From assembly GCA_029243485.1 (NCBI GenBank), contig JAQWRY010000075.1, positions 186,001-250,000 of the forward strand: DNA of 64,000 nt, written 5' to 3'. Shown here one piece after another: positions 1-64,000 of this stretch. A program made the position numbers and the translations under genes. Positions within the stretch are counted from its first letter, which is position 1, and each line of letters opens with the position of its first letter. This stretch comes from Candidatus Binatia bacterium (GTDB lineage Bacteria; Desulfobacterota; Binatia; UBA12015). The notes under the pieces are model-generated. The model saw only the letters and a program-made list of their open reading frames with translations, did no database searches and was not told where the DNA came from.

Positions 1-622
1 CGGCACCGAGCTTCCCGAGGTTCTCGAGAATGTCGGCCTTGAGCAGCGCCTCGGCTTCCGCCTTCTGTGGCGACTTGATGTCGATCTCCGGCTCGAGAAT
101 CGGCATCAGGCCCGCGGCGAGGATCTGCTTTCCGACCTCAAACTGCTGATCCGCGATCGCCTTCACGCCGGCCGGGTTGGCCAGCTTGATCACGGAGCGC
201 ATCTTCGTGCCGTAGATGCCTTTGGGCTTCGCGCGCTCGAGCGTCGCGTCGAGTCCCGGCATCGGCTTCATGAGCTGGACGCCGTCCGCCTCGTCCGCAA
301 GGCCCTTGTCGACCTTCAGGAAGGGAACGACGTTGCACTCATCCCAGAGGTACTGCGCGCTGGGCTTCCCCTTGATTTCGCGATCCATGGTGCCCTCGAA
401 GAGGATGGCGCCCATGACGCGGGTCCCATCGAAGCTCGGGCTCGTGATGATACGAGTCCTCATTTCGTGGACCTTGTCGAACATCGCGTCTTCTCCCGAG
501 TACTCGGTCTCCGCTATGCCATAGAGGCCGAGGGCCTTCGGCGTGCTGCCGCCGCTCTGGTCCAGAGCCGCAATGAAGCCGTCAGACTGGATCTTCTGGG
601 TCTGCTTTTCTGAGATCCCCAA
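1..622 (-). CDS. Class I fructose-bisphosphate aldolase (C-terminus beyond left edge)
   Basis: Reversible aldol cleavage of fructose 1,6-bisphosphate to dihydroxyacetone phosphate and glyceraldehyde 3-phosphate in the cytoplasm (glycolysis/gluconeogenesis). The first ~207 residues are visible. They match the FdaB-type class I family: an N-terminal ALDQSGGSTPKAL segment, an AILFEGTMDR segment, VVPFLKVDKG, and further on ILEPEIDI. The Schiff-base lysine of this family lies in this half or just beyond the edge. The start is TTG, chosen because AAGGAG lies about 10 nt upstream and the conserved sequence begins directly after it; no nearby ATG fits. It is the first gene after a 393-bp gap downstream of dusB on the same strand. 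Confidence 0.88.
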   Translation of the reverse strand, partial: MGISEKQTQKIQSDGFIAALDQSGGSTPKALGLYGIAETEYSGEDAMFDKVHEMRTRIITSPSFDGTRVMGAILFEGTMDREIKGKPSAQYLWDECNVVPFLKVDKGLADEADGVQLMKPMPGLDATLERAKPKGIYGTKMRSVIKLANPAGVKAIADQQFEVGKQILAAGLMPILEPEIDIKSPQKAEAEALLKADILENLGKLGA

Positions 623-1015
623 GGTTTGCTGTCTCCTTATTTGAAATGCACGCCGAGCCGACGAATTCCGCGGCTCCGCGATCCACGCGAGGTAAACAGC
701 GAGTCTACCAGAGCCCGACACCCTAAAAAAAGAGGGTAATCCCCACCCCAGTTGCCCCCCCCCCCTAGCGCGGCCGGCCCAACGCCCAGACGCGGGCCGC
801 TGTGCACGATAGAGGAACGGGAGCCAATACCGGTCCCGCGTGGTCCTCGGCCAGGAGTGGGGGCTTGTCGCGGAGTGAGGCGTGCCACCTGCGGGCTTCA
901 CGCGTAACCGGCAGTGCCCCCACGCCCGGTATGTCTCCAGCCCGCAACCGGAGAGCACCGCCCCAAGAAGGAGACCATGCGGATGCCCCTGGCCCCGAAG
1001 ACCAGACGACGAGGC
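623..1015. other. Intergenic region between dusB and the aldolase gene
   Basis: 393 bp with no convincing protein. It has a run of 11 C at 755-765, an A7 tract at 726-732 flanked by CCCT and AGGG, and a set of nested complementary segments between 792 and 945 (separate entry). The minus strand should carry the promoter of the aldolase gene, but I see no good -35/-10 pair. Open frames here are high-GC shadows without a Shine-Dalgarno sequence or a recognisable family. Confidence 0.6.
792..945 (-). ncRNA. Candidate structured RNA (nested inverted repeats)
   Basis: Four complementary pairs nest inside each other: 792-797 with 940-945 (6 bp), 828-833 with 926-931 (TACCGG/CCGGTA), 857-864 with 916-923 (GTGGGGGC/GCCCCCAC, 8 bp), and 869-878 with 898-904 (CGCG and TGA pair around a three-base bulge). 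The result would be a long interrupted hairpin in a gene-free region. I found no RNase P, tmRNA or SRP RNA signature. A 6S-like RNA is possible, but the internal loops are lopsided. The strand is a guess from the flanking minus-strand genes. GC-rich DNA makes such pairs by chance, so confidence is low. Confidence 0.2.
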
Positions 1016-2032
1016 TCAGGCCGCCGCGCCCGACAACCGCCGGGTGACGTGTGGGTGTCTCTCGAATTGGTCGAGGACATCGACCAACTCGTCGGCGGTC
1101 CGCGTGTGCGTCACGGCCTCGCGCAGGTGCGCACTCCCGGGGAAACCCTTCACGGTGCGACACGTCATGCCGCGAAGCCGCGCCGCGGTCGTCTTCGTTG
1201 GATAGACCTCATCGAGAAGCTGCCGATAGCGGCGCAGGGCAGCGAGCCGCTCTCCGACGGTCGGCGCGGGGAGAGTCTCGCCCGCTCGATCCGAGATGAT
1301 GTGGCGGAAGAGCCACGGGTTCTCCATCGCGCCGCGCCCGATCAGCAACCCGTCGACCCCCGATCGCTCGAGGCGCTTCCTGGCCGTTGCGACCGAGACG
1401 ACGTCACCGCTGCCGAACACCGGGATGTCGACGGCGCGTTTCACCTCACCGATCAGATCCCAATCCGACGCGCCGTGGTAGAGCTGCATACGAGTCCGGC
1501 CGTGCACCGCGACGAGTTCGACGCCGGCGGCCTCGGCCATCTGCGCCACCTCCACGCAGTTGATCGAGTCCTCATCCCAACCCGCGCGGATCTTCAGCGT
1601 GAGGGGCACCGAGAGCTCACGGCGCACCTGCCGCAAGAGCCGTTCGAGGTGACTCACCCGGCGCAGGAGTTCGGCTCCACCACCTTTCTTCACGACCTTC
1701 GGCGCGGGACACCCACAGTTGATGTCGACCATGTCGACGCCCGTGGCCTGCACGAGCGCAGCCGCTTCCGCCATCCGATCGATGTCCGAGCCGAAGATCT
1801 GGATGGCAATCGGGCGTTCGCTCGCGTCGTAGCGCAACATCCGGTGAGTCTTTAGATCGTTTCGGGTCAGGCCCTCTATCGAGATGAACTCGCTCACGAC
1901 GAGGCCCACCGCATCGCCGCTGCATTCGCGCACGAGACGGCGGAACGCCATGTCGGTGACCCCGGACATCGGCGCCAGCACGAGTGCAGGCGAGATGTCG
2001 ACTGGGCCGACCTTTACCGAACCTGCCTCCAT
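1016..2032 (-). CDS. dusB: tRNA-dihydrouridine synthase (DusB family)
   Basis: FMN- and NAD(P)H-dependent reduction of uridine to 5,6-dihydrouridine in tRNA. The 338-residue length is normal. The N-terminal LAPMSGVTDMAFRRL is the TIM-barrel FMN site, followed by IQIFGSD, the catalytic-cysteine motif NCGCPAPKVVKKGGG near residue 105, LKIRAGWD, VHGRTRMQLYHG, and the FMN-phosphate loop IPVFGSGDV followed by GLLIGRGAMENPW. A C-terminal helical tRNA-binding domain follows. In many proteobacteria dusB is paired with fis; no fis is seen here. It ends about 390 bp before the aldolase gene on the same strand. Confidence 0.93.
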   Translation of the reverse strand: MEAGSVKVGPVDISPALVLAPMSGVTDMAFRRLVRECSGDAVGLVVSEFISIEGLTRNDLKTHRMLRYDASERPIAIQIFGSDIDRMAEAAALVQATGVDMVDINCGCPAPKVVKKGGGAELLRRVSHLERLLRQVRRELSVPLTLKIRAGWDEDSINCVEVAQMAEAAGVELVAVHGRTRMQLYHGASDWDLIGEVKRAVDIPVFGSGDVVSVATARKRLERSGVDGLLIGRGAMENPWLFRHIISDRAGETLPAPTVGERLAALRRYRQLLDEVYPTKTTAARLRGMTCRTVKGFPGSAHLREAVTHTRTADELVDVLDQFERHPHVTRRLSGAAA

Positions 2033-2084
2033 GCCGTTCAGGATACCGTTCGCGGGCGCGCGCTCGCAACGCAGCGGATACGGC

Positions 2085-2610
2085 TCAAACCGGGTCCTGG
2101 TGCTTGGAGCTCTCCTCCATGAGGGCGTCGAAAGTGCCGTCTTTGAAACCCTTCTCGCAGAACCGCTCGAGCGTATCCCGCTCTCCGAGGTACTCGTATC
2201 GCGGCACCGCCCATCCGCACGACGTCTGGACCTTCTCGACGCCGATCGCGATCAGCTGGCGCGTGTAGTCGCCGACCATTCCGGGTCGCATGCGACCCGC
2301 CAAGGCGTCGAACTCGACGGAGCCGGCTCCATAGACCTGCCCTCGCCCGTAGCGCCTGCTTCTCGAAGCCGGCAAACATGAGAGTCAGACGCCCGCCGCC
2401 GTTCACGTGGCTCGCCGTCTGATTCCCGCTTCCGGGCCAGTCGGCGTACACCAACTCCCTCGGGCCCAAGACGTCGAGCGTGTCATACCCCTTCGGCGAG
2501 ACGTTCGGGAATCCGCCCCCGTCCGCCGGCGCGCTGCCGATGAAGAACAGCTTCTGTGCGCGAACGAAGTCGATCAATGACGGCGAGAGGTCATCGTACC
2601 ACTTGGCCAT
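2085..2610 (-). pseudogene. Pyridoxamine 5'-phosphate oxidase-family flavoprotein, frameshifted
   Basis: Two frames together make one PNPOx-like split-barrel protein. The ATG at 2610 begins MAKWYDDLSPSLIDFVRAQK and runs through FFIGSAPADGG, NVSPKGYDTLDV and LTLMFAGFEKQAL. Near position 2350 the homology moves to the next frame and continues with RGQVYGAGS, VEKVQTSCGWAVPRYEYLGER and EESSKHQDPV to a stop at 2085. A single extra base in the CTACGGGCGAGGG stretch explains it, since the joined length is 3n+1. The family is a small FMN-binding protein of unknown substrate, not the true PdxH. The frame break may be a recent mutation or a sequencing/assembly error; both halves are well conserved, which argues against old decay. 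Confidence 0.75.
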
Positions 2611-2688
2611 GGCCGAAGAGTGGCCCGGCGTCGGCGTGCGCGCAAGCCTCGGTCGCCCTCGATTCGAGGCGACCGAAGCTCCCGCATT

Positions 2689-3768
2689 CTAGATCATGCT
2701 GGCGCGCACGTCCTCGTCGACACCCTTGCCAAACCGATCGCCGAACATGATGCCACGCTCACGGTACTTTCCTTCCGTGCGCTGGGTGATGAGTCCCAGG
2801 CGCGCGAGGTTCGGTACGACCGTGTGCATGAAGAGATCGCTGTTGATCTCTGCCCAGTTCGGCAGACCCATCGCCACCTCGACGACGGCATGCGGCTCGA
2901 GGCCGTACTTGGGACCGAGAACGTTCAGCATGTCGAGCTGCTGGTTGGCATTGAGCGCCTCGAGAATGTTGAACGCGAAGTCCTCCATCTCGGCCATCTC
3001 TTCTTCGTTCGCATCCTTCACGGTGCGGCGCATCGTGAGAACCCCGAAGGCCGCGTGCCGAGCCTCGTCCTGCTTCACCCGTCGCATGATGTCGCTCACG
3101 AGAGGGTTGGTCGACCCCTTCTGGATGATGTCCAGGATGCCGACTGCGACCCCCTCGAACAGCGTCTGCATGCCCAGCGTCTTGGTCTTCCAGGTCGGCG
3201 CCTGCAGGAGCTTGTCGAGAAGGACCTTCAGCGTACCGCCGATCGGATAGATCGTGCCGAACTTGCGCTGAAGCAGCTTCGAGAGCACCTCGACGTGCCG
3301 TGCTTCATCCGCAACCTGCGAGGCCGCATAGAACTTCGCGTCCATCGTGGTGCACGCGTTCGTGAGCTGCCCGCAGATCTGCAGCGCGGCCTGCTCTCCG
3401 TGTAAAAGCTGGGAGATCGTGAAGGCGAACTCGTCCACGGCGGCCGCTTTGCACGTCTCTTCGTCGGCCTCCATCAGGGTGAGAAGCGTCGGAAGGACCA
3501 GCACGTCCTGGCGCGGAAGGAACCACTCGTCGAGTGGGATGTCGGTGTCCCACTGGATGTCCGTCTCGGCGTTCCACTGCCCCTTCTTGCCCCGCTCGTA
3601 GAGCGCGGCGAGCTCTTCGACCTCGTTGCCGTAGTTCCACGTCCAGTGGAGATCGAGGGGCGCTGCGATGTCGAGTTCGCCGCGAATCTTCTCGACACGC
3701 GACTCGTCGATCTCGATGACTTCAAAGTCCCCAATCTGGCTGCGATAGTCCGCAAGAATCTTGTCCAT
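2689..3768 (-). CDS. Ferritin-like diiron protein
   Basis: A 359-residue four-helix-bundle protein with a complete set of carboxylate-bridged diiron ligands in the expected order: Glu125 (HGEQAAL), Glu155 and His158 (DEARHVEV), Glu205 (LFEGVAVG), and Glu235 and His238 (DEARHAAF). The repeated EARH pair is typical of the wider R2/AurF-type ferritin-like superfamily, whose members are oxygenases, oxidases or N-oxygenases. I cannot name the substrate. A GAGAGG Shine-Dalgarno lies just upstream of the ATG. A possible 60-residue membrane protein (3784-3966) lies 15 nt upstream on the same strand, so the two may be co-transcribed behind gspA-gspB. No redox partner gene is adjacent. Confidence 0.8.
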   Translation of the reverse strand: MDKILADYRSQIGDFEVIEIDESRVEKIRGELDIAAPLDLHWTWNYGNEVEELAALYERGKKGQWNAETDIQWDTDIPLDEWFLPRQDVLVLPTLLTLMEADEETCKAAAVDEFAFTISQLLHGEQAALQICGQLTNACTTMDAKFYAASQVADEARHVEVLSKLLQRKFGTIYPIGGTLKVLLDKLLQAPTWKTKTLGMQTLFEGVAVGILDIIQKGSTNPLVSDIMRRVKQDEARHAAFGVLTMRRTVKDANEEEMAEMEDFAFNILEALNANQQLDMLNVLGPKYGLEPHAVVEVAMGLPNWAEINSDLFMHTVVPNLARLGLITQRTEGKYRERGIMFGDRFGKGVDEDVRASMI

Positions 3769-3783
3769 GGCTGTCTACCTCTC

Positions 3784-3966
3784 TCAGGCGTTCTTCGTCG
3801 CGCCGAGACCGTCGCGCACGAGGTCCAAAAATTCACCTTTGATCCGCCGCCCCTGCGCGGCTTCGAATACTTCTTTACCCAGCAGCTCCTGCCCGAAATC
3901 TCCGGACGCGAACGGAAACACGATCGGTCCGATCAACAGGAGCAGCACGTGCGGCACGCTCGCCAT
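3784..3966 (-). CDS. Small hypothetical membrane protein
   Basis: A 60-residue frame starting with a hydrophobic segment (HVLLLLIGPIVFPFA) and continuing into a charged, helical C-terminal half (KEVFEAAQGRRIKGEFLDLVRDG). It sits in the 207-bp gap between gspB and the diiron protein, on the same strand, with its ATG 9 nt after the gspB stop; the TGAGG around that stop could serve as a weak ribosome binding site. No family is recognised. The position, strand and single membrane-like segment make it plausible, but it may be noncoding. Confidence 0.45.
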   Translation of the reverse strand: MASVPHVLLLLIGPIVFPFASGDFGQELLGKEVFEAAQGRRIKGEFLDLVRDGLGATKNA

Positions 3967-3975
3967 GCGAATGCC

Positions 3976-5049
3976 TCAGTTCGCGCGCAACAAGAAGGTC
4001 GCGCCCTGGTGCGCGAACTCGACCTGTTCGGGTAAGATGCGCTTGACAGTCAAGCCCTGGTAGCTCTCGCCCTCGCGGACCTGCGTCATCGCCGGGTTTC
4101 CCTCGACGCTCATGTAGGCAAACCGGCGTCCGGGGTTGCTCGAGTACTGCAGGATGTTGATTCGAACCTGAGGCGCGCTGCTCGGGGGCCGTCGGAGGCC
4201 CTCGTCCGTCGGCCCGCTCGCTGACAGAACCAGCGGCTCTCCGGAGACCGGAGCAGGCGCCGGTGGCGGCGCTCGAACGATGGCCGGCGCAGGCGCCGGC
4301 GCGGGCCGAACGCCCGGAGCCGGCGGGATTTCACGCTGCGGGCGCGGGGCCGTCGGGTCGTACGTACCGGTGACCGCGTGCGCGCCCTGGGCCATGCGCT
4401 CTTCTTCACGCACGAGCCGCCGCTCTGCGGAGGCCGCCTTCCTCTCCATGCGCGCGATGTTGCGGGTCTGGCGGAACTCCGTCAGAAGCTCCTCGCGCTC
4501 CTCAGGCGTCCCAGCCGAACGGATGGCCTCTCGAAGCCCTTGCGACTCCTCCCGCTTGGCGAAGCGATTCTCGCGCCGGCCAGCACGGTCCTCACGCCGC
4601 GCCATGACGCGCTCCAGGACGCGGCGACGCTTCTCGCTCATCGGCTTGTGCTTCACGGCGGCCGGCGCGTTGTCGAGGGGGGGGGCCGCCTTGACCTCAC
4701 GGGACACGCGCTCGGGGCGAGCAACGGGAACTCGCTCCTGCGGCGGCGGTCGCGTCGGCTCGACTCGCGCCGGCGGGGCCGGCTCCGGCTCCACGACGGC
4801 GGCGACTTCTAGCGGTTCGGCCACCGCTTCGGCCTCGACGGTCTCTTCCGTTCGCGTAGAGGACCCGCCACCGCTCAGTTCCAACCCGCCTGCGAACGCA
4901 CCGACAAGAGCGATCAGGCCGAGAGCGATCCACAGAAACCGGGGCCCGCCCTTCCGAGGAGGCCGCGGGGGTCCGTCGCCGAAGCTCCCGGCGCCGTCGG
5001 GCGCATCACCGTCCTGTGCCTTCCGAAGAGCGTCGAGGACGGTGCTCAA
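3976..5049 (-). CDS. gspB: GspB/ExeB-like general secretion pathway protein
   Basis: 357-residue inner-membrane protein. It begins MSTVLDALRKAQ, the usual GspB/ExeB cytoplasmic start, followed by one membrane segment at about residues 38-58, a long Pro/Ala/Arg-rich periplasmic linker with a charged helical stretch, and a C-terminal domain at about 290-357 (INILQYSSNPGRRFAYM, EGESYQGLTVKRI, ATFLLRAN) typical of the family. GspA-GspB complexes help insert or assemble the type II secretion secretin through peptidoglycan. The start overlaps the gspA stop by 4 nt (ATGA), showing a two-gene operon. No other type II secretion gene is in the window. Confidence 0.85.
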   Translation of the reverse strand: MSTVLDALRKAQDGDAPDGAGSFGDGPPRPPRKGGPRFLWIALGLIALVGAFAGGLELSGGGSSTRTEETVEAEAVAEPLEVAAVVEPEPAPPARVEPTRPPPQERVPVARPERVSREVKAAPPLDNAPAAVKHKPMSEKRRRVLERVMARREDRAGRRENRFAKREESQGLREAIRSAGTPEEREELLTEFRQTRNIARMERKAASAERRLVREEERMAQGAHAVTGTYDPTAPRPQREIPPAPGVRPAPAPAPAIVRAPPPAPAPVSGEPLVLSASGPTDEGLRRPPSSAPQVRINILQYSSNPGRRFAYMSVEGNPAMTQVREGESYQGLTVKRILPEQVEFAHQGATFLLRAN

Positions 5050-6959
5050 CGCACGGCTCCGCTGGCAATCACGTTCGCGGGAGCGCCCTTCGAGCGCTGA
5101 GAACCGAGGTGTGGCACGCGATCCGATGCCGCCATCCCGTACAGCGCGATCATCGTCATCGGCCCGACCTTGCCGTCCGCCTCGAGGTGAACCCCCCTCT
5201 GAAACTCCACCACCGCCTCCTCCGTCAACGCGTCGAACTGATCACCACCGGGACCCTCGTAAACCCCGGCCACCTGCAAGAGGTCGTGCAGGCGCCGTAC
5301 CTTCGCGCCCGCGATGCCGCGGCTCAGCAAGCTTCCCAGCTTTTCGACGTCGTACCACAGCACATGGCCCTGGCCGAACCAGACCTCCGACAGAACGCTG
5401 TGGGAGACCTCGATCCGCTCCTGCCCCAAGCGAACGTAAGCCATGCGGTCATCGACGCGATCAACCATCCCGAAATGCACGCCCGACCCATCCCCGAGAT
5501 CCAATTCCAGGATGACCGGAAGGTCGAGGACCCGCAGCACGTTCAGGTTACCGGTGAACTCGAGGTAATCGAGCCCACGCCGCCGGGCGATCGCTGGAAG
5601 ATCGAGCCTATGACTCGCCGCCTCCGCCGCCGAAAGACGGTCGCCGTTCCAGACCCCGACCAGAGATTCCACCGCTTCGTACGCGCTCTCACTTGCGGTG
5701 GTCTGCCGAAGAGCATCGCTTAGCGCTGCGCGCTCGATCCAGCGCGAATCGGGCACCGGAGCCGGCACCTCGGGTTCCGCGGCCACGACCGACATCGGCC
5801 CTCCGGGCGGCACGTAGCCGTGCGACACGGGGACAGCAGCCACGGGCGGGTCGACTTGCCCTGCGGGCCATGGTTCGAAGCTCGGCGTGAGCGGGTGCGG
5901 GGCGACTCGCGGCTCGGACGCAGCGGCGGGCAGCGGCGCGGCTGGGACACGGTCGATCGCATCGAGCATCTGCGCGACGTCCCGACTGTCGCTGCTCGCG
6001 GCGCGGCCAGGCTCTTGCGTGAACGAGATCGAGCGGGCCCCGAACTCGTTGAACCCCCAGACCCCGGCGCCTCCGAGAAACGCGGCAAGGACGAGTCCGG
6101 CCGCCATCGCAGCCCACTGCGGAATCCGACGCGTAGGCTCCGAACGACGGCGCCGCGGGCTTTCGATCTCTTCAATCGCACGCTTTACGATCGAGCTCGT
6201 GATCGACGTGGAGTCGCGCGCGTACGCGACGAGCAGCGCGCGGTGGCAGACGACATTGATCCGCCGCGGGATCCCCTGACTGTACGCGAAGACACGTTTC
6301 TGAGCGCCCGACGAGAGAATGCGGCGAGGGCGTCCACCCGACGCCGTAGCCAGGCGGTGCCCGATGTATTGCCCGGTCTCCTCACGGTCGAGCGGCCCGA
6401 GGTGCCAGCGCACGGTAATGCGCTGCTCGAGCTGAACGAGGTCCGGTCGCGCCAGGATGTCGCGAAGCTCGGGCTGTCCGACCAGAACGATCTGTAGAAG
6501 CTTCGCGCTCTCGGTCTCGAAGTTCGACAGCATGCGGAGCTGTTCGAGGATCGCACCGCCGAGCGCCTGGGCTTCGTCGATGACGAGCACCACCTGATTG
6601 CCGGCCTGCTTCTGGTCGAGAAGGAACGTGTTCAGGGCGACGAGCAGATCGCGCTGCGTGCCCTCCTCGCGCAACCCCAGCTCGTGGTTGATCTCCTGGA
6701 GAAGCTCGACGCCACTCAGGACCGGATTCAGGATGTAGGCGTACCGCGCGTTTTCCGGCGGGTCCGACAAGAACGAGCGCAGGATGGTCGTCTTGCCTGC
6801 CCCGATCTCCCCGGTGATCGCCACGAAACCGGCGCCTTCCTCCAGCCCGTACACGAGGTGCCCGAGGGCCTCCTTGTGCTTGGCTGACAGGAAGAGATAG
6901 CGGGGGTCCGGGGTGAGCCGGAACGGTGCCTCCTCGAATCCGAAGAATCTCTCGTACAT
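5046..6959 (-). CDS. gspA: GspA/ExeA-like AAA ATPase with peptidoglycan-binding domain
   Basis: 637-residue partner of gspB. The family-typical MYERFFGFEEAPFRLTPDP start fixes the ATG at 6959. Walker A is GEIGAGKTT (residues 50-58) and Walker B is VVLVIDEAQAL. An AAA_22-type ATPase fills about residues 1-270, followed by one membrane segment near 295-315, a Pro-rich linker, a C39-peptidase-like periplasmic fold (LEFTGNLNVLRVLDLPVILEL to GHVLWYD), and a C-terminal peptidoglycan-binding domain (FDALTEEAVVEFQRG, EADGKVGPMTMIALYG). ATP hydrolysis in the cytoplasm is thought to remodel peptidoglycan contact for secretin assembly. It is first in the operon; the downstream gspB overlaps by 4 nt. Confidence 0.88.
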   Translation of the reverse strand: MYERFFGFEEAPFRLTPDPRYLFLSAKHKEALGHLVYGLEEGAGFVAITGEIGAGKTTILRSFLSDPPENARYAYILNPVLSGVELLQEINHELGLREEGTQRDLLVALNTFLLDQKQAGNQVVLVIDEAQALGGAILEQLRMLSNFETESAKLLQIVLVGQPELRDILARPDLVQLEQRITVRWHLGPLDREETGQYIGHRLATASGGRPRRILSSGAQKRVFAYSQGIPRRINVVCHRALLVAYARDSTSITSSIVKRAIEEIESPRRRRSEPTRRIPQWAAMAAGLVLAAFLGGAGVWGFNEFGARSISFTQEPGRAASSDSRDVAQMLDAIDRVPAAPLPAAASEPRVAPHPLTPSFEPWPAGQVDPPVAAVPVSHGYVPPGGPMSVVAAEPEVPAPVPDSRWIERAALSDALRQTTASESAYEAVESLVGVWNGDRLSAAEAASHRLDLPAIARRRGLDYLEFTGNLNVLRVLDLPVILELDLGDGSGVHFGMVDRVDDRMAYVRLGQERIEVSHSVLSEVWFGQGHVLWYDVEKLGSLLSRGIAGAKVRRLHDLLQVAGVYEGPGGDQFDALTEEAVVEFQRGVHLEADGKVGPMTMIALYGMAASDRVPHLGSQRSKGAPANVIASGAVR

Positions 6960-7079
6960 GAGCTTTGCTGGTGGACGACAGTCGCCCACCCGGGATTCAA
7001 TTAAGAGGAGCGGCGGGGAAGCTGTCAAACAGACCGCCTTGTCTGCAGCGAGGCCTGCTGGCACAAGGGGCCGGAGCCC

Positions 7080-7715
7080 ATGGCCAACGAGTGGTGGCAG
7101 CAGCTACCGGCCGACGAGCGCCGGGAGTATCAGCGGAGCGAAAAGCTCTCGAAGGTCCCCCTGCCCCCGGACCCCTGCTTGGGCAAGATCGCCCTAGCCA
7201 TCGACCGGGCCCTGGCCTCCGAGAACCGCCTGAAGGCCGAGGGGGCGTCCCAAGCCCTCGTGGATCGCCTGAGTCGGCGTCTGTCGATGCCGAGCGCGAC
7301 GATCCGGGTGCAGGGCCGGCGACCGCCCGATGGAGAAGGCGAGCTCCACGGCATCTACCGACCGGCCGAGGGCACCGAGCAGGATCAGATCAGCGTCTGG
7401 ATGCGGACCGCAAAGCGAGCGGACGTCGTGGCCACGCGGACGTTCCTGCGCACCCTCCTGCACGAGGTGGGCCATCACCTCGACATGCGGCTGCTCGATC
7501 TGCCGAACTCGTATCACTCCAGAGGCTTCTACCAGCGCGAGGCATACCTCTTTCGGATCATCACGAAGGGTACGGCGCTCGCGCCGGGAGGGACGGCCGA
7601 ATCACCGCGAGAGCCTGCTGTGCCGCCGCCCCAAGTCGATGTGCAGCGCGGACTCGCGCTGCTCCGCGCGACCGTCGACAAGATCGAGGGCCGCTCGCAA
7701 AAGGAAGAGTCCTAG
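7080..7715 (+). CDS. Zincin-like putative metallopeptidase (HEVGHH)
   Basis: 211 residues, no signal peptide, so probably cytoplasmic. A single HExxH zinc site lies at residues 128-133 (LLHEVGHHLDM) inside a predicted helix, followed by a conserved-looking LPNSYHSRGFYQREAYLFR stretch that may supply the third ligand. The N-terminal ~75 residues are charged and helical; the C-terminal ~40 are Pro- and charge-rich. It resembles uncharacterised deltaproteobacterial proteins more than any named peptidase family. It is divergent from gspA (120 bp between starts) and converges with the helicase gene, overlapping its end by 4 nt. Confidence 0.7.
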   Translation: MANEWWQQLPADERREYQRSEKLSKVPLPPDPCLGKIALAIDRALASENRLKAEGASQALVDRLSRRLSMPSATIRVQGRRPPDGEGELHGIYRPAEGTEQDQISVWMRTAKRADVVATRTFLRTLLHEVGHHLDMRLLDLPNSYHSRGFYQREAYLFRIITKGTALAPGGTAESPREPAVPPPQVDVQRGLALLRATVDKIEGRSQKEES

Positions 7716-9718
7716 AACTCTTCCCCTTCTTCTTCGTCGACGAGCCGCACGGCTTCGAGAAGGCCGGGCGGAAGATCGTCGAGGAAGCGAGACACCCGTG
7801 AAGGAACCGGGCCCAACTGCCGGTCGTGCACGAGAGTCGGGTAGCTCAAGTGGAGATGGTTCCGCGCACGCGTGCAGGCGACGTACATGAGGCGCCGCTC
7901 CTCCTCGATGTCTTCGTCCTCGACCGAGTACTGCGAGGGGAAACGACCCTCGAGTGCGGAGATGACGAAGACGGCATCCCACTCGAGCCCCTTTGCCGAG
8001 TGCACTGTCGAGAGCGTGAGCTGCTCATCCTCACCGGCGTCCACGGCCATCACGTCGCCAACCGAGTCGTTCGGCGGCTCGAGCGCCACGTCGGTCAGGA
8101 GCTCCGAGAGGTCCTGGAAGCGCTCCGAAAGAACGACGAACTGTTCGAGATCCCTCATCCGCTTGGGCGCGTCGTCGCGATGAACCCGCTCCAGTGTGCC
8201 GCGGTACTGATCCACCACGGCCTGAACCAACTCCGCGGGCCCGTGCCGCTGCGGATCGAGGCCGGCGAAGAATACGCCCAGCTGCCGTAGCGCGTCCCCG
8301 ACGCGACGACGAATCACCGGCCCGCTCGGCGGGTCGGCGAGTGCGCCCGGCCCCCGCCCTCCTTCGAGGAGCCAATCCACGACCGTCTCCGCCGCGCGCG
8401 GCCCCACGCCTTCGAGCAGCAACAGAAGACGGTGCCACGACACGACGTCACGCGGGTTGTCCAGCACCCGAAGGTGGGCCACCACGTCCTTCACGTGCGC
8501 GGTCTCGACGAACCGGAAGCCGCCTCGCTTCACGAACGGCACACCCGAACGGGCCAGCTCGAGTTCCAGGTCGAAGGAATGGAACGACGAGCGGAACAGG
8601 ACCGCCATATCGGAGAGAGAGACACCCTCCTCCCGCAACTCGAGAAGGCGTTGGCGGACGAACAGGCTCTGCCAGCGCTCGTCCGGCGCGGGGATCAGAA
8701 GCGGGGTCGGACCGGGGCCGCGGCTCGTAAAGAGCGTCTTCGAGTACCGTTCGGTCGCCTTCTCGATCACGACGTTCGTCAGATCCAGGATCGCCTGACT
8801 CGAGCGGTAGTTCTCCTCGAGAGTGATGACCTGCGCGCCGGGAAAACGCTCCGGGAAGCGAAGCATGTTGCCGACGTCCGCCCCGCGGAAGCCGTAGATC
8901 GACTGCGCATCGTCGCCAACGGCCATCACGTTGCCGGTCGGGCCCACCATGCGCTCGACGATCTCTGCCTGCAGCGCATTGGTGTCCTGGTACTCGTCCA
9001 CCATCACGTAGCGATAGACCGACCGGAGCCGCTCGCCGAAGTCGGGATGTTCCGCCAGCCGGTCGCGGAGCGAAAGCAGCAGGTCGTCGTAATCCAGGAG
9101 CTGGTGCTCCGTCTTGTAGGAGACGTACTGCTCGTGACAGCGGAGCATGTCCTCCACGTCGTCGAGAAGGTGAGCGTGATCCGTCTCGACCAGATCCTCG
9201 ATCGTCACCCCTTTATTGGTGGCGGTACTGAAAATCCGCGCCAGGGTGCTCTTCCGCGGAAATCGGCGCTCCTTGCGATCCAGCCCGAGTCGCGTCCGCA
9301 CCAGCTGAAGCGTGTCCTCCGAGTCGCTGCGGTCGAGGATGGTGAACTTCTCGGGCCACCCGAACAGGCCTCCGTACCGACGCAGGACGGTGTTGGAGAA
9401 CGAGTGGAAGGTACCCCCGGTGACCGCCCCGAGTTCCCCTCCGGGCAGAAGCCCCTCGGCCCGTCGCAACATCTCGGACGCGGCTCGACGCGTGAAGGTC
9501 AGCAGAAGAATCGAGCGCGCCGGAACGCCACCCTCGACCAGGCGCGCCACTCGGTACGTCAGCGTCCGCGTCTTCCCACTTCCGGCACCCGCAACGACGA
9601 GAACAGGCCCGTCGAGCGTGGTTGCCGCACGATGCTGCGCCTCGTTCAGCTCTCCGCGGTAGTCGATCTGCCAGCGACTGGGATCGCCCGCGCCACGTTT
9701 GATCGTGTAGGTCGCCAT
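7712..9718 (-). CDS. UvrD/PcrA/Rep-family ATP-dependent DNA helicase
   Basis: Superfamily 1A 3'-5' helicase of about 668 residues. The Q-motif region is LNEAQHRAA; Walker A is AGAGSGKT (residues 43-50); motif Ia is LLLTFTRRAASEM; motif II is VMVDEYQDTN; motif III is AVGDDAQSIYGFRGA; motif IV is LEENYRSSQ; motifs V and VI are TVHSAKGLEWDAVFV and RRLMYVACTRARNHLHL. Roles include DNA repair, replication restart and dismantling of nucleoprotein filaments. The start is ambiguous: an AGGAGGT lies immediately before the ATG at 9733 (too close) and 15 nt before the ATG at 9718. I use 9718 because the conserved sequence begins soon after. Confidence 0.9.
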   Translation of the reverse strand: MATYTIKRGAGDPSRWQIDYRGELNEAQHRAATTLDGPVLVVAGAGSGKTRTLTYRVARLVEGGVPARSILLLTFTRRAASEMLRRAEGLLPGGELGAVTGGTFHSFSNTVLRRYGGLFGWPEKFTILDRSDSEDTLQLVRTRLGLDRKERRFPRKSTLARIFSTATNKGVTIEDLVETDHAHLLDDVEDMLRCHEQYVSYKTEHQLLDYDDLLLSLRDRLAEHPDFGERLRSVYRYVMVDEYQDTNALQAEIVERMVGPTGNVMAVGDDAQSIYGFRGADVGNMLRFPERFPGAQVITLEENYRSSQAILDLTNVVIEKATERYSKTLFTSRGPGPTPLLIPAPDERWQSLFVRQRLLELREEGVSLSDMAVLFRSSFHSFDLELELARSGVPFVKRGGFRFVETAHVKDVVAHLRVLDNPRDVVSWHRLLLLLEGVGPRAAETVVDWLLEGGRGPGALADPPSGPVIRRRVGDALRQLGVFFAGLDPQRHGPAELVQAVVDQYRGTLERVHRDDAPKRMRDLEQFVVLSERFQDLSELLTDVALEPPNDSVGDVMAVDAGEDEQLTLSTVHSAKGLEWDAVFVISALEGRFPSQYSVEDEDIEEERRLMYVACTRARNHLHLSYPTLVHDRQLGPVPSRVSRFLDDLPPGLLEAVRLVDEEEGEEF

Positions 9719-9800
9719 CGACAGGTCCGGCATACCTCCTGGAGAAGAAACGCGCACACGCCGGTGACACGCCCGCATGGGCATGGCATGTTGCCCCACG

Positions 9801-10121
9801 ATGTCCGATGAAACCAAACCTCAGACTGGCCACGGGCCCGCGCGCGCCGTCACGGTCCAGGCCGACGCCGCGATCACCCCGGGCGTGTACTCTAATCTCG
9901 CCATGATCACGCACCGCAAGGAGGAATTCGTCTTCGACTTCCTCTTCGTGCAGCCGCAGGGCGGGAACCAGGGCGAGCCCGTGGCCCAACTGCGTTCGCG
10001 TGTGATCGCCTCGCCCGGGCACACCAAGCGCTTGCTGCGCGCGCTCGAAGAGAATGTTCGCCGCTACGAAGCCCAGTTCGGCCCGATCGAAGAGGCCGAG
10101 CCGCCACCCATCCTGCAATGA
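9801..10121 (+). CDS. DUF3467 protein
   Basis: About 106 residues from the ATG at 9801. The core (VYSNLAMITHRKEEFVFDF, LRSRVIASPGHTKRLLRAL, NVRRYEAQFGPI) matches DUF3467, a small cytoplasmic family of unknown function that is widespread in deltaproteobacteria. It is divergent from the helicase gene and first in a closely packed run (9801-11533). The next gene begins 11 nt after its stop, and an ATGA overlap offers an alternative start for that gene. Confidence 0.8.
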   Translation: MSDETKPQTGHGPARAVTVQADAAITPGVYSNLAMITHRKEEFVFDFLFVQPQGGNQGEPVAQLRSRVIASPGHTKRLLRALEENVRRYEAQFGPIEEAEPPPILQ

Positions 10122-10132
10122 GGACAAGATCG

Positions 10133-10435
10133 ATGCTGCGAAACACCCAAATCGCCGGCGTTGCCGTCACAGGCCTCCTAGCGGGCGCCGTCGCCAGCCC
10201 GGTACGCGACGAGGAATCGGCGGGAGCCGCGAACTCCGTCGAAGCCGGCATTCAGAAGGCTGGAACTGAGTCCAAGAACGGCCTCGATACCGCCGGGAGG
10301 GCCACGGGCAACGCGCTCGATAAAGCGATGGAGGAGACCGGAAAAGGGGTCGGCTACGCGATCGACAAGACCGGCGAGGGTTTCAAGAAGGCCGGCGATT
10401 CCATGACCGGCACTGGAACCAGCGACGCCGATTGA
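10133..10435 (+). CDS. Small exported hypothetical protein with helical repeats
   Basis: About 100 residues. A hydrophobic signal-like start (IAGVAVTGLLAGAVA, cleavage likely after AVA-S) is followed by an Ala/Gly/Lys-rich region with an irregular ~11-residue periodicity (GLDTAGRATGNALDKAMEE, GKGVGYAIDKTGEGFKKAG), like LEA or YtxH-type amphipathic helices. Probably periplasmic. The ATG at 10133 is preferred because GAGGAC lies 9 nt upstream; the ATG at 10118, overlapping the previous stop, is the alternative. Function unknown. Confidence 0.65.
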   Translation: MLRNTQIAGVAVTGLLAGAVASPVRDEESAGAANSVEAGIQKAGTESKNGLDTAGRATGNALDKAMEETGKGVGYAIDKTGEGFKKAGDSMTGTGTSDAD

Positions 10436-10683
10436 TGTCGCAGGCGGCACCCAACGACCCTCGCGAGACCGAAGAGATGGCTCTGCGTGGCGTTCGCTGC
10501 CCATTGAACTGGGCACGCGCGAAGGTCCGGCTGGAGGAGATGCCGGTCGGCGCGCACCTCGCGCTGATCGTCGACGACCCGCGTGCGGTTCGCGACATCC
10601 CGCGGGCCGCCGAAGCGCACGGCTACGTCGTCCTCGATGTCACGAAGTTGCCCGACACATGGCGGATCGAGATTGAGCGCTAA
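10435..10683 (+). CDS. TusA/SirA-family sulfur-carrier-like protein
   Basis: About 82 residues with the TusA fold: an N-terminal LRGVRCPLNWARAKVRLEEM with the conserved cysteine in a CPxN motif (CPxP in classical TusA), then GAHLALIVDDPRAVRDIPRAAEAHGY and a C-terminal strand. TusA proteins carry persulfide sulfur for tRNA thiolation or other sulfur transfer. The CPLN variant belongs to the wider family, whose exact roles are unknown. The start overlaps the upstream stop (TGATG), and the downstream HTH gene begins inside its 3' end, so translation is probably coupled. Confidence 0.8.
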   Translation: MSQAAPNDPRETEEMALRGVRCPLNWARAKVRLEEMPVGAHLALIVDDPRAVRDIPRAAEAHGYVVLDVTKLPDTWRIEIER

Positions 10684-11533
10684 CGACACAAACAGGACGT
10701 CCACGGCAACCATCGCGGGCGAGGTCTTCACCACGCGCGATATGGCTCGCCTTGCGAAGCTGACGCCGTCCCGTGTCCGGCGCTGCGTCCATGCCGGCTT
10801 CCTCATGCCCAAGCGCGGCGTGCGGCGGCGGTTCGAGTACTCGCTACACGACCTACTTGTCCTTCGCGCTACCCGCACGCTGCTCGAAGCCCGCCTGGGG
10901 CCTCGCCGCGTGGCGGAAGTCGTCGGCGACCTTCGCGCCGTCCTGCCCCCCGAACGAGACGTGTCGAGTGTCAGTCTCACCGTCGAGGGCGACGAGGTCA
11001 TCGTCTCCGAGGGTCGGCGACGTTGGCGCCTGGGCAGCGGCCAACTCCTCCTTGGCTTCAACTCCCCCAAGAAGCGACGCCGGGTCGAGAGTATCGTCGA
11101 GGACGACGAAGAGGACGACCGAGCCGCCTATCGAGCCTTCACCCGCGGCCTCGCCATGGAGCAACACGCCGCCGAGGACGCCAAAGCCGCATACCGCGAA
11201 GCGCTGGAACTCGACCCGACTGCCGTTCCGGCGATGGTGAACCTGGGTCGGCTCGAGCACGTAGCCGGCAACCTCGACGAGGCCGAACAGTTCTACCGCG
11301 ATGCGCTCTTGCTCGACGAAGACGAGAGGACGGCGGCGTTCAACCTGGGCATCCTCGCCGAAGACCAGTCGAACCCGCGTCTCGCGATCCAACGGTACAA
11401 CGCCGTGCTCGACATCGACCCGGACCACGCGGACACGCATCATCGCCTCGCGCGGCTGTATGCGCGCCTCGGGCGCCGCGACGCGTCCCGGCGACACACG
11501 CGGATGTACCGGGACTTGCAGCGCAAGCGCTGA
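10673..11533 (+). CDS. MerR-type HTH domain fused to TPR repeats
   Basis: 286 residues from a TTG start that overlaps the end of the tusA-like gene by 11 nt. Residues about 18-60 (FTTRDMARLAKLTPSRVRR, RRRFEYSLHDLLVLR) are a MerR-like winged helix-turn-helix. An acidic hinge (VEDDEEDDRAA) follows, and about 150-280 holds three TPR units (AYREALELDPTAVPAMVNLG, AEQFYRDALLLDEDERTAAFN, AIQRYNAVLDIDPDHADTHH). This DNA-binding plus TPR arrangement recurs in deltaproteobacteria as a presumed transcription factor with a protein-binding tail. No effector domain is visible. The target genes are unknown; the DUF3467/TusA run upstream may be one target. Confidence 0.78.
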   Translation: MSANDTNRTSTATIAGEVFTTRDMARLAKLTPSRVRRCVHAGFLMPKRGVRRRFEYSLHDLLVLRATRTLLEARLGPRRVAEVVGDLRAVLPPERDVSSVSLTVEGDEVIVSEGRRRWRLGSGQLLLGFNSPKKRRRVESIVEDDEEDDRAAYRAFTRGLAMEQHAAEDAKAAYREALELDPTAVPAMVNLGRLEHVAGNLDEAEQFYRDALLLDEDERTAAFNLGILAEDQSNPRLAIQRYNAVLDIDPDHADTHHRLARLYARLGRRDASRRHTRMYRDLQRKR

Positions 11534-11801
11534 CGGGCGGTCGCTTCGCGGCTTCACCGGTTGGGCCAGCGGCCCCGGTGCCGACACTCCCTAGCCCGTC
11601 GGATCGCTCGCGAGCAGATACGGGGCGAGCCAGGTTTCGGCTCTTTCTTCGACGTATCTGGACTGGTTCGTGGGGTAACGAGATGAAGCTACGGCGGCGC
11701 AGGCCACGGAGCCCGCAGTATGCGCTCCAGACCGGTACGCACACGCTGCAAACCCCTCCGCACATCCCGTAGCCCAGAGCACGCCCCGAGCGGCGTTTCT
11801 C

Positions 11802-13331
11802 ATGACGGCAAAGGTCCACTCGTGCGTCGTTTCCGGCGTGTCCGCGCAATTGGTCGAAGTCGAGGTGGACGTCGCACTCGGGCTGCCCCACTTCGCGATC
11901 GTGGGGCTGCCCGACGGCGCGGTGCGCGAAGCGAAGGACCGGGTACGAGCCGCTCTGCGCAACGCGGGTTTCGACATTCCGGACCGAAAAATCACCGTGA
12001 ACCTCGCACCCGCGAACCTTCGCAAAGGGGGCGCGACCTTCGACCTCGCGATCGCGCTCGGCGTACTCACCGCACTCGATCAAATCCCCGCTCCCCGCGT
12101 CCGCGGCCTCCTCGTCGCGGCGGAACTGGCACTCGACGGTCGCCTGAAACCGATTCACGGCGCTCTCCCCGCCGCGCTCAGCGCCAGCCGCGCGTCTCTC
12201 ACGACCCTCATTCTCCCGCAGGAGAACGCCCCCGAAGCGGCGGTCGCCGGCGTCACGACGGTCCTTGGCGCACGCCACCTGCGAGAGGTCGTCGCGTACC
12301 TTCGCGGCGAAGACGACATCGCGCCGTGTCGCGTCGACCACGAGGCCATGCTCGCTGCAGCCCGCGCGACGCCGGACCTCGACCTGCGCGAGGTCCGCGG
12401 CCAAGCCGCCGCGAAGCGCGCGCTGGAAGTCGCCGCGGCCGGTGCACACAACCTGTTGCTCGTCGGCCCTCCCGGCTCGGGAAAAACAATGCTCGCACGG
12501 CGACTGCCCACGATTCTTCCAGACCTCTCGCTCGCCGAAGCCCTCGAATGCACTGCCGTACACAGCGTCGCCGGAATGCTCGGCGACCGGTCGCTCATCG
12601 GCACGCGCCAGTTACGCGCACCGCACCATACCGCGTCGCGCGCCTCGCTTCTCGGCGGCGGGCGCCCGATCCGTCCCGGAGAGGTCGCCCTCGCCCACCG
12701 AGGCGTCCTCTTCCTCGACGAGCTTCCGGAGTTCCCAGGCGGCGCCCTCGAGGCTCTCAGGCAGCCGCTCGAGGAAAGATCGATCGTCGTCTCCCGCGTC
12801 GGCCAGACCTGCGAGTTCCCCACCGACGTCATGCTCGCGTGCGCGATGAACCCGTGCCCGTGCGGTCATGCCGGCGATCCGACCCGCGAATGCATCTGTC
12901 GTCCCGGCGCGGTCGAGCGCTACCGCCGGCGCCTCTCCGGCCCTCTCCTCGACCGCATTGACCTCCACGTCGAAGTGCCCGCGATCGCCCGCGACGAGCT
13001 CCTCGGAACCGCCGACGGCGAAAGCTCCGAATCCATCCGCGCCCGGGTCGTCGCCGCGCGGGTGCGCCAGACCAAACGCCTCGCCGAAACCCCGGGCGCA
13101 ACGAACGCCTCCATGCGCCCCACCCACCTCGAGCGCGACACGAGGCTCGGCACGGCCGCTCGCGCCCTCCTCGAGACGGGCGTCGACCGCCTGGGCCTCT
13201 CCGCCCGCGCCTACTCTCGCGTGCTGCGTGTCGCCCGCACGATTGCAGACCTGGCCGCACACGAATCGATCGAAGCCGCAGACGTCGCCGAGGCCCTCCA
13301 GTACCGCACGTTGGATCGACGGGTGGTGTAG
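11802..13331 (+). CDS. comM: YifB/ComM-family Mg-chelatase-like AAA+ ATPase
   Basis: 509 residues, normal length. The N-terminal Lon-S5-like domain (VEVDVALGLPHFAIVGLPDGAVREAKDRV) is followed by an AAA+ core with Walker A GPPGSGKT and Walker B GVLFLDELPEF, and a C-terminal Mg-chelatase domain with a cysteine cluster (CAMNPCPCGHAGDPTRECIC) and LLDRIDLHVEVP. ComM is a hexameric branch-migration helicase that extends strand exchange in natural transformation; other roles are possible. A 268-bp gap precedes it. A degraded small gene follows. Confidence 0.93.
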   Translation: MTAKVHSCVVSGVSAQLVEVEVDVALGLPHFAIVGLPDGAVREAKDRVRAALRNAGFDIPDRKITVNLAPANLRKGGATFDLAIALGVLTALDQIPAPRVRGLLVAAELALDGRLKPIHGALPAALSASRASLTTLILPQENAPEAAVAGVTTVLGARHLREVVAYLRGEDDIAPCRVDHEAMLAAARATPDLDLREVRGQAAAKRALEVAAAGAHNLLLVGPPGSGKTMLARRLPTILPDLSLAEALECTAVHSVAGMLGDRSLIGTRQLRAPHHTASRASLLGGGRPIRPGEVALAHRGVLFLDELPEFPGGALEALRQPLEERSIVVSRVGQTCEFPTDVMLACAMNPCPCGHAGDPTRECICRPGAVERYRRRLSGPLLDRIDLHVEVPAIARDELLGTADGESSESIRARVVAARVRQTKRLAETPGATNASMRPTHLERDTRLGTAARALLETGVDRLGLSARAYSRVLRVARTIADLAAHESIEAADVAEALQYRTLDRRVV

Positions 13332-13375
13332 AACGGGACTGGAGTAGGGAAAAAAGTACGACATATGATCTTGCG

Positions 13376-13550
13376 ATGAAGGCCGAGATCTCCGTCATCG
13401 TGGACCGAACCCTCCTGCGTGACGTCGCCCGCCTCTCGGGCGAACTCAGCCGGATCGGCGGGGCCCTGCCCTGACGGGCGCCTCGTCCACGAGGCACTCG
13501 CCGGATGGACCGAGCATGGATCGAGAACGTCTCCCCCCAGCCGCTCTTGA
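13376..13550 (+). pseudogene. Decayed ribbon-helix-helix (antitoxin-like) gene
   Basis: From the ATG at 13376 the frame reads KAEISVIVDRTLLRDVARL then SGELSRI and meets a stop at 13472. The +1 frame continues the homology with GRLVHEALAGWTEH and runs to a stop at 13548. Together this is the layout of a small RHH antitoxin or CopG-like repressor (strand, helix 1, turn, helix 2), broken by a one-base shift near 13465-13475. A TATGAT at 13364-13369 could be its -10 box. No toxin gene follows. The unbroken 32-residue piece could still be made. Confidence 0.45.
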
Positions 13551-13582
13551 TTTCTTGACCTACGGTTGCTCGGTTCGACTCG

Positions 13583-14962
13583 GTGCCCATCCGAGCCACG
13601 ATCTCGCTTGCCGTCCTCGCTGCCCTCGTGGCGCTCGTGGGCTGCACCGAGCGCGGGCCGTTCGCGGCCCCCACCCTCGAACCACTCGAGACCCGTGTCG
13701 GCTCGGAGTGGATTCGAGACCGGCGCGGCCGCGTCGTGATCCTGCGTGGTGCGACATACACCGTCACCGAGGACGGGCTGGAAAGTAGTCTCATGGGTGG
13801 AGCGGTCGACCTGACGCTCGCCGGGATGGAGCGGCTCGGAATGAACCTGATCCGGCTGCCGCTCTCCTGGGCCCTGATCGAGCCGAAGCCGGGACAGCGC
13901 ACGACCGAGTACCTCTGGATGCGGGTGAATCCGATCGTGCGGATGGCGGCCGCACGCGGCCTAGCCGTGGTTTTCAGCATGAGACCCTGGCCACGTGGCG
14001 CCTGCGACGGGAGCGACCCGACGATCCCGAACTGGGTGTGCGACTCGATCCCTTCCGAGGACGATCCGTCGTGCGCCTTCTGGCGCTCACGCGGACCAGA
14101 CAAGATCCCCCTTCGAACCCACTACGCCGCAACGTGGGAGGTCGTCGCGCGACACTACGCGCAAGACGCCCGCATCCTCGGATTCGACGTCCTCGAGGAG
14201 CCGTCTGCCGGGAACTGTTTCCCCGCAGCAACGTTCGAGTCTCAACACCTGCGCCCCTACGCCGAGGAACTGCAGAAGAAGATCGCGAGCGCAGGCGCGC
14301 TCGGAGCACTCCTGTACGAGCCACCGGTCCACATCGAAGCCCGCATCGAGGGCCAGGCACCCTTCGAGACGCCTGCGATCTATTCACCCCACATCTGGAC
14401 CGAGCGACTCGGGCCCCCGCACTCGGGCGACGGCAACCCGCTGTCGCACTCCTACGACCGCGCGACGGAGGCCGCAGACCGAGCGCGGGCCCCTCTGTTC
14501 GTGGGTGCGTTCGGAAGCGACCTGCCTCCCACCTCGGCAGGAGGCTTCCCCGTCACCTCGCCCGCCATGGTGCTCCTCTCACTCGACCTCCTCGACCAGC
14601 ACCTCGCCGGCGGCGCCTTCTACGCGCTCCGGCCGCGGGGCGCAGACTCTCCTGCCGCCGACCTGGGGCCGGTCGAGGCGCTCCTCAGCCGGCCGTACGC
14701 GCGGCGCATCGCAGGCATCCCGACGTCGATGTCGTTCAACGCGCGCACTCTGGAATTCTCTCTGCGGTTCGAGGACGACCCCGAGCACAGCCCACCTGAC
14801 CCGACGGAGATCTTCCTTTCGTCGGCCTTGTACGACGAGGGCTTCGTCGTCGGGCTCGGGCCCGACGACACGTGGACGTACGACGAACCGACACAGCGAC
14901 TCCTAGTCTACCGTGGTTCCAGTGCGACACACGAGGTACGGGTGCACCCGAGCGCCGACTGA
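13583..14962 (+). CDS. GH5-like (endoglycoceramidase-type) lipoprotein
   Basis: 459 residues with a GTG start. Residues 1-21 form a lipoprotein signal with lipobox LVGC (Cys21), so it is probably membrane-anchored outside the cytoplasm. The body is a GH5-like TIM barrel: DRRGRVVILRGATY, GMNLIRLPLSWALIEP, RGLAVVFSM, and GFDVLEEPSAG, where Glu206 matches the general acid/base. The segment where GH5 nucleophiles lie (usually GEFG or GEWG) reads FVGAFGSD, with Ala309 at the glutamate position, so activity is doubtful. A C-terminal beta domain follows. Endoglycoceramidases cleave glycolipid headgroups; here that is only a fold-level guess. It lies between the decayed RHH gene and cutA. Confidence 0.7.
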   Translation: MPIRATISLAVLAALVALVGCTERGPFAAPTLEPLETRVGSEWIRDRRGRVVILRGATYTVTEDGLESSLMGGAVDLTLAGMERLGMNLIRLPLSWALIEPKPGQRTTEYLWMRVNPIVRMAAARGLAVVFSMRPWPRGACDGSDPTIPNWVCDSIPSEDDPSCAFWRSRGPDKIPLRTHYAATWEVVARHYAQDARILGFDVLEEPSAGNCFPAATFESQHLRPYAEELQKKIASAGALGALLYEPPVHIEARIEGQAPFETPAIYSPHIWTERLGPPHSGDGNPLSHSYDRATEAADRARAPLFVGAFGSDLPPTSAGGFPVTSPAMVLLSLDLLDQHLAGGAFYALRPRGADSPAADLGPVEALLSRPYARRIAGIPTSMSFNARTLEFSLRFEDDPEHSPPDPTEIFLSSALYDEGFVVGLGPDDTWTYDEPTQRLLVYRGSSATHEVRVHPSAD

Positions 14963-15002
14963 ATTGACCGCGTTCCCGGCGATTTGATACCCGATTGAGG
15001 CC

Positions 15003-15335
15003 ATGCTCTCCAACGAAACGAACGACGCCGTCGTCGTGCTCACCACTGCAGGCAGCGAAGCGGAAGCGAGCAACATCGCGCGCGCCCTCGTCGAGCGGAA
15101 GCTCGCCGCCTGCGTAAACCTCGTGCCGGGCGTGCGTTCGATCTACGCCTGGCAGGGCGAGATCTGCGATGACTCCGAGGTCCTTCTCGTCAGCAAGACC
15201 ACGCGCGCCCGCTTCGACGCACTCGCCGCCGCCATACGCGAGCTGCACTCGTACAACGTCCCCGAAATCGTGGCCCTTTCGGCATCCGAGGTTGACGACG
15301 CCTATGCGGCCTGGCTCACCGAGGCCGTTCGCTAA
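15003..15335 (+). CDS. cutA: CutA1 divalent-cation tolerance protein
   Basis: 110 residues, normal length for the trimeric ferredoxin-fold CutA1 family. Visible signatures: VVLTTAGSEAEASNIARALVERKLAACVNLVPGVRS in two adjoining stretches, IYAWQGEICDDSEVLLVSKT, and HSYNVPEIVAL. Linked genetically to copper and divalent-cation tolerance, though its mechanism is unsettled. The C and E/W residues that form the putative metal site are kept. The gene stands alone, 40 bp after the GH5-like gene, and converges with the radical SAM gene 9 bp away. Confidence 0.93.
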   Translation: MLSNETNDAVVVLTTAGSEAEASNIARALVERKLAACVNLVPGVRSIYAWQGEICDDSEVLLVSKTTRARFDALAAAIRELHSYNVPEIVALSASEVDDAYAAWLTEAVR

Positions 15336-15344
15336 CCCGCCCGC

Positions 15345-16454
15345 TCAGGCTTGACCCGAGACGGCAGGCGGCTCGGCCGCCGCCGCACTCTCCGTCGGTG
15401 TCTTCCGTCCGGGAACGAGGAAGTTCCCCATGATCGACTGATACGCTTCGCACGGTGTCCAACACTGCGGACAATCGTACTTCCAGATCTCCTTCTGCGT
15501 CTGAACCGCCAAAGGCTCCGCCCAGATCTTACGGAGATCGTAGTCGGTATCGCGCAGCGCCCCCATCTTCTTGTCGTAGATCGTGCAGGGGAAAACGTTG
15601 CCCCAGGAGTCGATGAAGCACGACGCGGAGAGCGCGTGACAGCGCACGGGCGTCTGGCCCGTCATCAGATAGCGCTCGACATGCTCGAGGTACTGCCGCT
15701 CGAGATACCCCACCGGTCCGGTCGGCGATCCACGGAGCTTTGATACGTTCTTCACGGCGTCGAGAAGCGCCTTCGGCGGCGTGTGCTCACGCAGGCCGAG
15801 TTCGGTGTTGCCGAGATAGTGCGCGGACTCGTGAACGATGTTCACATGGAAGTCGCGATATTCGAGGCCCGGAATCACCTTCGATGCGGCCGCGTACGCC
15901 TGCTCAAAGTGATCGACGTTCTTCTTCGAAAGCGTCATACCGAGAACCACTTCGACGCCGGGGATCTCTCGCAGGCGTCGGAACGTCTCGACCTGACGCT
16001 GCCAGCCCCCTTCGATCCCGCGGATCTCGTCGTTCATCGCCTCATCGCCGTCCATCGAGACGGTGATGATCAACTTCTCGGGACGACGATCGATGATCGC
16101 CTTCGTGTTCTCGACGATCTGGTCGCAGAGATACCCGTTGGTCGGGAAATGGAGCAGTAGAAGGTTCGGCGAGTTGTCTATGACCGCGTGCGCAACCTCG
16201 ACGAAGTCCTTTCGCAGAGTGACCTCGCCGCCGGTGAGATCGACCCAGAGGAAGTCGCGAGACTTCTTGAAGATCTGCTGAATCTCGTCGAGCCGGAGCT
16301 CATCGCGCGGCTTCATCTGCCAGATATTGCACGTCTGGCATTTGTAGTTGCACCAGTAGGTGATGCAGAAAGTCAGCTTGAACGGATGATCGAGCCGCCG
16401 GAAATTCGCCTCGAACGCCTTCTTGGCGAGCGCGGCATAGGTACTCAGCTTCAC
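15345..16454 (-). CDS. Radical SAM protein with SPASM-like C-terminus
   Basis: 369 residues. The [4Fe-4S] motif CxxxCxxC lies at Cys35, Cys39 and Cys42 (TYWCNYKCQTCNIW), followed by the SAM-binding LTGGEVTLR and ITVSMDG segments of the partial TIM barrel. The C-terminus has a second cysteine group (RCHALSASCFIDSWGNVFPC, then CPQCWTPCEAY) typical of SPASM or twitch auxiliary clusters. The GTG start overlaps the epimerase stop (GTGA), which rules out longer starts. It is last in a four-gene minus-strand run: methyltransferase, GT9, epimerase, radical SAM. The substrate is unknown; the context suggests a sugar, lipid headgroup or envelope polymer rather than a peptide. Confidence 0.85.
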   Translation of the reverse strand: MKLSTYAALAKKAFEANFRRLDHPFKLTFCITYWCNYKCQTCNIWQMKPRDELRLDEIQQIFKKSRDFLWVDLTGGEVTLRKDFVEVAHAVIDNSPNLLLLHFPTNGYLCDQIVENTKAIIDRRPEKLIITVSMDGDEAMNDEIRGIEGGWQRQVETFRRLREIPGVEVVLGMTLSKKNVDHFEQAYAAASKVIPGLEYRDFHVNIVHESAHYLGNTELGLREHTPPKALLDAVKNVSKLRGSPTGPVGYLERQYLEHVERYLMTGQTPVRCHALSASCFIDSWGNVFPCTIYDKKMGALRDTDYDLRKIWAEPLAVQTQKEIWKYDCPQCWTPCEAYQSIMGNFLVPGRKTPTESAAAAEPPAVSGQA

Positions 16455-17512
16455 GTCAGCGCCTCCAGGAGTCGAAGCGCCGGGTTCGGCTTGGGCGCGA
16501 CATCCTGCCAGTTCTCGTAGTACCAATCGTAGGCATCACAGGTCATCTTGACGTTGTCGCTCTCGGGCCGCCACTTCAGACGCTCACGGGCGAGCGAAAT
16601 ATCCAGAACGAAGTTCCGGTCGGCTAGAAGATAGTGCTCCGGCACGATCGGCGATATCCCGAAAATATTGAGCACCCGCGCGGCGTTCCGGAGAAGCTCC
16701 GCCGGGAATCCGGTGAACTTCGAGGTGGCGCCGGCGTATTTCACCAGAGCCTCGACCTGGGCACGGACCGTCGGCACGGTGTCGGGATCCGACCCGATGT
16801 TGATCGCGAGCCCGCCGGTATCCGGCTCCACCGCCGCTTGGATCGCTGCGCGCGAAACGTCGTCAGCCGAGACCATCTGGACGCGATTCAGACCGCTGCC
16901 GAGCATGAAGACGCGGCGGTTGCGCCGCACCCAATCGAACAGGAGGACGAACACACCCGTCATCCCGTTTCCAAACAGGCTCATCGGACGCAGCATAGTG
17001 ATGTCGAGCCCGTCTTCCATCGCCTTGCGGCAAAGGCCCTCGGCCTCGAGCTTGGAGTCGCCGTACGCACCGAGCGGCTGCAAGGTGTGGTCGCTTTCCC
17101 CGACGAGGCGATCCTCGGGAAGTCCGTAGACGGCCGAGCTCGAGATAAAGACGACCTTGCGCACTCGACACGTCTTCGCGGTGGCGAGAACGTTCTTCAC
17201 ACCGTCGAGGTTCATCGAGAAGATCTCTTCCTCGGAGAAATTTGAGAACTGCGGCTTCATCCGCTGCCCGGCTGCGAGATGATAGATCACCTCTGCGCCG
17301 TCAGCAGCCTTCTCCAGTGCGGCGAGATCACGCATGTCGCCAGCGATCTCCTGCAGGCGAACGCGATCCACACCCGCGGTCGAGAGCCGACCTCGCAAGC
17401 TCTCGGGAGGGGCCACCATGTCGAAGAGGCGAAGGTCATCCCCGCGGGCAGCCAATTGCGGCGCCACGCTGTGACCGAGAACACCGGAGGATCCGGTTAC
17501 GAGAGCTTCCAT
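16451..17512 (-). CDS. NAD-dependent sugar epimerase/dehydratase (extended SDR)
   Basis: 353 residues. The Rossmann motif TGSSGVLGHSV lies at residues 6-16, with the active-site region VFISSSAVYGLP and a catalytic YGDSK (YxxxK), plus the extended-SDR RPMSLFGNG motif. Such enzymes act on nucleotide-sugars (epimerisation, dehydration or reduction) in the cytoplasm. The exact product cannot be told; it also resembles hopanoid-associated and NDP-sugar epimerases. It begins 18 nt after the GT9 stop, and its stop overlaps the radical SAM start, so it sits within an operon. Confidence 0.85.
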   Translation of the reverse strand: MEALVTGSSGVLGHSVAPQLAARGDDLRLFDMVAPPESLRGRLSTAGVDRVRLQEIAGDMRDLAALEKAADGAEVIYHLAAGQRMKPQFSNFSEEEIFSMNLDGVKNVLATAKTCRVRKVVFISSSAVYGLPEDRLVGESDHTLQPLGAYGDSKLEAEGLCRKAMEDGLDITMLRPMSLFGNGMTGVFVLLFDWVRRNRRVFMLGSGLNRVQMVSADDVSRAAIQAAVEPDTGGLAINIGSDPDTVPTVRAQVEALVKYAGATSKFTGFPAELLRNAARVLNIFGISPIVPEHYLLADRNFVLDISLARERLKWRPESDNVKMTCDAYDWYYENWQDVAPKPNPALRLLEALT

Positions 17513-17530
17513 GACTTCCTTCGCGAAGGT

Positions 17531-18742
17531 TCAGACGGCCTTGGCCGCGGGAAAGCGAGCATCAATGCCTGCGACGACTTCCGCGACCTCGATCTGCCGC
17601 ATGCAGACCGGATCCACGCATCGGCTCATCTTCAGATTATAGTTGGATAGGCACGGGCTGCAGAATACTGCCCTGTAGAAAACCAGATCCGCCGAGCCAC
17701 GTGGCCCGTAGATCCGCGGCTCCGTTGCGCCAAAGATGGCCACCACCGGAGTCTCGACCAAGCCGGTGAGATGCATGACCGATGTGTCATTGGACACGAC
17801 GAACGTGGCCGCCTCAAGCAAGCCCGTGAGTGCCCCGACCGACAACACGTCACACAGCGAACGCGCTCCGTCCGGGTGACGCATGTGCTGAAGCGCCTCG
17901 CGGACGAGATCCGCTTCTTCTTCGCCGACACCCGTGAACACCACACGCACGCCGCGAGTCTCGATGAGATGATCGGCCAACCGGGCAAACCGCTCGACGC
18001 TCCATCGCTTGAGGGCGACCTTGCCGTAATTCGGCCCCGTGCCGACGTGCATCGCTACGAGGCCGGCGCCGTCGGAGACACCCGCGGCGGCGAGAGCATC
18101 CGCACGGTCGCTTGCGGCAACCGAGATACGCACGTGCGGCGCCGGCTGGATCGCGAGGCCGAACGGCAGGGCCAAGCGCATGAAGATGTCGGCCATGTGA
18201 TCCGTGTCGGCATAGGCGACCCGATGCGAGTAGAGCCAACCGCGCGCCTGCCCTTCGGTGTTGAACCCGATCCGGGCGGGCGCCCCCGAGAGGAACGCGA
18301 AAATGCCAGACAGCTTCATGAACTGCTCGAAGTCGAGAACGGCGTCGTACTTTCCGCCGCGCAGCGCATTGAACAACCCGATGACCGAGCCGATGAAATC
18401 TCCGAGGCTGGACACCTCGACGGTGAGCGATCGCGTCACGAACCCGCTCTGCTCCAGAAGTGAGATGTTCCCGGGGAGCGTGAGGAAGTCGATCTCTACC
18501 TCGGGGTCATCGCGCTTCATCGCAGCGAGCGTGGGTAGGATCATCGCGATGTTGCCCAGGCCATAGAACTTGATGGCGAGAACACGACGCGGCTCGGAGA
18601 GCGGCGTGGTCCCGGGAGGCGTCGTCGCAAACAGCGCCGGGACCAGACGCCCCGCACTCAGCAGGCGCGCGGCGGCCCAGAGCACGAAACAGATGCCGAG
18701 GCCGACCCAACGGTCGATATAGCGCGCCAGACGCAGGTTCAT
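17531..18742 (-). CDS. Glycosyltransferase family 9 (heptosyltransferase-like)
   Basis: 403 residues from the ATG at 18742, which has GAGGGTAAG just upstream. An N-terminal membrane-associating segment (VGLGICFVLWAAARLLSAG) precedes the GT9 core: VLAIKFYGLGNIAMILPTL, then DAVLDFEQFMKLSG, LVAMHVGTGPNYGKVALKRW (donor site), FTGVGEEEADL, FVVSNDTSVMHLTGLVETPVVAIFGAT, and a late cluster CSPCLSNYNLKMSRC. Usual role: ADP-heptose or related sugar transfer to LPS core. The membrane-like N-terminus and the cysteine-rich end set it apart from classical WaaC/WaaF; it is nearer the long heptosyltransferase-like group found with epimerases. Second gene in the operon. Confidence 0.85.
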   Translation of the reverse strand: MNLRLARYIDRWVGLGICFVLWAAARLLSAGRLVPALFATTPPGTTPLSEPRRVLAIKFYGLGNIAMILPTLAAMKRDDPEVEIDFLTLPGNISLLEQSGFVTRSLTVEVSSLGDFIGSVIGLFNALRGGKYDAVLDFEQFMKLSGIFAFLSGAPARIGFNTEGQARGWLYSHRVAYADTDHMADIFMRLALPFGLAIQPAPHVRISVAASDRADALAAAGVSDGAGLVAMHVGTGPNYGKVALKRWSVERFARLADHLIETRGVRVVFTGVGEEEADLVREALQHMRHPDGARSLCDVLSVGALTGLLEAATFVVSNDTSVMHLTGLVETPVVAIFGATEPRIYGPRGSADLVFYRAVFCSPCLSNYNLKMSRCVDPVCMRQIEVAEVVAGIDARFPAAKAV

Positions 18743-18868
18743 CTTACCCTCGTGGGCGTGGCCGGAAGCCCGCTGCCGCACCGCGAAGGCAGCGGCCAGA
18801 CGCACGTAAGGCGCCGTTTTCCCACCAATTCTGGTACCACCGCGTGCGAAGGCCAGTCAACGAAGGAT

Positions 18869-19759
18869 CTACTCGGCGGAGTCTCGCCGTACGGCGTAGA
18901 TCTCAGCTCTGGCCTCGAGCCCCGTCCACTCCCCGACGCGGATCAGAGTCGCGAGACCGAGCTTCACCAGCGGCGAGAACGCGTATCGACCGAGGTACGG
19001 GCTCTCGCCGCGCACTTCCTTTACTTCGAAGCCGCACTCCTCGACGAGCTTCGCGAGCGTATCGGGCGTGAAGTACCAATAGTGGTTCGGAACGTACAGG
19101 CGCTGCGCCATCCCGGCGATCCCGGGGATCCGCGCGATGACGTCGGCGGCCCAATACATCGTCGAGCGATGATTCGGCACCGCGACGAAGAGAGCCCCAC
19201 CGGGCCGGAGCACCTTGGCCGCGCGCTCGAGAAAGACCCGCGGATTCGGGGTGTGCTCGACCACGTCGGCCATCGTGATCGCGTCGGGCGGCGTCTCGAA
19301 CTCGGCCTCGAGGAAATCGCCGACCTGCACTTCCACGCCGAACTCCTCGCGCGCCTTCTCGGCCGCTCCCCCAGAGATCTCACAACCGAGCGCGCGAAAA
19401 CCGCCCTCTGCCGCCAGATGGAGCAAGAGACCGGTCCCGATCCCGACGTCGACGAGACTGCCCCCGCCCGTCATTTCCCGAAGCCGGTCGACCGTCGCAC
19501 GGAACCCGCGGACCACCGGATCGTCCACGTAGTCGCGGTAGTACGCCGAGAACATCTCGGTGGTCTCGTCGACGAGGCCACCATGGAACGCCTCGTCTTC
19601 GCGCTCCGAGATCTCGTCCGCCGTGGGGATCGGGTCGACGAAGACCAATCCGCATCGACAACGCCACAGCGGACTCCCGTTGCCGTGGAGGGGTTTCGCT
19701 CCCGTTGCCCCGCAAACCAGACAAGGACGCGGGGGCGGTGAAGTGGAATCCTGCGGCAT
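18869..19759 (-). CDS. Class I SAM-dependent methyltransferase with N-terminal zinc-binding motif
   Basis: 296 residues. The N-terminus carries a CxxC...CxC pattern (CLVCGATG, WRCRCGLVFVDP), as in sugar C-methyltransferases and related proteins. The Rossmann motif I is LVDVGIGTGLLL, motif II region ALGCEIS, motif post-I VQVGDFLEAEF, motif IV MADVVEHTPNPRVFLE, and VLRPGGALFVAVPNH follows. A C-terminal region (YVPNHYWYFTPDTLAKLVEECGF in two parts) resembles the methyltransf_23 group. It heads the minus-strand run with GT9, epimerase and radical SAM, 126 bp before the GT9 start, so it may have separate or shared transcription. Probable target: a sugar or lipid-linked intermediate. Confidence 0.83.
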   Translation of the reverse strand: MPQDSTSPPPRPCLVCGATGAKPLHGNGSPLWRCRCGLVFVDPIPTADEISEREDEAFHGGLVDETTEMFSAYYRDYVDDPVVRGFRATVDRLREMTGGGSLVDVGIGTGLLLHLAAEGGFRALGCEISGGAAEKAREEFGVEVQVGDFLEAEFETPPDAITMADVVEHTPNPRVFLERAAKVLRPGGALFVAVPNHRSTMYWAADVIARIPGIAGMAQRLYVPNHYWYFTPDTLAKLVEECGFEVKEVRGESPYLGRYAFSPLVKLGLATLIRVGEWTGLEARAEIYAVRRDSAE

Positions 19760-19840
19760 GGCTCTGGCGATCTACACGACCGTCTCGGCTGTCGCCACGC
19801 CCTGTCACTCCGCGCCGGTGGGTGGTAGGAGTTAGAGCCC

Positions 19841-20251
19841 ATGGCGCAGGTAGCCATCCAGCCCGGGCTGTTCACCACCGCCCCCGAGCCCCGACTCTTG
19901 GCGGGACAGTGCGAATCCTGCCGGGAACGCCACTTCCCGGCCGCCGACTTCTGCCCGTACTGCTCGTCGGACGCCGTCTCCCCGGCCGAGGTCGGAGCGA
20001 CCGGGACCCTCTATCTTCACACCGTCGTGAACACCGCGCCTCCGGGATATGCCGGGCCCGTGCCGTACGGGTTCGGCCTGGTCGACCTCCCCGAGGGCCT
20101 CCGCGTCGTGACCCGCCTCGTGGCAAGCGATCTCGGTGCCCTTCGCAGTGGCATGCCCATGCACCTGACCGTCGGCCCCCTGTTCGAGGATGAGGACGGA
20201 AACGAGGTCCTCAGCTGGGCCTACGCGGCCTCCGCGGAGCCGAGCAGGTGA
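19841..20251 (+). CDS. DUF35 zinc-ribbon/OB-fold acyl-CoA-associated protein
   Basis: 136 residues. A rubredoxin-like zinc ribbon has Cys24, Cys27, Cys38 and Cys41 (GQCESCRERHFP, FCPYCSS), followed by an OB-fold (LYLHTVVNTAPPGYAGPVPYG, FGLVDLPEGLRVVTRL). These proteins bind acyl-CoA and act as partners of thiolase-like enzymes. The ATG has TAGGAG about 8 nt upstream. The stop overlaps the thiolase GTG start (GTGA), so the two subunits are translationally coupled, as expected for a complex. It diverges from the methyltransferase gene across 81 bp. Confidence 0.85.
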   Translation: MAQVAIQPGLFTTAPEPRLLAGQCESCRERHFPAADFCPYCSSDAVSPAEVGATGTLYLHTVVNTAPPGYAGPVPYGFGLVDLPEGLRVVTRLVASDLGALRSGMPMHLTVGPLFEDEDGNEVLSWAYAASAEPSR

Positions 20252-21390
20252 GCGGCCGCCCGGTGTACATCCAGGGCGTCGGCCTGCACCCGTTCGGGCG
20301 CTTCGCCGAGAAAGACGTCACCCAGCTAGGACAACAGGCGGTACGCGCAGCGCTCGCGCAAGCCGAAGCCGGCCGTGGCGATTTTCAGGCGGCCTTCTGC
20401 GGAACGGTCTACACCGGCGTGGCCGCGGGCCACAAAGTCCTCACGTCCCTCGGCCTGTCCGGGGTTCCGATCGTGAACGTCGAAGCCGGCTGCGCGAGCG
20501 GTGGTGCGGCTCTGTCGCTGGGCGTGTCCCAGATCTCCTCGGGAAAGCGCGACACCGTACTCGTCTTCGGAATGGAGAAGATGCCTCGCGGTATCATCCG
20601 CTCCAGCTTCTTCCCTCCCTGGTGCGAGAAGGCCGGCCTCACGCCGGCACCCGCCTACTTCGCCCTTCGCGCGCGGCGACTCATGCAGGAGAGCGGCGTA
20701 ACGCGAGAGCACCTCGCGCGCGTCTCGGTGAAGAACCATCACAACGGTGTCGACAACCCCTACGCGATGTACCGGAAACCGTTCACGCAGGAGCAAGTCC
20801 TCGACTCCAAGATGGTCTGCGATCCCCTCACGCTATTCATGCTGTGCTCCCCTAACGAGGGCGCAGCATGCGTCGTGATCGGAGCCAAACCCGGCCCGGT
20901 GGGCCCGCCCGTGCGCGTTCTGGCCTCGGTCGTCCGTTCGCATCTTCCCGGCAGCGCGCTCGGTGAGCATACCCCGATGTCGGGGAGGATCGCCGACGAC
21001 CCGGCGAGCCCGACCGAGCTCGCCGCGGCCGAAGCATTCTCCGAAGCCGGGCTCGGACCGGCCGACCTCGACGTCACCGAGGTGCAGGACACCGACTCCG
21101 GCCGGGAGATCCTGTCCATCGAAGAACTCGGCCTCTGTGCGCGCGGTGCCGGGGGCGCATTCGTTGCCGACGGAACCGGAGAACGCGGAGGCGCGCTCCC
21201 CGTCAATCCGAGCGGCGGTCTTCTCTCGAAGGGCGAACCACTCGGCGCGTCGGCCCTCGGCCAGATTGTCGAACTCACGTGGCAACTGCGCGGCAGCGCC
21301 GAACGCCGGCAAGTCGATGGCGCCCGCACCGCTCTCGGTCACACCGTCGGCCGCGGCGCCAACGCTTCCGTCGCGATTCTCCAGCGCTGA
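20248..21390 (+). CDS. Thiolase-family acyl-CoA acetyltransferase (SCP2-type)
   Basis: 380 residues, GTG start. The nucleophilic cysteine lies in VEAGCASGGAALSLG (near residue 92). The C-terminal half holds VQDTDSGREILSIEELGL, the NPSGGLLSKGEPLGASALGQ segment where the catalytic histidine motif GHPxGA normally sits (here GEPLGA), and GRGANASVAIL. The lack of that His is common in DUF35-linked thiolase-like proteins. These pairs take part in steroid or branched-chain side-chain cleavage and in acyl condensation; the substrate cannot be assigned. It forms a two-gene operon with the DUF35 protein and converges with ptsP. Confidence 0.85.
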   Translation: MSGRPVYIQGVGLHPFGRFAEKDVTQLGQQAVRAALAQAEAGRGDFQAAFCGTVYTGVAAGHKVLTSLGLSGVPIVNVEAGCASGGAALSLGVSQISSGKRDTVLVFGMEKMPRGIIRSSFFPPWCEKAGLTPAPAYFALRARRLMQESGVTREHLARVSVKNHHNGVDNPYAMYRKPFTQEQVLDSKMVCDPLTLFMLCSPNEGAACVVIGAKPGPVGPPVRVLASVVRSHLPGSALGEHTPMSGRIADDPASPTELAAAEAFSEAGLGPADLDVTEVQDTDSGREILSIEELGLCARGAGGAFVADGTGERGGALPVNPSGGLLSKGEPLGASALGQIVELTWQLRGSAERRQVDGARTALGHTVGRGANASVAILQR

Positions 21391-21413
21391 TCCGCGGACC
21401 GCTCAGCGAGCCG

Positions 21414-23867
21414 CTACTGGTACATGTCGAGCAACTCGATGACGCCGTGCTCGCGCATCGAGTCGAAGACCGCGCTCTTGATCTCGCGCACCGTGTTCAG
21501 CGTAAGCGCATGCTCGGCTAGCTTCCTCGCAGACTCGTAAGGAACACTACGGATCAACTGCTTGATGACCGGAATGAAGAACGGCTCCATGCTGAGTTCG
21601 TCGAGACCCAGCCCGAGGAGTACGAGCGTCGACATCGGGTCGGACGCCATCTCCCCGCACATCGAGATCGGCTTGCCCGCCTTCTTGGCTGCGCCCACGC
21701 AGTGCGCGATCGCCCCGAGCACCGCGGGGTGCAACGGCTGATAAAGCGGCGCGACTTTCCGATTGTTGCGATCGACCGCCAGAATGTACTGGATCAGGTC
21801 GTTCGTACCGATGGACATGAAGTCGCACGCCATCGCGAGCTGCGGCGAGAGATACACCGCAGACGGCACTTCGATCATGACACCGAGCGGAAGATCCTTC
21901 ACGTGCGGGATCCCCTCCTCCTCGAGGTCCTCCGCGGTGTCGGCGATCATCTCCTGCACCTGCGTGAGCTCTTCCAGCGACGAGATCATCGGCAGAAGAA
22001 GTCGCGTCGGCCCCTCCGTGGCGGCCTGGAGGATCGCGCGAAGCTGGTGATCAAAAAACTCGGGCATCTCGAGCGAGACACGAATGGATCGCCAGCCGAG
22101 GAACGGATTCTCCTCCTGCGGAATGTGCAGATACTGCGGATATTTGTCGGCCCCGATGTCGAGCGTCCGCACCGTCACCGGCTTCCCGCCCATTCCCGTG
22201 ATGACCTTGCGGTAGATCTCGAGCTGTTCGTGCTCGCTCGGAAACTCGCGGAAGGAGATGAACGGAAACTCGGTGCGATAGAGCCCGACGCCCTCCGCAC
22301 CGTGCCGGTCCGCCAGGACGACGTCGCCGACCAAGCCCACGTTGGCGTGCAGCACGACGCGCCGCCCGTCGGTCGTCTCCGCCGGCAGGTCGTGCAAGAC
22401 CTCGAGCTTCTCGTTGAAAGCCTTGTAGTCGCCTTCCATGCGACGGTACTCGCGAACGACCTCCGGGCCCGGCTCCCGGTAGACGACACCGGCGTTTCCG
22501 TCGACGATCATCTCGTCGCTCTCGGCGACATGCTCGAGCAGATGCTCGATCCCGACGACGGTCGGAATCTCGAACGACTTCGCCAAGATCGTCGCGTGCG
22601 ACGTCGCGCCGCCCGTAGCGAGTGCGATGCCTCGCAGGTGCGCGGGATCGATCTCCGAGAGATCCGTCAGCGTGAGCTCGCTCGCAACGAGAACGCTGCC
22701 ATCCTCCGGGGACGGCGGTGCGACGTCGAGGCCGAGCAGGGTTCGGAGGAGCCGCTGGCCGATGTCCTTGATGTCGAGCGCCCGCTCTTGAAGGTACGGA
22801 TCCTCGACGTTGTCGAACGCGCTGAGGTACTCCTCCACCACCTGCCGGACCGCGAACTCGGCCACGGCCCCTGCGTCGATCAACGAACGGATGCGGCTGG
22901 ACACGGTCTCATCCCGCAGCATCATCAGATACGCGTCGAAGATCTTGCCGGTGGCCTCCGGGAGGACCTCCTCCATCTTGGCGCGCTGCTTGTCGATGCC
23001 GCGGGCGGCGAGTTCCAGCGCATCGTCGTACCGCTGGATCTCCGCAGGGATGTCCTCCACCGGGCGGTCTTCAATCTCGGCAAAGTCGACCGGCGGGCGA
23101 AGGACGTGCACCCGGCCAATACCGAAGCCCGGCGAGGCGGCGATCCCGCGCAGCCGCTCTCCGGGGTCGCGATCGGCGGCGGGCTGAGCGCCGTGTGCGC
23201 TCGCCTGGCGCTCGAAGGCCTGAAGGCGACGGAGCGTCTCGAGCGTCCGCCGGCGGAAATCCGCCTGCTCCTTCTCCTTCATCTTGAGGCTCTCGAGCAG
23301 GCGAGCCTGCACGAGAACCGCGGCCAGCTGCGCCGCGATCGTGCGCAACAGGCTCAGTTCTTCGGCAATGAACTGGCGCCGGCGCAGCGTCTGGACGACC
23401 AGAACACCGAGCGGGGCTTTCCGCTCGAACACCGGAACGCCCAGGAAGGAATGGTAGCGCTCCTCGCGCGTCTCCGGGAAGAACTTGAACCGTGGATGCA
23501 CCGGGGCGTCGGGGACGCCGACGGGCTCCATACTCTCGATCACGAGCCCCGTCAGGCCCTCAGTGACGCGCATCCGAACCCGACCGACCGCACTGCGGTC
23601 GAGACCGGTCGTGGCCCACAGGGTCAGGTTTTCGGTGTCCTCATCGAGGAGGTAGAGCGAGCACGCCTCGGTTCGCATCCGCTCGGCGACGACCTGGACC
23701 ACGCTGTCGAGGGTCTCCTGTAGGTCCTCGGACTGCCCAATGAGCGCAGAGACCTTCTCGAGAAGGCGAACCCCGTGCGAAGAACGCCCCGAGCCGCCCG
23801 TGCCTTCACGAGCGCCGTCGCCCGCCGAAGCGGACGGGGTATCTCTGGGTGATACAGGGCCTGCCAT
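21414..23867 (-). CDS. ptsP: Phosphoenolpyruvate-protein phosphotransferase PtsP (nitrogen PTS enzyme I)
   Basis: 817 residues. An N-terminal GAF domain (about 40-190; LDSVVQVVAERMRTEACSLYL, FLGVPVFERKAPLGVLVVQ) is joined to a full enzyme I: HPr-binding helical domain, the phospho-histidine loop GGATSHATILAKS, and a PEP-binding barrel (GVGLYRTEFPF, PVTVRTLDIGADK, GTNDLIQYILAVDR, SMCGEMASDP). It passes phosphate from PEP to NPr in the regulatory nitrogen PTS; the GAF domain probably senses glutamine or 2-oxoglutarate. No NPr or EIIA gene is nearby. Divergent from the PBP1A gene. Confidence 0.93.
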   Translation of the reverse strand: MAGPVSPRDTPSASAGDGAREGTGGSGRSSHGVRLLEKVSALIGQSEDLQETLDSVVQVVAERMRTEACSLYLLDEDTENLTLWATTGLDRSAVGRVRMRVTEGLTGLVIESMEPVGVPDAPVHPRFKFFPETREERYHSFLGVPVFERKAPLGVLVVQTLRRRQFIAEELSLLRTIAAQLAAVLVQARLLESLKMKEKEQADFRRRTLETLRRLQAFERQASAHGAQPAADRDPGERLRGIAASPGFGIGRVHVLRPPVDFAEIEDRPVEDIPAEIQRYDDALELAARGIDKQRAKMEEVLPEATGKIFDAYLMMLRDETVSSRIRSLIDAGAVAEFAVRQVVEEYLSAFDNVEDPYLQERALDIKDIGQRLLRTLLGLDVAPPSPEDGSVLVASELTLTDLSEIDPAHLRGIALATGGATSHATILAKSFEIPTVVGIEHLLEHVAESDEMIVDGNAGVVYREPGPEVVREYRRMEGDYKAFNEKLEVLHDLPAETTDGRRVVLHANVGLVGDVVLADRHGAEGVGLYRTEFPFISFREFPSEHEQLEIYRKVITGMGGKPVTVRTLDIGADKYPQYLHIPQEENPFLGWRSIRVSLEMPEFFDHQLRAILQAATEGPTRLLLPMISSLEELTQVQEMIADTAEDLEEEGIPHVKDLPLGVMIEVPSAVYLSPQLAMACDFMSIGTNDLIQYILAVDRNNRKVAPLYQPLHPAVLGAIAHCVGAAKKAGKPISMCGEMASDPMSTLVLLGLGLDELSMEPFFIPVIKQLIRSVPYESARKLAEHALTLNTVREIKSAVFDSMREHGVIELLDMYQ

Positions 23868-23942
23868 GGCGCGACAGTATCACGACCAGCCCGAGCCATG
23901 TCCAACGGCGCCCCGGGATGCACGCGGGCCCCAGTTCGCCGG

Positions 23943-26693
23943 ATGCCCTCGAATCGTGTAGGTTTTTTGGGGGTGGCGAGGAGACGGAAGGCGGCGAAGC
24001 GGAAGGCTTCGAAGAACAAGAAGGGACCCAGGCGACCCTTCACGCCCTTCCTGCTCGGGTTCGCCGCTCTGCTGATCAGTCTGGGCGGCGGCGGCGGCTT
24101 CCTTGTCTACAGCCAGTTCACGGAGAACCTGCCCTCGGTCGAGAAGTTGCTCGACTACCAGCCCTCCGTGACGACCCGGGTGTTCGCGGGCGACGGCTCG
24201 GTTCTGGCCGAGTTCTTCGTCGAAAAGCGGTACCTGGAGCCGATCCACAAGATCCCGCGGGTGGTCCAACTCGCGTTCGTCGCAGCCGAAGACGCAACCT
24301 TCTACGACCACACCGGAATCGACTTCATCAGCATCGGGCGGGCTGCCTTCGAGAACTATCGAGCCGGCGCCACGCGCCAGGGCGGCAGCACGATCACACA
24401 GCAGGTCGTGAAGGCGCTCCTCCTCTCGCCCGAGCGCAGCTACGAGCGGAAGCTCAAAGAGGTCTTCCTCGCGATGCAGCTCGAACACGAGCTGACCAAG
24501 GACGAGATCCTCTATCTTTATTTGAACCAGATCTACCTCGGGAGCGGTTCCTACGGGGTCCAGGCGGCCTCGCGCGACTACTTCGGGAAAGACGTCTCCG
24601 ACATCTCCCTCGCCGAGGCCGCGCTGCTCGCCGGCCTGCCGCAGGCTCCGAGCCGCTACTCGCCTCGCCGCCACATGGAGCAGGCCCTCGCACGCCAACG
24701 GTACGTGCTCCGCCAGATGGTGAAGAGTGGCTTCATCACCCGCGACGAGGCACGCGACGCCGAGGCGCAGGAAATCGTGCTCATCGAGAGCACACGCGAG
24801 CAAGTGCGGGGACCAGCCCCCTACTTCGTCGAACACGTACGGCGATACCTCGTGAAGCGATACGGCGGCACCGCCGCGTACAAGCTCGGGCTCGACGTCC
24901 ACACGACCCTCGACCCCCGAGCCCAGCTCGCGGCCGAGCGGGCCGTGCAAGAGGGCATTCGCGAGATCGATGAACGGCAGGGGTTCCGCGGGCCGCGAAA
25001 GACACTCACCCAAGAACAGTGGCGCCCCATGCAGGCCGCCGCGGAGCCCACACCACCCGGAGACCTGCCCGAGACGGGGGCCACGCTCGAAGTGGTGGTC
25101 GTGCCCGGACGCGACGGCAACGTTCGGCGCGCCGTCGGGGGCGTGCACGTGCTGTGGGCGGGGGGCCGCTCGCACATCGGCACGAAGGCTTTCGAATGGG
25201 CCGCCCGGGGCAACTACGAACCCGTGCCGGGAGACCTCCTACAAGCGGTGGTCCAGGAGTCGGACGGAAACCGCTTCCTCGCGCTCGCCCACGACAACGG
25301 AACGCAGGGCGCCCTCGTCGCCATGGCTCCCGAGACCGGGGACATCGTCGCGATGGTCGGTGGACTCGACTACCAGAAGAGCGAGTTCAACCGGGCGACG
25401 CAGGCGCTTCGGCAGCCGGGCTCCGCCTTCAAGCCGCTCATCTTCACCGCCGCCATGGATCGCGGCTTCACGCCGACGACGGTCATCCAAGACACGCCGG
25501 TTAGCTACCACATCGGCCCCGGACAGACCTGGTCGCCGAAGAATTTCTCCAAACGGTTCCACGGCCCTACGACCTTGCGCGAAGCGCTGACCAAGTCACG
25601 AAACGTAGTAACGGTGAAACTGACGAAGGCGATGGGCCTCAACTACCTGCTGGACTACCTACCCCACTTCGGCCTGAACCGACCGATCCCGAAAAACCTC
25701 TCCATCGCGCTCGGCACGTCGGAAGTCACACTGATGGAGATGGTCGAGGCGTACGGTGTGTTCGCGAACCTCGGCTCGCGCGTCGAACCGCGATTCATCA
25801 CGAGCATCACCGACCGCGACGGCCGACTCCTCGAACAGACACCCGTGCAGACAACACCCGAAATCTCCCCCGAGACCGCGTACATCACCGTCAATCTCAT
25901 GCGCAGCGTGGTCGAGAACGGCACGGGAAAACGCGCCCGTCTCGAACGCGCCGTCGCCGGAAAGACCGGGACGACGAACGATCTCCGCGACGCCTGGTTC
26001 ATGGGCTACACCCCGGAGCTCCTCGCGGGCGTCTGGGTCGGGTACGACAGCGACCGAACCCTCGGCAAGAAGGAAACCGGTGGCCGCTCGGCGGCGCCCA
26101 TCTGGAAGTCGTTCATGGAGGAAGCGCTCGAAGGCGTGCCTGTGAAGGACTTCCCGGTCCCGCGCGACATCGTCCTGGTGAACGTCGACAAGAAGTCGGG
26201 AGAGCGAGCCCGCCCCGGCCAGGCCGGCTCGATGATCGAGGCGTATCGGCGCGGTACGGAACCGCCCCCTCTGCCGGACCCGGCCACCGACTACGCGGCC
26301 ACCGGCGACGAACGGGAGCAGAAGTTCGCCGCGCCGGAAGATCACTACGGCAACACAGGAATGACCAGCAATGCGGCCGCCCTCCGCCGTCGCCGCGCCG
26401 CCGCCCGAGACACGCACGCCACGCGACAATGGGGCGACCGAGTCGACGCCGATCCGGGTCGCCGCCGGTGGGGCGAACGCCCCGCCTCCGACCCCTACCG
26501 ACGACGATGGGGCGATTCGGCGCCACGCGACGAGAGCCTGCCCGGCTGGGCCCAGGCAACCGAGCCTGCGCAACAGGAGCCACAACAAGACTGGGGCCGG
26601 TCTCTGAACACCGGACGATGGGTCGTGCCTCCGTCCTACGACTCGGCCGGCGCCGCGACCGGGGGCAACGCTCCGCCCCGGGGTCGAATGTGA
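23943..26693 (+). CDS. Penicillin-binding protein 1A (bifunctional class A PBP) with repeat-bearing tail
   Basis: About 916 residues. A short basic cytoplasmic tail precedes one membrane segment (FLLGFAALLISLGGGGGFLVY). Transglycosylase: AAEDATFYDHTGID with the catalytic Glu, GGSTITQQVVK, and EILYLYLNQIYLGSG. An OB-like insert (LEVVVVPGRDG) is followed by the transpeptidase with SxxK in RQPGSAFKPL, SRN in TKSRNVVTVK, and KTGTTND. The tail beyond residue ~780 is long and low in complexity, with three 13-residue repeats (separate entry). Polymerises and cross-links peptidoglycan in the periplasm. The start is uncertain: ATG 23898, ATG 23943 or GTG 23973. Only 30 bp would separate 23898 from the divergent ptsP start, favouring a later one. 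Confidence 0.92.
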   Translation: MPSNRVGFLGVARRRKAAKRKASKNKKGPRRPFTPFLLGFAALLISLGGGGGFLVYSQFTENLPSVEKLLDYQPSVTTRVFAGDGSVLAEFFVEKRYLEPIHKIPRVVQLAFVAAEDATFYDHTGIDFISIGRAAFENYRAGATRQGGSTITQQVVKALLLSPERSYERKLKEVFLAMQLEHELTKDEILYLYLNQIYLGSGSYGVQAASRDYFGKDVSDISLAEAALLAGLPQAPSRYSPRRHMEQALARQRYVLRQMVKSGFITRDEARDAEAQEIVLIESTREQVRGPAPYFVEHVRRYLVKRYGGTAAYKLGLDVHTTLDPRAQLAAERAVQEGIREIDERQGFRGPRKTLTQEQWRPMQAAAEPTPPGDLPETGATLEVVVVPGRDGNVRRAVGGVHVLWAGGRSHIGTKAFEWAARGNYEPVPGDLLQAVVQESDGNRFLALAHDNGTQGALVAMAPETGDIVAMVGGLDYQKSEFNRATQALRQPGSAFKPLIFTAAMDRGFTPTTVIQDTPVSYHIGPGQTWSPKNFSKRFHGPTTLREALTKSRNVVTVKLTKAMGLNYLLDYLPHFGLNRPIPKNLSIALGTSEVTLMEMVEAYGVFANLGSRVEPRFITSITDRDGRLLEQTPVQTTPEISPETAYITVNLMRSVVENGTGKRARLERAVAGKTGTTNDLRDAWFMGYTPELLAGVWVGYDSDRTLGKKETGGRSAAPIWKSFMEEALEGVPVKDFPVPRDIVLVNVDKKSGERARPGQAGSMIEAYRRGTEPPPLPDPATDYAATGDEREQKFAAPEDHYGNTGMTSNAAALRRRRAAARDTHATRQWGDRVDADPGRRRWGERPASDPYRRRWGDSAPRDESLPGWAQATEPAQQEPQQDWGRSLNTGRWVVPPSYDSAGAATGGNAPPRGRM
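26424..26540 (+). repeat. Three tandem 39-bp in-frame repeats in the PBP1A tail
   Basis: Units at 26424-26462, 26463-26501 and 26502-26540 each encode 13 residues on the pattern R-[QR]-W-G-[DE], with Asp-Pro at positions 10-11 in the first two. The DNA word TGGGGCGA recurs exactly every 39 bases. A fourth weaker unit (PGWAQ...) may follow. The segment is Arg/Trp/Asp-rich and lies in the periplasm after the transpeptidase domain. Confidence 0.8.
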
Positions 26694-27715
26694 GCCACAA
26701 GACGAGCGTGCTGATCGACAGCCGGTTTCAGGAACACGACCCGGGCCGCGGACACCCGGAACGCCCCGACCGCATCGCCGTCCTCGAGGATCTGCTCGGC
26801 TCCTGGAGCGGGCCATCGCTCGAACGCATCACGCCCCGCCTCGCGGCGCCCGACGAGATCCAAACGGCCCACACCGAGTCGCTCTTCGAGCGCATCCGCG
26901 AGACCGAGGGGCTTGAACGCGCGCAAATCGATCCCGACACGGCGACGTCGGCGCGCTCCTATGAAGTGGCGCTTCTCGCTGCGGGCGGCCTCCTCGAGGT
27001 CGTCGACGCCGTCGCGGACGGAGCCACCGGGAACGCCTTCGCGTTCGTACGACCGCCCGGGCACCACGCCACCGCGAGCCAATCGATGGGGTTCTGCCTC
27101 TTCAACAACGTCGCGGTTGCGGCGAAACACCTCCGAGCCGTCGGCTTCGACCGTGTAGCCATCGTCGACTTCGACCTGCACCACGGCAACGGGACCGAGG
27201 CGATCTTCTACGACGACCCGAGCGTACTCTACGCTTCGCTCCATCAGTATCCGTACTATCCGGGCACCGGCGCCGCGGACGACCTTGGCAGTGACGCCGG
27301 CAAGGGCTTCACGGTCAACGTCCCCTTCTCCGCCGGCGTGGGAGACACGGGCTATCTCCTCGCCTTCGATCAGATCCTCTCGCCGGTTCTACGCCAGTTC
27401 CAGCCGGACTTCCTTCTCGTGTCGGCCGGATTCGACTGCCATCGGCGCGACCCGCTGGGCGGCATGCAGGTCACTGAAGAGGGAGTAATCGGCATGACGC
27501 GTCGGCTCCTCGACGTCGCCCGTGATGTCTGCGGCGGGAAGGTCGCCGCCGTGCTCGAAGGCGGCTACGACCTCGACGCCATCCGGAGCTCCGCAGAGGC
27601 CATGCTGATCGAGATGGCAACCGCACCAGAAGCACCGGAGCCCGTCACCGAAGACGCCGACACCGACATGCTCGAGCCGCTCAAGGACATCCTGCGCCCC
27701 TATTGGGAGCTCTGA
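26690..27715 (+). CDS. Histone deacetylase-family amidohydrolase
   Basis: 341 residues; the GTG start overlaps the PBP1A stop (GTGA). It shows the class II HDAC/acetylpolyamine amidohydrolase fold: HPERPDRIAVLED, the catalytic-histidine pair in RPPGHHATASQSMGFCLFN, zinc ligands in VDFDLHHGNGTE and a later Asp in SAGFDCHRRDPLGG, and the EGGYDLDAI loop near the end. Bacterial members remove acetyl groups from polyamines, acetoin-related compounds or proteins. The substrate is unknown. Coupling to the PBP1A gene suggests co-expression, not necessarily a shared task. Confidence 0.88.
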   Translation: MSHKTSVLIDSRFQEHDPGRGHPERPDRIAVLEDLLGSWSGPSLERITPRLAAPDEIQTAHTESLFERIRETEGLERAQIDPDTATSARSYEVALLAAGGLLEVVDAVADGATGNAFAFVRPPGHHATASQSMGFCLFNNVAVAAKHLRAVGFDRVAIVDFDLHHGNGTEAIFYDDPSVLYASLHQYPYYPGTGAADDLGSDAGKGFTVNVPFSAGVGDTGYLLAFDQILSPVLRQFQPDFLLVSAGFDCHRRDPLGGMQVTEEGVIGMTRRLLDVARDVCGGKVAAVLEGGYDLDAIRSSAEAMLIEMATAPEAPEPVTEDADTDMLEPLKDILRPYWEL

Positions 27716-27775
27716 CTCGGACCCCGGCCTGATTCCAAATTGAATCCCCTCTGAGCATCGGGTAGCGTTTGACCG

Positions 27776-28195
27776 ATGTTCGGCATTGGGATGCCTGAAG
27801 TTGCGGTCATCCTCGTCGTGGCCCTCGTCGTGCTCGGTCCCCGTCGTCTCCCCGAGATGGCGCGCGCGCTCGGAAAGGGGCTCGCCGAGTTCCGCAAAGT
27901 CACAGGCGAGGTGAACAAGGAGCTTCAGGGAGCGCGCGACCTGATCGAGAAGGAGGCGCGTCAACATCAGCGCCTGGCGCGCGACCACGAGCGCGAGCAG
28001 CGGCTCGCCAAGCCCGCCGACCCGGCCCCGGCCGCCGAGACCGCCCAGACCGCCCAGACCGTTGCAGCCCCCGAGGACGCAACGACACCCCCGGCCGAAC
28101 CGATGAAGGTCGCCACGCCAGGCAAACAGCCCACGACGAACCCGGCAGCCGCAGACGCACCCGACGCCTCCGGCGGCTCCCAGTCGGAGTCCTGA
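27776..28195 (+). CDS. tatB: Twin-arginine translocase TatA/TatB-family subunit
   Basis: 139 residues. One N-terminal membrane helix (MPEVAVILVVALVVLG), with Glu at the TatB-like position, is followed by the hinge GPRRLPEMARALGKGLAEFRK, an amphipathic helix and a long charged helix, and then a Pro/Ala/Thr-rich tail of about 70 residues. The GPxRLPE hinge is closer to TatB than TatA; this lineage may use one protein for both roles, since no second copy is nearby. It recruits folded twin-arginine substrates with TatC, which follows 36 bp downstream. Confidence 0.85.
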   Translation: MFGIGMPEVAVILVVALVVLGPRRLPEMARALGKGLAEFRKVTGEVNKELQGARDLIEKEARQHQRLARDHEREQRLAKPADPAPAAETAQTAQTVAAPEDATTPPAEPMKVATPGKQPTTNPAAADAPDASGGSQSES

Positions 28196-28231
28196 GCGGC
28201 TACGCCCGTCCCGCACTGACCGAGAACCGAG

Positions 28232-29008
28232 ATGCCCGAAGCCGAGATGCCACTGACGGACCACCTCGAAGAGCTTCGGTGGCGCATCATGAAGATCTTC
28301 GCGTTCGTGATGATCGGCTTCGGCGCGTCGTACGCGTTCTCCGACACTCTCTTCGAGATCCTCACGCGCCCGATTCAACTCGCCGGCGACGGCAAGCACG
28401 TCATGCTGATCGGCACCGGGGTGGCGGAAGCGTTCTTCACCAAACTCAAGGTCGCGTTCATCGCAGGGATCTTCCTCGCGTCCCCCGCGATCCTGTTCCA
28501 GCTTTGGGGCTTCATCGCTCCTGGACTGCACGACCAGGAGAAGTACTACGTCATCCCGTTCGTCCTCTTCGGGACGTTCTTCTTCGTGGCCGGGGCCGCG
28601 TTTTGCTACCTCCTCGTGTTCCAGGTCGGATACCGATTCTTCCTGGAACAGTACGCGACGATCGGCATCGAACCGACATTGCGGATCAGCGAGTATCTCT
28701 CCTTCAGCTCCAGGCTCCTTCTAGCGTTCGGAATCACGTTCGAACTCCCGGTCCTCGCGTTCTTCCTCGCGCGCATCGGGATGATCGATCACAACTCGCT
28801 GATCAAGCCATGGCGCTACGCCATCATCGGGATCGTCATTCTAGCCGCCGTCCTCACCCCGGGCCCCGACGTCGCCTCGCAGATGCTGCTCGCGGCGCCG
28901 CTCATAGTCCTGTACGGGGTGAGCATCATCGTCGCCTACGTCTTCTCACGGGTCCCCGCGCGACCCGACGAAGAAGACCCCGCCGACGACACCGACACGA
29001 ACGACTAG
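28232..29008 (+). CDS. tatC: Twin-arginine translocase subunit TatC
   Basis: 258 residues with six membrane segments. The N-terminal MPLTDHLEELRWRI is the signal-peptide binding motif; other signatures are VAFIAGIFLASPAILFQLWGFIAPGL (in two parts), FCYLLVFQVG, ISEYLSFSSRLLLAFGITFELPV (in parts) and LTPGPDVASQMLLA. It is the receptor for twin-arginine signal peptides in the inner membrane. A charged Asp-rich C-terminal tail follows the last helix. Operon with tatB; its 3' end overlaps the convergent gene at 29005-29319 by 4 nt. Confidence 0.93.
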   Translation: MPEAEMPLTDHLEELRWRIMKIFAFVMIGFGASYAFSDTLFEILTRPIQLAGDGKHVMLIGTGVAEAFFTKLKVAFIAGIFLASPAILFQLWGFIAPGLHDQEKYYVIPFVLFGTFFFVAGAAFCYLLVFQVGYRFFLEQYATIGIEPTLRISEYLSFSSRLLLAFGITFELPVLAFFLARIGMIDHNSLIKPWRYAIIGIVILAAVLTPGPDVASQMLLAAPLIVLYGVSIIVAYVFSRVPARPDEEDPADDTDTND

Positions 29009-29319
29009 GGCTTCGCCCATTCCGCGAGGAACCAATCCTCGCGACACGCTGCCGGCAACTCGGCCGGACCAACCGCCGGAGAGCCGTACGCGAGAACGTC
29101 GTCGAGAATCGCCTGCGCCTCGAGAACGAAGTCGGCCGGGGCGATGATGACGAGGATCGCTTCGTCGCCGTCATTCGCGGCCGTTCGAATGAGCGCCACG
29201 TGCTCGAACGACTCGTAGAGGTGCTTCCAGAACGCCGCGTCGGCTCGAGGTGTTCGAAACGGGCGCGCCCACAAGCCCGCGGCGGGCAACTCCGTCCAGC
29301 CGGGCGGGTACAGGTTCAT
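29005..29319 (-). CDS. Small hypothetical protein (DUF4911-like)
   Basis: 104 residues, predicted ferredoxin-like alpha/beta: FWKHLYESFEHVALIRTAAND, ILVIIAPADFVLEAQAILDDV. This layout resembles DUF4911, a small deltaproteobacterial family of unknown role, but the match is by eye only. The ATG overlaps the stop of the upstream AsmA-like gene (ATGA), so it is translated with it, possibly after a promoter shared with the lipoprotein gene at 31598-32071. It overlaps the tatC 3' end by 4 nt in convergent orientation. Confidence 0.65.
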   Translation of the reverse strand: MNLYPPGWTELPAAGLWARPFRTPRADAAFWKHLYESFEHVALIRTAANDGDEAILVIIAPADFVLEAQAILDDVLAYGSPAVGPAELPAACREDWFLAEWAKP

Positions 29320-31601
29320 TTCTCGGCTGCGGCCTCGTCCTTCCAGCCCCCACCGAGAAGCCGACGAAGGAAGCCGGCGGCACCCCCGGTTGCTTCATTC
29401 TCGACGGACTTCGTCACGAAGGCCGGTGACGGCGCGCTGACCAGGTCCGGATACGTACCCTCGATCGACACCGGAATGCGGATCGGCTCCCCATCCGGCG
29501 ACAACACCGACAGGATTCCCGAAACCGACACCAGCGCATCCGTCGCCTCGGCACCCAAGACGAGATCACCATCGAGATCGACGGCGCCATCGAAGGCGAC
29601 CTGGCCCTGCGCATCGATCGAGTAGTCCGGCGCGGCGAGCTCCACGTTCGAGACGGACACGACGCCATCCGCAAACGTACCGTTGATCGCGAGCGAGTCG
29701 ATTCGACTCGTCCGCGCGAGAAGCCCCGGGACCTTCTCTTCGGCCCGGTCCTCGATGGCCTGCCGCAACCCGGGAATCGCCCCGAGATTGTTCACAGTCG
29801 CTCGCGCCAGATTCAGATCAGGAACGGACCCGTCGTCGAGCCTCGCGTCGAAAACTCCGGTCAGAGTTTCGAGGATCGACTCCTCCGCACCGCGCCGTGC
29901 GGCGAGGGCCGCCTTCCCGGTAAACAGCCCGTGAATATCTACCTCGACGCCGAAGAGCCGGAGGAGTCCGGCGAAGTCGACCCCGTCCCACTGCGGATCA
30001 AATCGCATCGTGAGGACGTCGCCTTCGTCCCTCGCGATTTCGCCGCGTGCGTGCAACGTTCCGCCGAGCCCGGCGACCTGTAAACGTCGCACCTCGGCAC
30101 GCTCATCCGTGATCTCACATTCGACGGTGAGCTGCTCGAGTTCGGCGCCCGCGCGCCCGCCACGCGCCCCGTCGATCCGAACGCTGATGGGTTCGTCGCC
30201 CCCGCCCTCGAGCGCGGCCGTGAGACGGTGTGCGAACAGGTCCTCCGAGCGAAGGTCTTGAACGGAAACGCCGGCCGTAAAGCGTCCTTCGGGCCCCATG
30301 TCGAACTCGAGGGCCGCGCCGCCGAGTTCCGCGGGTTCGCGCCCGATGCGAATACCGAGATCCGTTCCCGACAACTGGACGTGTGCCATCGTCTCGGAAT
30401 CGCCGGGCACGACCGTTCCTTGCAGCGACAGCTCGCCCGCGGGCGCGATCGCACCGAGGAGTGGGATCCAGTCGGCGAGCAGAGCGCCGGTGAGGTTCTC
30501 GCTCGCAACGCGGAGCGCAGGCTGCTGCCCGGGCTCGAGCTCGTCCACCGGCGCCGCCGAAACCTCGACGCGTGCGTCACCGCTCTCGAACATGGCACGC
30601 CGCACCCGCAGCAGGTCCGGCTCGGCCCGCAAGTCGAGAGCCATCGCCAGAGGCGTCCCCGCGCTCTTTGTGACGTAGCCACCGGCCATCGACGCAGACG
30701 CGTCTCGCGCATCGACCAAGACCCGGATCGCGGCGTGCCCGGGCGGCCACTGCTGGGGGAACTGGCACGAGACCTCCGCCGAGACGACACCCTCGAGCAC
30801 CGCGCCGAAGGGGATCCCGCCACGCGCGAGCTGCATCACCTCCGGTAGACGACTCGCGGGTACGTCGGCCGCGGTCAGCTCGAAGGCCACATCCCGGCCG
30901 CCCCGCGGGAATTCGAGCGTGCCGCGCAGGTTGCCCGTCGGGCCGCCGAGGGCTCCGCCCTCGAACTCGAGTGTCGACGTCTCAGCAGTACGCCGGAGCC
31001 GCGCATCCATCGAACTGATCTCGAACTCGGGCACGCCCGGCATGGCCCGATCTCGGACGCTCAAGCGACCGTGGGTGATCACGAGGTCGGCGTGGTCGAA
31101 GCGAGCGTGCTCGAGTGGCAGCACGACGCGAAGCTGCGCGGTTGCCCCGGGTGCGTTCTCGAAGACCGGCTCGTCAGCGCCGGCGTCGAGCGCCGCCGCC
31201 GGGCGTCCGGCAAAGTTCCAGGTCCCGTCGACTCCACGCACGAGACGAACCACGGGAGACGCTACTTCGACGCGCTTCACCACCACGGTGCCGTAGAGAA
31301 GCGGCCAAGCGCGAACGACGAGCCGCGCCTCATCCGCATGCACGAGGCTCCCCGGGCCGAGCGGCGACTCATCCGGAACGCGAATCCCGTGAACGACGAG
31401 CCCCGGCGGCCACCAAGTGACCCGTACGCCATCGGCCTCCACGGGCAGACCGATCGCCTCCGAGAGTGCGGCAAGCACTTCGTCGGGGCGATCTGAGAGA
31501 CTCCGGTGGGCCCGCCACGCTACCAACCCGAAAGCGAGCGCCACGAGGAGCACCAACGCTCCCCCGAGGGCCCACCAGGTACGCGCGCCCCGCACCGTCA
31601 A
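29316..31601 (-). CDS. AsmA-family envelope protein
   Basis: About 761 residues. One N-terminal membrane segment (ALGGALVLLVALAFGLVAWRA) anchors a long periplasmic beta-rich body. AsmA-like marks are EAIGLPVEADGVRVTWWPPGLVVHG in two pieces near the start, then VASPVVRLVRGVDGTWNF, and the C-terminal AsmA_2-type region (TGVFDARLDDGSVPDLNLARA in parts, IDSLAINGTFADGVV, IPVSIEGTYPDLV). Such proteins act in phospholipid transport and outer-membrane assembly. I place the start at TTG 31601, overlapping the upstream stop and 5 nt after AGGAG; GTG 31631 and GTG 31595 are alternatives. Confidence 0.83.
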   Translation of the reverse strand: MTVRGARTWWALGGALVLLVALAFGLVAWRAHRSLSDRPDEVLAALSEAIGLPVEADGVRVTWWPPGLVVHGIRVPDESPLGPGSLVHADEARLVVRAWPLLYGTVVVKRVEVASPVVRLVRGVDGTWNFAGRPAAALDAGADEPVFENAPGATAQLRVVLPLEHARFDHADLVITHGRLSVRDRAMPGVPEFEISSMDARLRRTAETSTLEFEGGALGGPTGNLRGTLEFPRGGRDVAFELTAADVPASRLPEVMQLARGGIPFGAVLEGVVSAEVSCQFPQQWPPGHAAIRVLVDARDASASMAGGYVTKSAGTPLAMALDLRAEPDLLRVRRAMFESGDARVEVSAAPVDELEPGQQPALRVASENLTGALLADWIPLLGAIAPAGELSLQGTVVPGDSETMAHVQLSGTDLGIRIGREPAELGGAALEFDMGPEGRFTAGVSVQDLRSEDLFAHRLTAALEGGGDEPISVRIDGARGGRAGAELEQLTVECEITDERAEVRRLQVAGLGGTLHARGEIARDEGDVLTMRFDPQWDGVDFAGLLRLFGVEVDIHGLFTGKAALAARRGAEESILETLTGVFDARLDDGSVPDLNLARATVNNLGAIPGLRQAIEDRAEEKVPGLLARTSRIDSLAINGTFADGVVSVSNVELAAPDYSIDAQGQVAFDGAVDLDGDLVLGAEATDALVSVSGILSVLSPDGEPIRIPVSIEGTYPDLVSAPSPAFVTKSVENEATGGAAGFLRRLLGGGWKDEAAAEK

Positions 31602-32071
31602 TCCAACTCCTGGAAGTTCGCGACGCGCCACGTGCCACCGTCGTTCTGGACCGAGACGAGTGCCCGGCGTATCACCTGCCCGCCGCCGCCGAAGGTGATC
31701 GTCAGCTCGTAAAGGAACCCGCGGTGGTCCGCGTCCGATCCGACCCGCTCCTCGAGGAAGCTATAGTTCACCTGCGGCTTGCCGGCGGATTCGGGCGCTT
31801 CGATTCCCTCGAGCAGTTCCATCTCCCGTTCGAGCTTCACGACCGCGAAGTCGACCGCGTGTTCTCGGGCCGCCGGCAGATCGATCTCGACGTAGTATCG
31901 GTCGATGAAGCGCTCGGCCCCCGCGCGCGCCGGGTCATTGGACGTGCAACCGAGCGAGGCGAGGCAGAGCGCCAGGGCGATCACCGAAAAACCCAGTCGC
32001 GCCGTGGACGGACGCCTCCCCGCCCCCCGGATCCGGCCAGGTCGTACGGGCCGCACGATTGGCCAGAACAT
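31598..32071 (-). CDS. Hypothetical lipoprotein
   Basis: About 157 residues from the ATG at 32071; a later start nearer the signal peptide is possible. A basic stretch precedes a signal peptide (LGFSVIALALCLASLGC) with lipobox SLGC, then a ~110-residue domain (AGAERFIDRYYVEIDLPAA, VKLEREMELLEG, VSVQNDGGTWRVANFQELD) shaped like NTF2/SnoaL or Tim44-type folds. Envelope-anchored, function unknown. Its stop overlaps the AsmA-like start, suggesting a shared operon (lipoprotein, AsmA-like, small protein). Divergent from xerC. Confidence 0.75.
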   Translation of the reverse strand: MFWPIVRPVRPGRIRGAGRRPSTARLGFSVIALALCLASLGCTSNDPARAGAERFIDRYYVEIDLPAAREHAVDFAVVKLEREMELLEGIEAPESAGKPQVNYSFLEERVGSDADHRGFLYELTITFGGGGQVIRRALVSVQNDGGTWRVANFQELD

Positions 32072-32150
32072 GAGGGTTCGGGTATCACAGAAAGGGGCCC
32101 GGCGACAGTTGGGCGGACGGTCCGACCAGGACCGCCGGAGGGGGCAAGGC

Positions 32151-33065
32151 GTGGAGCGCGCGGGCAAAACGCAAGAGGACTTCGTAGCGAGCTTTCTGCG
32201 CGAGCTCGAAATTCAGCGCAACTCGTCGGCGCACACTCTGCGTGCCTACGGCCGCGAGCTCGAAAGGCTCCAGGCGACACTCCTGGGCGACGACCGCACC
32301 GGCCGGGTCGACTGGACGGCCGTCTCGACCGACGACCTCCGCCGCTTTCTCGCCACCCGCAGCGAGAACGTCGGCCGGCGTTCGCTGGGACGCTCCGTGA
32401 GCGTCCTCCGGAGCTTCTTCTCCTACCTCCGGCGCGTCGGCCTTGCCCAGAATAACCCCGCTTCGGGAATCGGCGTGCCGAAGTTCCCCCGCACCCTGCC
32501 CCGCTACCTCTCCGAGACCGACCTCGAGAACGTGTTCACCGATGAAGAGGTCCAGGACGAAGCCGCCGCTCGCGACCTCGCGATGCTGGAGCTGCTCTAC
32601 GGCAGCGGCCTGCGCGCGAGCGAAACCGTCGGACTCGACTGGAAGGATGTCGCCCTCGACGAACAGCGCGTCCACGTCCGGTCCGGCAAGGGCAACCGCG
32701 ACCGGATGGTCCCGATGAGCCGCCCCGCCAAACAGGCCCTCGAGCGCTTACGGTCCGTGCAGACGACTACCGGCAACGACCGTGGCGCCGCACGCCCGAT
32801 CTTCCGCAACCAACGGGGCACCCGACTCGCAGTTCGGAGCGTCGGACGCATCGTCAGCGCCGCGATGGAGAAAGCCGGCCTGCCGCCGATGAACCCCCAT
32901 GCGCTCCGTCACAGCTGTGCGACCCACCTGCTCGATAGCGGTGCCGACCTCCGATCGATTCAGGATCTCCTTGGGCATACGAGCCTCACCACGACACAGA
33001 AGTACACCCACGTGAGCCTTTCGCATCTGCGCAACACGCACCGCCGCTTCCACCCCCGGGGCTGA
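32151..33065 (+). CDS. xerC: Tyrosine recombinase XerC
   Basis: 304 residues, normal length. The GTG at 32151 has GGAGGGGG upstream. The N-terminal SAM-like core-binding domain ([19 protein letters not shown]) is followed by a catalytic domain with every active-site residue: Arg155 (GSGLRASE), Lys180, His250 and Arg253 ([12 protein letters not shown]), His276 (LGHTSL) and Tyr285 (QKYTHV). It resolves chromosome dimers at dif with XerD. The position just before hslVU is a common arrangement. A 54-bp gap separates it from hslV. Confidence 0.92.
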
Positions 33066-33119
33066 GCGCAGCGACAGGACGGCATCGACAAGTCCCAGAA
33101 CGATGCCTACAGATGGATC

Positions 33120-33707
33120 GTGAGCAACTCCTCCGAGTTCCCGACGATCCGCGCGACTACGATCCTTGCCGTCCGCAAGGACGGACGCACCTGCCTTGCC
33201 GGCGATGGGCAGGTGAGCGTGGGATCGACCGTCATGAAGCACAGCGCACGCAAGGTACGCCGTCTCCACCGAGACCAGGTTGTGGTCGGCTTCGCGGGAG
33301 CCTCAGCGGACGCGTTCACCTTGTTCGAACGCTTCGAGCAGAAGCTCGAAGAACACCGGGGACAGCTGCGGCGCGCCGCTGTCGAGCTTGCGAAGGACTG
33401 GCGTTCCGATCGGGCCCTTCGCCGGCTCGAAGCCATGCTCCTCGCCGCCGACCACGAGCACACGCTCGTCGTCTCCGGCACCGGAGACGTGATCGAACCC
33501 GACCCACTCCCGGACGGCGCCTCCACGATCGCCATCGGATCGGGTGGCCCTTTCGCACTGGCCGCGGCTCGCGCCCTACTCGTCCACAGCGATCTCGACG
33601 CCAAGGCAATTGCCGAAGCTGCACTCAGGATCGCCGCCGACATCTGCATCTATACGAACGACGACATAACGCTCGAGGAGGTCTCGGGCCCAGAGAGCGA
33701 ATCATGA
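33120..33707 (+). CDS. hslV: ATP-dependent protease proteolytic subunit HslV
   Basis: 195 residues, GTG start. The N-terminal threonine nucleophile lies in [12 protein letters not shown]; by homology Thr13 becomes Thr1 after removal of a 12-residue propeptide, as is usual in deltaproteobacterial HslV. Other signatures: [25 protein letters not shown] in parts, [14 protein letters not shown], and [16 protein letters not shown]. It forms the dodecameric peptidase of the HslVU complex. Its stop overlaps the hslU ATG (ATGA). The final Asp/Glu-rich residues are short and typical. Confidence 0.95.
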
Positions 33708-35086
33708 ACAATTCCGTCGCTGCACCAACCACCCTCGACAACGACGGCGGATCGAGCGCGAGCCCGATGACCCCACGCGAGGTCGTCTCCGAACTCGATC
33801 GCTTCATCGTCGGCCAGCGTGCCGCCAAGCGCTCCGTCGCAATCGCCCTTCGGAACCGCTGGCGCCGCCAGCAGGTGGCCGGCGACATGCGTGACGAGAT
33901 CACCCCGAAGAACATCATCCTCATCGGCCCGACTGGTGTCGGCAAGACCGAGATCTCCCGGCGACTCGCCCGCCTCGCACAAGCGCCGTTCGTGAAGGTC
34001 GAAGCCTCGAAGTTCACCGAGGTCGGCTACGTCGGGCGTGACGTCGAATCCATCGTGCGCGACCTCGTCGAAGGCGCGATCGGCATGGTCCGTGCGGAAG
34101 AGCGCGAGAAGGTCCAGGTCCGCGCGCGCGAAGCCGCCGAGGAGCGCGTGCTCGACGGCCTCCTGCTGCGCACGACCCCACCGGACGGAACCCCGCCCTC
34201 CGAAGACCACAGCGGTACGCGCGACAAGATCCGACGCAAGCTGCGCGACGGAGAGCTCGACGAGCGCGAGATCGAAATCGAAATCCCCGATCAGGCTCCC
34301 TCCGTCGAGTTCCTCGCGCCGCAGGGCATGGAGGAGATGGGCGTGAACATCAAAGAGATGTTCTCGAACCTGATGCCCAAGAAGACGTCGAAGCGAAAGG
34401 TGAAGATCCCCGAGGCGCTCGAGCTTCTCACCGCCGAGGAGTCCATGCGTCTCGTCGAGATGGACAAGGTCACCCGCGAGGCCGTGCGCCGCGTGGAAAC
34501 GTCGGGGATCGTCTTCATCGACGAGATCGACAAGATCGCCGGCCGCGCTCAGGGCGGAAACGTCGACGTCTCGCGCGAAGGCGTCCAGCGAGACCTGCTT
34601 CCGATCGTCGAGGGGTCGACGATCAACACGAAGCACGGCCCTGTGCGGACCGATCACGTGCTGTTCATCGCGTCCGGTGCCTTCCACGTCTCCAAGCCCT
34701 CGGACCTGATCCCCGAGTTCCAGGGCCGCTTCCCGATCCGAGTCGAACTCGAGGCGCTGACCCGCGAGGACTTCGTCCGAATCCTCACCGAGCCGCAGAA
34801 TGCTCTGATCAAGCAATACGAAGCCCTGCTTCAGACCGAAGGCGTGACACTCAAGTTCGACGACGACTCCATCCAGGAGATCGCTCGGATCGCGGCCGAG
34901 GTAAACGAGCGGAACGAGAACATCGGTGCCCGCCGTCTCCACACGGTCTTGGAACGACTCCTCGACAGCCTCATGTTCGATGCCCCCGACCGCCGCGGAC
35001 AGGAGTGCGTGATCACCGCAGAGAACGTTCGCACTGAGCTCGAGCCGATCCTGAGCAGCGAAGACCTCTCTCGCTTCATCCTCTGA
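33704..35086 (+). CDS. hslU: ATP-dependent protease ATPase subunit HslU
   Basis: 460 residues, AAA+ unfoldase of HslVU. Motifs: [25 protein letters not shown] in two parts, Walker [10 protein letters not shown], the pore loop GYVGRDV, an I-domain (about 110-240), Walker [12 protein letters not shown], the sensor stretch [28 protein letters not shown] in parts, and [16 protein letters not shown]. The last residues SRFIL are the tail that docks into HslV. The N-terminal ~20 residues before MTPREVV are an extension. Translationally coupled to hslV. Confidence 0.95.
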
Positions 35087-35199
35087 GCGACCGACGATCG
35101 CGCCCCGAAGTTTCCACGAGCCGCGAAAAGACGGTCAAAACCGGGCAAATCGCCGCCTGCAGAGTTGCGTTCCGGTACCGCTTTGCGTAATCGCGTCCC

Positions 35200-36093
35200 G
35201 TGGACCAGGCGAGTCGGATCCAGCACGCCGAGATCCTCCTCGAGGCGCTGCCGTACATTCGCCGGTTCGCCGGCAAGACGGTCGTAGTCAAGTATGGCGG
35301 CAACGCCATGATCGACGACGACCTGAAGCGGGCGTTCGCCCGCGACATCGTACTGCTGAAGTTCGTGGGAATGCTCCCGGTCGTCGTCCATGGCGGCGGA
35401 CCTCAGATCAACAAGATGCTCGGTTCGCTCCAGATCAAATCGTCTTTCGTTCGGGGTCAGCGGGTCACGGACGCGGCGACCATGCGAGTAGTGGAGATGG
35501 TTCTGGCCGGTGAGATCAACGGCGAGATCGTGACCGGCATCGACCAGGCGGGCGGGCGCGCGGCAGGCCTCTCCGGCAAGGACGGCGGTCTCATTCGAGC
35601 ACAGCGACGAGACGAAGAGCTCGGCCAGGTCGGGCGCGTCACGGGCGTCGACGTGGGCGTCATTCGAGCGCTTCAAGCCCAGGACTTCATCCCCGTGATC
35701 GCACCCGTCGGCTCGGGACCGGATGGCGAGACGCTCAACATCAACGCCGATACCGTCGCGGGCAAACTCGCCGAGGCACTCGATGCGGAGAAGCTCCTCT
35801 TGCTGACCGACATTCAGGGGATCCAGGACGGCGACGGAAAGCTGCTCTCGTCCCTTTCCATTTCGGACGCGCGACGACTCATCGACGATGGCGTGGTCGC
35901 CGGTGGAATGATCCCGAAGGTCGAGTGTTGTCTCGCGGCCCTGGGCGGCGGCGTCCGGATGGTTCACATCATCGACGGCCGCGTGAGACACGCGCCCCTT
36001 CTCGAGCTGTTCACCGACGACGGCGTCGGGACCGAAGTGCATCGCGACGGCACGACGCCTCGCGCGCAGGGCCGCAAGGGGCCGGGCGCATGA
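35200..36093 (+). CDS. argB: Acetylglutamate kinase
   Basis: 297 residues, GTG start. It phosphorylates N-acetylglutamate in arginine biosynthesis. Signatures: [72 protein letters not shown], and the C-terminal [10 protein letters not shown]. It has the N-terminal helical extension typical of arginine-inhibited kinases. The ATG of argD overlaps its stop. A 113-bp gap after hslU holds no visible terminator, so argB may be read from its own or an upstream promoter. Confidence 0.95.
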
Positions 36094-37289
36094 GTGCCAC
36101 AGACGCGACCTCCCAGATCGTCGACCGGAACCTGAAGCACCTCGCGTCCACGTACGCCCGCGCCGAGATCGCGTTCGTGCGCGGCGCCGGTACGGAACTG
36201 TGGGATGTCGATGGTCGGCGCGTCCTCGATTTCTTCTCGAGCATCCTGTGCACGAATCTCGGCCACTGCCACCCCGCCGTCACCGAGGCCATTCGTGAGC
36301 AAGCGGCGAAGCTCGTACACCTTTCGAACCTGCATCACAGCGAACCGCAGTCGCGTCTCGCCGAGAAGCTCGTGGCGACGTCGTTCGGCGAACGGGTCTT
36401 CCTGTGCAACAGCGGCGCGGAGGCCAACGAAGCCGCCATCAAGGCCGCGCGTCGGTACGGCCACGCGAGCGGCGGGCGGTACGAAATCCTCACGGCCCTC
36501 GGATCGTTCCACGGCCGTACGATGGCCACCATCGCCGCAACCGGACAGGAAAAGGTGCGGCGCGGGTTCGAGCCGGGCCTGCCCGGGTTCCGCTACGTCG
36601 AATTCGGCGATGCGGCAGCAACCGAAGCTGCGATCGGGCCGGATACCGTCGCGATTCTCGTCGAGCCCGTGCAGGGCGAAGGCGGCGTGATCACACCCCC
36701 GCCGGGCTATCTCGCAGCCCTGCGCGAGATCTGCGACCGCCGCGACCTGCTCCTGATGTTCGACGAAATCCAGACTGGCTGCGGCCGCACCGGAACCCTG
36801 TACGCCTACGAGCAGGCCGACTCCGTGCCCGACGTCATGACGCTCGCGAAGTCCCTCGGCAACGGCCTCCCGGTCGGCGCCATGGTCGCCGGCTCTCGGG
36901 CCGCGGGCGCACTCGATCTCGGCTCGCACGGCTCCACGTTCGGCGGAAACTGCGTGACGAACGCCGCGGCCATTGCGACTCTGGACGTCCTCACGGACGG
37001 CGCCACGCTCCCACGTGCCCGCGCTGCGCAAGAGCGCCTGTGGGCGGGCCTTCGCACCATCGCATCCGAGCACGACGAATTCGGCGAGGTTCGTGGCCAG
37101 GGCTTGCTGATAGGGATTCCGATCTCGACACCGGCAAGAGCCGCCGCCATCGCCGGCCGCGCACTCGACCTCGGTCTTCTCCTCAACGTGACCGGCAGCG
37201 GCGTTCTGCGTATCGCGCCTCCTCTGGTCGTAACCGACAACGAGATCGACGAAGGACTCGATCTCCTGAAACGAGCAATCGCGTCATGA
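36090..37289 (+). CDS. argD: Acetylornithine aminotransferase
   Basis: 399 residues, class III PLP aminotransferase making N-acetylornithine from N-acetylglutamate semialdehyde. Signatures: [73 protein letters not shown], and the PLP lysine in [16 protein letters not shown], followed by HGSTFGGN. Normal length. The start overlaps argB by 4 nt and the end overlaps argF by 4 nt, so it is tightly coupled within arg. It may also serve as DapC in lysine synthesis, since no separate dapC/D/E is seen. Confidence 0.94.
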
Positions 37290-38206
37290 AACGAGACTTT
37301 CTCTCCATCGCCACACACACGCGGGCCGAACTCGAGGCCATCCTCGACGACGCCGCACGCCTGAAAGCCGACCTCCGCGCCGGCAAGGGCGACCGTCCTC
37401 TCCTGGGCAAGACTCTCGCCATGATCTTCGAGAAGCCGAGCCTGCGCACGCGCGTCACGTTCGAGACCGGGATCAAGCAACTCGGCGGTGCGTCCGTGTA
37501 TCTCGCTCCCGGCGACATCCAGTTGGGCGCGCGAGAGACCGTTCCCGACATCGCGCGCAACCTCTCGCGTTGGGTCGATCTGATCATGGCGCGAACGTTC
37601 TCGCATCAGGCGATGCTCGAACTCGCAGAGAACGCGACCATCCCGGTGATCAACGGACTGTCCGACCTCCTGCATCCCTGCCAGGTCCTCGCCGACTGCC
37701 AGACGTTGCTCGAGCACCGAGACAAGCTCGAGGGCCTCACCGTCGCGTTCATCGGCGATGGCAACAACGTGGTGAACTCGTGGATCCACGCCGCTTCGCG
37801 ACTCGGCATCCACTTCCGCCTTGCGTGCCCGAAGGGGTACGAACCTGACGCCACACTGCTCGCGAAAGCGCGCGAGACCGCGACCGCCGAGATCGAGATT
37901 CTCCACGACCCGGCCGCGGCGGCCGAAGGCGCCGATGCGCTCTACACGGACGTGTGGACGAGCATGGGTCAGGAAGCCGAATCCCAAGCGCGTCGGGCGG
38001 CCTTCGAGGGCTATCAGGTGAACGCCGCCCTTCTTGCCAAAGCCAAGAAGAATGCACTCGTCATGCACTGCCTCCCCGCCCACCGCGGCGAGGAGATCAC
38101 GGGCGAAGTCGTCGATGGTCCGCAATCAGTGGTCCTCGAGCAGGCCGAGAATCGTCTGCATGCACAGAAGGCCGTGATGGTGCGGCTCGCCGCGCCGTCG
38201 GCCTGA
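37286..38206 (+). CDS. argF: Ornithine carbamoyltransferase
   Basis: 306 residues; makes citrulline from ornithine and carbamoyl phosphate. Signatures: the carbamoyl-phosphate loop FEKPSLRTRVTFE, GASVYLAPGDIQLG, NGLSDLLHPCQVLAD (HPCQ), VAFIGDGNNVVNSW, DALYTDVWTSMGQE, and the ornithine-binding MHCLPAHRGEEITGEV. The start overlaps the argD stop (ATGA). Normal length, no oddities. argG begins 16 nt after its stop. Confidence 0.95.
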   Translation: MKRDFLSIATHTRAELEAILDDAARLKADLRAGKGDRPLLGKTLAMIFEKPSLRTRVTFETGIKQLGGASVYLAPGDIQLGARETVPDIARNLSRWVDLIMARTFSHQAMLELAENATIPVINGLSDLLHPCQVLADCQTLLEHRDKLEGLTVAFIGDGNNVVNSWIHAASRLGIHFRLACPKGYEPDATLLAKARETATAEIEILHDPAAAAEGADALYTDVWTSMGQEAESQARRAAFEGYQVNAALLAKAKKNALVMHCLPAHRGEEITGEVVDGPQSVVLEQAENRLHAQKAVMVRLAAPSA

Positions 38207-38221
38207 GATACGGGAGTACCG

Positions 38222-39424
38222 ATGAAATCAAAGGTCCAGAAGATCGTTCTGGCATACTCCGGCGGGCTCGATACGTCGGTCATCCTCGGATGGCTCCGCA
38301 AGGAGTATGATGCCGAGGTCGTGGCCTATTGCGCCGACGTCGGGCAGGGCGAAGAGTTGGATCCGGTTCGCGGCAAGGCCGAGGCCGCCGGCGCATGCGC
38401 CTGCATCATCGAGGACCTGCGAGAGGAATTCGTACGGGACTACGTCTTTCCCGTCTTGCGTGCCAACGCTACGTACGAGGCCGGCTACCTTCTCGGCACG
38501 TCGATCGCGCGGCCGCTCATTGCAAAGCGGCAGGCGGAGATCGCGCGCGAGCACGGAGCCGACGCGGTAGCCCACGGCGCGACCGGCAAGGGCAATGATC
38601 AGGTTCGCTTCGAACTGACGTTTGCCGCGCTCGCGCCCGAACTCACGATCATCGTGCCCTGGCGCGAGTGGGACTTCGTGGGCCGCGAGGACCTCATTCA
38701 GTACGCCGAACAGAATGACATCTCGATTCCGGTGAGTCGCGAGAAGCCCTACTCGTGCGATCGAAACCTCCTCCATATGAGCTTCGAGGGCGGCATCCTC
38801 GAGGACCCGTGGCGGGAGCCCTACGACGACATGTTCGTCATGACAAAGTCTCCGCAGGAGGCTCCTGCCGAACCCGAGTACGTCGAGATCGACTACGAGG
38901 CGGGAGATGCCGTCGCCGTCAACGGCGAACGCCTTTCCCCCGCCGCCCTCCTCGCCAAGTTGAACGAGCTCGGCGGAAAGCACGGTGTCGGCCGCATCGA
39001 CATCGTCGAGAACCGCTACGTCGGGATGAAGTCCCGCGGCGTCTACGAGACTCCGGGAGGCACCATCCTCTACCTGGCGCACCAGGCCGTGGAATCACTC
39101 ACGCTCGATCGCGAAGCCATGCACCTCCGCGACTCGCTCGTGCCCCGCTACGCGGACATGGTCTACAACGGCTTCTGGTTCGCACCGGAACGCGAAATGC
39201 TCCAGGCACTCGTCGATGAGAGCCAGAAGCCAGTCACCGGCACCGCGCGAATGAAGCTGTACCGCGGCAACGTGTCGATCGTCGGCAGAAAGGCCGCTCG
39301 CTCGCTGTACGACGCCGACATCGCCAGCTTCGATGAAGCCGGCGGTTATCAGCAATCGGACGCGACGGGATTCATCTCGCTCACCGGTCTCCGGCTGCGC
39401 ATGCGCGCTAAGTACCAGGGCTGA
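38222..39424 (+). CDS. argG: Argininosuccinate synthase
   Basis: 400 residues; ATP-dependent joining of citrulline and aspartate. Signatures: the ATP pyrophosphatase loop [73 protein letters not shown]-type segment ([19 protein letters not shown]), and [11 protein letters not shown]. Normal length. It sits in the middle of arg with short spacing (16 nt before, 5 nt after). Confidence 0.95.
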
Positions 39425-39428
39425 GCCG

Positions 39429-40880
39429 ATGCCCGGCTCGAAAAAGGTCCCCGGGAAGAGGAAGAAGGCATCAAAGGTCGCCAAGGCCTGGGACGGTCGC
39501 TTCCAGGAGCCGACGGACCCCCTCGTCGAAACCTTCACGAACTCACTCGCCATCGACCTCGAGATGGCCGACCAGGACATTCGGGGCTCGGTGGCTCATG
39601 TCCACGGCCTCGAGCGCGCCGGACTCCTCACCTCGAGCGAGACCGGGAAGATCGTGCGCGGACTCGGTCGGGTCGGCAAGGAGATCCGCGACGGAAAGTT
39701 CCGCGCGCACCCATCGGACGAAGACGTGCACATGGCCGTCGAACGGAGGCTCACGGAACTCGTCGGCCCGGTCGGCGGCAAGGTCCACACCGGCCGAAGC
39801 CGCAACGATCAGGTAGCGACGGACGTACGCCTGTGGCTGCGGGACCAGATCGACGCCACGATTGTAGACATCGCCGCACTCCAGGGATCCCTCCTGCAAC
39901 GTGCGCAGAACGACCTCGACGTCGTCGTACCCGGCTACACACACCTGCAGCGCGCCCAGCCGGTGCTCCTGTCCCACCACTGGCTCGCATACGCCGAGAT
40001 GCTCGAGCGCGACTGCGACCGTCTCGCGGACACACGCAAACGCGTGAACGTGCTTCCGCTGGGCGCAGGAGCATTGTCCGGAGCCGGGTTTAGACTCAAC
40101 AGACGAGCCGTCGCCCGTGAACTCGCGTTCGATTCCGTCACCGAGAACTCTCTCGATGCCGTGTCCGACCGCGACTTCATCGTCGAGTTCTTGTCCGCAG
40201 CCTCCCTCATCGCGATGCACCTCTCCCGGTTGAGCGAGGAGATCGTGCTCTGGTCGAGCGACGAGTTCGGGTTCCTCAAACTGCCCGACGCGTTCGCGAC
40301 CGGCAGTTCGATGATGCCACAGAAGAAGAATCCGGACGTGGCCGAACTCGTCCGGGGCCGGACCGGGAGAGTGTACGGCTCCCTCGTCACGATCCTGACG
40401 ACGCTGAAAGGCCTGCCGCTGGCGTACAACCGCGACCTTCAAGAGGACAAACCTCCGCTCTTCGACGCGGCGCGTACGACCCGAGCCTGCCTCGCAGTCC
40501 TCGCCAAGATGCTCCCGAAGCTGCGGGTCCAGAAGGCGCGAATGCGGGAGGCGGCCGGTGGTTTGGCCCTCGCGACGGAGCTTGCCGACTACCTCGTCGA
40601 GCGCGGACTCCCCTTCCGCGAAGGCCACTCGGTGGTGGGGCGAATCGTCGGATTCTGCGTCGAGAACGACCGCGATCTGTCCACCCTCACGACGGCCGAA
40701 CTCCAGACGTTCTCGCCGGACTTCGGCGACGACGCGCGGAAGCGGCTCCGGATCGAGACGGCGCTCGCACGACGAAGCCTGGTCGGCGGCACCGCTCGAA
40801 GCAATGTCGAACGACGGATCGGGGAGTTGGAAACCTCCGTCGCCGGTCGCCGCCCGAAGCGCGCGCGGAAACGCCGATGA
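39429..40880 (+). CDS. argH: Argininosuccinate lyase
   Basis: About 483 residues from the ATG at 39429; makes arginine and fumarate. A Lys-rich N-terminal extension of ~19 residues (KKVPGKRKKASKVAKA) precedes the usual WDGRFQEPTDPLVETFTNS start. Family motifs: HTGRSRNDQVATDVRLWLR, PGYTHLQRAQPVLLSHH, LPLGAGALSGAGF, SDRDFIVEFLSAAS and the signature GSSMMPQKKNPDVAEL. The C-terminus ends in a basic tail (GRRPKRARKRR). The lipoprotein gene that follows overlaps the stop by 4 nt. Confidence 0.94.
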   Translation: MPGSKKVPGKRKKASKVAKAWDGRFQEPTDPLVETFTNSLAIDLEMADQDIRGSVAHVHGLERAGLLTSSETGKIVRGLGRVGKEIRDGKFRAHPSDEDVHMAVERRLTELVGPVGGKVHTGRSRNDQVATDVRLWLRDQIDATIVDIAALQGSLLQRAQNDLDVVVPGYTHLQRAQPVLLSHHWLAYAEMLERDCDRLADTRKRVNVLPLGAGALSGAGFRLNRRAVARELAFDSVTENSLDAVSDRDFIVEFLSAASLIAMHLSRLSEEIVLWSSDEFGFLKLPDAFATGSSMMPQKKNPDVAELVRGRTGRVYGSLVTILTTLKGLPLAYNRDLQEDKPPLFDAARTTRACLAVLAKMLPKLRVQKARMREAAGGLALATELADYLVERGLPFREGHSVVGRIVGFCVENDRDLSTLTTAELQTFSPDFGDDARKRLRIETALARRSLVGGTARSNVERRIGELETSVAGRRPKRARKRR

Positions 40881-41332
40881 GAAGCGGCGCCGTAATCGCC
40901 GCGGCGCTCGCGGCGACTCTCGCGGCCGTCGCCGGGATCGGCTGTGGAAAGATGGGCCCACCTCGCCTGCCCCAGCTCGCGATCCCGCTCGAACCGCAGC
41001 CCGTTCAAGTGCGGAACGTCGCAGACGGAATCGCGGTGACGTTCCGCCGACCGCGCGAGTATCGCGACGGTGTTGCGCTAGACGACCTCGGCAACTTCGA
41101 GATCTCGAGATCGTGCGCGCACGCGCCGGGCCCGATTCCGGTCGCCAACATTCCGGTCGTCGACCACGGCCGCCTCCAGAAGCAGAGCCAGATCACGCTG
41201 GTCGACTTCGATCCTCAGCCCGGCCAAACCTGCACCTATCGCGTCGTCGCGGTGACGCTCGACGGCTACCGAAGCGCGCCCGCCGACAGCGAGCCCATCA
41301 AGCGCGAGATCCCTCTGGCCGTCACGCCGTAG
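40877..41332 (+). CDS. LptM-like lipoprotein with fibronectin-like domain
   Basis: 151 residues. A signal peptide ending in GIGC is followed by GKMGPPRLP, the CGxxGPP/L-x-x-P pattern seen at the mature start of LptM-type lipoproteins; Geobacter-like genomes often carry such a gene between argH and lysA. A ~100-residue beta domain follows (VQVRNVADGIAVTFRRPREY, TCTYRVVAVTLDGYRSAPA) resembling a fibronectin type III fold. Envelope-anchored; it may help LptD maturation, but that is by analogy. Coupled to argH, and it converges with lysA with an 11-bp overlap. Confidence 0.78.
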   Translation: MRSGAVIAAALAATLAAVAGIGCGKMGPPRLPQLAIPLEPQPVQVRNVADGIAVTFRRPREYRDGVALDDLGNFEISRSCAHAPGPIPVANIPVVDHGRLQKQSQITLVDFDPQPGQTCTYRVVAVTLDGYRSAPADSEPIKREIPLAVTP

Positions 41333-42617
41333 TCGAGAGCGGCACTTCGCACTCGGCAGCCAGAATGTCCTCGAGAGTCTCTCGCCGCGACATCAGCACC
41401 GCGCGGCCATCGTCCCACCACACCTGCGGTGCGCGCCCCAGCGAATTGTAGTTCGAGGACATGGCCGCACCGTAGGCACCGGCGTCATGGACGAGCAGGA
41501 AGTCACCGGGCTCGGGCGTCGGAAGATCCCGGGGCTGGATCAGCTCGTTGTCGTCCCGTGTGAAGACGTCACCGGACTCGCACAGCGGACCCGCCACCGC
41601 CCACGGCTGAACGGGACCAAGGGAATCGCCGACGACGGTCATCCGGTGGAACGAGCCGTACATCGCGGGCCGCACGAGATCCACGAAGCCGGCATCGACC
41701 ATCACGAAGTCTTGTCCGGAACCCTTCTCGTTGGTCTGCGTGCTCTTGCGGCCCGTGACGCGCGACACCAGCGTGGTCGACGGCGCGACGAAGAAGCGGC
41801 CCGGCTCGATCTCCACGCGGATCTGGCGACTTGCGCTTTCACTGAAAGAGGCCTGCGCATCGCGCAGAGTTCGCGCGAGGGGAGCGAGGTCAGGCACGAG
41901 GTCGGGATCCTGGTAGGAATGCGGCAGACCGCCGCCGAAGCTCACCGCACCGCAGTCGGGGAGATTCGGGAGGACATTTCCGAACAGAAACGCGAGCCGT
42001 CCGACGTTCGCATTGAACTCATCTTGCTGCGGCCCGCTACCGACGTGCGCGTGCAGCAAGGTCACCGGCAGGTGGTGCGCAGCCGCCGCTTCGATCGCCC
42101 CGGGGAGGTCGTCGATCCAGATGCCGTGCTTGGAACTCGGGCCACCGGTGTCACATGCCTGAACGTGACCGTGCCCGAACCCCGGGTTCACCCGCAGACC
42201 GACGGGCCCGCGGTACCCCGCCCCCGCGAGCGTGGCGAGCTGGCCAATCGATCCGATGTTCGGCAGCACCTTCTCTTGCTTGATGACCTCGATCGCATTG
42301 TCCCGAAACACATCGGCGGTCAGCATCGCGACCGGCGGCTCCGCTCCCATCGCAAATCCGGCCCGCTTCGCCCGCAGGATCTCGTTCCCCGAGACGGCGT
42401 CGATCCAGATTCCGCTACCCAGCATCTCCTTCAGGATCAGATGCGCCGAGGACGCCTTCATCGCGTATCGCGAGTTGAGCCCGGGCGCCGACGTCAGGTC
42501 CTTCACCACACCGATGCGCGCGCGGAGTACGTCGGCATCGCAGAAAAGGAACGGAGTACCGATCTCGTCGGCCAGTCGGCGAAGAAAGGCGGGATCCTGG
42601 AGCGGGTGATCAGCCAT
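41322..42617 (-). CDS. lysA: Diaminopimelate decarboxylase
   Basis: 431 residues; the last step of lysine synthesis, decarboxylating meso-diaminopimelate. A fold-III PLP enzyme with the PLP lysine in RYAMKASS, the phosphate-binding glycine run VSFGGGLPHS, IEPGRFFVAPS, the cross-subunit catalytic CESGDVF, and AGAYGAAMSSNYN near the end. The orientation is reversed compared with the arg genes and the dap genes on either side. The 110-bp space to dapF therefore holds divergent promoters. The 3' end overlaps the lipoprotein gene by 11 bp. Confidence 0.93.
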   Translation of the reverse strand: MADHPLQDPAFLRRLADEIGTPFLFCDADVLRARIGVVKDLTSAPGLNSRYAMKASSAHLILKEMLGSGIWIDAVSGNEILRAKRAGFAMGAEPPVAMLTADVFRDNAIEVIKQEKVLPNIGSIGQLATLAGAGYRGPVGLRVNPGFGHGHVQACDTGGPSSKHGIWIDDLPGAIEAAAAHHLPVTLLHAHVGSGPQQDEFNANVGRLAFLFGNVLPNLPDCGAVSFGGGLPHSYQDPDLVPDLAPLARTLRDAQASFSESASRQIRVEIEPGRFFVAPSTTLVSRVTGRKSTQTNEKGSGQDFVMVDAGFVDLVRPAMYGSFHRMTVVGDSLGPVQPWAVAGPLCESGDVFTRDDNELIQPRDLPTPEPGDFLLVHDAGAYGAAMSSNYNSLGRAPQVWWDDGRAVLMSRRETLEDILAAECEVPLSTTA

Positions 42618-42727
42618 ACCGCCTTCCTAGCGGCCGGCCCGGATGCGGTTCAAGGGCTCGGCACCCACCTTGGACGATCGTGGAGCTTGGATGACGTAGG
42701 CGGGTGGGGAATGGTAGGAACAGCGCG

Positions 42728-43573
42728 ATGCGCCTCCCCTTCACCAAGATGCACGGGATAGGCAACGACTACGTCTACGTCGATGCCTTCCAGACGACCG
42801 TCGAGGACCCCCCTGCGGTCGCGCGGCAGGTCTCCCCGCGCAACACCGCCATCGGCTCGGATGGCCTGATCCTGATCGCCCCTTCGGACGTCGCCGACTG
42901 CCGAATGGAGATGTACAATGCCGACGGGAGCCGGGGCGAGATGTGCGGGAACGGCATCCGCTGTGTGGGCAAGTACGCCTACGACCACGGGATCGCGCCA
43001 CGCAAGACCCTGCGGGTAGAGACGGATGCAGGTGTGAAAGAATTGACCCTCCGGGTGCGGGACGGACGGGTCTACGAGGTCACGGTGGACATGGGAGAGC
43101 CCGGCCTCGACCCGGCCACCCTCCCGATGAAGGCCGACGGCCAGGTGATCGACTCGCCGATAGAGATCGACGGGCGCCAGGTGAACCTCACGGCGGTTTC
43201 GATGGGCAACCCGCACGTCGTCACCTTCGTGGACTCCACCGAGGACGCGCCGGTGACGACCTTCGGCCCCGTGGTCGAACGCGACGCTCTTTTCCCGCGG
43301 GGCGTGAACATCGAGTTCGTCGAGCTTCTCGCCCCGGCACCGAGCGCCCGTCTGCGCATGCGGGTCTGGGAACGGGGCTCGGGAGAGACCGCGGCCTGTG
43401 GAACCGGCGCGTGCGCTGTTGCCGTGGCGGGCGTACTCACCGACCGGGGAACGAGAGACGTCGAGATCGAGCTCCTCGGCGGCAACCTACAGATCGAGTG
43501 GCGAGAGTCCGACGGACATGTCTACATGACCGGCCCGGCGGCCGAGGTATTCTCGGGGGAGATCGACGTATGA
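42728..43573 (+). CDS. dapF: Diaminopimelate epimerase
   Basis: 281 residues from the ATG at 42728; converts LL- to meso-diaminopimelate without a cofactor. The two catalytic cysteines lie in EMCGNGIRCVGKY and ETAACGTGACAVAVAG. Other signatures: LPFTKMHGIGNDYVYVD, MEMYNADGSRG, VSMGNPHVVTF, and FPRGVNIEFVELL. Normal length. The stop overlaps the dapA ATG (ATGA), giving dapF-dapA-dapB as one operon divergent from lysA. Confidence 0.95.
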   Translation: MRLPFTKMHGIGNDYVYVDAFQTTVEDPPAVARQVSPRNTAIGSDGLILIAPSDVADCRMEMYNADGSRGEMCGNGIRCVGKYAYDHGIAPRKTLRVETDAGVKELTLRVRDGRVYEVTVDMGEPGLDPATLPMKADGQVIDSPIEIDGRQVNLTAVSMGNPHVVTFVDSTEDAPVTTFGPVVERDALFPRGVNIEFVELLAPAPSARLRMRVWERGSGETAACGTGACAVAVAGVLTDRGTRDVEIELLGGNLQIEWRESDGHVYMTGPAAEVFSGEIDV

Positions 43574-44478
43574 CCAATTCCAACTGTCCTTTCACCGGGT
43601 CCTTCGTGGCCCTCGTCACACCCTTTCGCGACGGCAAGGTGGATCACGAGGCGCTGAAGGCGCTGGTCGATCGACAAATCGCCGCCGGGCAGAGCGGGCT
43701 CGTCCCGTGCGGCTCGACTGGCGAATCGGCGACGCTCGACCACGAAGAGCACGGTGCGGTCATCGAAACCGTGGTGAAGCACACCGCCGGCCGCGTCCCC
43801 GTCATCGCGGGCACCGGCTCGAACGCCACGGCCGAAGCCATCAGCCTCACGAAGGAGGCGGAAGCCGCCGGAGCCAACGGGGCCCTGCTGATCTCGCCGT
43901 ACTACGTGAAGCCGACGCAGGAAGGTATCATCGACCACTACCGCGCTGTCGCCGAATCCACGTCGCTGCCGCTCATCGTCTACAACATCCCGGGCCGTAC
44001 GGCCTCGACGATCGAGGTTCCGACGCTCGCCCGCCTCGCCGAGGTGGAAAACCTGGTCGCGGTAAAAGACTCGACCGGCTCCCTCGACAGCGTCATGGAC
44101 ACCATCGCCGCGTGCGGAGACAAGATGGCGGTGTTGTCCGGGGACGACTCCCTCTCCCTTCCGCTCATCGCAATGGGGGCGACCGGTTCGATCTCGGCCA
44201 TGGCGAACGTGATTCCGAAGGAGATCGCGGACCTTACGTCCGCCGCCCTCGCCGGGCGCTGGGACGACGCTCGGAGGATCCACTACCGGATCCTTCCGCT
44301 GATCCGTGCCTGCTTCCTCGAGTCGAACCCCATCCCGATCAAGGCCGCCGTCGCCATGCTCGGGGGCTGTGAGAACTCCGTTCGGCTGCCGCTGCGCCCG
44401 CTCACCGACGGCGCACGAGAGAAGCTGACGGCGGCGATGAAGGACTTCGGACTCCCGACGAATGGAGCTGGGGTATGA
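43570..44478 (+). CDS. dapA: 4-Hydroxy-tetrahydrodipicolinate synthase
   Basis: 302 residues; condenses pyruvate with aspartate semialdehyde. TIM barrel with GSFVALVTPFRDGKVD, the GSTGESATL loop, the catalytic tyrosine in LIVYNIPGRTAS, the Schiff-base lysine in LVAVKDSTGSLD, and the VLSGDDSLSLPLIAMGATG segment. Normal length. It overlaps dapF and dapB by 4 nt on each side. Confidence 0.95.
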   Translation: MTNSNCPFTGSFVALVTPFRDGKVDHEALKALVDRQIAAGQSGLVPCGSTGESATLDHEEHGAVIETVVKHTAGRVPVIAGTGSNATAEAISLTKEAEAAGANGALLISPYYVKPTQEGIIDHYRAVAESTSLPLIVYNIPGRTASTIEVPTLARLAEVENLVAVKDSTGSLDSVMDTIAACGDKMAVLSGDDSLSLPLIAMGATGSISAMANVIPKEIADLTSAALAGRWDDARRIHYRILPLIRACFLESNPIPIKAAVAMLGGCENSVRLPLRPLTDGAREKLTAAMKDFGLPTNGAGV

Positions 44479-45296
44479 GCACGACGACGGGCGTTCGCGT
44501 CTCGATCGCCGGAGCCGGCGGCCGCATGGGCCGTATGCTGCTCAACCTTGCGACCGCCCACCCCGACCTGTCCGTGGTCAGTGCCTTCGAGGTCGCGGGC
44601 CACCCCGTGGTCGGCGAAGACGTGGGAACACTTGCCGGAACCAACCCGAGCGGTGTCGCGGTCACGGATGACGCCGCGGCGGCCCTGGAGGCCGCCGACG
44701 TCGTGATCGAGTTCACACTCCCCGAGGCCTCGCTCGACCACATGCGGCTCGCCGCCGAGCGCGGCTGTGCCGTCGTCCTGGGCACGACCGGGTTCAGCCC
44801 CGAGCAACTGAGCGACATAGAGGGGCTCACCAAGCGGATCGCCCTCCTGCAAGCCTCCAACATGAGCGTCGGTGTGACGGTCCTGACGCAAGTGGTTGAA
44901 GACGTGGCACGGCGGCTCGGCTCCGCCTTCGACATCGAGCTCGTCGAGACCCACCACCGCAAGAAGAAGGACGCCCCCTCCGGGACCGCCCTGACCCTCG
45001 CCGAAGCGGCCGCGCGGGGACGCGACGCCGACCTCGAGAAGTGGGCCACGCACGGCCGCTCGGGCATCGTCGGCGAGCGCCCCGACGAAGAGATCGGCAT
45101 CATGGCGCTGCGCGGCGGAGACGTCGTGGGGGACCACACGGTCTACTTCTACGGCACGGGGGAGCGGCTCGAACTCACCCACCGGGCTCAGAGCCGCGAA
45201 GCCTTCGCATCCGGCGCCCTGCGCGCCGCGGCCTGGATCGCCGGCCGGCCGGCCGGCTCCTACTCGATCCGGGACGTGCTTTTCGCGGCCTCGTAG
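44475..45296 (+). CDS. dapB: 4-Hydroxy-tetrahydrodipicolinate reductase
   Basis: 273 residues, NAD(P)H-dependent. The Rossmann motif GAGGRMGRML is followed by VVIEFTLPEASLDH, LGTTGFSPEQL, the substrate motif ELVETHHRKKKDAPSGTAL with the catalytic His-His and Lys, and ALRGGDVVGDHTVYF. Normal length. Last gene of the dapF-dapA-dapB run. After its stop a short GC-rich inverted repeat (GGGCGG/CCGCCC near 45299-45314) lacks a T-run, so a terminator is not certain. Confidence 0.95.
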   Translation: MSTTTGVRVSIAGAGGRMGRMLLNLATAHPDLSVVSAFEVAGHPVVGEDVGTLAGTNPSGVAVTDDAAAALEAADVVIEFTLPEASLDHMRLAAERGCAVVLGTTGFSPEQLSDIEGLTKRIALLQASNMSVGVTVLTQVVEDVARRLGSAFDIELVETHHRKKKDAPSGTALTLAEAAARGRDADLEKWATHGRSGIVGERPDEEIGIMALRGGDVVGDHTVYFYGTGERLELTHRAQSREAFASGALRAAAWIAGRPAGSYSIRDVLFAAS

Positions 45297-45335
45297 GGCG
45301 GGCGGCCCCGCCCCGGGGGCTCAGGGGCGATTCAC

Positions 45336-45364
45336 TTGTCGGGTCGCCCGCGATCCGCTATAAA
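45336..45364 (+). promoter_or_regulatory. Sigma-70-like promoter for folK
   Basis: TTGTCG at 45336-45341 and TATAAA at 45359-45364 are separated by 17 bp. This AT-rich -10 box is unusual in such GC-rich DNA. The 89-nt leader to the folK ATG contains GAGGAG about 13 nt before the start codon and overlapping copies upstream. Confidence 0.55.
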
Positions 45365-45452
45365 ATTCATCGGTAACTCGGTGGTGGAGCCGTCGCACAC
45401 GACGCCGCATCCCACTGTGTATCGATGAGGAGTTTGGGGAGGAGCGCCTAGG

Positions 45453-45953
45453 ATGCCGCACCGCGGGTTTGTCGGCGTCGGGTCGAATCTCGGCGACCGA
45501 ACGGCGAATATCAACGAAGCGATCGACAAGCTGTTGGCGCTTCCAGACACACGAATCGTGCGTCTTTCGTCTTTCTACGAAAGCGAGCCTCACGGCGACG
45601 CGAAGACGTGGTTCGTCAACGCCGCCCTGGAGATCGAGACCGAGTTCAAGGCCACCGATTTCCTGAAGCAGCTCAAGGTGATCGAAGAGGCGATGGGCCG
45701 AAAGCGGGTCAAGGGAAAGAAATGGGGGTCGCGCATCATCGATCTCGACATTCTCTTCTTCGACCAGGAAATCGTGAATTCCCGGAATCTGAAGATCCCG
45801 CACCCCCGTCTGGCCGAGCGCCGATTCGTGCTCCTGCCGCTGGCCGAGGTCGCGCCCCAGCACAACCACCCCGTTCTGAGCCAGACGGTGTCCCAGATTC
45901 TGGCGACGTCCCAGGACACGAAGCGCGTTACCCTCCTGCCCCCCGGCGCATGA
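45453..45953 (+). CDS. folK: 2-Amino-4-hydroxy-6-hydroxymethyldihydropteridine pyrophosphokinase
   Basis: 166 residues; transfers pyrophosphate from ATP to the pterin precursor of folate. Signatures: GFVGVGSNLGDRTANINEAI, STFYESEP-type segment (LSSFYESEPHGDAKTWFVNAAL), KQLKVIEEAMGRKR, WGSRIIDLDILFFD, and IPHPRLAERRFVLLPLAEVAP. Normal length. It stands apart from dapB behind its own promoter and is followed by a convergent lipoprotein gene. Confidence 0.94.
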   Translation: MPHRGFVGVGSNLGDRTANINEAIDKLLALPDTRIVRLSSFYESEPHGDAKTWFVNAALEIETEFKATDFLKQLKVIEEAMGRKRVKGKKWGSRIIDLDILFFDQEIVNSRNLKIPHPRLAERRFVLLPLAEVAPQHNHPVLSQTVSQILATSQDTKRVTLLPPGA

Positions 45954-45985
45954 AGCCGTCTCGCACACGGGGAGGGCGCCCGGAG

Positions 45986-46411
45986 CTAGGAATCGGCCTC
46001 GCGCTGAAGCTCGATCCGCGTCGCCGCAATCGCCTTCTCGAGGGCACTACGGCGTCCTTCCAGTTCCTCCACCACACCCGCGCGGCCGAACATCGTCGGA
46101 TCATCCACCAGGACCGCATAGCGCTCCAGCGCCACGCGGAACTCGGCCAGCGAGGTGCGGTCCGGGAAGCGCTGCGCGGCGATTCGGGCGAAGTCCTGTG
46201 CCCGCTCGAGCGGATAGACGAACTCGTTCCAATCGGCCATCGGCACTCCACCGTCGTTCTTGGCCAGGTAGACCAGCTTCCCCGAGAACTCATCGAGGAG
46301 GACCAGGTGGGTCTCCATCAACTCCGGATAGCGGCTCCAATAGCACCCGGCGAGAACGAGAAGCACGGCAAGGAGTCGGGTCCCCCGCGAGTTCAGCTTG
46401 ACCCTCTCCAT
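45986..46411 (-). CDS. Hypothetical lipoprotein
   Basis: 141 residues from the ATG at 46411, which has AAGAG 5 nt upstream (ATG 46426 is the alternative). The signal peptide TRLLAVLLVLAGC has lipobox LAGC, followed by YWSRYPELMETHLVLLDEF, DWNEFVYPLERAQDFARIAA and a helical C-terminal half (LEELEGRRSALEKAI-like). It looks like a small helical envelope protein; no family recognised. Divergent from the PAS-HisKA-REC gene with only 35 bp between starts. Confidence 0.7.
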   Translation of the reverse strand: MERVKLNSRGTRLLAVLLVLAGCYWSRYPELMETHLVLLDEFSGKLVYLAKNDGGVPMADWNEFVYPLERAQDFARIAAQRFPDRTSLAEFRVALERYAVLVDDPTMFGRAGVVEELEGRRSALEKAIAATRIELQREADS

Positions 46412-46426
46412 CCACGCTCTTAGCAT
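46398..46426 (+). promoter_or_regulatory. Sigma-70-like promoter for the PAS-HisKA-REC gene
   Basis: TTGACC at 46398-46403 and TAGCAT at 46421-46426 are separated by 17 bp (5/6 and 4/6 matches to consensus). Transcription would start near 46433, about 14 nt before the ATG. The -35 box lies inside the start of the divergent lipoprotein gene, so expression of the two may interfere. Confidence 0.4.
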
Positions 46427-46446
46427 ACACTCTGTTCCCCGGGGCC

Positions 46447-47547
46447 ATGTCCGCTCTACCGCCCATTTACTTCGAGCGCTTGCTCGAAGACTCTCCCGAT
46501 ATCATCGTCGCGGTCGATCGGCACGGACGCATCGCCTTCTTCAATGACGGCGCCCATACCGCGCTCGGCTACAAAGCCGCCGATGTCATGGGTCGCCCGG
46601 TGGAATTCATCTACCCCTCGACCGACGAAGCCCGCTCCGTGATGACGGCCATGCGCGACCCAGAGGTCGACTCTGCGGGCAAGGTGCAGAACTTCCAGAC
46701 GACGTTCGTCACGAGCGAGGGCGAGAAGATCGCCGTCGCGATCTCCGGTGCCTTAATCTACGACTCGGAGGGGAACGCCTCGGGGTCGATCGGCTTCGCG
46801 AAGGACCTCCGGGAGATCCACCGACAAGATCAGCTCGCAACGCTCGAAGAGATCGCCATCAGCGTCGCGCACGAGATCAACAACCCACTCAGCGCAATCC
46901 TCAACAACTTGACGCTTCTGGGTGGGGAGATCCGCCAACTCGCCGGCGACAGCGATTGCGACGTCGAGCTCGAGCGCATCGACTCGATCGAAAACTCGGT
47001 GGGCAAGATCCAGACGATCGTGAACCAACTCGGCGCAATGGCCGGACAGCGGCGGTACGGCACCCGTGAGTACCTGCCGGGCACTCGAATGGCGGATCTC
47101 TCGTGGGAAGATCCCGGCACCGCGGAGGGCGCGCAAGCCCCGGCGGCCTCCAACGTCGAACAAGGATCACAGCTCGCCGGATTGCGGATCCTCGTCGTCG
47201 ATGACGACCTCGCCGTGTGTCACTCCGTAGGCGATCTTCTTCGCGCACAGGAGTGCGACGTGACGACGGCGACGTCCGGCAGCGTCGCCCGCGACATCTT
47301 GCTGGAGCGCACGTTCGACCTCGTCTTGAGCGACGTCGTCATGCCCGACGTCGACGGGTACGATCTCTTCATGTTCATCCAGGAACGCTACCCAGAAACG
47401 CCGGTCATCCTGATGACCGCCTTCTTTTACGACCGCGATCACGTGATCAAACGATCGAAGCTGGAGGGACTCGAAGGAGTTCTCTTCAAGAAGCCGGTCG
47501 AGCCGGCGCGGCTGATCGAGATCGTACGCGAGCGCTGCGGTCGCTGA
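46447..47547 (+). CDS. PAS-HisKA-receiver regulator lacking the kinase ATPase domain
   Basis: 366 residues. A PAS domain (about 8-125; LLEDSPDIIVAVDRHGRIAFF) is followed by a HisKA dimerisation helix with an intact H-box (ISVAHEINNPLSAILNN, His142). An HATPase_c domain should come next, but residues 200-245 are only a Pro/Ala-rich linker with no N, G1 or G2 box. The C-terminal receiver domain (about 246-366) has the acidic pocket at 252-254, the phospho-acceptor Asp296 (LVLSDVVMPDVDG) and the Lys in LFKKPVEP. It may be phosphorylated by another kinase or serve as a His-Asp phosphorelay hub. Soluble, no membrane segment. Confidence 0.85.
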   Translation: MSALPPIYFERLLEDSPDIIVAVDRHGRIAFFNDGAHTALGYKAADVMGRPVEFIYPSTDEARSVMTAMRDPEVDSAGKVQNFQTTFVTSEGEKIAVAISGALIYDSEGNASGSIGFAKDLREIHRQDQLATLEEIAISVAHEINNPLSAILNNLTLLGGEIRQLAGDSDCDVELERIDSIENSVGKIQTIVNQLGAMAGQRRYGTREYLPGTRMADLSWEDPGTAEGAQAPAASNVEQGSQLAGLRILVVDDDLAVCHSVGDLLRAQECDVTTATSGSVARDILLERTFDLVLSDVVMPDVDGYDLFMFIQERYPETPVILMTAFFYDRDHVIKRSKLEGLEGVLFKKPVEPARLIEIVRERCGR

Positions 47548-47560
47548 GGCTGCCCTCATC

Positions 47561-48346
47561 ATGGCCATCCGAATCAATCGCGTTTACACGCGCACGGGCG
47601 ACAAGGGACAGACCCGTCTCGTCGGCGGCGCGGCCGTTCGCAAGGACTCCACGCGCGTCGAGGCCTACGGAACCGTCGACGAACTGAACAGCGTCCTCGG
47701 GCTCGCCCGCACGTTCAACGAGGAGGCGCTGCAGGCACGGCCTGCGCCGAGTCGCCGGGCCCGCAAAGCGGCCCAGGAGCTCGACGAGATTCTAAAGCGA
47801 CTTCAGAACGAGCTCTTCGACCTCGGAAGCGAGCTCGCCACGCCGCCGGGCGAAACCTACCCCGGCATGATGCTGGTCGGCGACGGCGAGATCCGTGCGC
47901 TCGAGGGGGCGATCGACCGCTGCCAGGAAGATCTCGACCCCCTGCCCTCGTTCATCCTACCGGGCGGAGGCCGCGTGTCCGCGTTCCTGCACCAGGCGCG
48001 CACCGTCTGCCGCCGCGCGGAGCGAGACGTGCTCCGCCTTACCTCCGAAGAGAACATCGAGAACGGCCCTCTGCGCTACCTGAACCGCCTGTCCGACCTC
48101 CTGTTCGTACAGGCGCGCTGGATCGCGCTGCACACCGGGTCGCCCGAATACCTCTGGGAGCGTGGTGTGCGCCTCGGACCTCCGATGCGCGAGGCACCGC
48201 AGAAGACGAAGAAGAAGGCTGTCGCCAAGAAGAAAAGCACCGGAAAGAAGGCCGTCGCGAAGAAGAAGAAGAAGAGCCCGGCGAAGAAGACGCCCGCGAT
48301 GCGCAAGAAGGCTCCCGCCAAGCGAAAGAAGGAATCCCGCCGATGA
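47561..48346 (+). CDS. PduO-type cob(I)alamin adenosyltransferase with histone-H1-like tail
   Basis: 261 residues. Residues 1-~205 are the trimeric PduO/ATR family: VYTRTGDKGQTRLVGG (ATP-binding start), RVEAYGTVDELNSVLG, LFDLGSELATPPG, FILPGGGRVSAFLHQARTVCRRAERD in parts, and YLNRLSDLLFVQARW. It transfers the adenosyl group of ATP to cob(I)alamin. Residues 211-261 are a Lys/Ala/Pro-rich tail with about twenty lysines (KKAVAKKKSTGKKAVAKKK), like histone H1 or bacterial AlgP/Hc1-type tails, which is not part of the enzyme family. Followed by a 4-nt overlap with the MBL gene; 13 nt after the PAS gene. Confidence 0.88.
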   Translation: MAIRINRVYTRTGDKGQTRLVGGAAVRKDSTRVEAYGTVDELNSVLGLARTFNEEALQARPAPSRRARKAAQELDEILKRLQNELFDLGSELATPPGETYPGMMLVGDGEIRALEGAIDRCQEDLDPLPSFILPGGGRVSAFLHQARTVCRRAERDVLRLTSEENIENGPLRYLNRLSDLLFVQARWIALHTGSPEYLWERGVRLGPPMREAPQKTKKKAVAKKKSTGKKAVAKKKKKSPAKKTPAMRKKAPAKRKKESRR

Positions 48347-49029
48347 GCGCCGAATCCCGTCTGTACCTGAAGCAGGTCGAAGTCGGCCCGATGCAGAACT
48401 ACGCCTACCTCGTCGGCGATAGGGAGAAGCGCGAGGCCGTCCTCATCGACGCCGCTTGGGATGTCGACGGCCTGGTCGACATCGCCGAGAAGGACGACAT
48501 GAAGATCACGGCGGGACTCGTGACCCATTTCCACCCCGACCACCTCGGTGGCTCGATGATGGGCATGGATATCACCGGCGCGGCCGAACTCATTGCTCGG
48601 ATCCCCGTGAAGATCCACATGCACAAGTCCGAGGGGTCATACGCCCAGAAGGTCTCCGGTCTCTCGTCGTCCGACATTGTCCTCACCGAGGGCGGGGACG
48701 ACTTCAACGTCGGGGACATCCAGATCAAGTTCCTGCACACCCCGGGACACACCCCGGGCTCGCAGTGCTTCCTCGTCGACGGCAACCTGGTTTCCGGCGA
48801 CACGCTCTTTATCGGCTCCTGCGGGCGCGTCGATCTTCCCGGCAGCAGCCCCGAGGATCTCTGGCGAAGCCTCACCGGCACGCTGAAGGTCCTGCCCGAG
48901 GCGACGATCCTTTACCCGGGCCACAACTACAGCGACCAGATGACGTCGACGATCGGCGACGAGTCACGGAAGAACCCATACATGCGCTTCGGAAAGCTCC
49001 AGGATTTCCTGTCCATGATGGGGTACTAG
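48343..49029 (+). CDS. MBL-fold metallo-hydrolase (glyoxalase II/persulfide dioxygenase-like)
   Basis: 228 residues. The metal motif THFHPDHLGG (residues 61-70) has the HxHxDH set, with further ligands His136 (LHTPGHTPGS), Asp153 (LVSGDTLFIGSCGR) and a late histidine in YPGHNYSDQ. The SGDTLFIGSCGRVDLPGSS segment is typical of glyoxalase II-like hydrolases and ETHE1-type persulfide dioxygenases. The substrate, perhaps a thioester or sulfane, cannot be chosen. Its ATG overlaps the end of the adenosyltransferase gene. It converges with rpoH, 15 bp apart. Confidence 0.82.
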   Translation: MSAESRLYLKQVEVGPMQNYAYLVGDREKREAVLIDAAWDVDGLVDIAEKDDMKITAGLVTHFHPDHLGGSMMGMDITGAAELIARIPVKIHMHKSEGSYAQKVSGLSSSDIVLTEGGDDFNVGDIQIKFLHTPGHTPGSQCFLVDGNLVSGDTLFIGSCGRVDLPGSSPEDLWRSLTGTLKVLPEATILYPGHNYSDQMTSTIGDESRKNPYMRFGKLQDFLSMMGY

Positions 49030-49044
49030 AGAGCCCCGACCACC

Positions 49045-50211
49045 CTACGACCGGCGGTCGGAAAGCGGCATCCGCACGTCGACGTCGGCGATGTCGGGGA
49101 TCTGCTCGACGAGGTAGGCCCGCAGCCGACGCTTGATCCGCTCTTCGATCTGGCGGATCCGCTCGCGGCTCACGCCGTACACCTCCCCCAGCTCCTGCAG
49201 GGTCTTCGGCTCGTCCGAGATCATCCGCTGGTCGAAGATGACCCGTTCCTTGTCCTCGAGCGTGTCACCGAACTCGCGGATCCGCTGCTGGATCATCGAG
49301 CGCAGCTCGCCTTCGCCGAATTCCTCCTCCGGCTGCGCCGAACCGTCGGGGAGAAAGTCCAACATCGAGGAGTCACCGTCGTCGCCCACAGGCGCGTCGA
49401 CCGAGACGTCGCGCCCCGACAGGCGCTGTTCCATCTCGATGACCTCCTGCGGCTTCACCGACAGGCGCTCGGCGATCAGTGCGGGATCCGGCGTGTACCC
49501 TTCCCGCTCCAGCTTCTCTTTCTCGCGCTGCAGATTGAAGAAGAGCTTTCGCTGCGCCTGCGTAGTTCCGAGCTTCACGACACGCCAATTGTTCATGACG
49601 TATCGGATGATGTACGCACGGATCCAGTAGACGGCGTATGACGGGAAGCGAACGCCTCGGTACGGGTCGAACTTCTTCACCGCCTCGAGCAACCCGATGT
49701 TCCCTTCTTGAACGAGATCGAGAAGGTTCTTGAACGCCTTCTGATACTTTCGCGCCATCATCACCACCAGGCGCAGGTTCGCGGTCACGAGTTCAGCCGC
49801 GGCCTCACGGTCCCCGTGCTCGACCCAACGTACGGCGAGCTCGTGCTCTTCGTCCGGATCCAGCAGCGGGTGGCGGCGAATCTCCGCCAGATAGCGCTGC
49901 AGAGCATCGGCGGGAACGAGCGAGCCGTACCGGTCCTCGCTTACGTCGGCGGAGGCAACCTTCGGATCACCGTCAGCGCCGTCGTCGTCTCCTGTGGATT
50001 CCGCGGCCTCCGCACCGGAGGCGCGACCGACCCGCTCGGCATCGTCTCCCACCGGGTCAACGATCTCCGCTTCCAGGATGACCGGGTCGGCGGACGGCTC
50101 CCTCAGCTCGAGGCCATCCACGGGCTCCGCCTCGACGACTACGGGTTCGTCGTCCGGGCGCGCGGCTTCCTTCTTGGGCCGAGCGGCTCCCTTGCGCGGC
50201 GGGCGCTTCAT
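49045..50211 (-). CDS. rpoH: RNA polymerase sigma-32-type factor with long acidic N-terminus
   Basis: 388 residues from the ATG at 50211 (TTG 50232 is in frame upstream). Regions 2-4 are complete: LQRYLAEIRRHPLLDPDEE, NLRLVVMMARKYQ, DLVQEGNIGLLEAVKKFDP, the region-2 FPSYAVYWIRAYI, and the region 4 helix-turn-helix LQELGEVYGVSRERIRQIE. The RpoH box QRKLFFNLQRE marks it as sigma-32-type. About 110 residues before region 1.2 are acidic and low in complexity (VVVEAEPVDGLELREPS), absent from E. coli RpoH. It likely governs heat-shock genes such as hslVU. It sits 31 nt after rpoZ. Confidence 0.9.
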   Translation of the reverse strand: MKRPPRKGAARPKKEAARPDDEPVVVEAEPVDGLELREPSADPVILEAEIVDPVGDDAERVGRASGAEAAESTGDDDGADGDPKVASADVSEDRYGSLVPADALQRYLAEIRRHPLLDPDEEHELAVRWVEHGDREAAAELVTANLRLVVMMARKYQKAFKNLLDLVQEGNIGLLEAVKKFDPYRGVRFPSYAVYWIRAYIIRYVMNNWRVVKLGTTQAQRKLFFNLQREKEKLEREGYTPDPALIAERLSVKPQEVIEMEQRLSGRDVSVDAPVGDDGDSSMLDFLPDGSAQPEEEFGEGELRSMIQQRIREFGDTLEDKERVIFDQRMISDEPKTLQELGEVYGVSRERIRQIEERIKRRLRAYLVEQIPDIADVDVRMPLSDRRS

Positions 50212-50242
50212 CGGTTTCCGCCGGGGGGTCAAACCGACGGGC

Positions 50243-50443
50243 CTACGGCTCCTCCGGCGGGTACACGACGCTGACCTTCTCTGCCGCGACTTCGCGCAGC
50301 GCCGTCACGACTTCCTTGTTGTCGGACTCGACGAGAGGCCGAGAGCCCTTGAGGAGCTGTTTCGCCCTCCGAGCGCCCAACAACACGAGCTCAAAACGGC
50401 TCGGGACCTTCTCCAGGCAATCCTCAACGGTAACGCGGGCCAT
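50243..50443 (-). CDS. rpoZ: RNA polymerase omega subunit
   Basis: 66 residues. [23 protein letters not shown] is the diagnostic omega start; [12 protein letters not shown] and [14 protein letters not shown] complete the domain. It assists beta-prime folding and may bind (p)ppGpp. It is usually near gmk/spoT, which are not in this window; here it heads a pair with rpoH. A plausible weak promoter lies upstream at 50501-50529. Confidence 0.93.
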
Positions 50444-50500
50444 GAACGACTCCTCTGGCCCGTGAATCGACAGGCGACGAGCCGACGCCCTGGAAGTCCC

Positions 50501-50529
50501 AGCGTAACGAATGGGCGCCCGGGAGACAA
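50501..50529 (-). promoter_or_regulatory. Weak candidate promoter for rpoZ-rpoH
   Basis: On the minus strand TTGTCT (50529-50524) and TACGCT (50506-50501) are 17 bp apart, about 58 nt before the rpoZ ATG. AGAGGAG lies just before the start codon. Matches are 4/6 and 3/6, so this is only a suggestion. Confidence 0.25.
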
Positions 50530-50548
50530 AGCCCCCTCTGGGCGGGCC

Positions 50549-50992
50549 TCAGTCGAGGGCGTGCGGGTCTGAGCGGGCCACGAGATCGCCCACGATGGTC
50601 CGGCTCGCGACAGCCGTGTCCCGGACGGAGGCCAAGAGCTGGGCATCCTCGGGGTGCTCGTCTTCCCACCGGACCGAGAGAGGCTTCAGCTGCCGGATCA
50701 GGTCACGGTAGCCGTCCTGGAGCCGCACTAGGCGCTCCCAGCAGTTTCGGCCATCGACCAGTGTGTCCGCATCGGTCTCGTCTGCGTGGCGGCCCAGAGC
50801 CGCCAGACGCGCCGCCACGGCAAGAGAGCTGCGCTCCTCGTTCGCGCCGAGCTTCTGGAGCCGCTCGGTGATGAACGTGTACGGGGCACGATCGGCCTGA
50901 TCCTCGAGCTGCAGGCGAAGGGCACGCAGCTGGATGTGGATCTTCTGAAGCTCGTCGGCGACTCCAGCGGGTTCGGTCCGTAGCCAAGACAC
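50549..50992 (-). CDS. Hypothetical helical protein
   Basis: 147 residues, GTG start. Almost entirely helical, with coiled-coil-like stretches (VADELQKIHIQLRALRLQLED, RDLIRQLKPLSVRWEDE), no signal or membrane segment. No family recognised. It lies between tlyA (24 bp upstream on the same strand) and rpoZ. It may be part of the xse-isp-tlyA transcript. Confidence 0.6.
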   Translation of the reverse strand: MSWLRTEPAGVADELQKIHIQLRALRLQLEDQADRAPYTFITERLQKLGANEERSSLAVAARLAALGRHADETDADTLVDGRNCWERLVRLQDGYRDLIRQLKPLSVRWEDEHPEDAQLLASVRDTAVASRTIVGDLVARSDPHALD

Positions 50993-51016
50993 GGGGGCGA
51001 TTTAGCGACGGGCCCC

Positions 51017-51754
51017 TCACCTTTCAAGGTGAACGAAGACCTCGACGTTTCCTTTCTTGGCTCCGGGAAGACCCGAATCCACCACACCCAGGAGCCGAAA
51101 ACCAAGCTCGGAGGCCGCCGCGACGACCTGATCCACAGCCATCTGGCGCGCCGCGGGATCCCGCACGACCCCGCCCTTGCCGACCTTGCCCTTGCCGACC
51201 TCAAACTGCGGTTTGACGAGCGCCACAACCTCGGCCGGAGGATCGAGCTGTTCCGCGGTTGGCTGCAGGAGCAGACGGAGCGAGATGAACGACGCATCGA
51301 TCACCGCGAGGGTTGGCGCCGGGTCCAGACTTCGGGGGGCGAGCTTCCTCATGTTCGTCCGCTCGAGAACGAGGACGCGCTCGTCGATCCGGAGCTTCCA
51401 AGCGAGTTGGCCGTAGCCGACGTCCACGGCGTGAACCAGACTCGCGTCTCGCTGCAACAAGCAGTCGGTAAAGCCTCCTGTCGACGCGCCAACGTCGACG
51501 CAGATGCGACCGGCCGCGTTCACACCCAACGCGTCGAGGGCCCCTTCGAGCTTCACCCCGCCGCGCGACACGAAGGCGTGATCCGGCCCCGCCACCTCGA
51601 CGGGCGCGTCATCCGCGACGCGCGTGCCCGCCTGGGTCACGACCTTTCCGTCGACGGACACGAGCCCCGCGAGGATCATGCCGCGCGCCCTCTCCCGACT
51701 CGGGGCGAGCCCCCGCGCCGCTACGAGAACGTCAAGCCGCTCGGTCGACGACAT
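51017..51754 (-). CDS. tlyA: TlyA-family rRNA 2'-O-methyltransferase
   Basis: 245 residues from the ATG at 51754. An N-terminal S4 RNA-binding domain (RLDVLVAARGLAPSRERARGMI, GLVSVDGKVV) is joined to an FtsJ-type SAM methyltransferase: FVSRGGVKLEGAL, CVDVGASTGGFTDCLLQ, VDVGYGQLAW, LAVIDASFISLRLLL and VALVKPQFEVGK with the catalytic Lys. TlyA methylates 16S and 23S rRNA cytidines in mycobacteria; here the target is inferred. Its 5' end overlaps the upstream prenyl synthase gene by 23 nt, an xseA-xseB-ispA-tlyA order seen in several phyla. Confidence 0.9.
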   Translation of the reverse strand: MSSTERLDVLVAARGLAPSRERARGMILAGLVSVDGKVVTQAGTRVADDAPVEVAGPDHAFVSRGGVKLEGALDALGVNAAGRICVDVGASTGGFTDCLLQRDASLVHAVDVGYGQLAWKLRIDERVLVLERTNMRKLAPRSLDPAPTLAVIDASFISLRLLLQPTAEQLDPPAEVVALVKPQFEVGKGKVGKGGVVRDPAARQMAVDQVVAAASELGFRLLGVVDSGLPGAKKGNVEVFVHLER

Positions 51755-52631
51755 GGCGAAGCAGGCTCTCGAGCGCGGCGCCCCGGCGGCCGAACCCTTC
51801 GATCGCTCGGTACCCCTCTTGCGCAACCCGGCGCGCCTCCCGCCGAGCGCCGTCGAGTCCAAGAACACCCGGATACGTCGCCTTCCCGGCAGCCTTGTCG
51901 CCGCCTGCGGGCTTGCCCAGCGTCTTGAAGTCTCCGACCTCATCGAGGACGTCGTCGGTGATCTGAAACACGAGCCCGAAGGCCTCTCCGAACGTCGTCA
52001 GGGAGCGAAGGTCCTTCGCCTCGGCTCCCGCGGCCAACGCACCCACGCGGACGCTCGCACGCAGGAGCGCACCGGTCTTCAATCGGTGGATGGTCTGCAC
52101 GGCCGCGAGACCGACGCGCCGCTTGCCCTCGCTGTCGATATCCTTCACCTGTCCGCCCACCATGCCGGCCGAACCAGCGGCGGCAGCGATCTCCGAGACC
52201 ACGGCCAGAGCCTGGGGGGCATCAGAGGCCCGCGCCCCGGCCGCCACGGCAAACGCGTCGGTGAGAAGTGCGTCTCCTGCGAGAATTGCGGCGGCCTCTC
52301 CGAACTTGGCATGAACCGACGGCCGACCCCGTCGCATGTCGTCGTCGTCCATCGCGGGGAGATCATCGTGTGCCAGCGAATACGCGTGGATCATCTCGAT
52401 CGCGCAGCCGGGCCGAAGTGCCTTCTTCCTCGCGCGAGCCCCCGAGACGGCTTCGGCCGCCGCGACCGCCAATACCGGTCGCAGCCGCTTCCCCGGCCCC
52501 AGCACCGCGTAGCGCATCGCTCGCACGAGCGACGGAGGACGGCCCGCCGAAGGCGCGACACAGCGGCCGAGCTCCACGTCGATTTCGCGCCGGCGCGACG
52601 TGAGGTACTTCTCCAGCTGAGGACCGGTCAC
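51732..52631 (-). CDS. ispA: Short-chain (geranyl/farnesyl) polyprenyl diphosphate synthase
   Basis: 299 residues, GTG start. Isoprenoid chain elongation with IPP. First Asp-rich motif HDDLPAMDDDDMRRG, second ITDDVLDEVGD, with GKRLRPVL and LHRLKTGAL-type (IHRLKTGALLRASV) segments. The two residues between the first Asp pair and next fit FPPS/GGPPS of the bacterial type. The overlap with xseB is GTGA; normal length. It supplies precursors for ubiquinone, hopanoids or undecaprenyl phosphate. Confidence 0.92.
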   Translation of the reverse strand: MTGPQLEKYLTSRRREIDVELGRCVAPSAGRPPSLVRAMRYAVLGPGKRLRPVLAVAAAEAVSGARARKKALRPGCAIEMIHAYSLAHDDLPAMDDDDMRRGRPSVHAKFGEAAAILAGDALLTDAFAVAAGARASDAPQALAVVSEIAAAAGSAGMVGGQVKDIDSEGKRRVGLAAVQTIHRLKTGALLRASVRVGALAAGAEAKDLRSLTTFGEAFGLVFQITDDVLDEVGDFKTLGKPAGGDKAAGKATYPGVLGLDGARREARRVAQEGYRAIEGFGRRGAALESLLRHVVDRAA

Positions 52632-52879
52632 GAGCCCGCGTCGTCCGCTTCGCGGGTCCGCAGCACGCCGTCGGCGTCCCGGACGAGCACCTCCACACGA
52701 CGCTCGACCTCTCCGAGCTTCTCATGCAGCGCGCGCAGCAGGTGGATCCCCTTCTCGAAGGCATCGAGCGACTGCTCCAGAGGGAGGTTGCCCTGCTCGA
52801 GTCGAGCAACGATGCCCTCGAGGGATTTCATACCCTCCTCGAAGCCCGGCCCTTCCTCTTTCGTGCCCTTCGACGCCAT
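52628..52879 (-). CDS. xseB: Exodeoxyribonuclease VII small subunit
   Basis: 83 residues from the ATG at 52879. Helical: GFEEGMKSLEGIVARLEQGNLPLEQSLDAFEKGI in adjoining pieces is the family signature. Binds the XseA large subunit to form ExoVII, a single-strand nuclease. The start lies 1 nt from the xseA stop and the end overlaps the prenyl synthase gene. Confidence 0.92.
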   Translation of the reverse strand: MASKGTKEEGPGFEEGMKSLEGIVARLEQGNLPLEQSLDAFEKGIHLLRALHEKLGEVERRVEVLVRDADGVLRTREADDAGS

Positions 52880-52880
52880 C

Positions 52881-54404
52881 TCAAGTCTCCTCTTCGTCCG
52901 CGGGTCCCGCGGTGGAATCCATAGCATCCGACAAGGCTTCCACCTCCTCGACCCGCGTCCGGGCCGATCCCCTCGCGAAGCGCAGATGGAGCGCATCACC
53001 CGACGTGAGGCTCGCCGCGTCTCGCACGATCGCCCCGTCGTCGCGGCGCGGCACGGCAAAGCCACGGCCGAGAACCGCCAGTGGCGAGAGCGCGTTGACC
53101 TGCGACGCCCTCGCGCCAAGATCCGCCCGCGCCTTGGACAGCGACGTCAGCATCGCCGTCTCGAGGCGGGGGCCGAGCTGTCCGAGGTTCTCCATGTGAA
53201 GATCGGTGCGGGGCAGCCGCGCACGGAGGCCCCCCATCGCCCGTTCGAGCCGAATCCGCCGAGCCGGCGTGAGCGCCACGAGCGCTTGGCGTGCGCGGGC
53301 AGCGAAGCCATCCAGCCGCCCCCGCTGGTCCGGCGTCAGACTCACCAGAGCCTGCCGCGACCGTGACGCCAGCGCCTCGAGGCGCAGTCGCCGTTCGGAG
53401 ACGATCGACCGTGGGTCGGCCAGCGCCGCATCACACAACCGCAAGCGGGCACGCGCAAGCTCGACGCGCTTGGCGACGGCGTTCCGCAGCCGACCATCGT
53501 GTTCCTCGAGTCGCGCCTCGATCTCGCGCCGATCCGGCAGGCAGCGTTGGGCCGCTGCCGTCGGCGTGGCCACCCTGAGGTCGGCCGCGTAGTCCGCCAG
53601 AGTCGTGTCGACCTCGTGGCCGACCCCGGCGATGACGGGAATCCGCGACCGTGCGATCGCGCGGACGACCGCCTCCTCGTTGAAGCACCAGAGGTCTTCC
53701 ATCGACCCACCGCCACGGCCGAGAATGATCACGTCCGCCGTTCCGTCGCGATTCAGATCGTCGAGCGCCGCCGCGATGTCTTCGGCCGCTCCCTGCCCTT
53801 GCACGCGACACGGCCGCACGAGCATCCGACGCTCGGCGAACCGCTGCTGGAGAATCTCGAGGATGTCCTTCAGCGCGGCGCTCTTGGGAGCCGTCACGAT
53901 GCCGACGACTCGCGGCAGGGCCGGCAGTGGAAGCTTCCGCGCGTCCTCGAACAAGCCCTCTTTGAGAAGGCGAGCCTTCCGCTCCTCGAGCGCCTTCTGC
54001 AGCGCTCCGACGCCGTGGGGCTCGAGATCGTCGACCTGAAGCCGAAGACGGCCCGACGGGCCGTAGTAGTCGACCCGACGTACGAGGGCGAGCACCTGAC
54101 TCCCGTCCTCCGGTGTGAAGGCGAGCCGCGCGCGCTGGTCGGCCCACATCACCGCCTCGACGGTGTCCTTCGCTTCCTTCAACGAGAAGAACGCGTGGCC
54201 GTTGCGGATGACCTTGTAGCCGGACACCTCGCCTTCGAGCCAGAAGCGGTTCGGGAACACCTCTTGAAGGCCGGTCTTCAACTGCTGCACGAACCGGCGG
54301 ACCGGAATCGAGCGGCGAGCCTTCTCCGGCGCGCTCTCGGGTGACGGCGCGGATGCGGCGGGTTTCGCTCGAGGACCGAAGTCCAGGCCGCGCTGCGTGC
54401 TCAA
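52881..54404 (-). CDS. xseA: Exodeoxyribonuclease VII large subunit
   Basis: 507 residues, TTG start. An N-terminal OB domain (FWLEGEVSGYKVIRNGHAFFSLK in parts) is followed by the catalytic region with VVGIVTAPKSAALKDIL, ADVIILGRGGGSMEDLWCFN and IPVIAGVGHEVDTTLADYAAD in parts, then a long coiled coil (about 300-440) and a C-terminal segment with VLGRGFAVPRRDDG. Degrades single-stranded DNA from both ends. The C-terminal part has high Arg content typical of this subunit. About 25 bp downstream of ctpA, possibly same transcript. Confidence 0.93.
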   Translation of the reverse strand: MSTQRGLDFGPRAKPAASAPSPESAPEKARRSIPVRRFVQQLKTGLQEVFPNRFWLEGEVSGYKVIRNGHAFFSLKEAKDTVEAVMWADQRARLAFTPEDGSQVLALVRRVDYYGPSGRLRLQVDDLEPHGVGALQKALEERKARLLKEGLFEDARKLPLPALPRVVGIVTAPKSAALKDILEILQQRFAERRMLVRPCRVQGQGAAEDIAAALDDLNRDGTADVIILGRGGGSMEDLWCFNEEAVVRAIARSRIPVIAGVGHEVDTTLADYAADLRVATPTAAAQRCLPDRREIEARLEEHDGRLRNAVAKRVELARARLRLCDAALADPRSIVSERRLRLEALASRSRQALVSLTPDQRGRLDGFAARARQALVALTPARRIRLERAMGGLRARLPRTDLHMENLGQLGPRLETAMLTSLSKARADLGARASQVNALSPLAVLGRGFAVPRRDDGAIVRDAASLTSGDALHLRFARGSARTRVEEVEALSDAMDSTAGPADEEET

Positions 54405-54429
54405 CGGAGGCTCCCGCCGCCGCCCGGGT

Positions 54430-55800
54430 TCACTTCTTGGCCACGAGAGTCTTGAAAACGTGCCAGCTCTTCAACAACTCGAGTGCCCGATCCAGCTGTG
54501 GGTCCTGGCCGAGCTCGCCGAGCACCCCGCTGGGGGCCGCCGCGGCCTGCTTTTCGGGCTGCGCGCCCTCCTCGTCATCATCGTCGTCCGAGCCGTTCTC
54601 GTTCTCGAGATGCTTCGGGAGATTCGCCTCGCGCAGGAAGTCCTGCGGAAGGGGCCGTCCATCTTGGCGAACCAGGCGGACGTTGTTCTCCATCTCGATG
54701 TCCGGGACGATTCCCGTCGCCTGAATCGAGCGACCGCCCGGCGTGTAGTAGCGCGCGGTCGTGAGACGGATCGCGGACGAGTCGTCGAGCGGCAGGATGG
54801 TCTGGACCGACCCCTTGCCGAACGTCTGGGTGCCGAGCACCAGAGCACGCTTGTGATCCTGCAGAGCTCCGGCAACGATCTCGGCTGCGCTCGCCGTTCC
54901 GCCGTTCACGAGAACCACCATCGGGAAGTCGGTGGAGCTACCCTGCTTGTGCGCGAAGTACTTCTGGTTCTGACTGTCGAGGCGACCGTCGGTGTAGACG
55001 ATCATGCCCGAGTCGAGGAACTCGTCCGTCACCTTCACCGCCTGCGACAGCAAGCCACCGGGGTCGTTGCGAAGATCGAGGACCAGGCCGAGGATCGCGC
55101 CGCCGTTGGCGGCGGCGATCTCACTGAGGGCGTTGTCGACGTTCTGCGCGGTTCGTTCCTGGAACTGGGTAATGCGAACGTAGCCGTACCCGTCGCCGAG
55201 GTCGCGCGATTTGACGCTCTGGATCTGGATGTCTTCGCGCGTGATCGTAAAGTCGATGAGATCTGCGGTGCCCTCGCGCTTGACCGAGATCTTCACCTTC
55301 GAGCCGGGCGGACCGCGCATCTTCTTGACGGCGTCCATCAGGGCCAGGTCTTTGGTGAACTCGCCCTCGATCTTGATGATCTGGTCGCCGGGCTGGATAC
55401 CCGCGCGATACGCCGGGGTGTCCTCGATCGGCGAGACGACGGTCAGCACGCCGCTTCGATTGGTGATCTCGATGCCGAGGCCGCCGAAGCTGCCCTTCGT
55501 GTCGACCTGGAGCTCCTTGTAGAGCTCGGGCGTGAGGTAGGCGCTGTGCGGATCCAGGGATCCGAGCATGCCGTTCACCGCGCCTTCGAGAAGCTCCTTG
55601 GTGCCGACTTCCTCGACGTAGTTCTTCTGAACGATCGTCAGAATGCTGGTGAACGTCTCCAGCCGGTCGTAGGCATCACCGCCGACGGCGGAAACTCCCT
55701 GAACCGCCCTGCCACCAGAAAACAGCACTGCCATGATCAGGCCGAACGCCAACATTGTGAGCCACGCCCGACGGCGCGACTTTCGTACGCGTCCGGTCAT
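54430..55800 (-). CDS. ctpA: C-terminal processing protease (S41, CtpA)
   Basis: 456 residues from the ATG at 55800. A membrane anchor (AWLTMLAFGLIMAVLF) is followed by a helical domain, a PDZ domain (about 100-185; GGLGIEITNRSGVLTVVSP), and the S41 core with catalytic Ser304 (NGGTASAAE) and Lys329 (GTQTFGKGSVQ), RNDPGGLLSQAV before it. The C-terminus has an acidic run (DDDDDEEG) and a helical end. Acts in the periplasm on murein hydrolases and lipoproteins. It is just downstream of the FtsX-EnvC fusion on the same strand, the usual ftsE-ftsX-envC-ctpA order. Confidence 0.92.
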   Translation of the reverse strand: MTGRVRKSRRRAWLTMLAFGLIMAVLFSGGRAVQGVSAVGGDAYDRLETFTSILTIVQKNYVEEVGTKELLEGAVNGMLGSLDPHSAYLTPELYKELQVDTKGSFGGLGIEITNRSGVLTVVSPIEDTPAYRAGIQPGDQIIKIEGEFTKDLALMDAVKKMRGPPGSKVKISVKREGTADLIDFTITREDIQIQSVKSRDLGDGYGYVRITQFQERTAQNVDNALSEIAAANGGAILGLVLDLRNDPGGLLSQAVKVTDEFLDSGMIVYTDGRLDSQNQKYFAHKQGSSTDFPMVVLVNGGTASAAEIVAGALQDHKRALVLGTQTFGKGSVQTILPLDDSSAIRLTTARYYTPGGRSIQATGIVPDIEMENNVRLVRQDGRPLPQDFLREANLPKHLENENGSDDDDDEEGAQPEKQAAAAPSGVLGELGQDPQLDRALELLKSWHVFKTLVAKK

Positions 55801-55930
55801 CCTGCCCGCTTTCCTCGTCGCCGTACTTCGGGTTGCCTCATCTTCACCACTGTACCTGTAAGCGAGGGCATTGCCTACCGGAAGCCACGAAGTCGGCCGC
55901 AGGCGACGTCCGGAATTCTTGCGCTGTGCC

Positions 55931-57484
55931 TTAGCTTTTCGGGGCGCCTGCGACCCAGTCGAGGGGATCCACCGCGCGTCCTCGATGGCGGACCGAAAAG
56001 TACAAGAGACCGGTACCCGCTCGGGCGACCGTCTCTCCCGCATCGACTTCCTGGCCGACGCGGACGCGCGACGGGCCGATCTTCGCGTAGACGCTGTAGG
56101 TTCGACGTCCGTGGTCGATCACGACGACCGATCCGGAGCCCGGCAGCTGACCGGAGTATGCGACCCGTCCCGGGGCACTCGCCCGGACGGACTCGCCTCG
56201 GCGCGTGCGAAGCGCGACGCCGTTTCGAAAGCCTGCGGTTCCGGGTTTCCGACCCGCCTGCCCGTACCGAACGACCACCGTGCCCTGGACCGGAGCCTGA
56301 CGGGGGCCGATCGCGGGGCCCAACAGCCGCGTAGAACGGAGCACCTCGCGAAGGCGGAGCCGTTCTTCCGCCAACGCCGCGCAGCGCTCTTCTGCCCCAC
56401 CGAGCGCCACTAGATCCTCCGCTCGTTTCGCCGAGGCGATACGGAGCAGAACCTCGTCGTCGTGCGCCGAGGCGACGACGGCCTGCAGCTCCGTCGTGGC
56501 CAGACCCTTGCGCGCGACGTGCAGCGTCCGGCGGCAGACCGCGAGATCTCGCGACAGCGCGCGTAGGAGGACCGCATCCCGCGCGGGTCCTGGCTGCTGC
56601 GTTCGCGCCTCCAGATCGGGCGGTCCGAGCGCCGTCGCTCGAGGCGCGGGCACAAAGACGAGCAGGCAGGCAAACCCTGCCAGAACCGTCGCACGAGCCG
56701 CCTCCGCGACCACGCGACGGGCGGCGCCGAACGCGAGTCCCAACGTGCCGACGAGAAGCGCGACGACCGCCGCAAGCATCCACCATCCAGGAAAGGCTGC
56801 CTCGCCGGGACCGGCGAGGACGAGGAGCGCCGCCGCGGAGAACGACAGCAAAGCCCCCGCCAGGGCAACACCACCAACGACGAGTCCGAGCGGCCCCCAT
56901 AGCCCTTCCGCCTCGGCACCGAGGAGAACGCGAACGCCAATCTCGTCACGGCATTCTCGTCCCGCGGCCTGCGTCGTCGTGATCGCCGCGGAAACAAACA
57001 CGACGCAGCCCAGAAGAAGGAGGCCGCCGCCGGCCAGGCCTTCACGCAAGGCGTTGGTGGAAGTGAGCTTGGCGCGGTCCGCTGCGTTCAGATCGATCAC
57101 GTCAACAACCCCGGCCGCCGCGCCCAGGAGCCCATCCGTCGACCCGGACCGGCCGACAGGGACCAGTACCTCGAACACCGCGAGGTGCTCCGGCCCGGTT
57201 TCCGGCGGCCCGGTCTGCGCGAGGATCTCTCCGGCGCGCCGTTCCGCGAGGATCTCAATACCCGACACGAGCGCGAGGTCGCCGCGCGCGGCTTCGGACT
57301 CGGCAGCCCGCACGACGACGTAGTATCGGGCTCCCTCCGGAATCCGTTTCGCGAGACTCTCCGCACGGGCGAGCAACATCGCGCCGACGCTCATGGCGCC
57401 GGCGGCGAGGAACGCGACCGCGAACAGCAAGCCGAGCGATCCGCGCAAGCGGCGAAGCGGCAACCTGCGTCCGTCGAAGTTCAA
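55931..57484 (-). CDS. FtsX fused to an EnvC-like LytM-domain protein
   Basis: 517 residues in one frame; TTG start 6 nt after GAGGAG, 10 nt from the ftsE stop. Residues 1-~257 are FtsX-like: TM1 (19-38), a periplasmic domain (~40-150), TM2-TM4 (about 150-255) with DEIGVRVLLGAEAEGLWGPLG between TM2 and TM3. A fifth hydrophobic segment (265-285, ending RATALG) has the form of a signal peptide and leads to a helical/coiled-coil region (288-385) and a LytM/M23 domain (~400-512). That domain lacks the zinc ligands: NGV replaces the HxGxD region and LLYFSV the HLHFEV. EnvC is degenerate in the same way (LYFEI). An in-frame GTG at residue 258 (56711-56713) could give a separate EnvC. Confidence 0.85.
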   Translation of the reverse strand: MNFDGRRLPLRRLRGSLGLLFAVAFLAAGAMSVGAMLLARAESLAKRIPEGARYYVVVRAAESEAARGDLALVSGIEILAERRAGEILAQTGPPETGPEHLAVFEVLVPVGRSGSTDGLLGAAAGVVDVIDLNAADRAKLTSTNALREGLAGGGLLLLGCVVFVSAAITTTQAAGRECRDEIGVRVLLGAEAEGLWGPLGLVVGGVALAGALLSFSAAALLVLAGPGEAAFPGWWMLAAVVALLVGTLGLAFGAARRVVAEAARATVLAGFACLLVFVPAPRATALGPPDLEARTQQPGPARDAVLLRALSRDLAVCRRTLHVARKGLATTELQAVVASAHDDEVLLRIASAKRAEDLVALGGAEERCAALAEERLRLREVLRSTRLLGPAIGPRQAPVQGTVVVRYGQAGRKPGTAGFRNGVALRTRRGESVRASAPGRVAYSGQLPGSGSVVVIDHGRRTYSVYAKIGPSRVRVGQEVDAGETVARAGTGLLYFSVRHRGRAVDPLDWVAGAPKS

Positions 57485-57494
57485 TGGAGACTCC

Positions 57495-58178
57495 TCACGA
57501 GGCCTCCGACGCGGCGGCGCCGCTGGAGTCCCAGGCGACTCGTCCCTGTTCGAGGAACAGAACGCGGTGCTCGCCGAGACCAAGCAACCCGGGCTCCTGG
57601 CTGGCAACAATCACCGTCGCACCCTGCGCGGCCTGTTCCGCGAGCAGCCGACCGACCCGCTGCCGGCCGACCGGATCCAAGCCCGCGGCCGGCTCGTCCG
57701 CGATCAGCAGCTTCGAGTCGTCTCGCGCGAGGGCCCGCGCCAGGCAGACCAGCCGGCGCTCCCCCGCCGAGAGGGAGCCTGCGGAGCGATCGGCCAAACC
57801 GGCGATGCCCACCCGCGCCAACGCCTCGCCGGCGCGCTCGTGCACCTCACCAAGGAACGCTTCCTGGAGCTCGAGCGCCAGAGCCACGTTCTGGATCACA
57901 CTGCGATCCTCGATCAACAGCGAGTGCTGAGGAACGATCGCCAACCGTCGCCGGTGGGCGGCGAGCACATCGCTCGCAGTGGGAGCGAGCGGAAGCCCGT
58001 CGACCGTGATCCATCCCCGCGTCGGCGCTTCCAAACCGCACATTAAACGCAAAAGAACGGATTTGCCGGCGCCCGCCGGGCCCGCGATCACCGCAGGTTC
58101 CCCGCCGAGCGAGAGCGTGACGTCAGCGAGAACTTCCCTCGCTCCGTACGCACGCGCCACGTGAAAGAAACGAACCAT
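57495..58178 (-). CDS. ftsE: FtsE-like ABC transporter ATPase with altered H-loop
   Basis: 227 residues. Walker A GPAGAGKSV (33-41), Q-loop Gln84 (IVPQH), ABC signature LSAGE (136-140), Walker B LLIADEP (158-163) and D-loop AGLD. The H-loop reads VASQEP where FtsE has ATHD, so Gln194 replaces the switch histidine. The partner gene follows at once. In divisome biology FtsEX uses ATP to steer EnvC-type activators of murein amidases; here the ATPase is predicted, but weakened or altered hydrolysis is possible. The Lgt-TlpA gene lies 179 bp upstream. Confidence 0.85.
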   Translation of the reverse strand: MVRFFHVARAYGAREVLADVTLSLGGEPAVIAGPAGAGKSVLLRLMCGLEAPTRGWITVDGLPLAPTASDVLAAHRRRLAIVPQHSLLIEDRSVIQNVALALELQEAFLGEVHERAGEALARVGIAGLADRSAGSLSAGERRLVCLARALARDDSKLLIADEPAAGLDPVGRQRVGRLLAEQAAQGATVIVASQEPGLLGLGEHRVLFLEQGRVAWDSSGAAASEAS

Positions 58179-58357
58179 CGGTAGCCAGGTGCGGGCTCAT
58201 ACCGCCCGACCGCATACCAGAGCAACCTCCGTGGCCTCATCAATCCCACAAGCCCGATCCCGACAGCGCGTCGTACGAGTCGACCGGCCGCGCCGGGCTA
58301 GGTCAAGCGAGGGTTCGGGCACCCGACCGGCGCCGGGACCGATCTTGGGTCGGGTTT

Positions 58358-59623
58358 CTAATTCCCGTCGGGCCCGCGCACCCACCGACCTTCGTCGATC
58401 AGGGTGCGGAGGTCCTTCTCGATCTGGGGATCGGTCCAATCCCTCGGCCCGATGTACCGGGCAACCTGCTTGCCCTTGCGGTCGATGATGAACGTCTCGG
58501 GATAGCCCGTGATGCCGTACGCGCGACCGACCGAGCCCGTGGGATCGATCAGCACGGGGAACTCGATCTTCATCTCGTCCACGAACGCCTGGACCTTGCT
58601 GGCATCGTCATCCTCGCTCACCGCGATCATGACGAAGCCCTGCCCGTCCAGTCGCTTCGCGAGACGCTGCATGGCCGGCATTTCCTCGCGACAGGGTGGG
58701 CACCACGTGGTCCAGAGATTGAGGAACACGACCTTGCCTCGATGCTGCGTGAGCCGCATCGCCTGGCCCTTCAAGTCTTGGGCGACGAACTCGGGCGCGG
58801 TCTTCGGACCGCTACAACCCAAGACCGAAACGGTCAGCAACACGGCGACGGCGGGCGCCAGCGCCGCCGGCCGCCTCACCCACAACAGACCGATCGCTCC
58901 CGTCGCGATGGTCCCAAGCCCGATCCATTGCGCCTCGGTCAGATCGAGCCAGAGACGCGGCTCGATCCGGATGAACTCGACGAGGAAGCGCGCCACTCCG
59001 GTCAGCAGCAAATACGCGAAAAAGGGTGTGCCGTCCGCCTGTCGACTCGTGTCGCGCGATAGATGAAGGAGCCACAGGAAGATCCCGGAGTACATGAGAC
59101 TCTCGTACACCGGCGCCGGCTGCACCAAGACACCCGGAGCGTAGTCCCATCCGAAGATCGCGCGCGTGTACGCCATGGCCCACGGCAGGTCCGAAACGTG
59201 GCCCCAGTCGCCGTCGCCGGAGAGCTGGCAGCCGACACGGCCGATGGCCTGGCCCAGCACCAGTCCGACCATCACGGAGTCCGCGACCGCGAGCCACGGA
59301 AGGCGCCGCAGAAGCACGTAGGCCGTGACGGAAAAGGCCCCGCCGATGAGCCCCCCGTACCAGACGAACCCCGCGCCGCTGAAGATGAAATCCAGGGGCG
59401 AGTCGAGGAACTGGCTCCAGTCGTTCGCCAGCGACAGGATGCGCGAGCCTATGATCCCGCCGATCGCCGCCCACCAAACGATGGACGATGCGTGCCGACG
59501 GTCCAGGCCACGGGCCTCGAGTTGGTTTCCGACCACGGCACCGCCCGCAAGAAAACCGAGGGCCAGCATCGCGCCGAAGCTGTAGAGCGCGACTGGCCCG
59601 AGTTGAAGCAGAACGGGAACCAT
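58358..59623 (-). CDS. Lgt-like prolipoprotein diacylglyceryl transferase fused to a TlpA-like thioredoxin lipoprotein
   Basis: 421 residues in one frame. Residues 1-~248 are a seven-membrane-helix Lgt homologue of the divergent type: FVWYGGLIGG replaces the HGGL region and GRVGCQLSGDGDWG replaces the GRxGNFxNGExxG signature. Residues 250-270 then form a lipoprotein signal (RRPAALAPAVAVLLTVSVLGC) with lipobox VLGC, Cys270. Residues ~275-421 are a redoxin with the CPPC site at 308-311 (LWTTWCPPCREEMP) and GITGYPETFIID. An in-frame GTG at residue 249 (58877-58879) would start a stand-alone lipoprotein. Lgt lipidates lipoproteins in the inner membrane; TlpA-like proteins reduce or shuffle disulfides outside. 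Start ATG at 59623. Confidence 0.85.
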   Translation of the reverse strand: MVPVLLQLGPVALYSFGAMLALGFLAGGAVVGNQLEARGLDRRHASSIVWWAAIGGIIGSRILSLANDWSQFLDSPLDFIFSGAGFVWYGGLIGGAFSVTAYVLLRRLPWLAVADSVMVGLVLGQAIGRVGCQLSGDGDWGHVSDLPWAMAYTRAIFGWDYAPGVLVQPAPVYESLMYSGIFLWLLHLSRDTSRQADGTPFFAYLLLTGVARFLVEFIRIEPRLWLDLTEAQWIGLGTIATGAIGLLWVRRPAALAPAVAVLLTVSVLGCSGPKTAPEFVAQDLKGQAMRLTQHRGKVVFLNLWTTWCPPCREEMPAMQRLAKRLDGQGFVMIAVSEDDDASKVQAFVDEMKIEFPVLIDPTGSVGRAYGITGYPETFIIDRKGKQVARYIGPRDWTDPQIEKDLRTLIDEGRWVRGPDGN

Positions 59624-59827
59624 CAGTTCGAACCCGAGCCTATCGGAACAGACGCCAACTCGAAAGAGCAGTCCCCCCGCAACCCCGCCGGCCCGCCCTC
59701 GAGACCCGAGTTGACGTCTGCGATCGGGGCGCGGGGCCCACTCCCGCGCCCGGCCGAGATCAGCAGAAGCTCCCGACCCGAGAGCCCTGCCTTGCGACAC
59801 ACCGGCGCCGGTGGGATACCGATCCCA

Positions 59828-60298
59828 ATGGCACAAGCGGGATTCTGGGCGATCGAGTCGAACACCATTCGCTTCGGTCGCGACGGCAACTGGTACTCGG
59901 ACGATGAGCCCATCGTAAACCCCCGGATCGCCCGGCTGTTCTCCCAACACGTGACCCGGGGCGACGACGGAGAATGGTGGCTCGTGATCGGCGACGAGCG
60001 CGCTCGCATCGTCGTGGACGACACGCCTTTCGTCATCCACCGGGTCGACGGATCCCCGACGGACGGCTTCTCGATCGAACTGAACGACGGAACGACCGAA
60101 GCCCTGCCTGCCGGCTCGCTCGAGGTCTCCGCGCAAGACGTCCTTTACTGCTCCGTGAAGGACGGCGCCTTTCGTGCCCGGTTCCTGCGCGCCGCACAGG
60201 CCGAATTGCTGAGTCACACGAAGGAAATCGACGGCGCCTTCGTACTCCCGCTTCCCGATGGGCAATCCGCCCGGCTCGCGGCCATCACCCTGGACTGA
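59828..60298 (+). CDS. DUF1285 family protein
   Basis: 156 residues from the ATG at 59828. The sequence FGRDGNWYSDDEPIVNPRIARLFSQHV, GEWWLVIGDERARIVVDDTPFVIHRV, and FVLPLPDGQSARLA (in parts) match DUF1285, a small alpha/beta fold of unknown function found in many proteobacteria. No signal peptide. It begins 205 bp from the divergent Lgt-TlpA gene, and trmL follows 4 nt after its stop, so the two may share one transcript. Confidence 0.8.
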   Translation: MAQAGFWAIESNTIRFGRDGNWYSDDEPIVNPRIARLFSQHVTRGDDGEWWLVIGDERARIVVDDTPFVIHRVDGSPTDGFSIELNDGTTEALPAGSLEVSAQDVLYCSVKDGAFRARFLRAAQAELLSHTKEIDGAFVLPLPDGQSARLAAITLD

Positions 60299-60302
60299 AC
60301 CG

Positions 60303-60752
60303 ATGCTCGTCGCCCTCGTCGAACCCGAGATCCCGCAGAACACGGGGTCCGTCGCACGCCTGTGCGCAGCCACGGGGACTCCTCTCCACCTGGTCGGCAA
60401 GCTCGGGTTCTCCCTCGAAGACCGCTACCTGAAGCGCGCGGGGCTCGACTACTGGCCGTTCGTCGATCTCCACGTCCACGATGCCTGGTCCGCCTTCTCC
60501 ACCGAGACGGCGAACGTGCGACGTTTTGCCTTCAGCTCTCACGGGGAGTCGTCGTACACCCGGATCGCGTTTCAGGAAGACGACGTCCTCGTCTTCGGCG
60601 GTGAGAGCCGCGGATTGCCCGACGACGTGCGCCGTGAACTCGAGCCCCTCCACTGCATTCCGATGCCGGGCGAAGGGGTCCGTAGCCTGAACCTCGCCAA
60701 CGCCGTTTCGATCGTCTTGTACGAGGGCCTGCGTCAGCTCGGGCGCGTCTGA
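60303..60752 (+). CDS. trmL: tRNA (cytidine(34)-2'-O)-methyltransferase TrmL
   Basis: 149 residues from the ATG at 60303; a SPOUT/TrmH-fold enzyme that 2'-O-methylates the wobble position of tRNA-Leu. Signatures: VALVEPEIPQNTGSVARLCAATG, VFGGESRGLPDDV and the knotted C-terminus MPGEGVRSLNLANAVSIVLYE. The substitution RSLNLANAVS keeps the Ser-Leu-Asn core. Short spacing after DUF1285. Its 3' end overlaps the convergent O-antigen-ligase-like gene by 19 bp. Confidence 0.92.
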   Translation: MLVALVEPEIPQNTGSVARLCAATGTPLHLVGKLGFSLEDRYLKRAGLDYWPFVDLHVHDAWSAFSTETANVRRFAFSSHGESSYTRIAFQEDDVLVFGGESRGLPDDVRRELEPLHCIPMPGEGVRSLNLANAVSIVLYEGLRQLGRV

Positions 60753-62005
60753 GCCCAGTTCGCCCAGCCCTCCATCAAGCCCCACGCGATCGCCAGCGGG
60801 AACAACAGCCGCTCGTGGTACAGCGGCATGTCGCCGACGCCGAGGAGGAAGAACACGATGACCGTCGCGGCGAACCCACTTCCGACTCGACGAATCTGAG
60901 GATCGGATTGAGAGTACTGCACGGCGCGCCACGCGGTCGCGGCGAGCCGAGCGAAGAACCAGGCGCCGCAGACGCCGCCAACGAGTCCCGCACCGACCAG
61001 CACGTCCACGTACATGTTGTGCGAGTGGTAGAGCCAGAGTCGAGTTCCGAACATCTCCTCGTAGCGATCCGGGAAGAATGCCTCGAGGTTCTCCACGCCG
61101 TAGCCGACGCCGAACAACCAGTGCTCGGCGAAGAGCGTGAGCGAGGCGTGGATGATCCGCAGCCGCTGCCAATCGGCCTCGAATCGGCCGAGCGAGAGAT
61201 AGCCGATGGTGCCGAAGACGATCGCCGCCGCCCCTAAGCCCAGCACGGCGACGCGCATGGGGTGTCGCCGCAGCCAACTCGCCAGCAGGACGGTCGCACT
61301 GCCGACGAACAAGCCGGCCAGCGAGAGGCGCGAGAACGTGAGCGCCGCACCCAGGACGACACACAGCAGGTAGAGCGGAGCCATCCGGCGCGCGCTCTTG
61401 TCGTCGAGGGTGCCGATGAAGATGGGCGCCAGAAGCGCGAAGAACCCACCCAGCGTATTCGGATGGGCGGTCACCATCGTGTTCCGGAGTGACTCGCGGA
61501 ACTGCAAGATTTCCGGATTGCGGTAGATCTCGGCGCAGACGGTGAAGACCACCAGCGCCCCCAACCAGTGATAAAGCCAGCGTCGGCCGTCTGCCGAGTC
61601 CGCGATCGACCGAGCGCCGTAGAACAACCCGATGCTGAATCCGAACACGCGAACGTCCGCCCAGCGTCCCCCCTCGAGCGCCACCGACAACCAGATCGCC
61701 GCGAAGAAGAGCAGCATCGGGACCGTCAACGTCGAACGCGGCCGCGGCATCCCGCGCGCGCCCACCCAAACGCCGAGCACCATCAGGATCGCGATGTTCC
61801 GCGCGAAGCTCCGATACCCGAACGAGATGTCGAACGGCAGTTCGAACCGATTGAGGACGACCAGGGGCAGTTGCACACAGAGGAGCGCGAGCACGAGCGG
61901 CCGCCAGTACTCGAGGGCGATCCGCCGCGCCGATACCGCGATCGATCCGGCGCCCGGGCCGGGACCGGGGCGAAGGGGCGAGGTCTCTTCTGAAGGAACG
62001 TCCAT
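60734..62005 (-). CDS. O-antigen ligase/polymerase-like membrane protein
   Basis: 423 residues with about ten membrane helices. Signatures of Wzy/WaaL-type proteins: TFSRLSLAGLFVGSATVL, a long periplasmic loop before LYHSHNMYVDVLVGAGLVGG, and FGVGYGVENLEAFFPDRYE. The conserved H-N motif SHN in YHSHNMYV and a TFSR motif fit O-antigen ligase or polymerase. The sugar substrate is unknown. A glycosyltransferase (62100-63026) lies just upstream on the same strand. Confidence 0.8.
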   Translation of the reverse strand: MDVPSEETSPLRPGPGPGAGSIAVSARRIALEYWRPLVLALLCVQLPLVVLNRFELPFDISFGYRSFARNIAILMVLGVWVGARGMPRPRSTLTVPMLLFFAAIWLSVALEGGRWADVRVFGFSIGLFYGARSIADSADGRRWLYHWLGALVVFTVCAEIYRNPEILQFRESLRNTMVTAHPNTLGGFFALLAPIFIGTLDDKSARRMAPLYLLCVVLGAALTFSRLSLAGLFVGSATVLLASWLRRHPMRVAVLGLGAAAIVFGTIGYLSLGRFEADWQRLRIIHASLTLFAEHWLFGVGYGVENLEAFFPDRYEEMFGTRLWLYHSHNMYVDVLVGAGLVGGVCGAWFFARLAATAWRAVQYSQSDPQIRRVGSGFAATVIVFFLLGVGDMPLYHERLLFPLAIAWGLMEGWANWAQTRPS

Positions 62006-62099
62006 CGGCGCGAGATCGCTGTGCCTGTTCGAGGCTCCACGGACGGGACGAACCCCACCGAAATAGCAACAGTCTCCCTTTAGCGTAGCAGCCGAGGGC

Positions 62100-63026
62100 T
62101 TAAAGGCCCGAGAAGTGGCGCGCCATCGCGCCGAGCATGCCGAGGCGATCTCCGACCGAGCCGGAGGCCCGGGCCGCGATCCGCCCGTAGTGCCGCAACT
62201 GGCGCAGGTCCGGCCGATCGATGCGGGCGAACTCCTCCGGGGCCCGCGCCGCCAGGTCCTCGAGATGCAGCCGCCGGATCAGATCCGCCAGCAACCGGTC
62301 CAGCGCCGCCTCTCGCTCCGCCTCGTACGCGCCGTCGAACTCCCGGCCGTACCAATGGTTCTCCCCGTGAATGCGGTAGCCGACGAGCGGAGCGGCCGAG
62401 TACGACTTTCGCGCCCCAGCGAGAGCCGAACCGAAGAGAAGGCAGTCGTCCGCCCGGGTCCGCCAATCCTCGGGCCTCGGAAGCGGTAGAAACCGCTCGA
62501 GAACAGCGCGCCGCATCGACAGCGTGGACGTTGGAGAGACCCACAGCTTCGCCAAGCTCCGCGTCAAGGCCAGAACGGCCGAGTAGCCGAGGTCGCGACC
62601 TTCCGGGAAGCGCTGCACCGCGCCCTCCTCCCGGCCGAACGTTCGGTAGGCCGAGACCACGAAATGACACGACAGCTGCCGGCGGTAGAGGTCCTCGATC
62701 GTCTCGAGGTAGGTCGGCTCGTAGACGTCGTCGGCGTCGAGGAAGAAGATCAAATCCCCGTTAGAGGCCTCGAGCCCGCTGTGAAAGCACGACAGCTGCC
62801 CCCCGTTTTCCTGCTCGACCACCCGCACACGGCTGTCGCCAGCGAACTCCGAGCGGAGTCTCTCCCGCGAGTCGTCGGTCGAACCGTCGTCGACGACGAT
62901 GATCTCAGCGAACGACCGGGTCTGTTCCAGAGCGCTGCGGACCGCCGCCACGACGTACGGCGCGTAGTTGAAGTTGTTGATGAGACAACTCGCGCGGTGT
63001 TCGAGTCCGGAGTCGACCGGCTCCAT
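62100..63026 (-). CDS. Glycosyltransferase family 2
   Basis: 308 residues from the ATG at 63026. GT-A fold: CLINNFNYAPYVVAAVRSALEQT, IIVVDDGSTDDS, ENGGQLSCFHSGLEASNGDLIFFLDADDVYEP in parts (DAD metal motif), and a later RTRADDCLLFGSAL. No membrane helices. Probably adds sugars to a surface polysaccharide or glycolipid, with the O-antigen-ligase-like gene nearby. Start chosen because the longer frame upstream reads through the cysteine-rich gene (63049-63333). Confidence 0.83.
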   Translation of the reverse strand: MEPVDSGLEHRASCLINNFNYAPYVVAAVRSALEQTRSFAEIIVVDDGSTDDSRERLRSEFAGDSRVRVVEQENGGQLSCFHSGLEASNGDLIFFLDADDVYEPTYLETIEDLYRRQLSCHFVVSAYRTFGREEGAVQRFPEGRDLGYSAVLALTRSLAKLWVSPTSTLSMRRAVLERFLPLPRPEDWRTRADDCLLFGSALAGARKSYSAAPLVGYRIHGENHWYGREFDGAYEAEREAALDRLLADLIRRLHLEDLAARAPEEFARIDRPDLRQLRHYGRIAARASGSVGDRLGMLGAMARHFSGL

Positions 63027-63048
63027 CCAGAGCGCGGTCGCCGCGGGC

Positions 63049-63333
63049 TCAGCCCCGGGAGCCGCAGCCGCCACTCGCGCAGCCTGTCCCACAGCCGCCG
63101 GCGAGCGGATCCCAGGTCTCATACCCCACCTCGGAGAGTTCCTGTTCATCGACCCAGTCGACGCGCCGAAGCGGACCATCGCAATGCACGCAGGCAAAGC
63201 GCTCCGGGCTTTCCGGCAGGACATAGCCGAGCACTTCGCGCTCGCACGCCGGGCATGGCCCCACGGGCAGGCTCGCCGCGTCGGAGAGCCGGCTCACGGC
63301 CCGCCGCCCGGTGTGTGCTTCGGTTTCGGACAT
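63049..63333 (-). CDS. Cys/Gly-rich zinc-ribbon hypothetical protein
   Basis: 94 residues from the ATG at 63333, which has AAGGC 9 nt upstream; ATG 63348 is the alternative. A zinc ribbon (CPACEREVLGY, CVHCDGPLRRV) is followed by a short acidic segment and a Cys/Gly tail (GGCGTGCASGGCGSRG), like metal-binding or Cys-rich small proteins in deltaproteobacteria. Soluble, function unknown. Lies 22 bp upstream of the GT2 gene, same strand. Confidence 0.65.
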   Translation of the reverse strand: MSETEAHTGRRAVSRLSDAASLPVGPCPACEREVLGYVLPESPERFACVHCDGPLRRVDWVDEQELSEVGYETWDPLAGGCGTGCASGGCGSRG

Positions 63334-63394
63334 CGCAGTTGCCTTCATAGCGCGACCGGCACGCGGAGCGAAAGGGGCCCTGCCCGCTTCGCGC

Positions 63395-64000
63395 TCAGTG
63401 GACGCACGACTGTGGACCGGGGAGCAGGACCTTCTGGAACAGGAGCGTGCGGGGCAGCGCCTCCAGGAAGGCACGGCCCTCGGGGTTTCGGCTGAGGCGG
63501 GTGAGCCCGTGCTCGCGGCCCTGGTACCGGATCCACACGTCGACGTCCTGGCCGTGGACCAGGTGGTAGTAGACCCGGCGGCGGAACTCGTACGGCGGGA
63601 AGCTCGCGAGGAGCAACTCTCGGTCCGGATCCGTCGGCTGCCCGCCCTCGCGGTGGATCTCCAGCGCCGTCACCTCGATGAACGGATCCTCATCGACAAG
63701 ACGAAGCCACTGCGGGACGACATAGCTGTTCCACCGAACGCCGTCCGCACGGAGGTTGCTCAGCATCGAAAAACTGAAATGGTACTTGTAGCCGAAATAC
63801 GGTGTGAGCCCGTCGACGACTCCGATTACCGCGACCGCGACGAGAAGGATCCGAACCCCCCGCGAACGCGGACCGTCCAAACCCACCGCGGACCGGAAAC
63901 CGCCCAACCGCCGACCACGCAAATCGCGCACGAGCTCACTTGCAACGCAGACCGCCAGAAACGCGACCACGACCGCGTAGAACGCGAACTGCCCCCAGGG
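63395..64000 (-). CDS. Membrane protein, C-terminal part (HTTM-like), cut by right edge
   Basis: The frame is open to the right edge; about 200 residues are visible. A membrane segment near the edge (FLAVCVASELV) is followed by a second (ILLVAVAVIGVVDGLTPYFG) and a soluble part with YKYHFSFSMLSNLRADGVRWN and FPPYEFRRRVYYHLVH. The SMLSNLR motif after a late helix resembles HTTM/vitamin-K carboxylase-like proteins. Its start and most helices lie outside the window. Function unknown. Confidence 0.6.
   Translation of the reverse strand, partial: PWGQFAFYAVVVAFLAVCVASELVRDLRGRRLGGFRSAVGLDGPRSRGVRILLVAVAVIGVVDGLTPYFGYKYHFSFSMLSNLRADGVRWNSYVVPQWLRLVDEDPFIEVTALEIHREGGQPTDPDRELLLASFPPYEFRRRVYYHLVHGQDVDVWIRYQGREHGLTRLSRNPEGRAFLEALPRTLLFQKVLLPGPQSCVH

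Follow-up and report, generated by a model that had tools for sequence, protein, structure and literature searches.

An FtsX-EnvC fusion gene in one family of Binatia and the possible drift of an amidase activator out of ATP control

A single open reading frame from Candidatus Binatia bacterium joins a divergent four-helix FtsX, by way of a short hydrophobic segment, to a helical hairpin and a LytM domain free of zinc ligands, and lies between ftsE (upstream) and ctpA (downstream). The frame was found in a 64,000-nucleotide stretch (GenBank assembly GCA_029243485.1, contig JAQWRY010000075.1, positions 186,001 to 250,000), referred to here as the window, and its features are listed in Table 1. 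The fusion, the loss of motifs, the shortening of the helical region, and the loss of genes at the locus are read directly from the sequences. As an explanation we favor, with slightly more confidence than doubt, an amidase activator that is drifting out of ATP control, in which FtsX has been joined through a former EnvC signal peptide to a shortened EnvC-type activator.

Table 1 Features of the fusion locus, in window coordinates
Feature	Coordinates	Strand	Basis
ctpA, S41 protease with PDZ	54430..55800	(-)	Family matches; start chosen by eye
ftsX-envC fusion gene, 517 codons plus stop, TTG start	55931..57484	(-)	Open frame, translation, same fusion in five other genomes
Degenerate LytM (M23) domain, zinc ligands replaced	55949..56314	(-)	Pfam, structure matches, alignment
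Helical hairpin, residues 300-384	56333..56587	(-)	Structure model; about half the length of the class EnvC helical region
Fifth hydrophobic segment, about residues 264-283, signal-peptide-like, core 12 residues	56636..56695	(-)	Hydrophobicity; g6 EnvC alignment
FtsX TM2, cytoplasmic coupling segment, TM3, TM4, about residues 134-257	56714..57085	(-)	Hydrophobicity, profile, model; model confidence low from residue 177
FtsX periplasmic domain, about residues 47-133, beta-alpha-beta pattern, without FtsX_ECD match	57086..57346	(-)	Model, profile comparison, Pfam
FtsX TM1, about residues 14-46	57347..57445	(-)	Hydrophobic core; helix 10-46 in weak model
ftsE, Walker A/B present, LSAGE signature, H-loop His replaced (VASQEP)	57495..58178	(-)	Motif reading, family match
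lgt-tlpA, second polytopic-plus-secreted fusion, invariant lipobox-like Cys	58358..59620	(-)	Start chosen by eye

Both the frame and its translation were read. GAGGAG stands six bases 5' of the TTG start, and 10 bases separate the fusion gene from the end of the ftsE frame. A whole-chain structure model, built from four aligned rows, had a mean pLDDT of 65 and contained TM1, a beta-alpha ectodomain, further helices, the hairpin at residues 300-384, and a LytM fold; a separate model of the hairpin and LytM domain was better (pLDDT 75.5). The first-pass annotation of this DNA had described one frame joining a four-helix FtsX to a helical region and a degenerate LytM domain, with ftsE and ctpA on either side and five hydrophobic segments. 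That description stands: the same fusion occurs in six genomes, both neighbors were identified by family matches, and all five segments were seen, the fifth being short (core of 11 to 15 residues).

The unbroken fusion was present in six of the 14 genomes of the family, spread over four genera: the window's genome (G000) and G001 in g1, G005 in g3, G010 in g4, and G007 and G011 in g5. That homologues might always be split at the junction had been raised in the first-pass annotation; fused homologues were found in all five of the other genomes, the matched stretch being stop-free in each and the one TGA in G011 being the gene's own terminal stop. Two further genomes carried the parts at contig ends, G003 (g1) as two halves on two contigs and G006 (g4) as the FtsX half. 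In G008 and G012 (g6), a 263-residue frame contained the EnvC part alone. G002 and the g2 genomes (G004, G009, and G013) gave no fusion match at an E value of ≤1e-10, and in G002 ctpA lies at a contig end. Alignments of the full fusion were made without G002, G003, and G006. A trivial explanation would be that an assembly or sequencing error joined two genes. The family members are all draft assemblies, but the same open frame in six separate assemblies rules this out for practical purposes, and we give it almost no weight. Profile matches to both halves likewise rule out a chance open frame.

Among 148 genomes of the class, matches spanning both halves were obtained only from the six fusions. 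A search of 395 genomes drawn from the phylum, which scored three candidates per genome and could miss diverged or independent fusions, returned 28 matches at an E value of ≤1e-25, of which only the window's own spans the fusion. Viral contigs yielded 49 pattern matches and no relative, and a search of genome contigs found three loci, all from genomes already in the sample. A 910-residue frame in G055 was considered as an FtsX-EnvC fusion and rejected when FtsX was found in another frame. Among the loci and genomes examined, the window's family is thus the only one to show the fusion. The literature searched, whose coverage ran to neither subscription papers nor preprints, yielded no report of FtsX and EnvC fused in nature.

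Unfused relatives were read at 29 loci drawn from four further families within the class, representing 29 of the 66 non-family genomes matched in the 148-genome search. At every one of these loci ftsX and envC occupy separate frames, and envC lies in a constant frame offset to ftsX, so one small indel of a single type near the junction can merge the two. A possible envC start at the four-base-overlap position was present at 16 of the 29, where starts are not settled. ctpA and ftsE were each found at 28 of 29 loci, the exception for ftsE being a contig that begins inside ftsX. Two rows were dropped: L131, whose contig starts inside ftsX, from the FtsX and FtsE counts, and L049 (G004), which is another M23 protein.

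By profile comparison, the N-terminal half is homologous to FtsX over the ectodomain and TM2 to TM4. A profile of four fused FtsX halves matched a profile of 28 class FtsX proteins with an hhalign E value of 5.9e-9 over 219 columns. In Pfam, the FtsX half of the window protein had no FtsX match, and that of G010 matched PF02687 above the cut-off (29.3 versus 25.5 bits). FtsX_ECD (PF18075) matched in none of the 14 family genomes and in all six class relatives scanned; within the window's genome, the FtsX_ECD search for a second, conventional FtsX gave 0 matches. The ectodomain is only modestly shorter in the fusions (107 to 128 residues) than in relatives (120 to 137 residues), with overlapping ranges. 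M. tuberculosis FtsX was the Foldseek match of rank 50 for the whole-chain model (E value of 4.3e-3).

The C-terminal half matched Peptidase_M23 of Pfam at residues 419 to 507 (E value of 3.4e-18), and its best NCBIfam match was EnvC (E value of 4.4e-17), at 62 bits and thus under the full-length cut-off of 270. Foldseek placed EnvC chains of V. cholerae and E. coli first for both the whole-chain and the hairpin-LytM models, and the LytM domain is nearest to EnvC by sequence as well as by fold (closest PDB chains, 8i6o, 4bh5, 8c0j, and 8tzl). The fusions were scored at the canonical LytM zinc-ligand positions, and all six that were aligned have other residues there, as had been reported for the window protein at first pass. 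Judged from these matches and the alignment, the C-terminal domain is an EnvC-type LytM that has lost its zinc ligands.

The helical region that precedes it measures 84 to 121 residues in the six fusions and 107 in g6, compared with 231 to 494 (median, 235) in 29 class EnvC proteins. By length it is about halved, and the long coiled coil plus regulatory helices of EnvC were not found in the fusions. The helical regions of fusions and class EnvC gave no local alignment; the part lost may be the restraining arm or the coiled coil. In E. coli, two FtsX X-lobes grip one EnvC coiled coil (PMC11139282), and the groove that receives the amidase is blocked by a restraining arm preceding LytM (PMC12505981). 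We infer that autoinhibition may have been lost in the fusions.

The client expected of such an activator is in place: every one of the 14 family genomes had an Amidase_3 match, that of G001 as two partial matches. The LytM part is predicted to activate this Amidase_3 enzyme at the septum. In the window's genome, the only Amidase_3 match (L114, 829-2184) is an amidase with an AMIN domain and matches the structures of AmiC, AmiB, and AmiA; by eye, its neighbors look like mutS and glnD.

Complete ABC ATPase motifs, including the H-loop His, were not found in the family FtsE as aligned. The H-loop His is present in none of six (SQ or SR replaces it), the signature Gly in two, and Walker A in four, whereas all three are kept in 28 of 28 unfused relatives, a comparison in which the six are related by descent and do not count as independent events. 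Not every motif favors decay, since Walker B is intact in all 34 proteins (6/6 and 28/28) and the Q-loop Gln is kept in all six family members, with five of the 28 relatives deviating. Outside the family, FtsE of family f4 has Glu for the Q-loop Gln at five of five loci (L041 to L043, L046, and L126), with the other motifs all kept. TIGR02673 (FtsE) was the best match for the window protein and three more family FtsE proteins, all under the cut-off (135 to 148 of 264.85 bits). Estimates of dN/dS, for which synonymous sites were near saturation in several pairs, were 0.11 to 0.36 for FtsE and 0.11 to 0.31 for LytM and under 0.6 in all pairs computed. FtsE, FtsX, and LytM all show purifying selection, which for FtsE in the six genomes that encode it argues that it does something and is no pseudogene. 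From its motifs, family FtsE may bind ATP but should hydrolyze it poorly. An E. coli FtsE mutant that binds ATP without hydrolyzing it strongly enhances the activation of AmiB by EnvC, as stated in part of PMC11139282.

These observations bear on whether the fusion could be an intact, permanently linked FtsEX-EnvC machine in which the ATP cycle of FtsE drives the LytM domain of the same chain. Consistent with such a machine, ftsE is directly upstream and coupled, Walker B survives in six of six and Walker A in four of six, FtsE is under selection, and the coupling segment is identical at 21 of 26 positions between the window and G001. We nonetheless consider it unlikely in light of the missing H-loop His and signature Gly, the halved helical region, and the g5 loci, which have no ftsE (see below). 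Stoichiometry also speaks against it. The E. coli complex consists of two FtsE, two FtsX, and one EnvC in the account given in sections of PMC11139282, so an uncleaved fusion, with FtsX and EnvC at 1:1, would differ from a complex that has one EnvC per two FtsX. The first-pass annotation had gone further than the architecture and proposed a permanent link, a fixed FtsEX:activator ratio, and an ATPase-to-hydrolase signal made intramolecular. The E. coli stoichiometry speaks against the second of these being useful; the third is undercut by the motif losses, the lack of FtsX_ECD matches, the short helical region, and g5. The first is unproven, since the joining segment looks like a signal peptide.

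The core of this fifth segment is 11 to 15 residues long (median of 12 in seven sequences). Its length was similar to that of 29 class signal peptides (median, 13; P = 0.47) and shorter than that of 24 control FtsX helices from the fusions (median, 20; P = 0.006). Moreover, the stand-alone EnvC of g6 begins its alignment with the fusion profile at position 263, where the segment starts. In length and alignment, the joining segment therefore resembles a retained signal peptide of EnvC. A small-residue site, [AV]xA, occurs in four of seven segments, 20 of 29 signal peptides, and 16 of 24 control helices; because such sites are common in the control helices too, the motif lends no support to cleavage. 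The neighboring gene has a similar build: a hydrophobic segment connects Lgt with a TlpA-like thioredoxin domain and includes a lipobox-like Cys that all 11 family sequences conserve. This suggests that the operon makes use of internal signal peptides. On this evidence we lean, if only slightly, toward the view that signal peptidase I cuts the chain at the fifth segment. In other families, tblastn spacing would place Lgt and TlpA in a single frame in L041, L042, and L044 but not in L043, L046, and L126.

If signal peptidase I does cut there, the product could simply be a co-translated polyprotein whose FtsX and EnvC parts then act separately, much as in E. coli. The Bradyrhizobium cytochrome b/c1 precursor provides a precedent, and the core lengths, the N-terminal signal peptide made by the homologous segment in g6, and the conserved Cys of the adjoining Lgt-TlpA all fit. 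Such a polyprotein is, in our estimate, quite improbable: a specific cleavage motif is missing, and normal ATP control would leave the decay of FtsE unexplained. Drift out of ATP control, the reading that we favor, also allows a cut at the fifth segment but adds the loss of that control. It seems very unlikely that the EnvC part is translated on its own, with ribosomes starting at an in-frame codon within the fusion. An ATG, GTG, or TTG is found in frame at or within 30 codons before the segment in seven of seven sequences, but these candidates are mostly GTG or TTG, their position varies between sequences, and a Shine-Dalgarno-like tetramer lies upstream in only two of seven and not in the window's gene (in G003, only 12 bases are readable before its first candidate).

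The locus differs among the genera of the family. ftsE precedes the fusion in g1, g3, and g4. In both g5 genomes the locus has no ftsE, and the fusion comes immediately after Lgt-TlpA; in both g6 genomes EnvC alone takes that place. Other genes lie between Lgt-TlpA and ctpA in the two g2 genomes read, where no FtsE, FtsX, or EnvC match was found. By eye, these genes (L158, 4202-7448; L159, about 4010-7271) appear to encode a periplasmic iron-binding protein, an FTR1-type permease, and a cytochrome c. Elsewhere in the FtsE-less genomes, none of the seven best FtsE-like matches has FtsE as its closest family, each being nearer to MlaF, MacB, GlnQ, or LolD, and G007 and G009 had no FtsE-like match at an E value of ≤1e-24; with completeness of 88% and 70%, the g5 genomes may still have an ftsE elsewhere. 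FtsZ was present in 14 of 14 family genomes.

In the CtpA tree, a four-protein tree, and a quick LG+G4 tree (the last without G013, which had too few columns), the family formed one clade with a poorly resolved base. g5 and g6 were weak sisters in the four-protein tree (87.6/53); in the LG+G4 tree, g5 was outermost and g6 inside. A single clade of the fused genera was rejected (p-AU, 0.0009) in a test that used a short search and a group named after the four-protein tree had been seen, and this favors a single fusion early on. Most simply, the genes fused once and losses came afterward in g6 and g2, although repeated fusion is possible. Under the single-fusion account, g6 would have reverted the internal segment to an N-terminal signal peptide.

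The series might be read as a septal amidase activator breaking free of its ABC motor step by step: FtsX and a half-length EnvC fused, the FtsE motifs decayed, ftsE was lost while the fusion stayed (g5), FtsX was lost and an N-terminal signal peptide regained (g6), and finally the whole set was lost from the locus (g2). We find this sequence of events plausible, if somewhat more doubtful than not. Were it true, the FtsX-EnvC chain of g5 would activate the amidase without any ATPase. The series could also be taken to mean that the gene is merely decaying, with FtsX a relic nearing loss and the fusion no more than a carrier of the LytM domain. The FtsX half is the least conserved part (dN/dS of 0.20 to 0.58), the g5 halves give no clear match to class FtsX (hhalign E value of 0.05, against 7.3e-10 with the other fused halves), and g6 and g2 have no FtsX at the locus. 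Still, no pair computed reached a dN/dS of 0.6 and the frame is open in six genomes, and we regard simple decay as highly improbable.

Under loss of ATP control, our preferred explanation, two adjacent genes would have merged, probably once, in the ancestor of the family. The product would insert as a four-helix FtsX, with the fifth segment sending the hairpin and LytM domain out into the periplasm; there, the groove of LytM would bind the cell's Amidase_3 enzyme and activate it at the septum. ATP control would have decayed as FtsE, still with Walker B and mostly with Walker A, lost its H-loop His and mostly its signature Gly and as the coiled coil through which FtsX moves EnvC became about half as long. 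The activator would then probably be set by its amount and position and not by the ATP cycle. The activator could be kept switched on by an FtsE that binds but barely hydrolyzes ATP. A shortened EnvC may not have to be released, in which case FtsE could be dispensed with, as in g5.

Model organisms vary in what septal peptidoglycan cleavage requires of ATP, and PMC11139282 gives binding for P. aeruginosa and E. coli, hydrolysis for M. tuberculosis, and no nucleotide for V. cholerae. For this question the family offers a natural deletion series, comprising a fused chain, an FtsE without the H-loop His, and sister genera without ftsE or without both ftsE and ftsX.

The fused system shares with FtsEX-EnvC of E. 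coli, P. aeruginosa, and V. cholerae an FtsE encoded beside FtsX, a four-helix FtsX, a degenerate LytM domain, and an Amidase_3 enzyme in the genome. It differs in having FtsX and EnvC in one chain, an FtsE without the H-loop His, an ectodomain unmatched by FtsX_ECD, a helical region of 84 to 121 residues, and an implied FtsX:EnvC ratio of 1:1, as opposed to the 2:1 given for E. coli in part of PMC11139282. The 29 unfused ftsE-ftsX-envC-ctpA loci of the class have the same gene order and a degenerate LytM, with Lgt and TlpA upstream in six, but keep two frames, intact FtsE motifs, and a long EnvC helical region. FtsEX-PcsB and FtsEX-RipC are likewise Type VII ABC pairs that control a periplasmic hydrolase or activator, and in them the partner protein is separate. 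A parallel in build is the Lgt-TlpA of the same operon, which also combines a polytopic membrane protein, a signal-peptide-like segment, and a periplasmic domain in one chain; its lipobox-like Cys marks a lipoprotein-type site, and its domains are unrelated to those of the FtsX-EnvC fusion.
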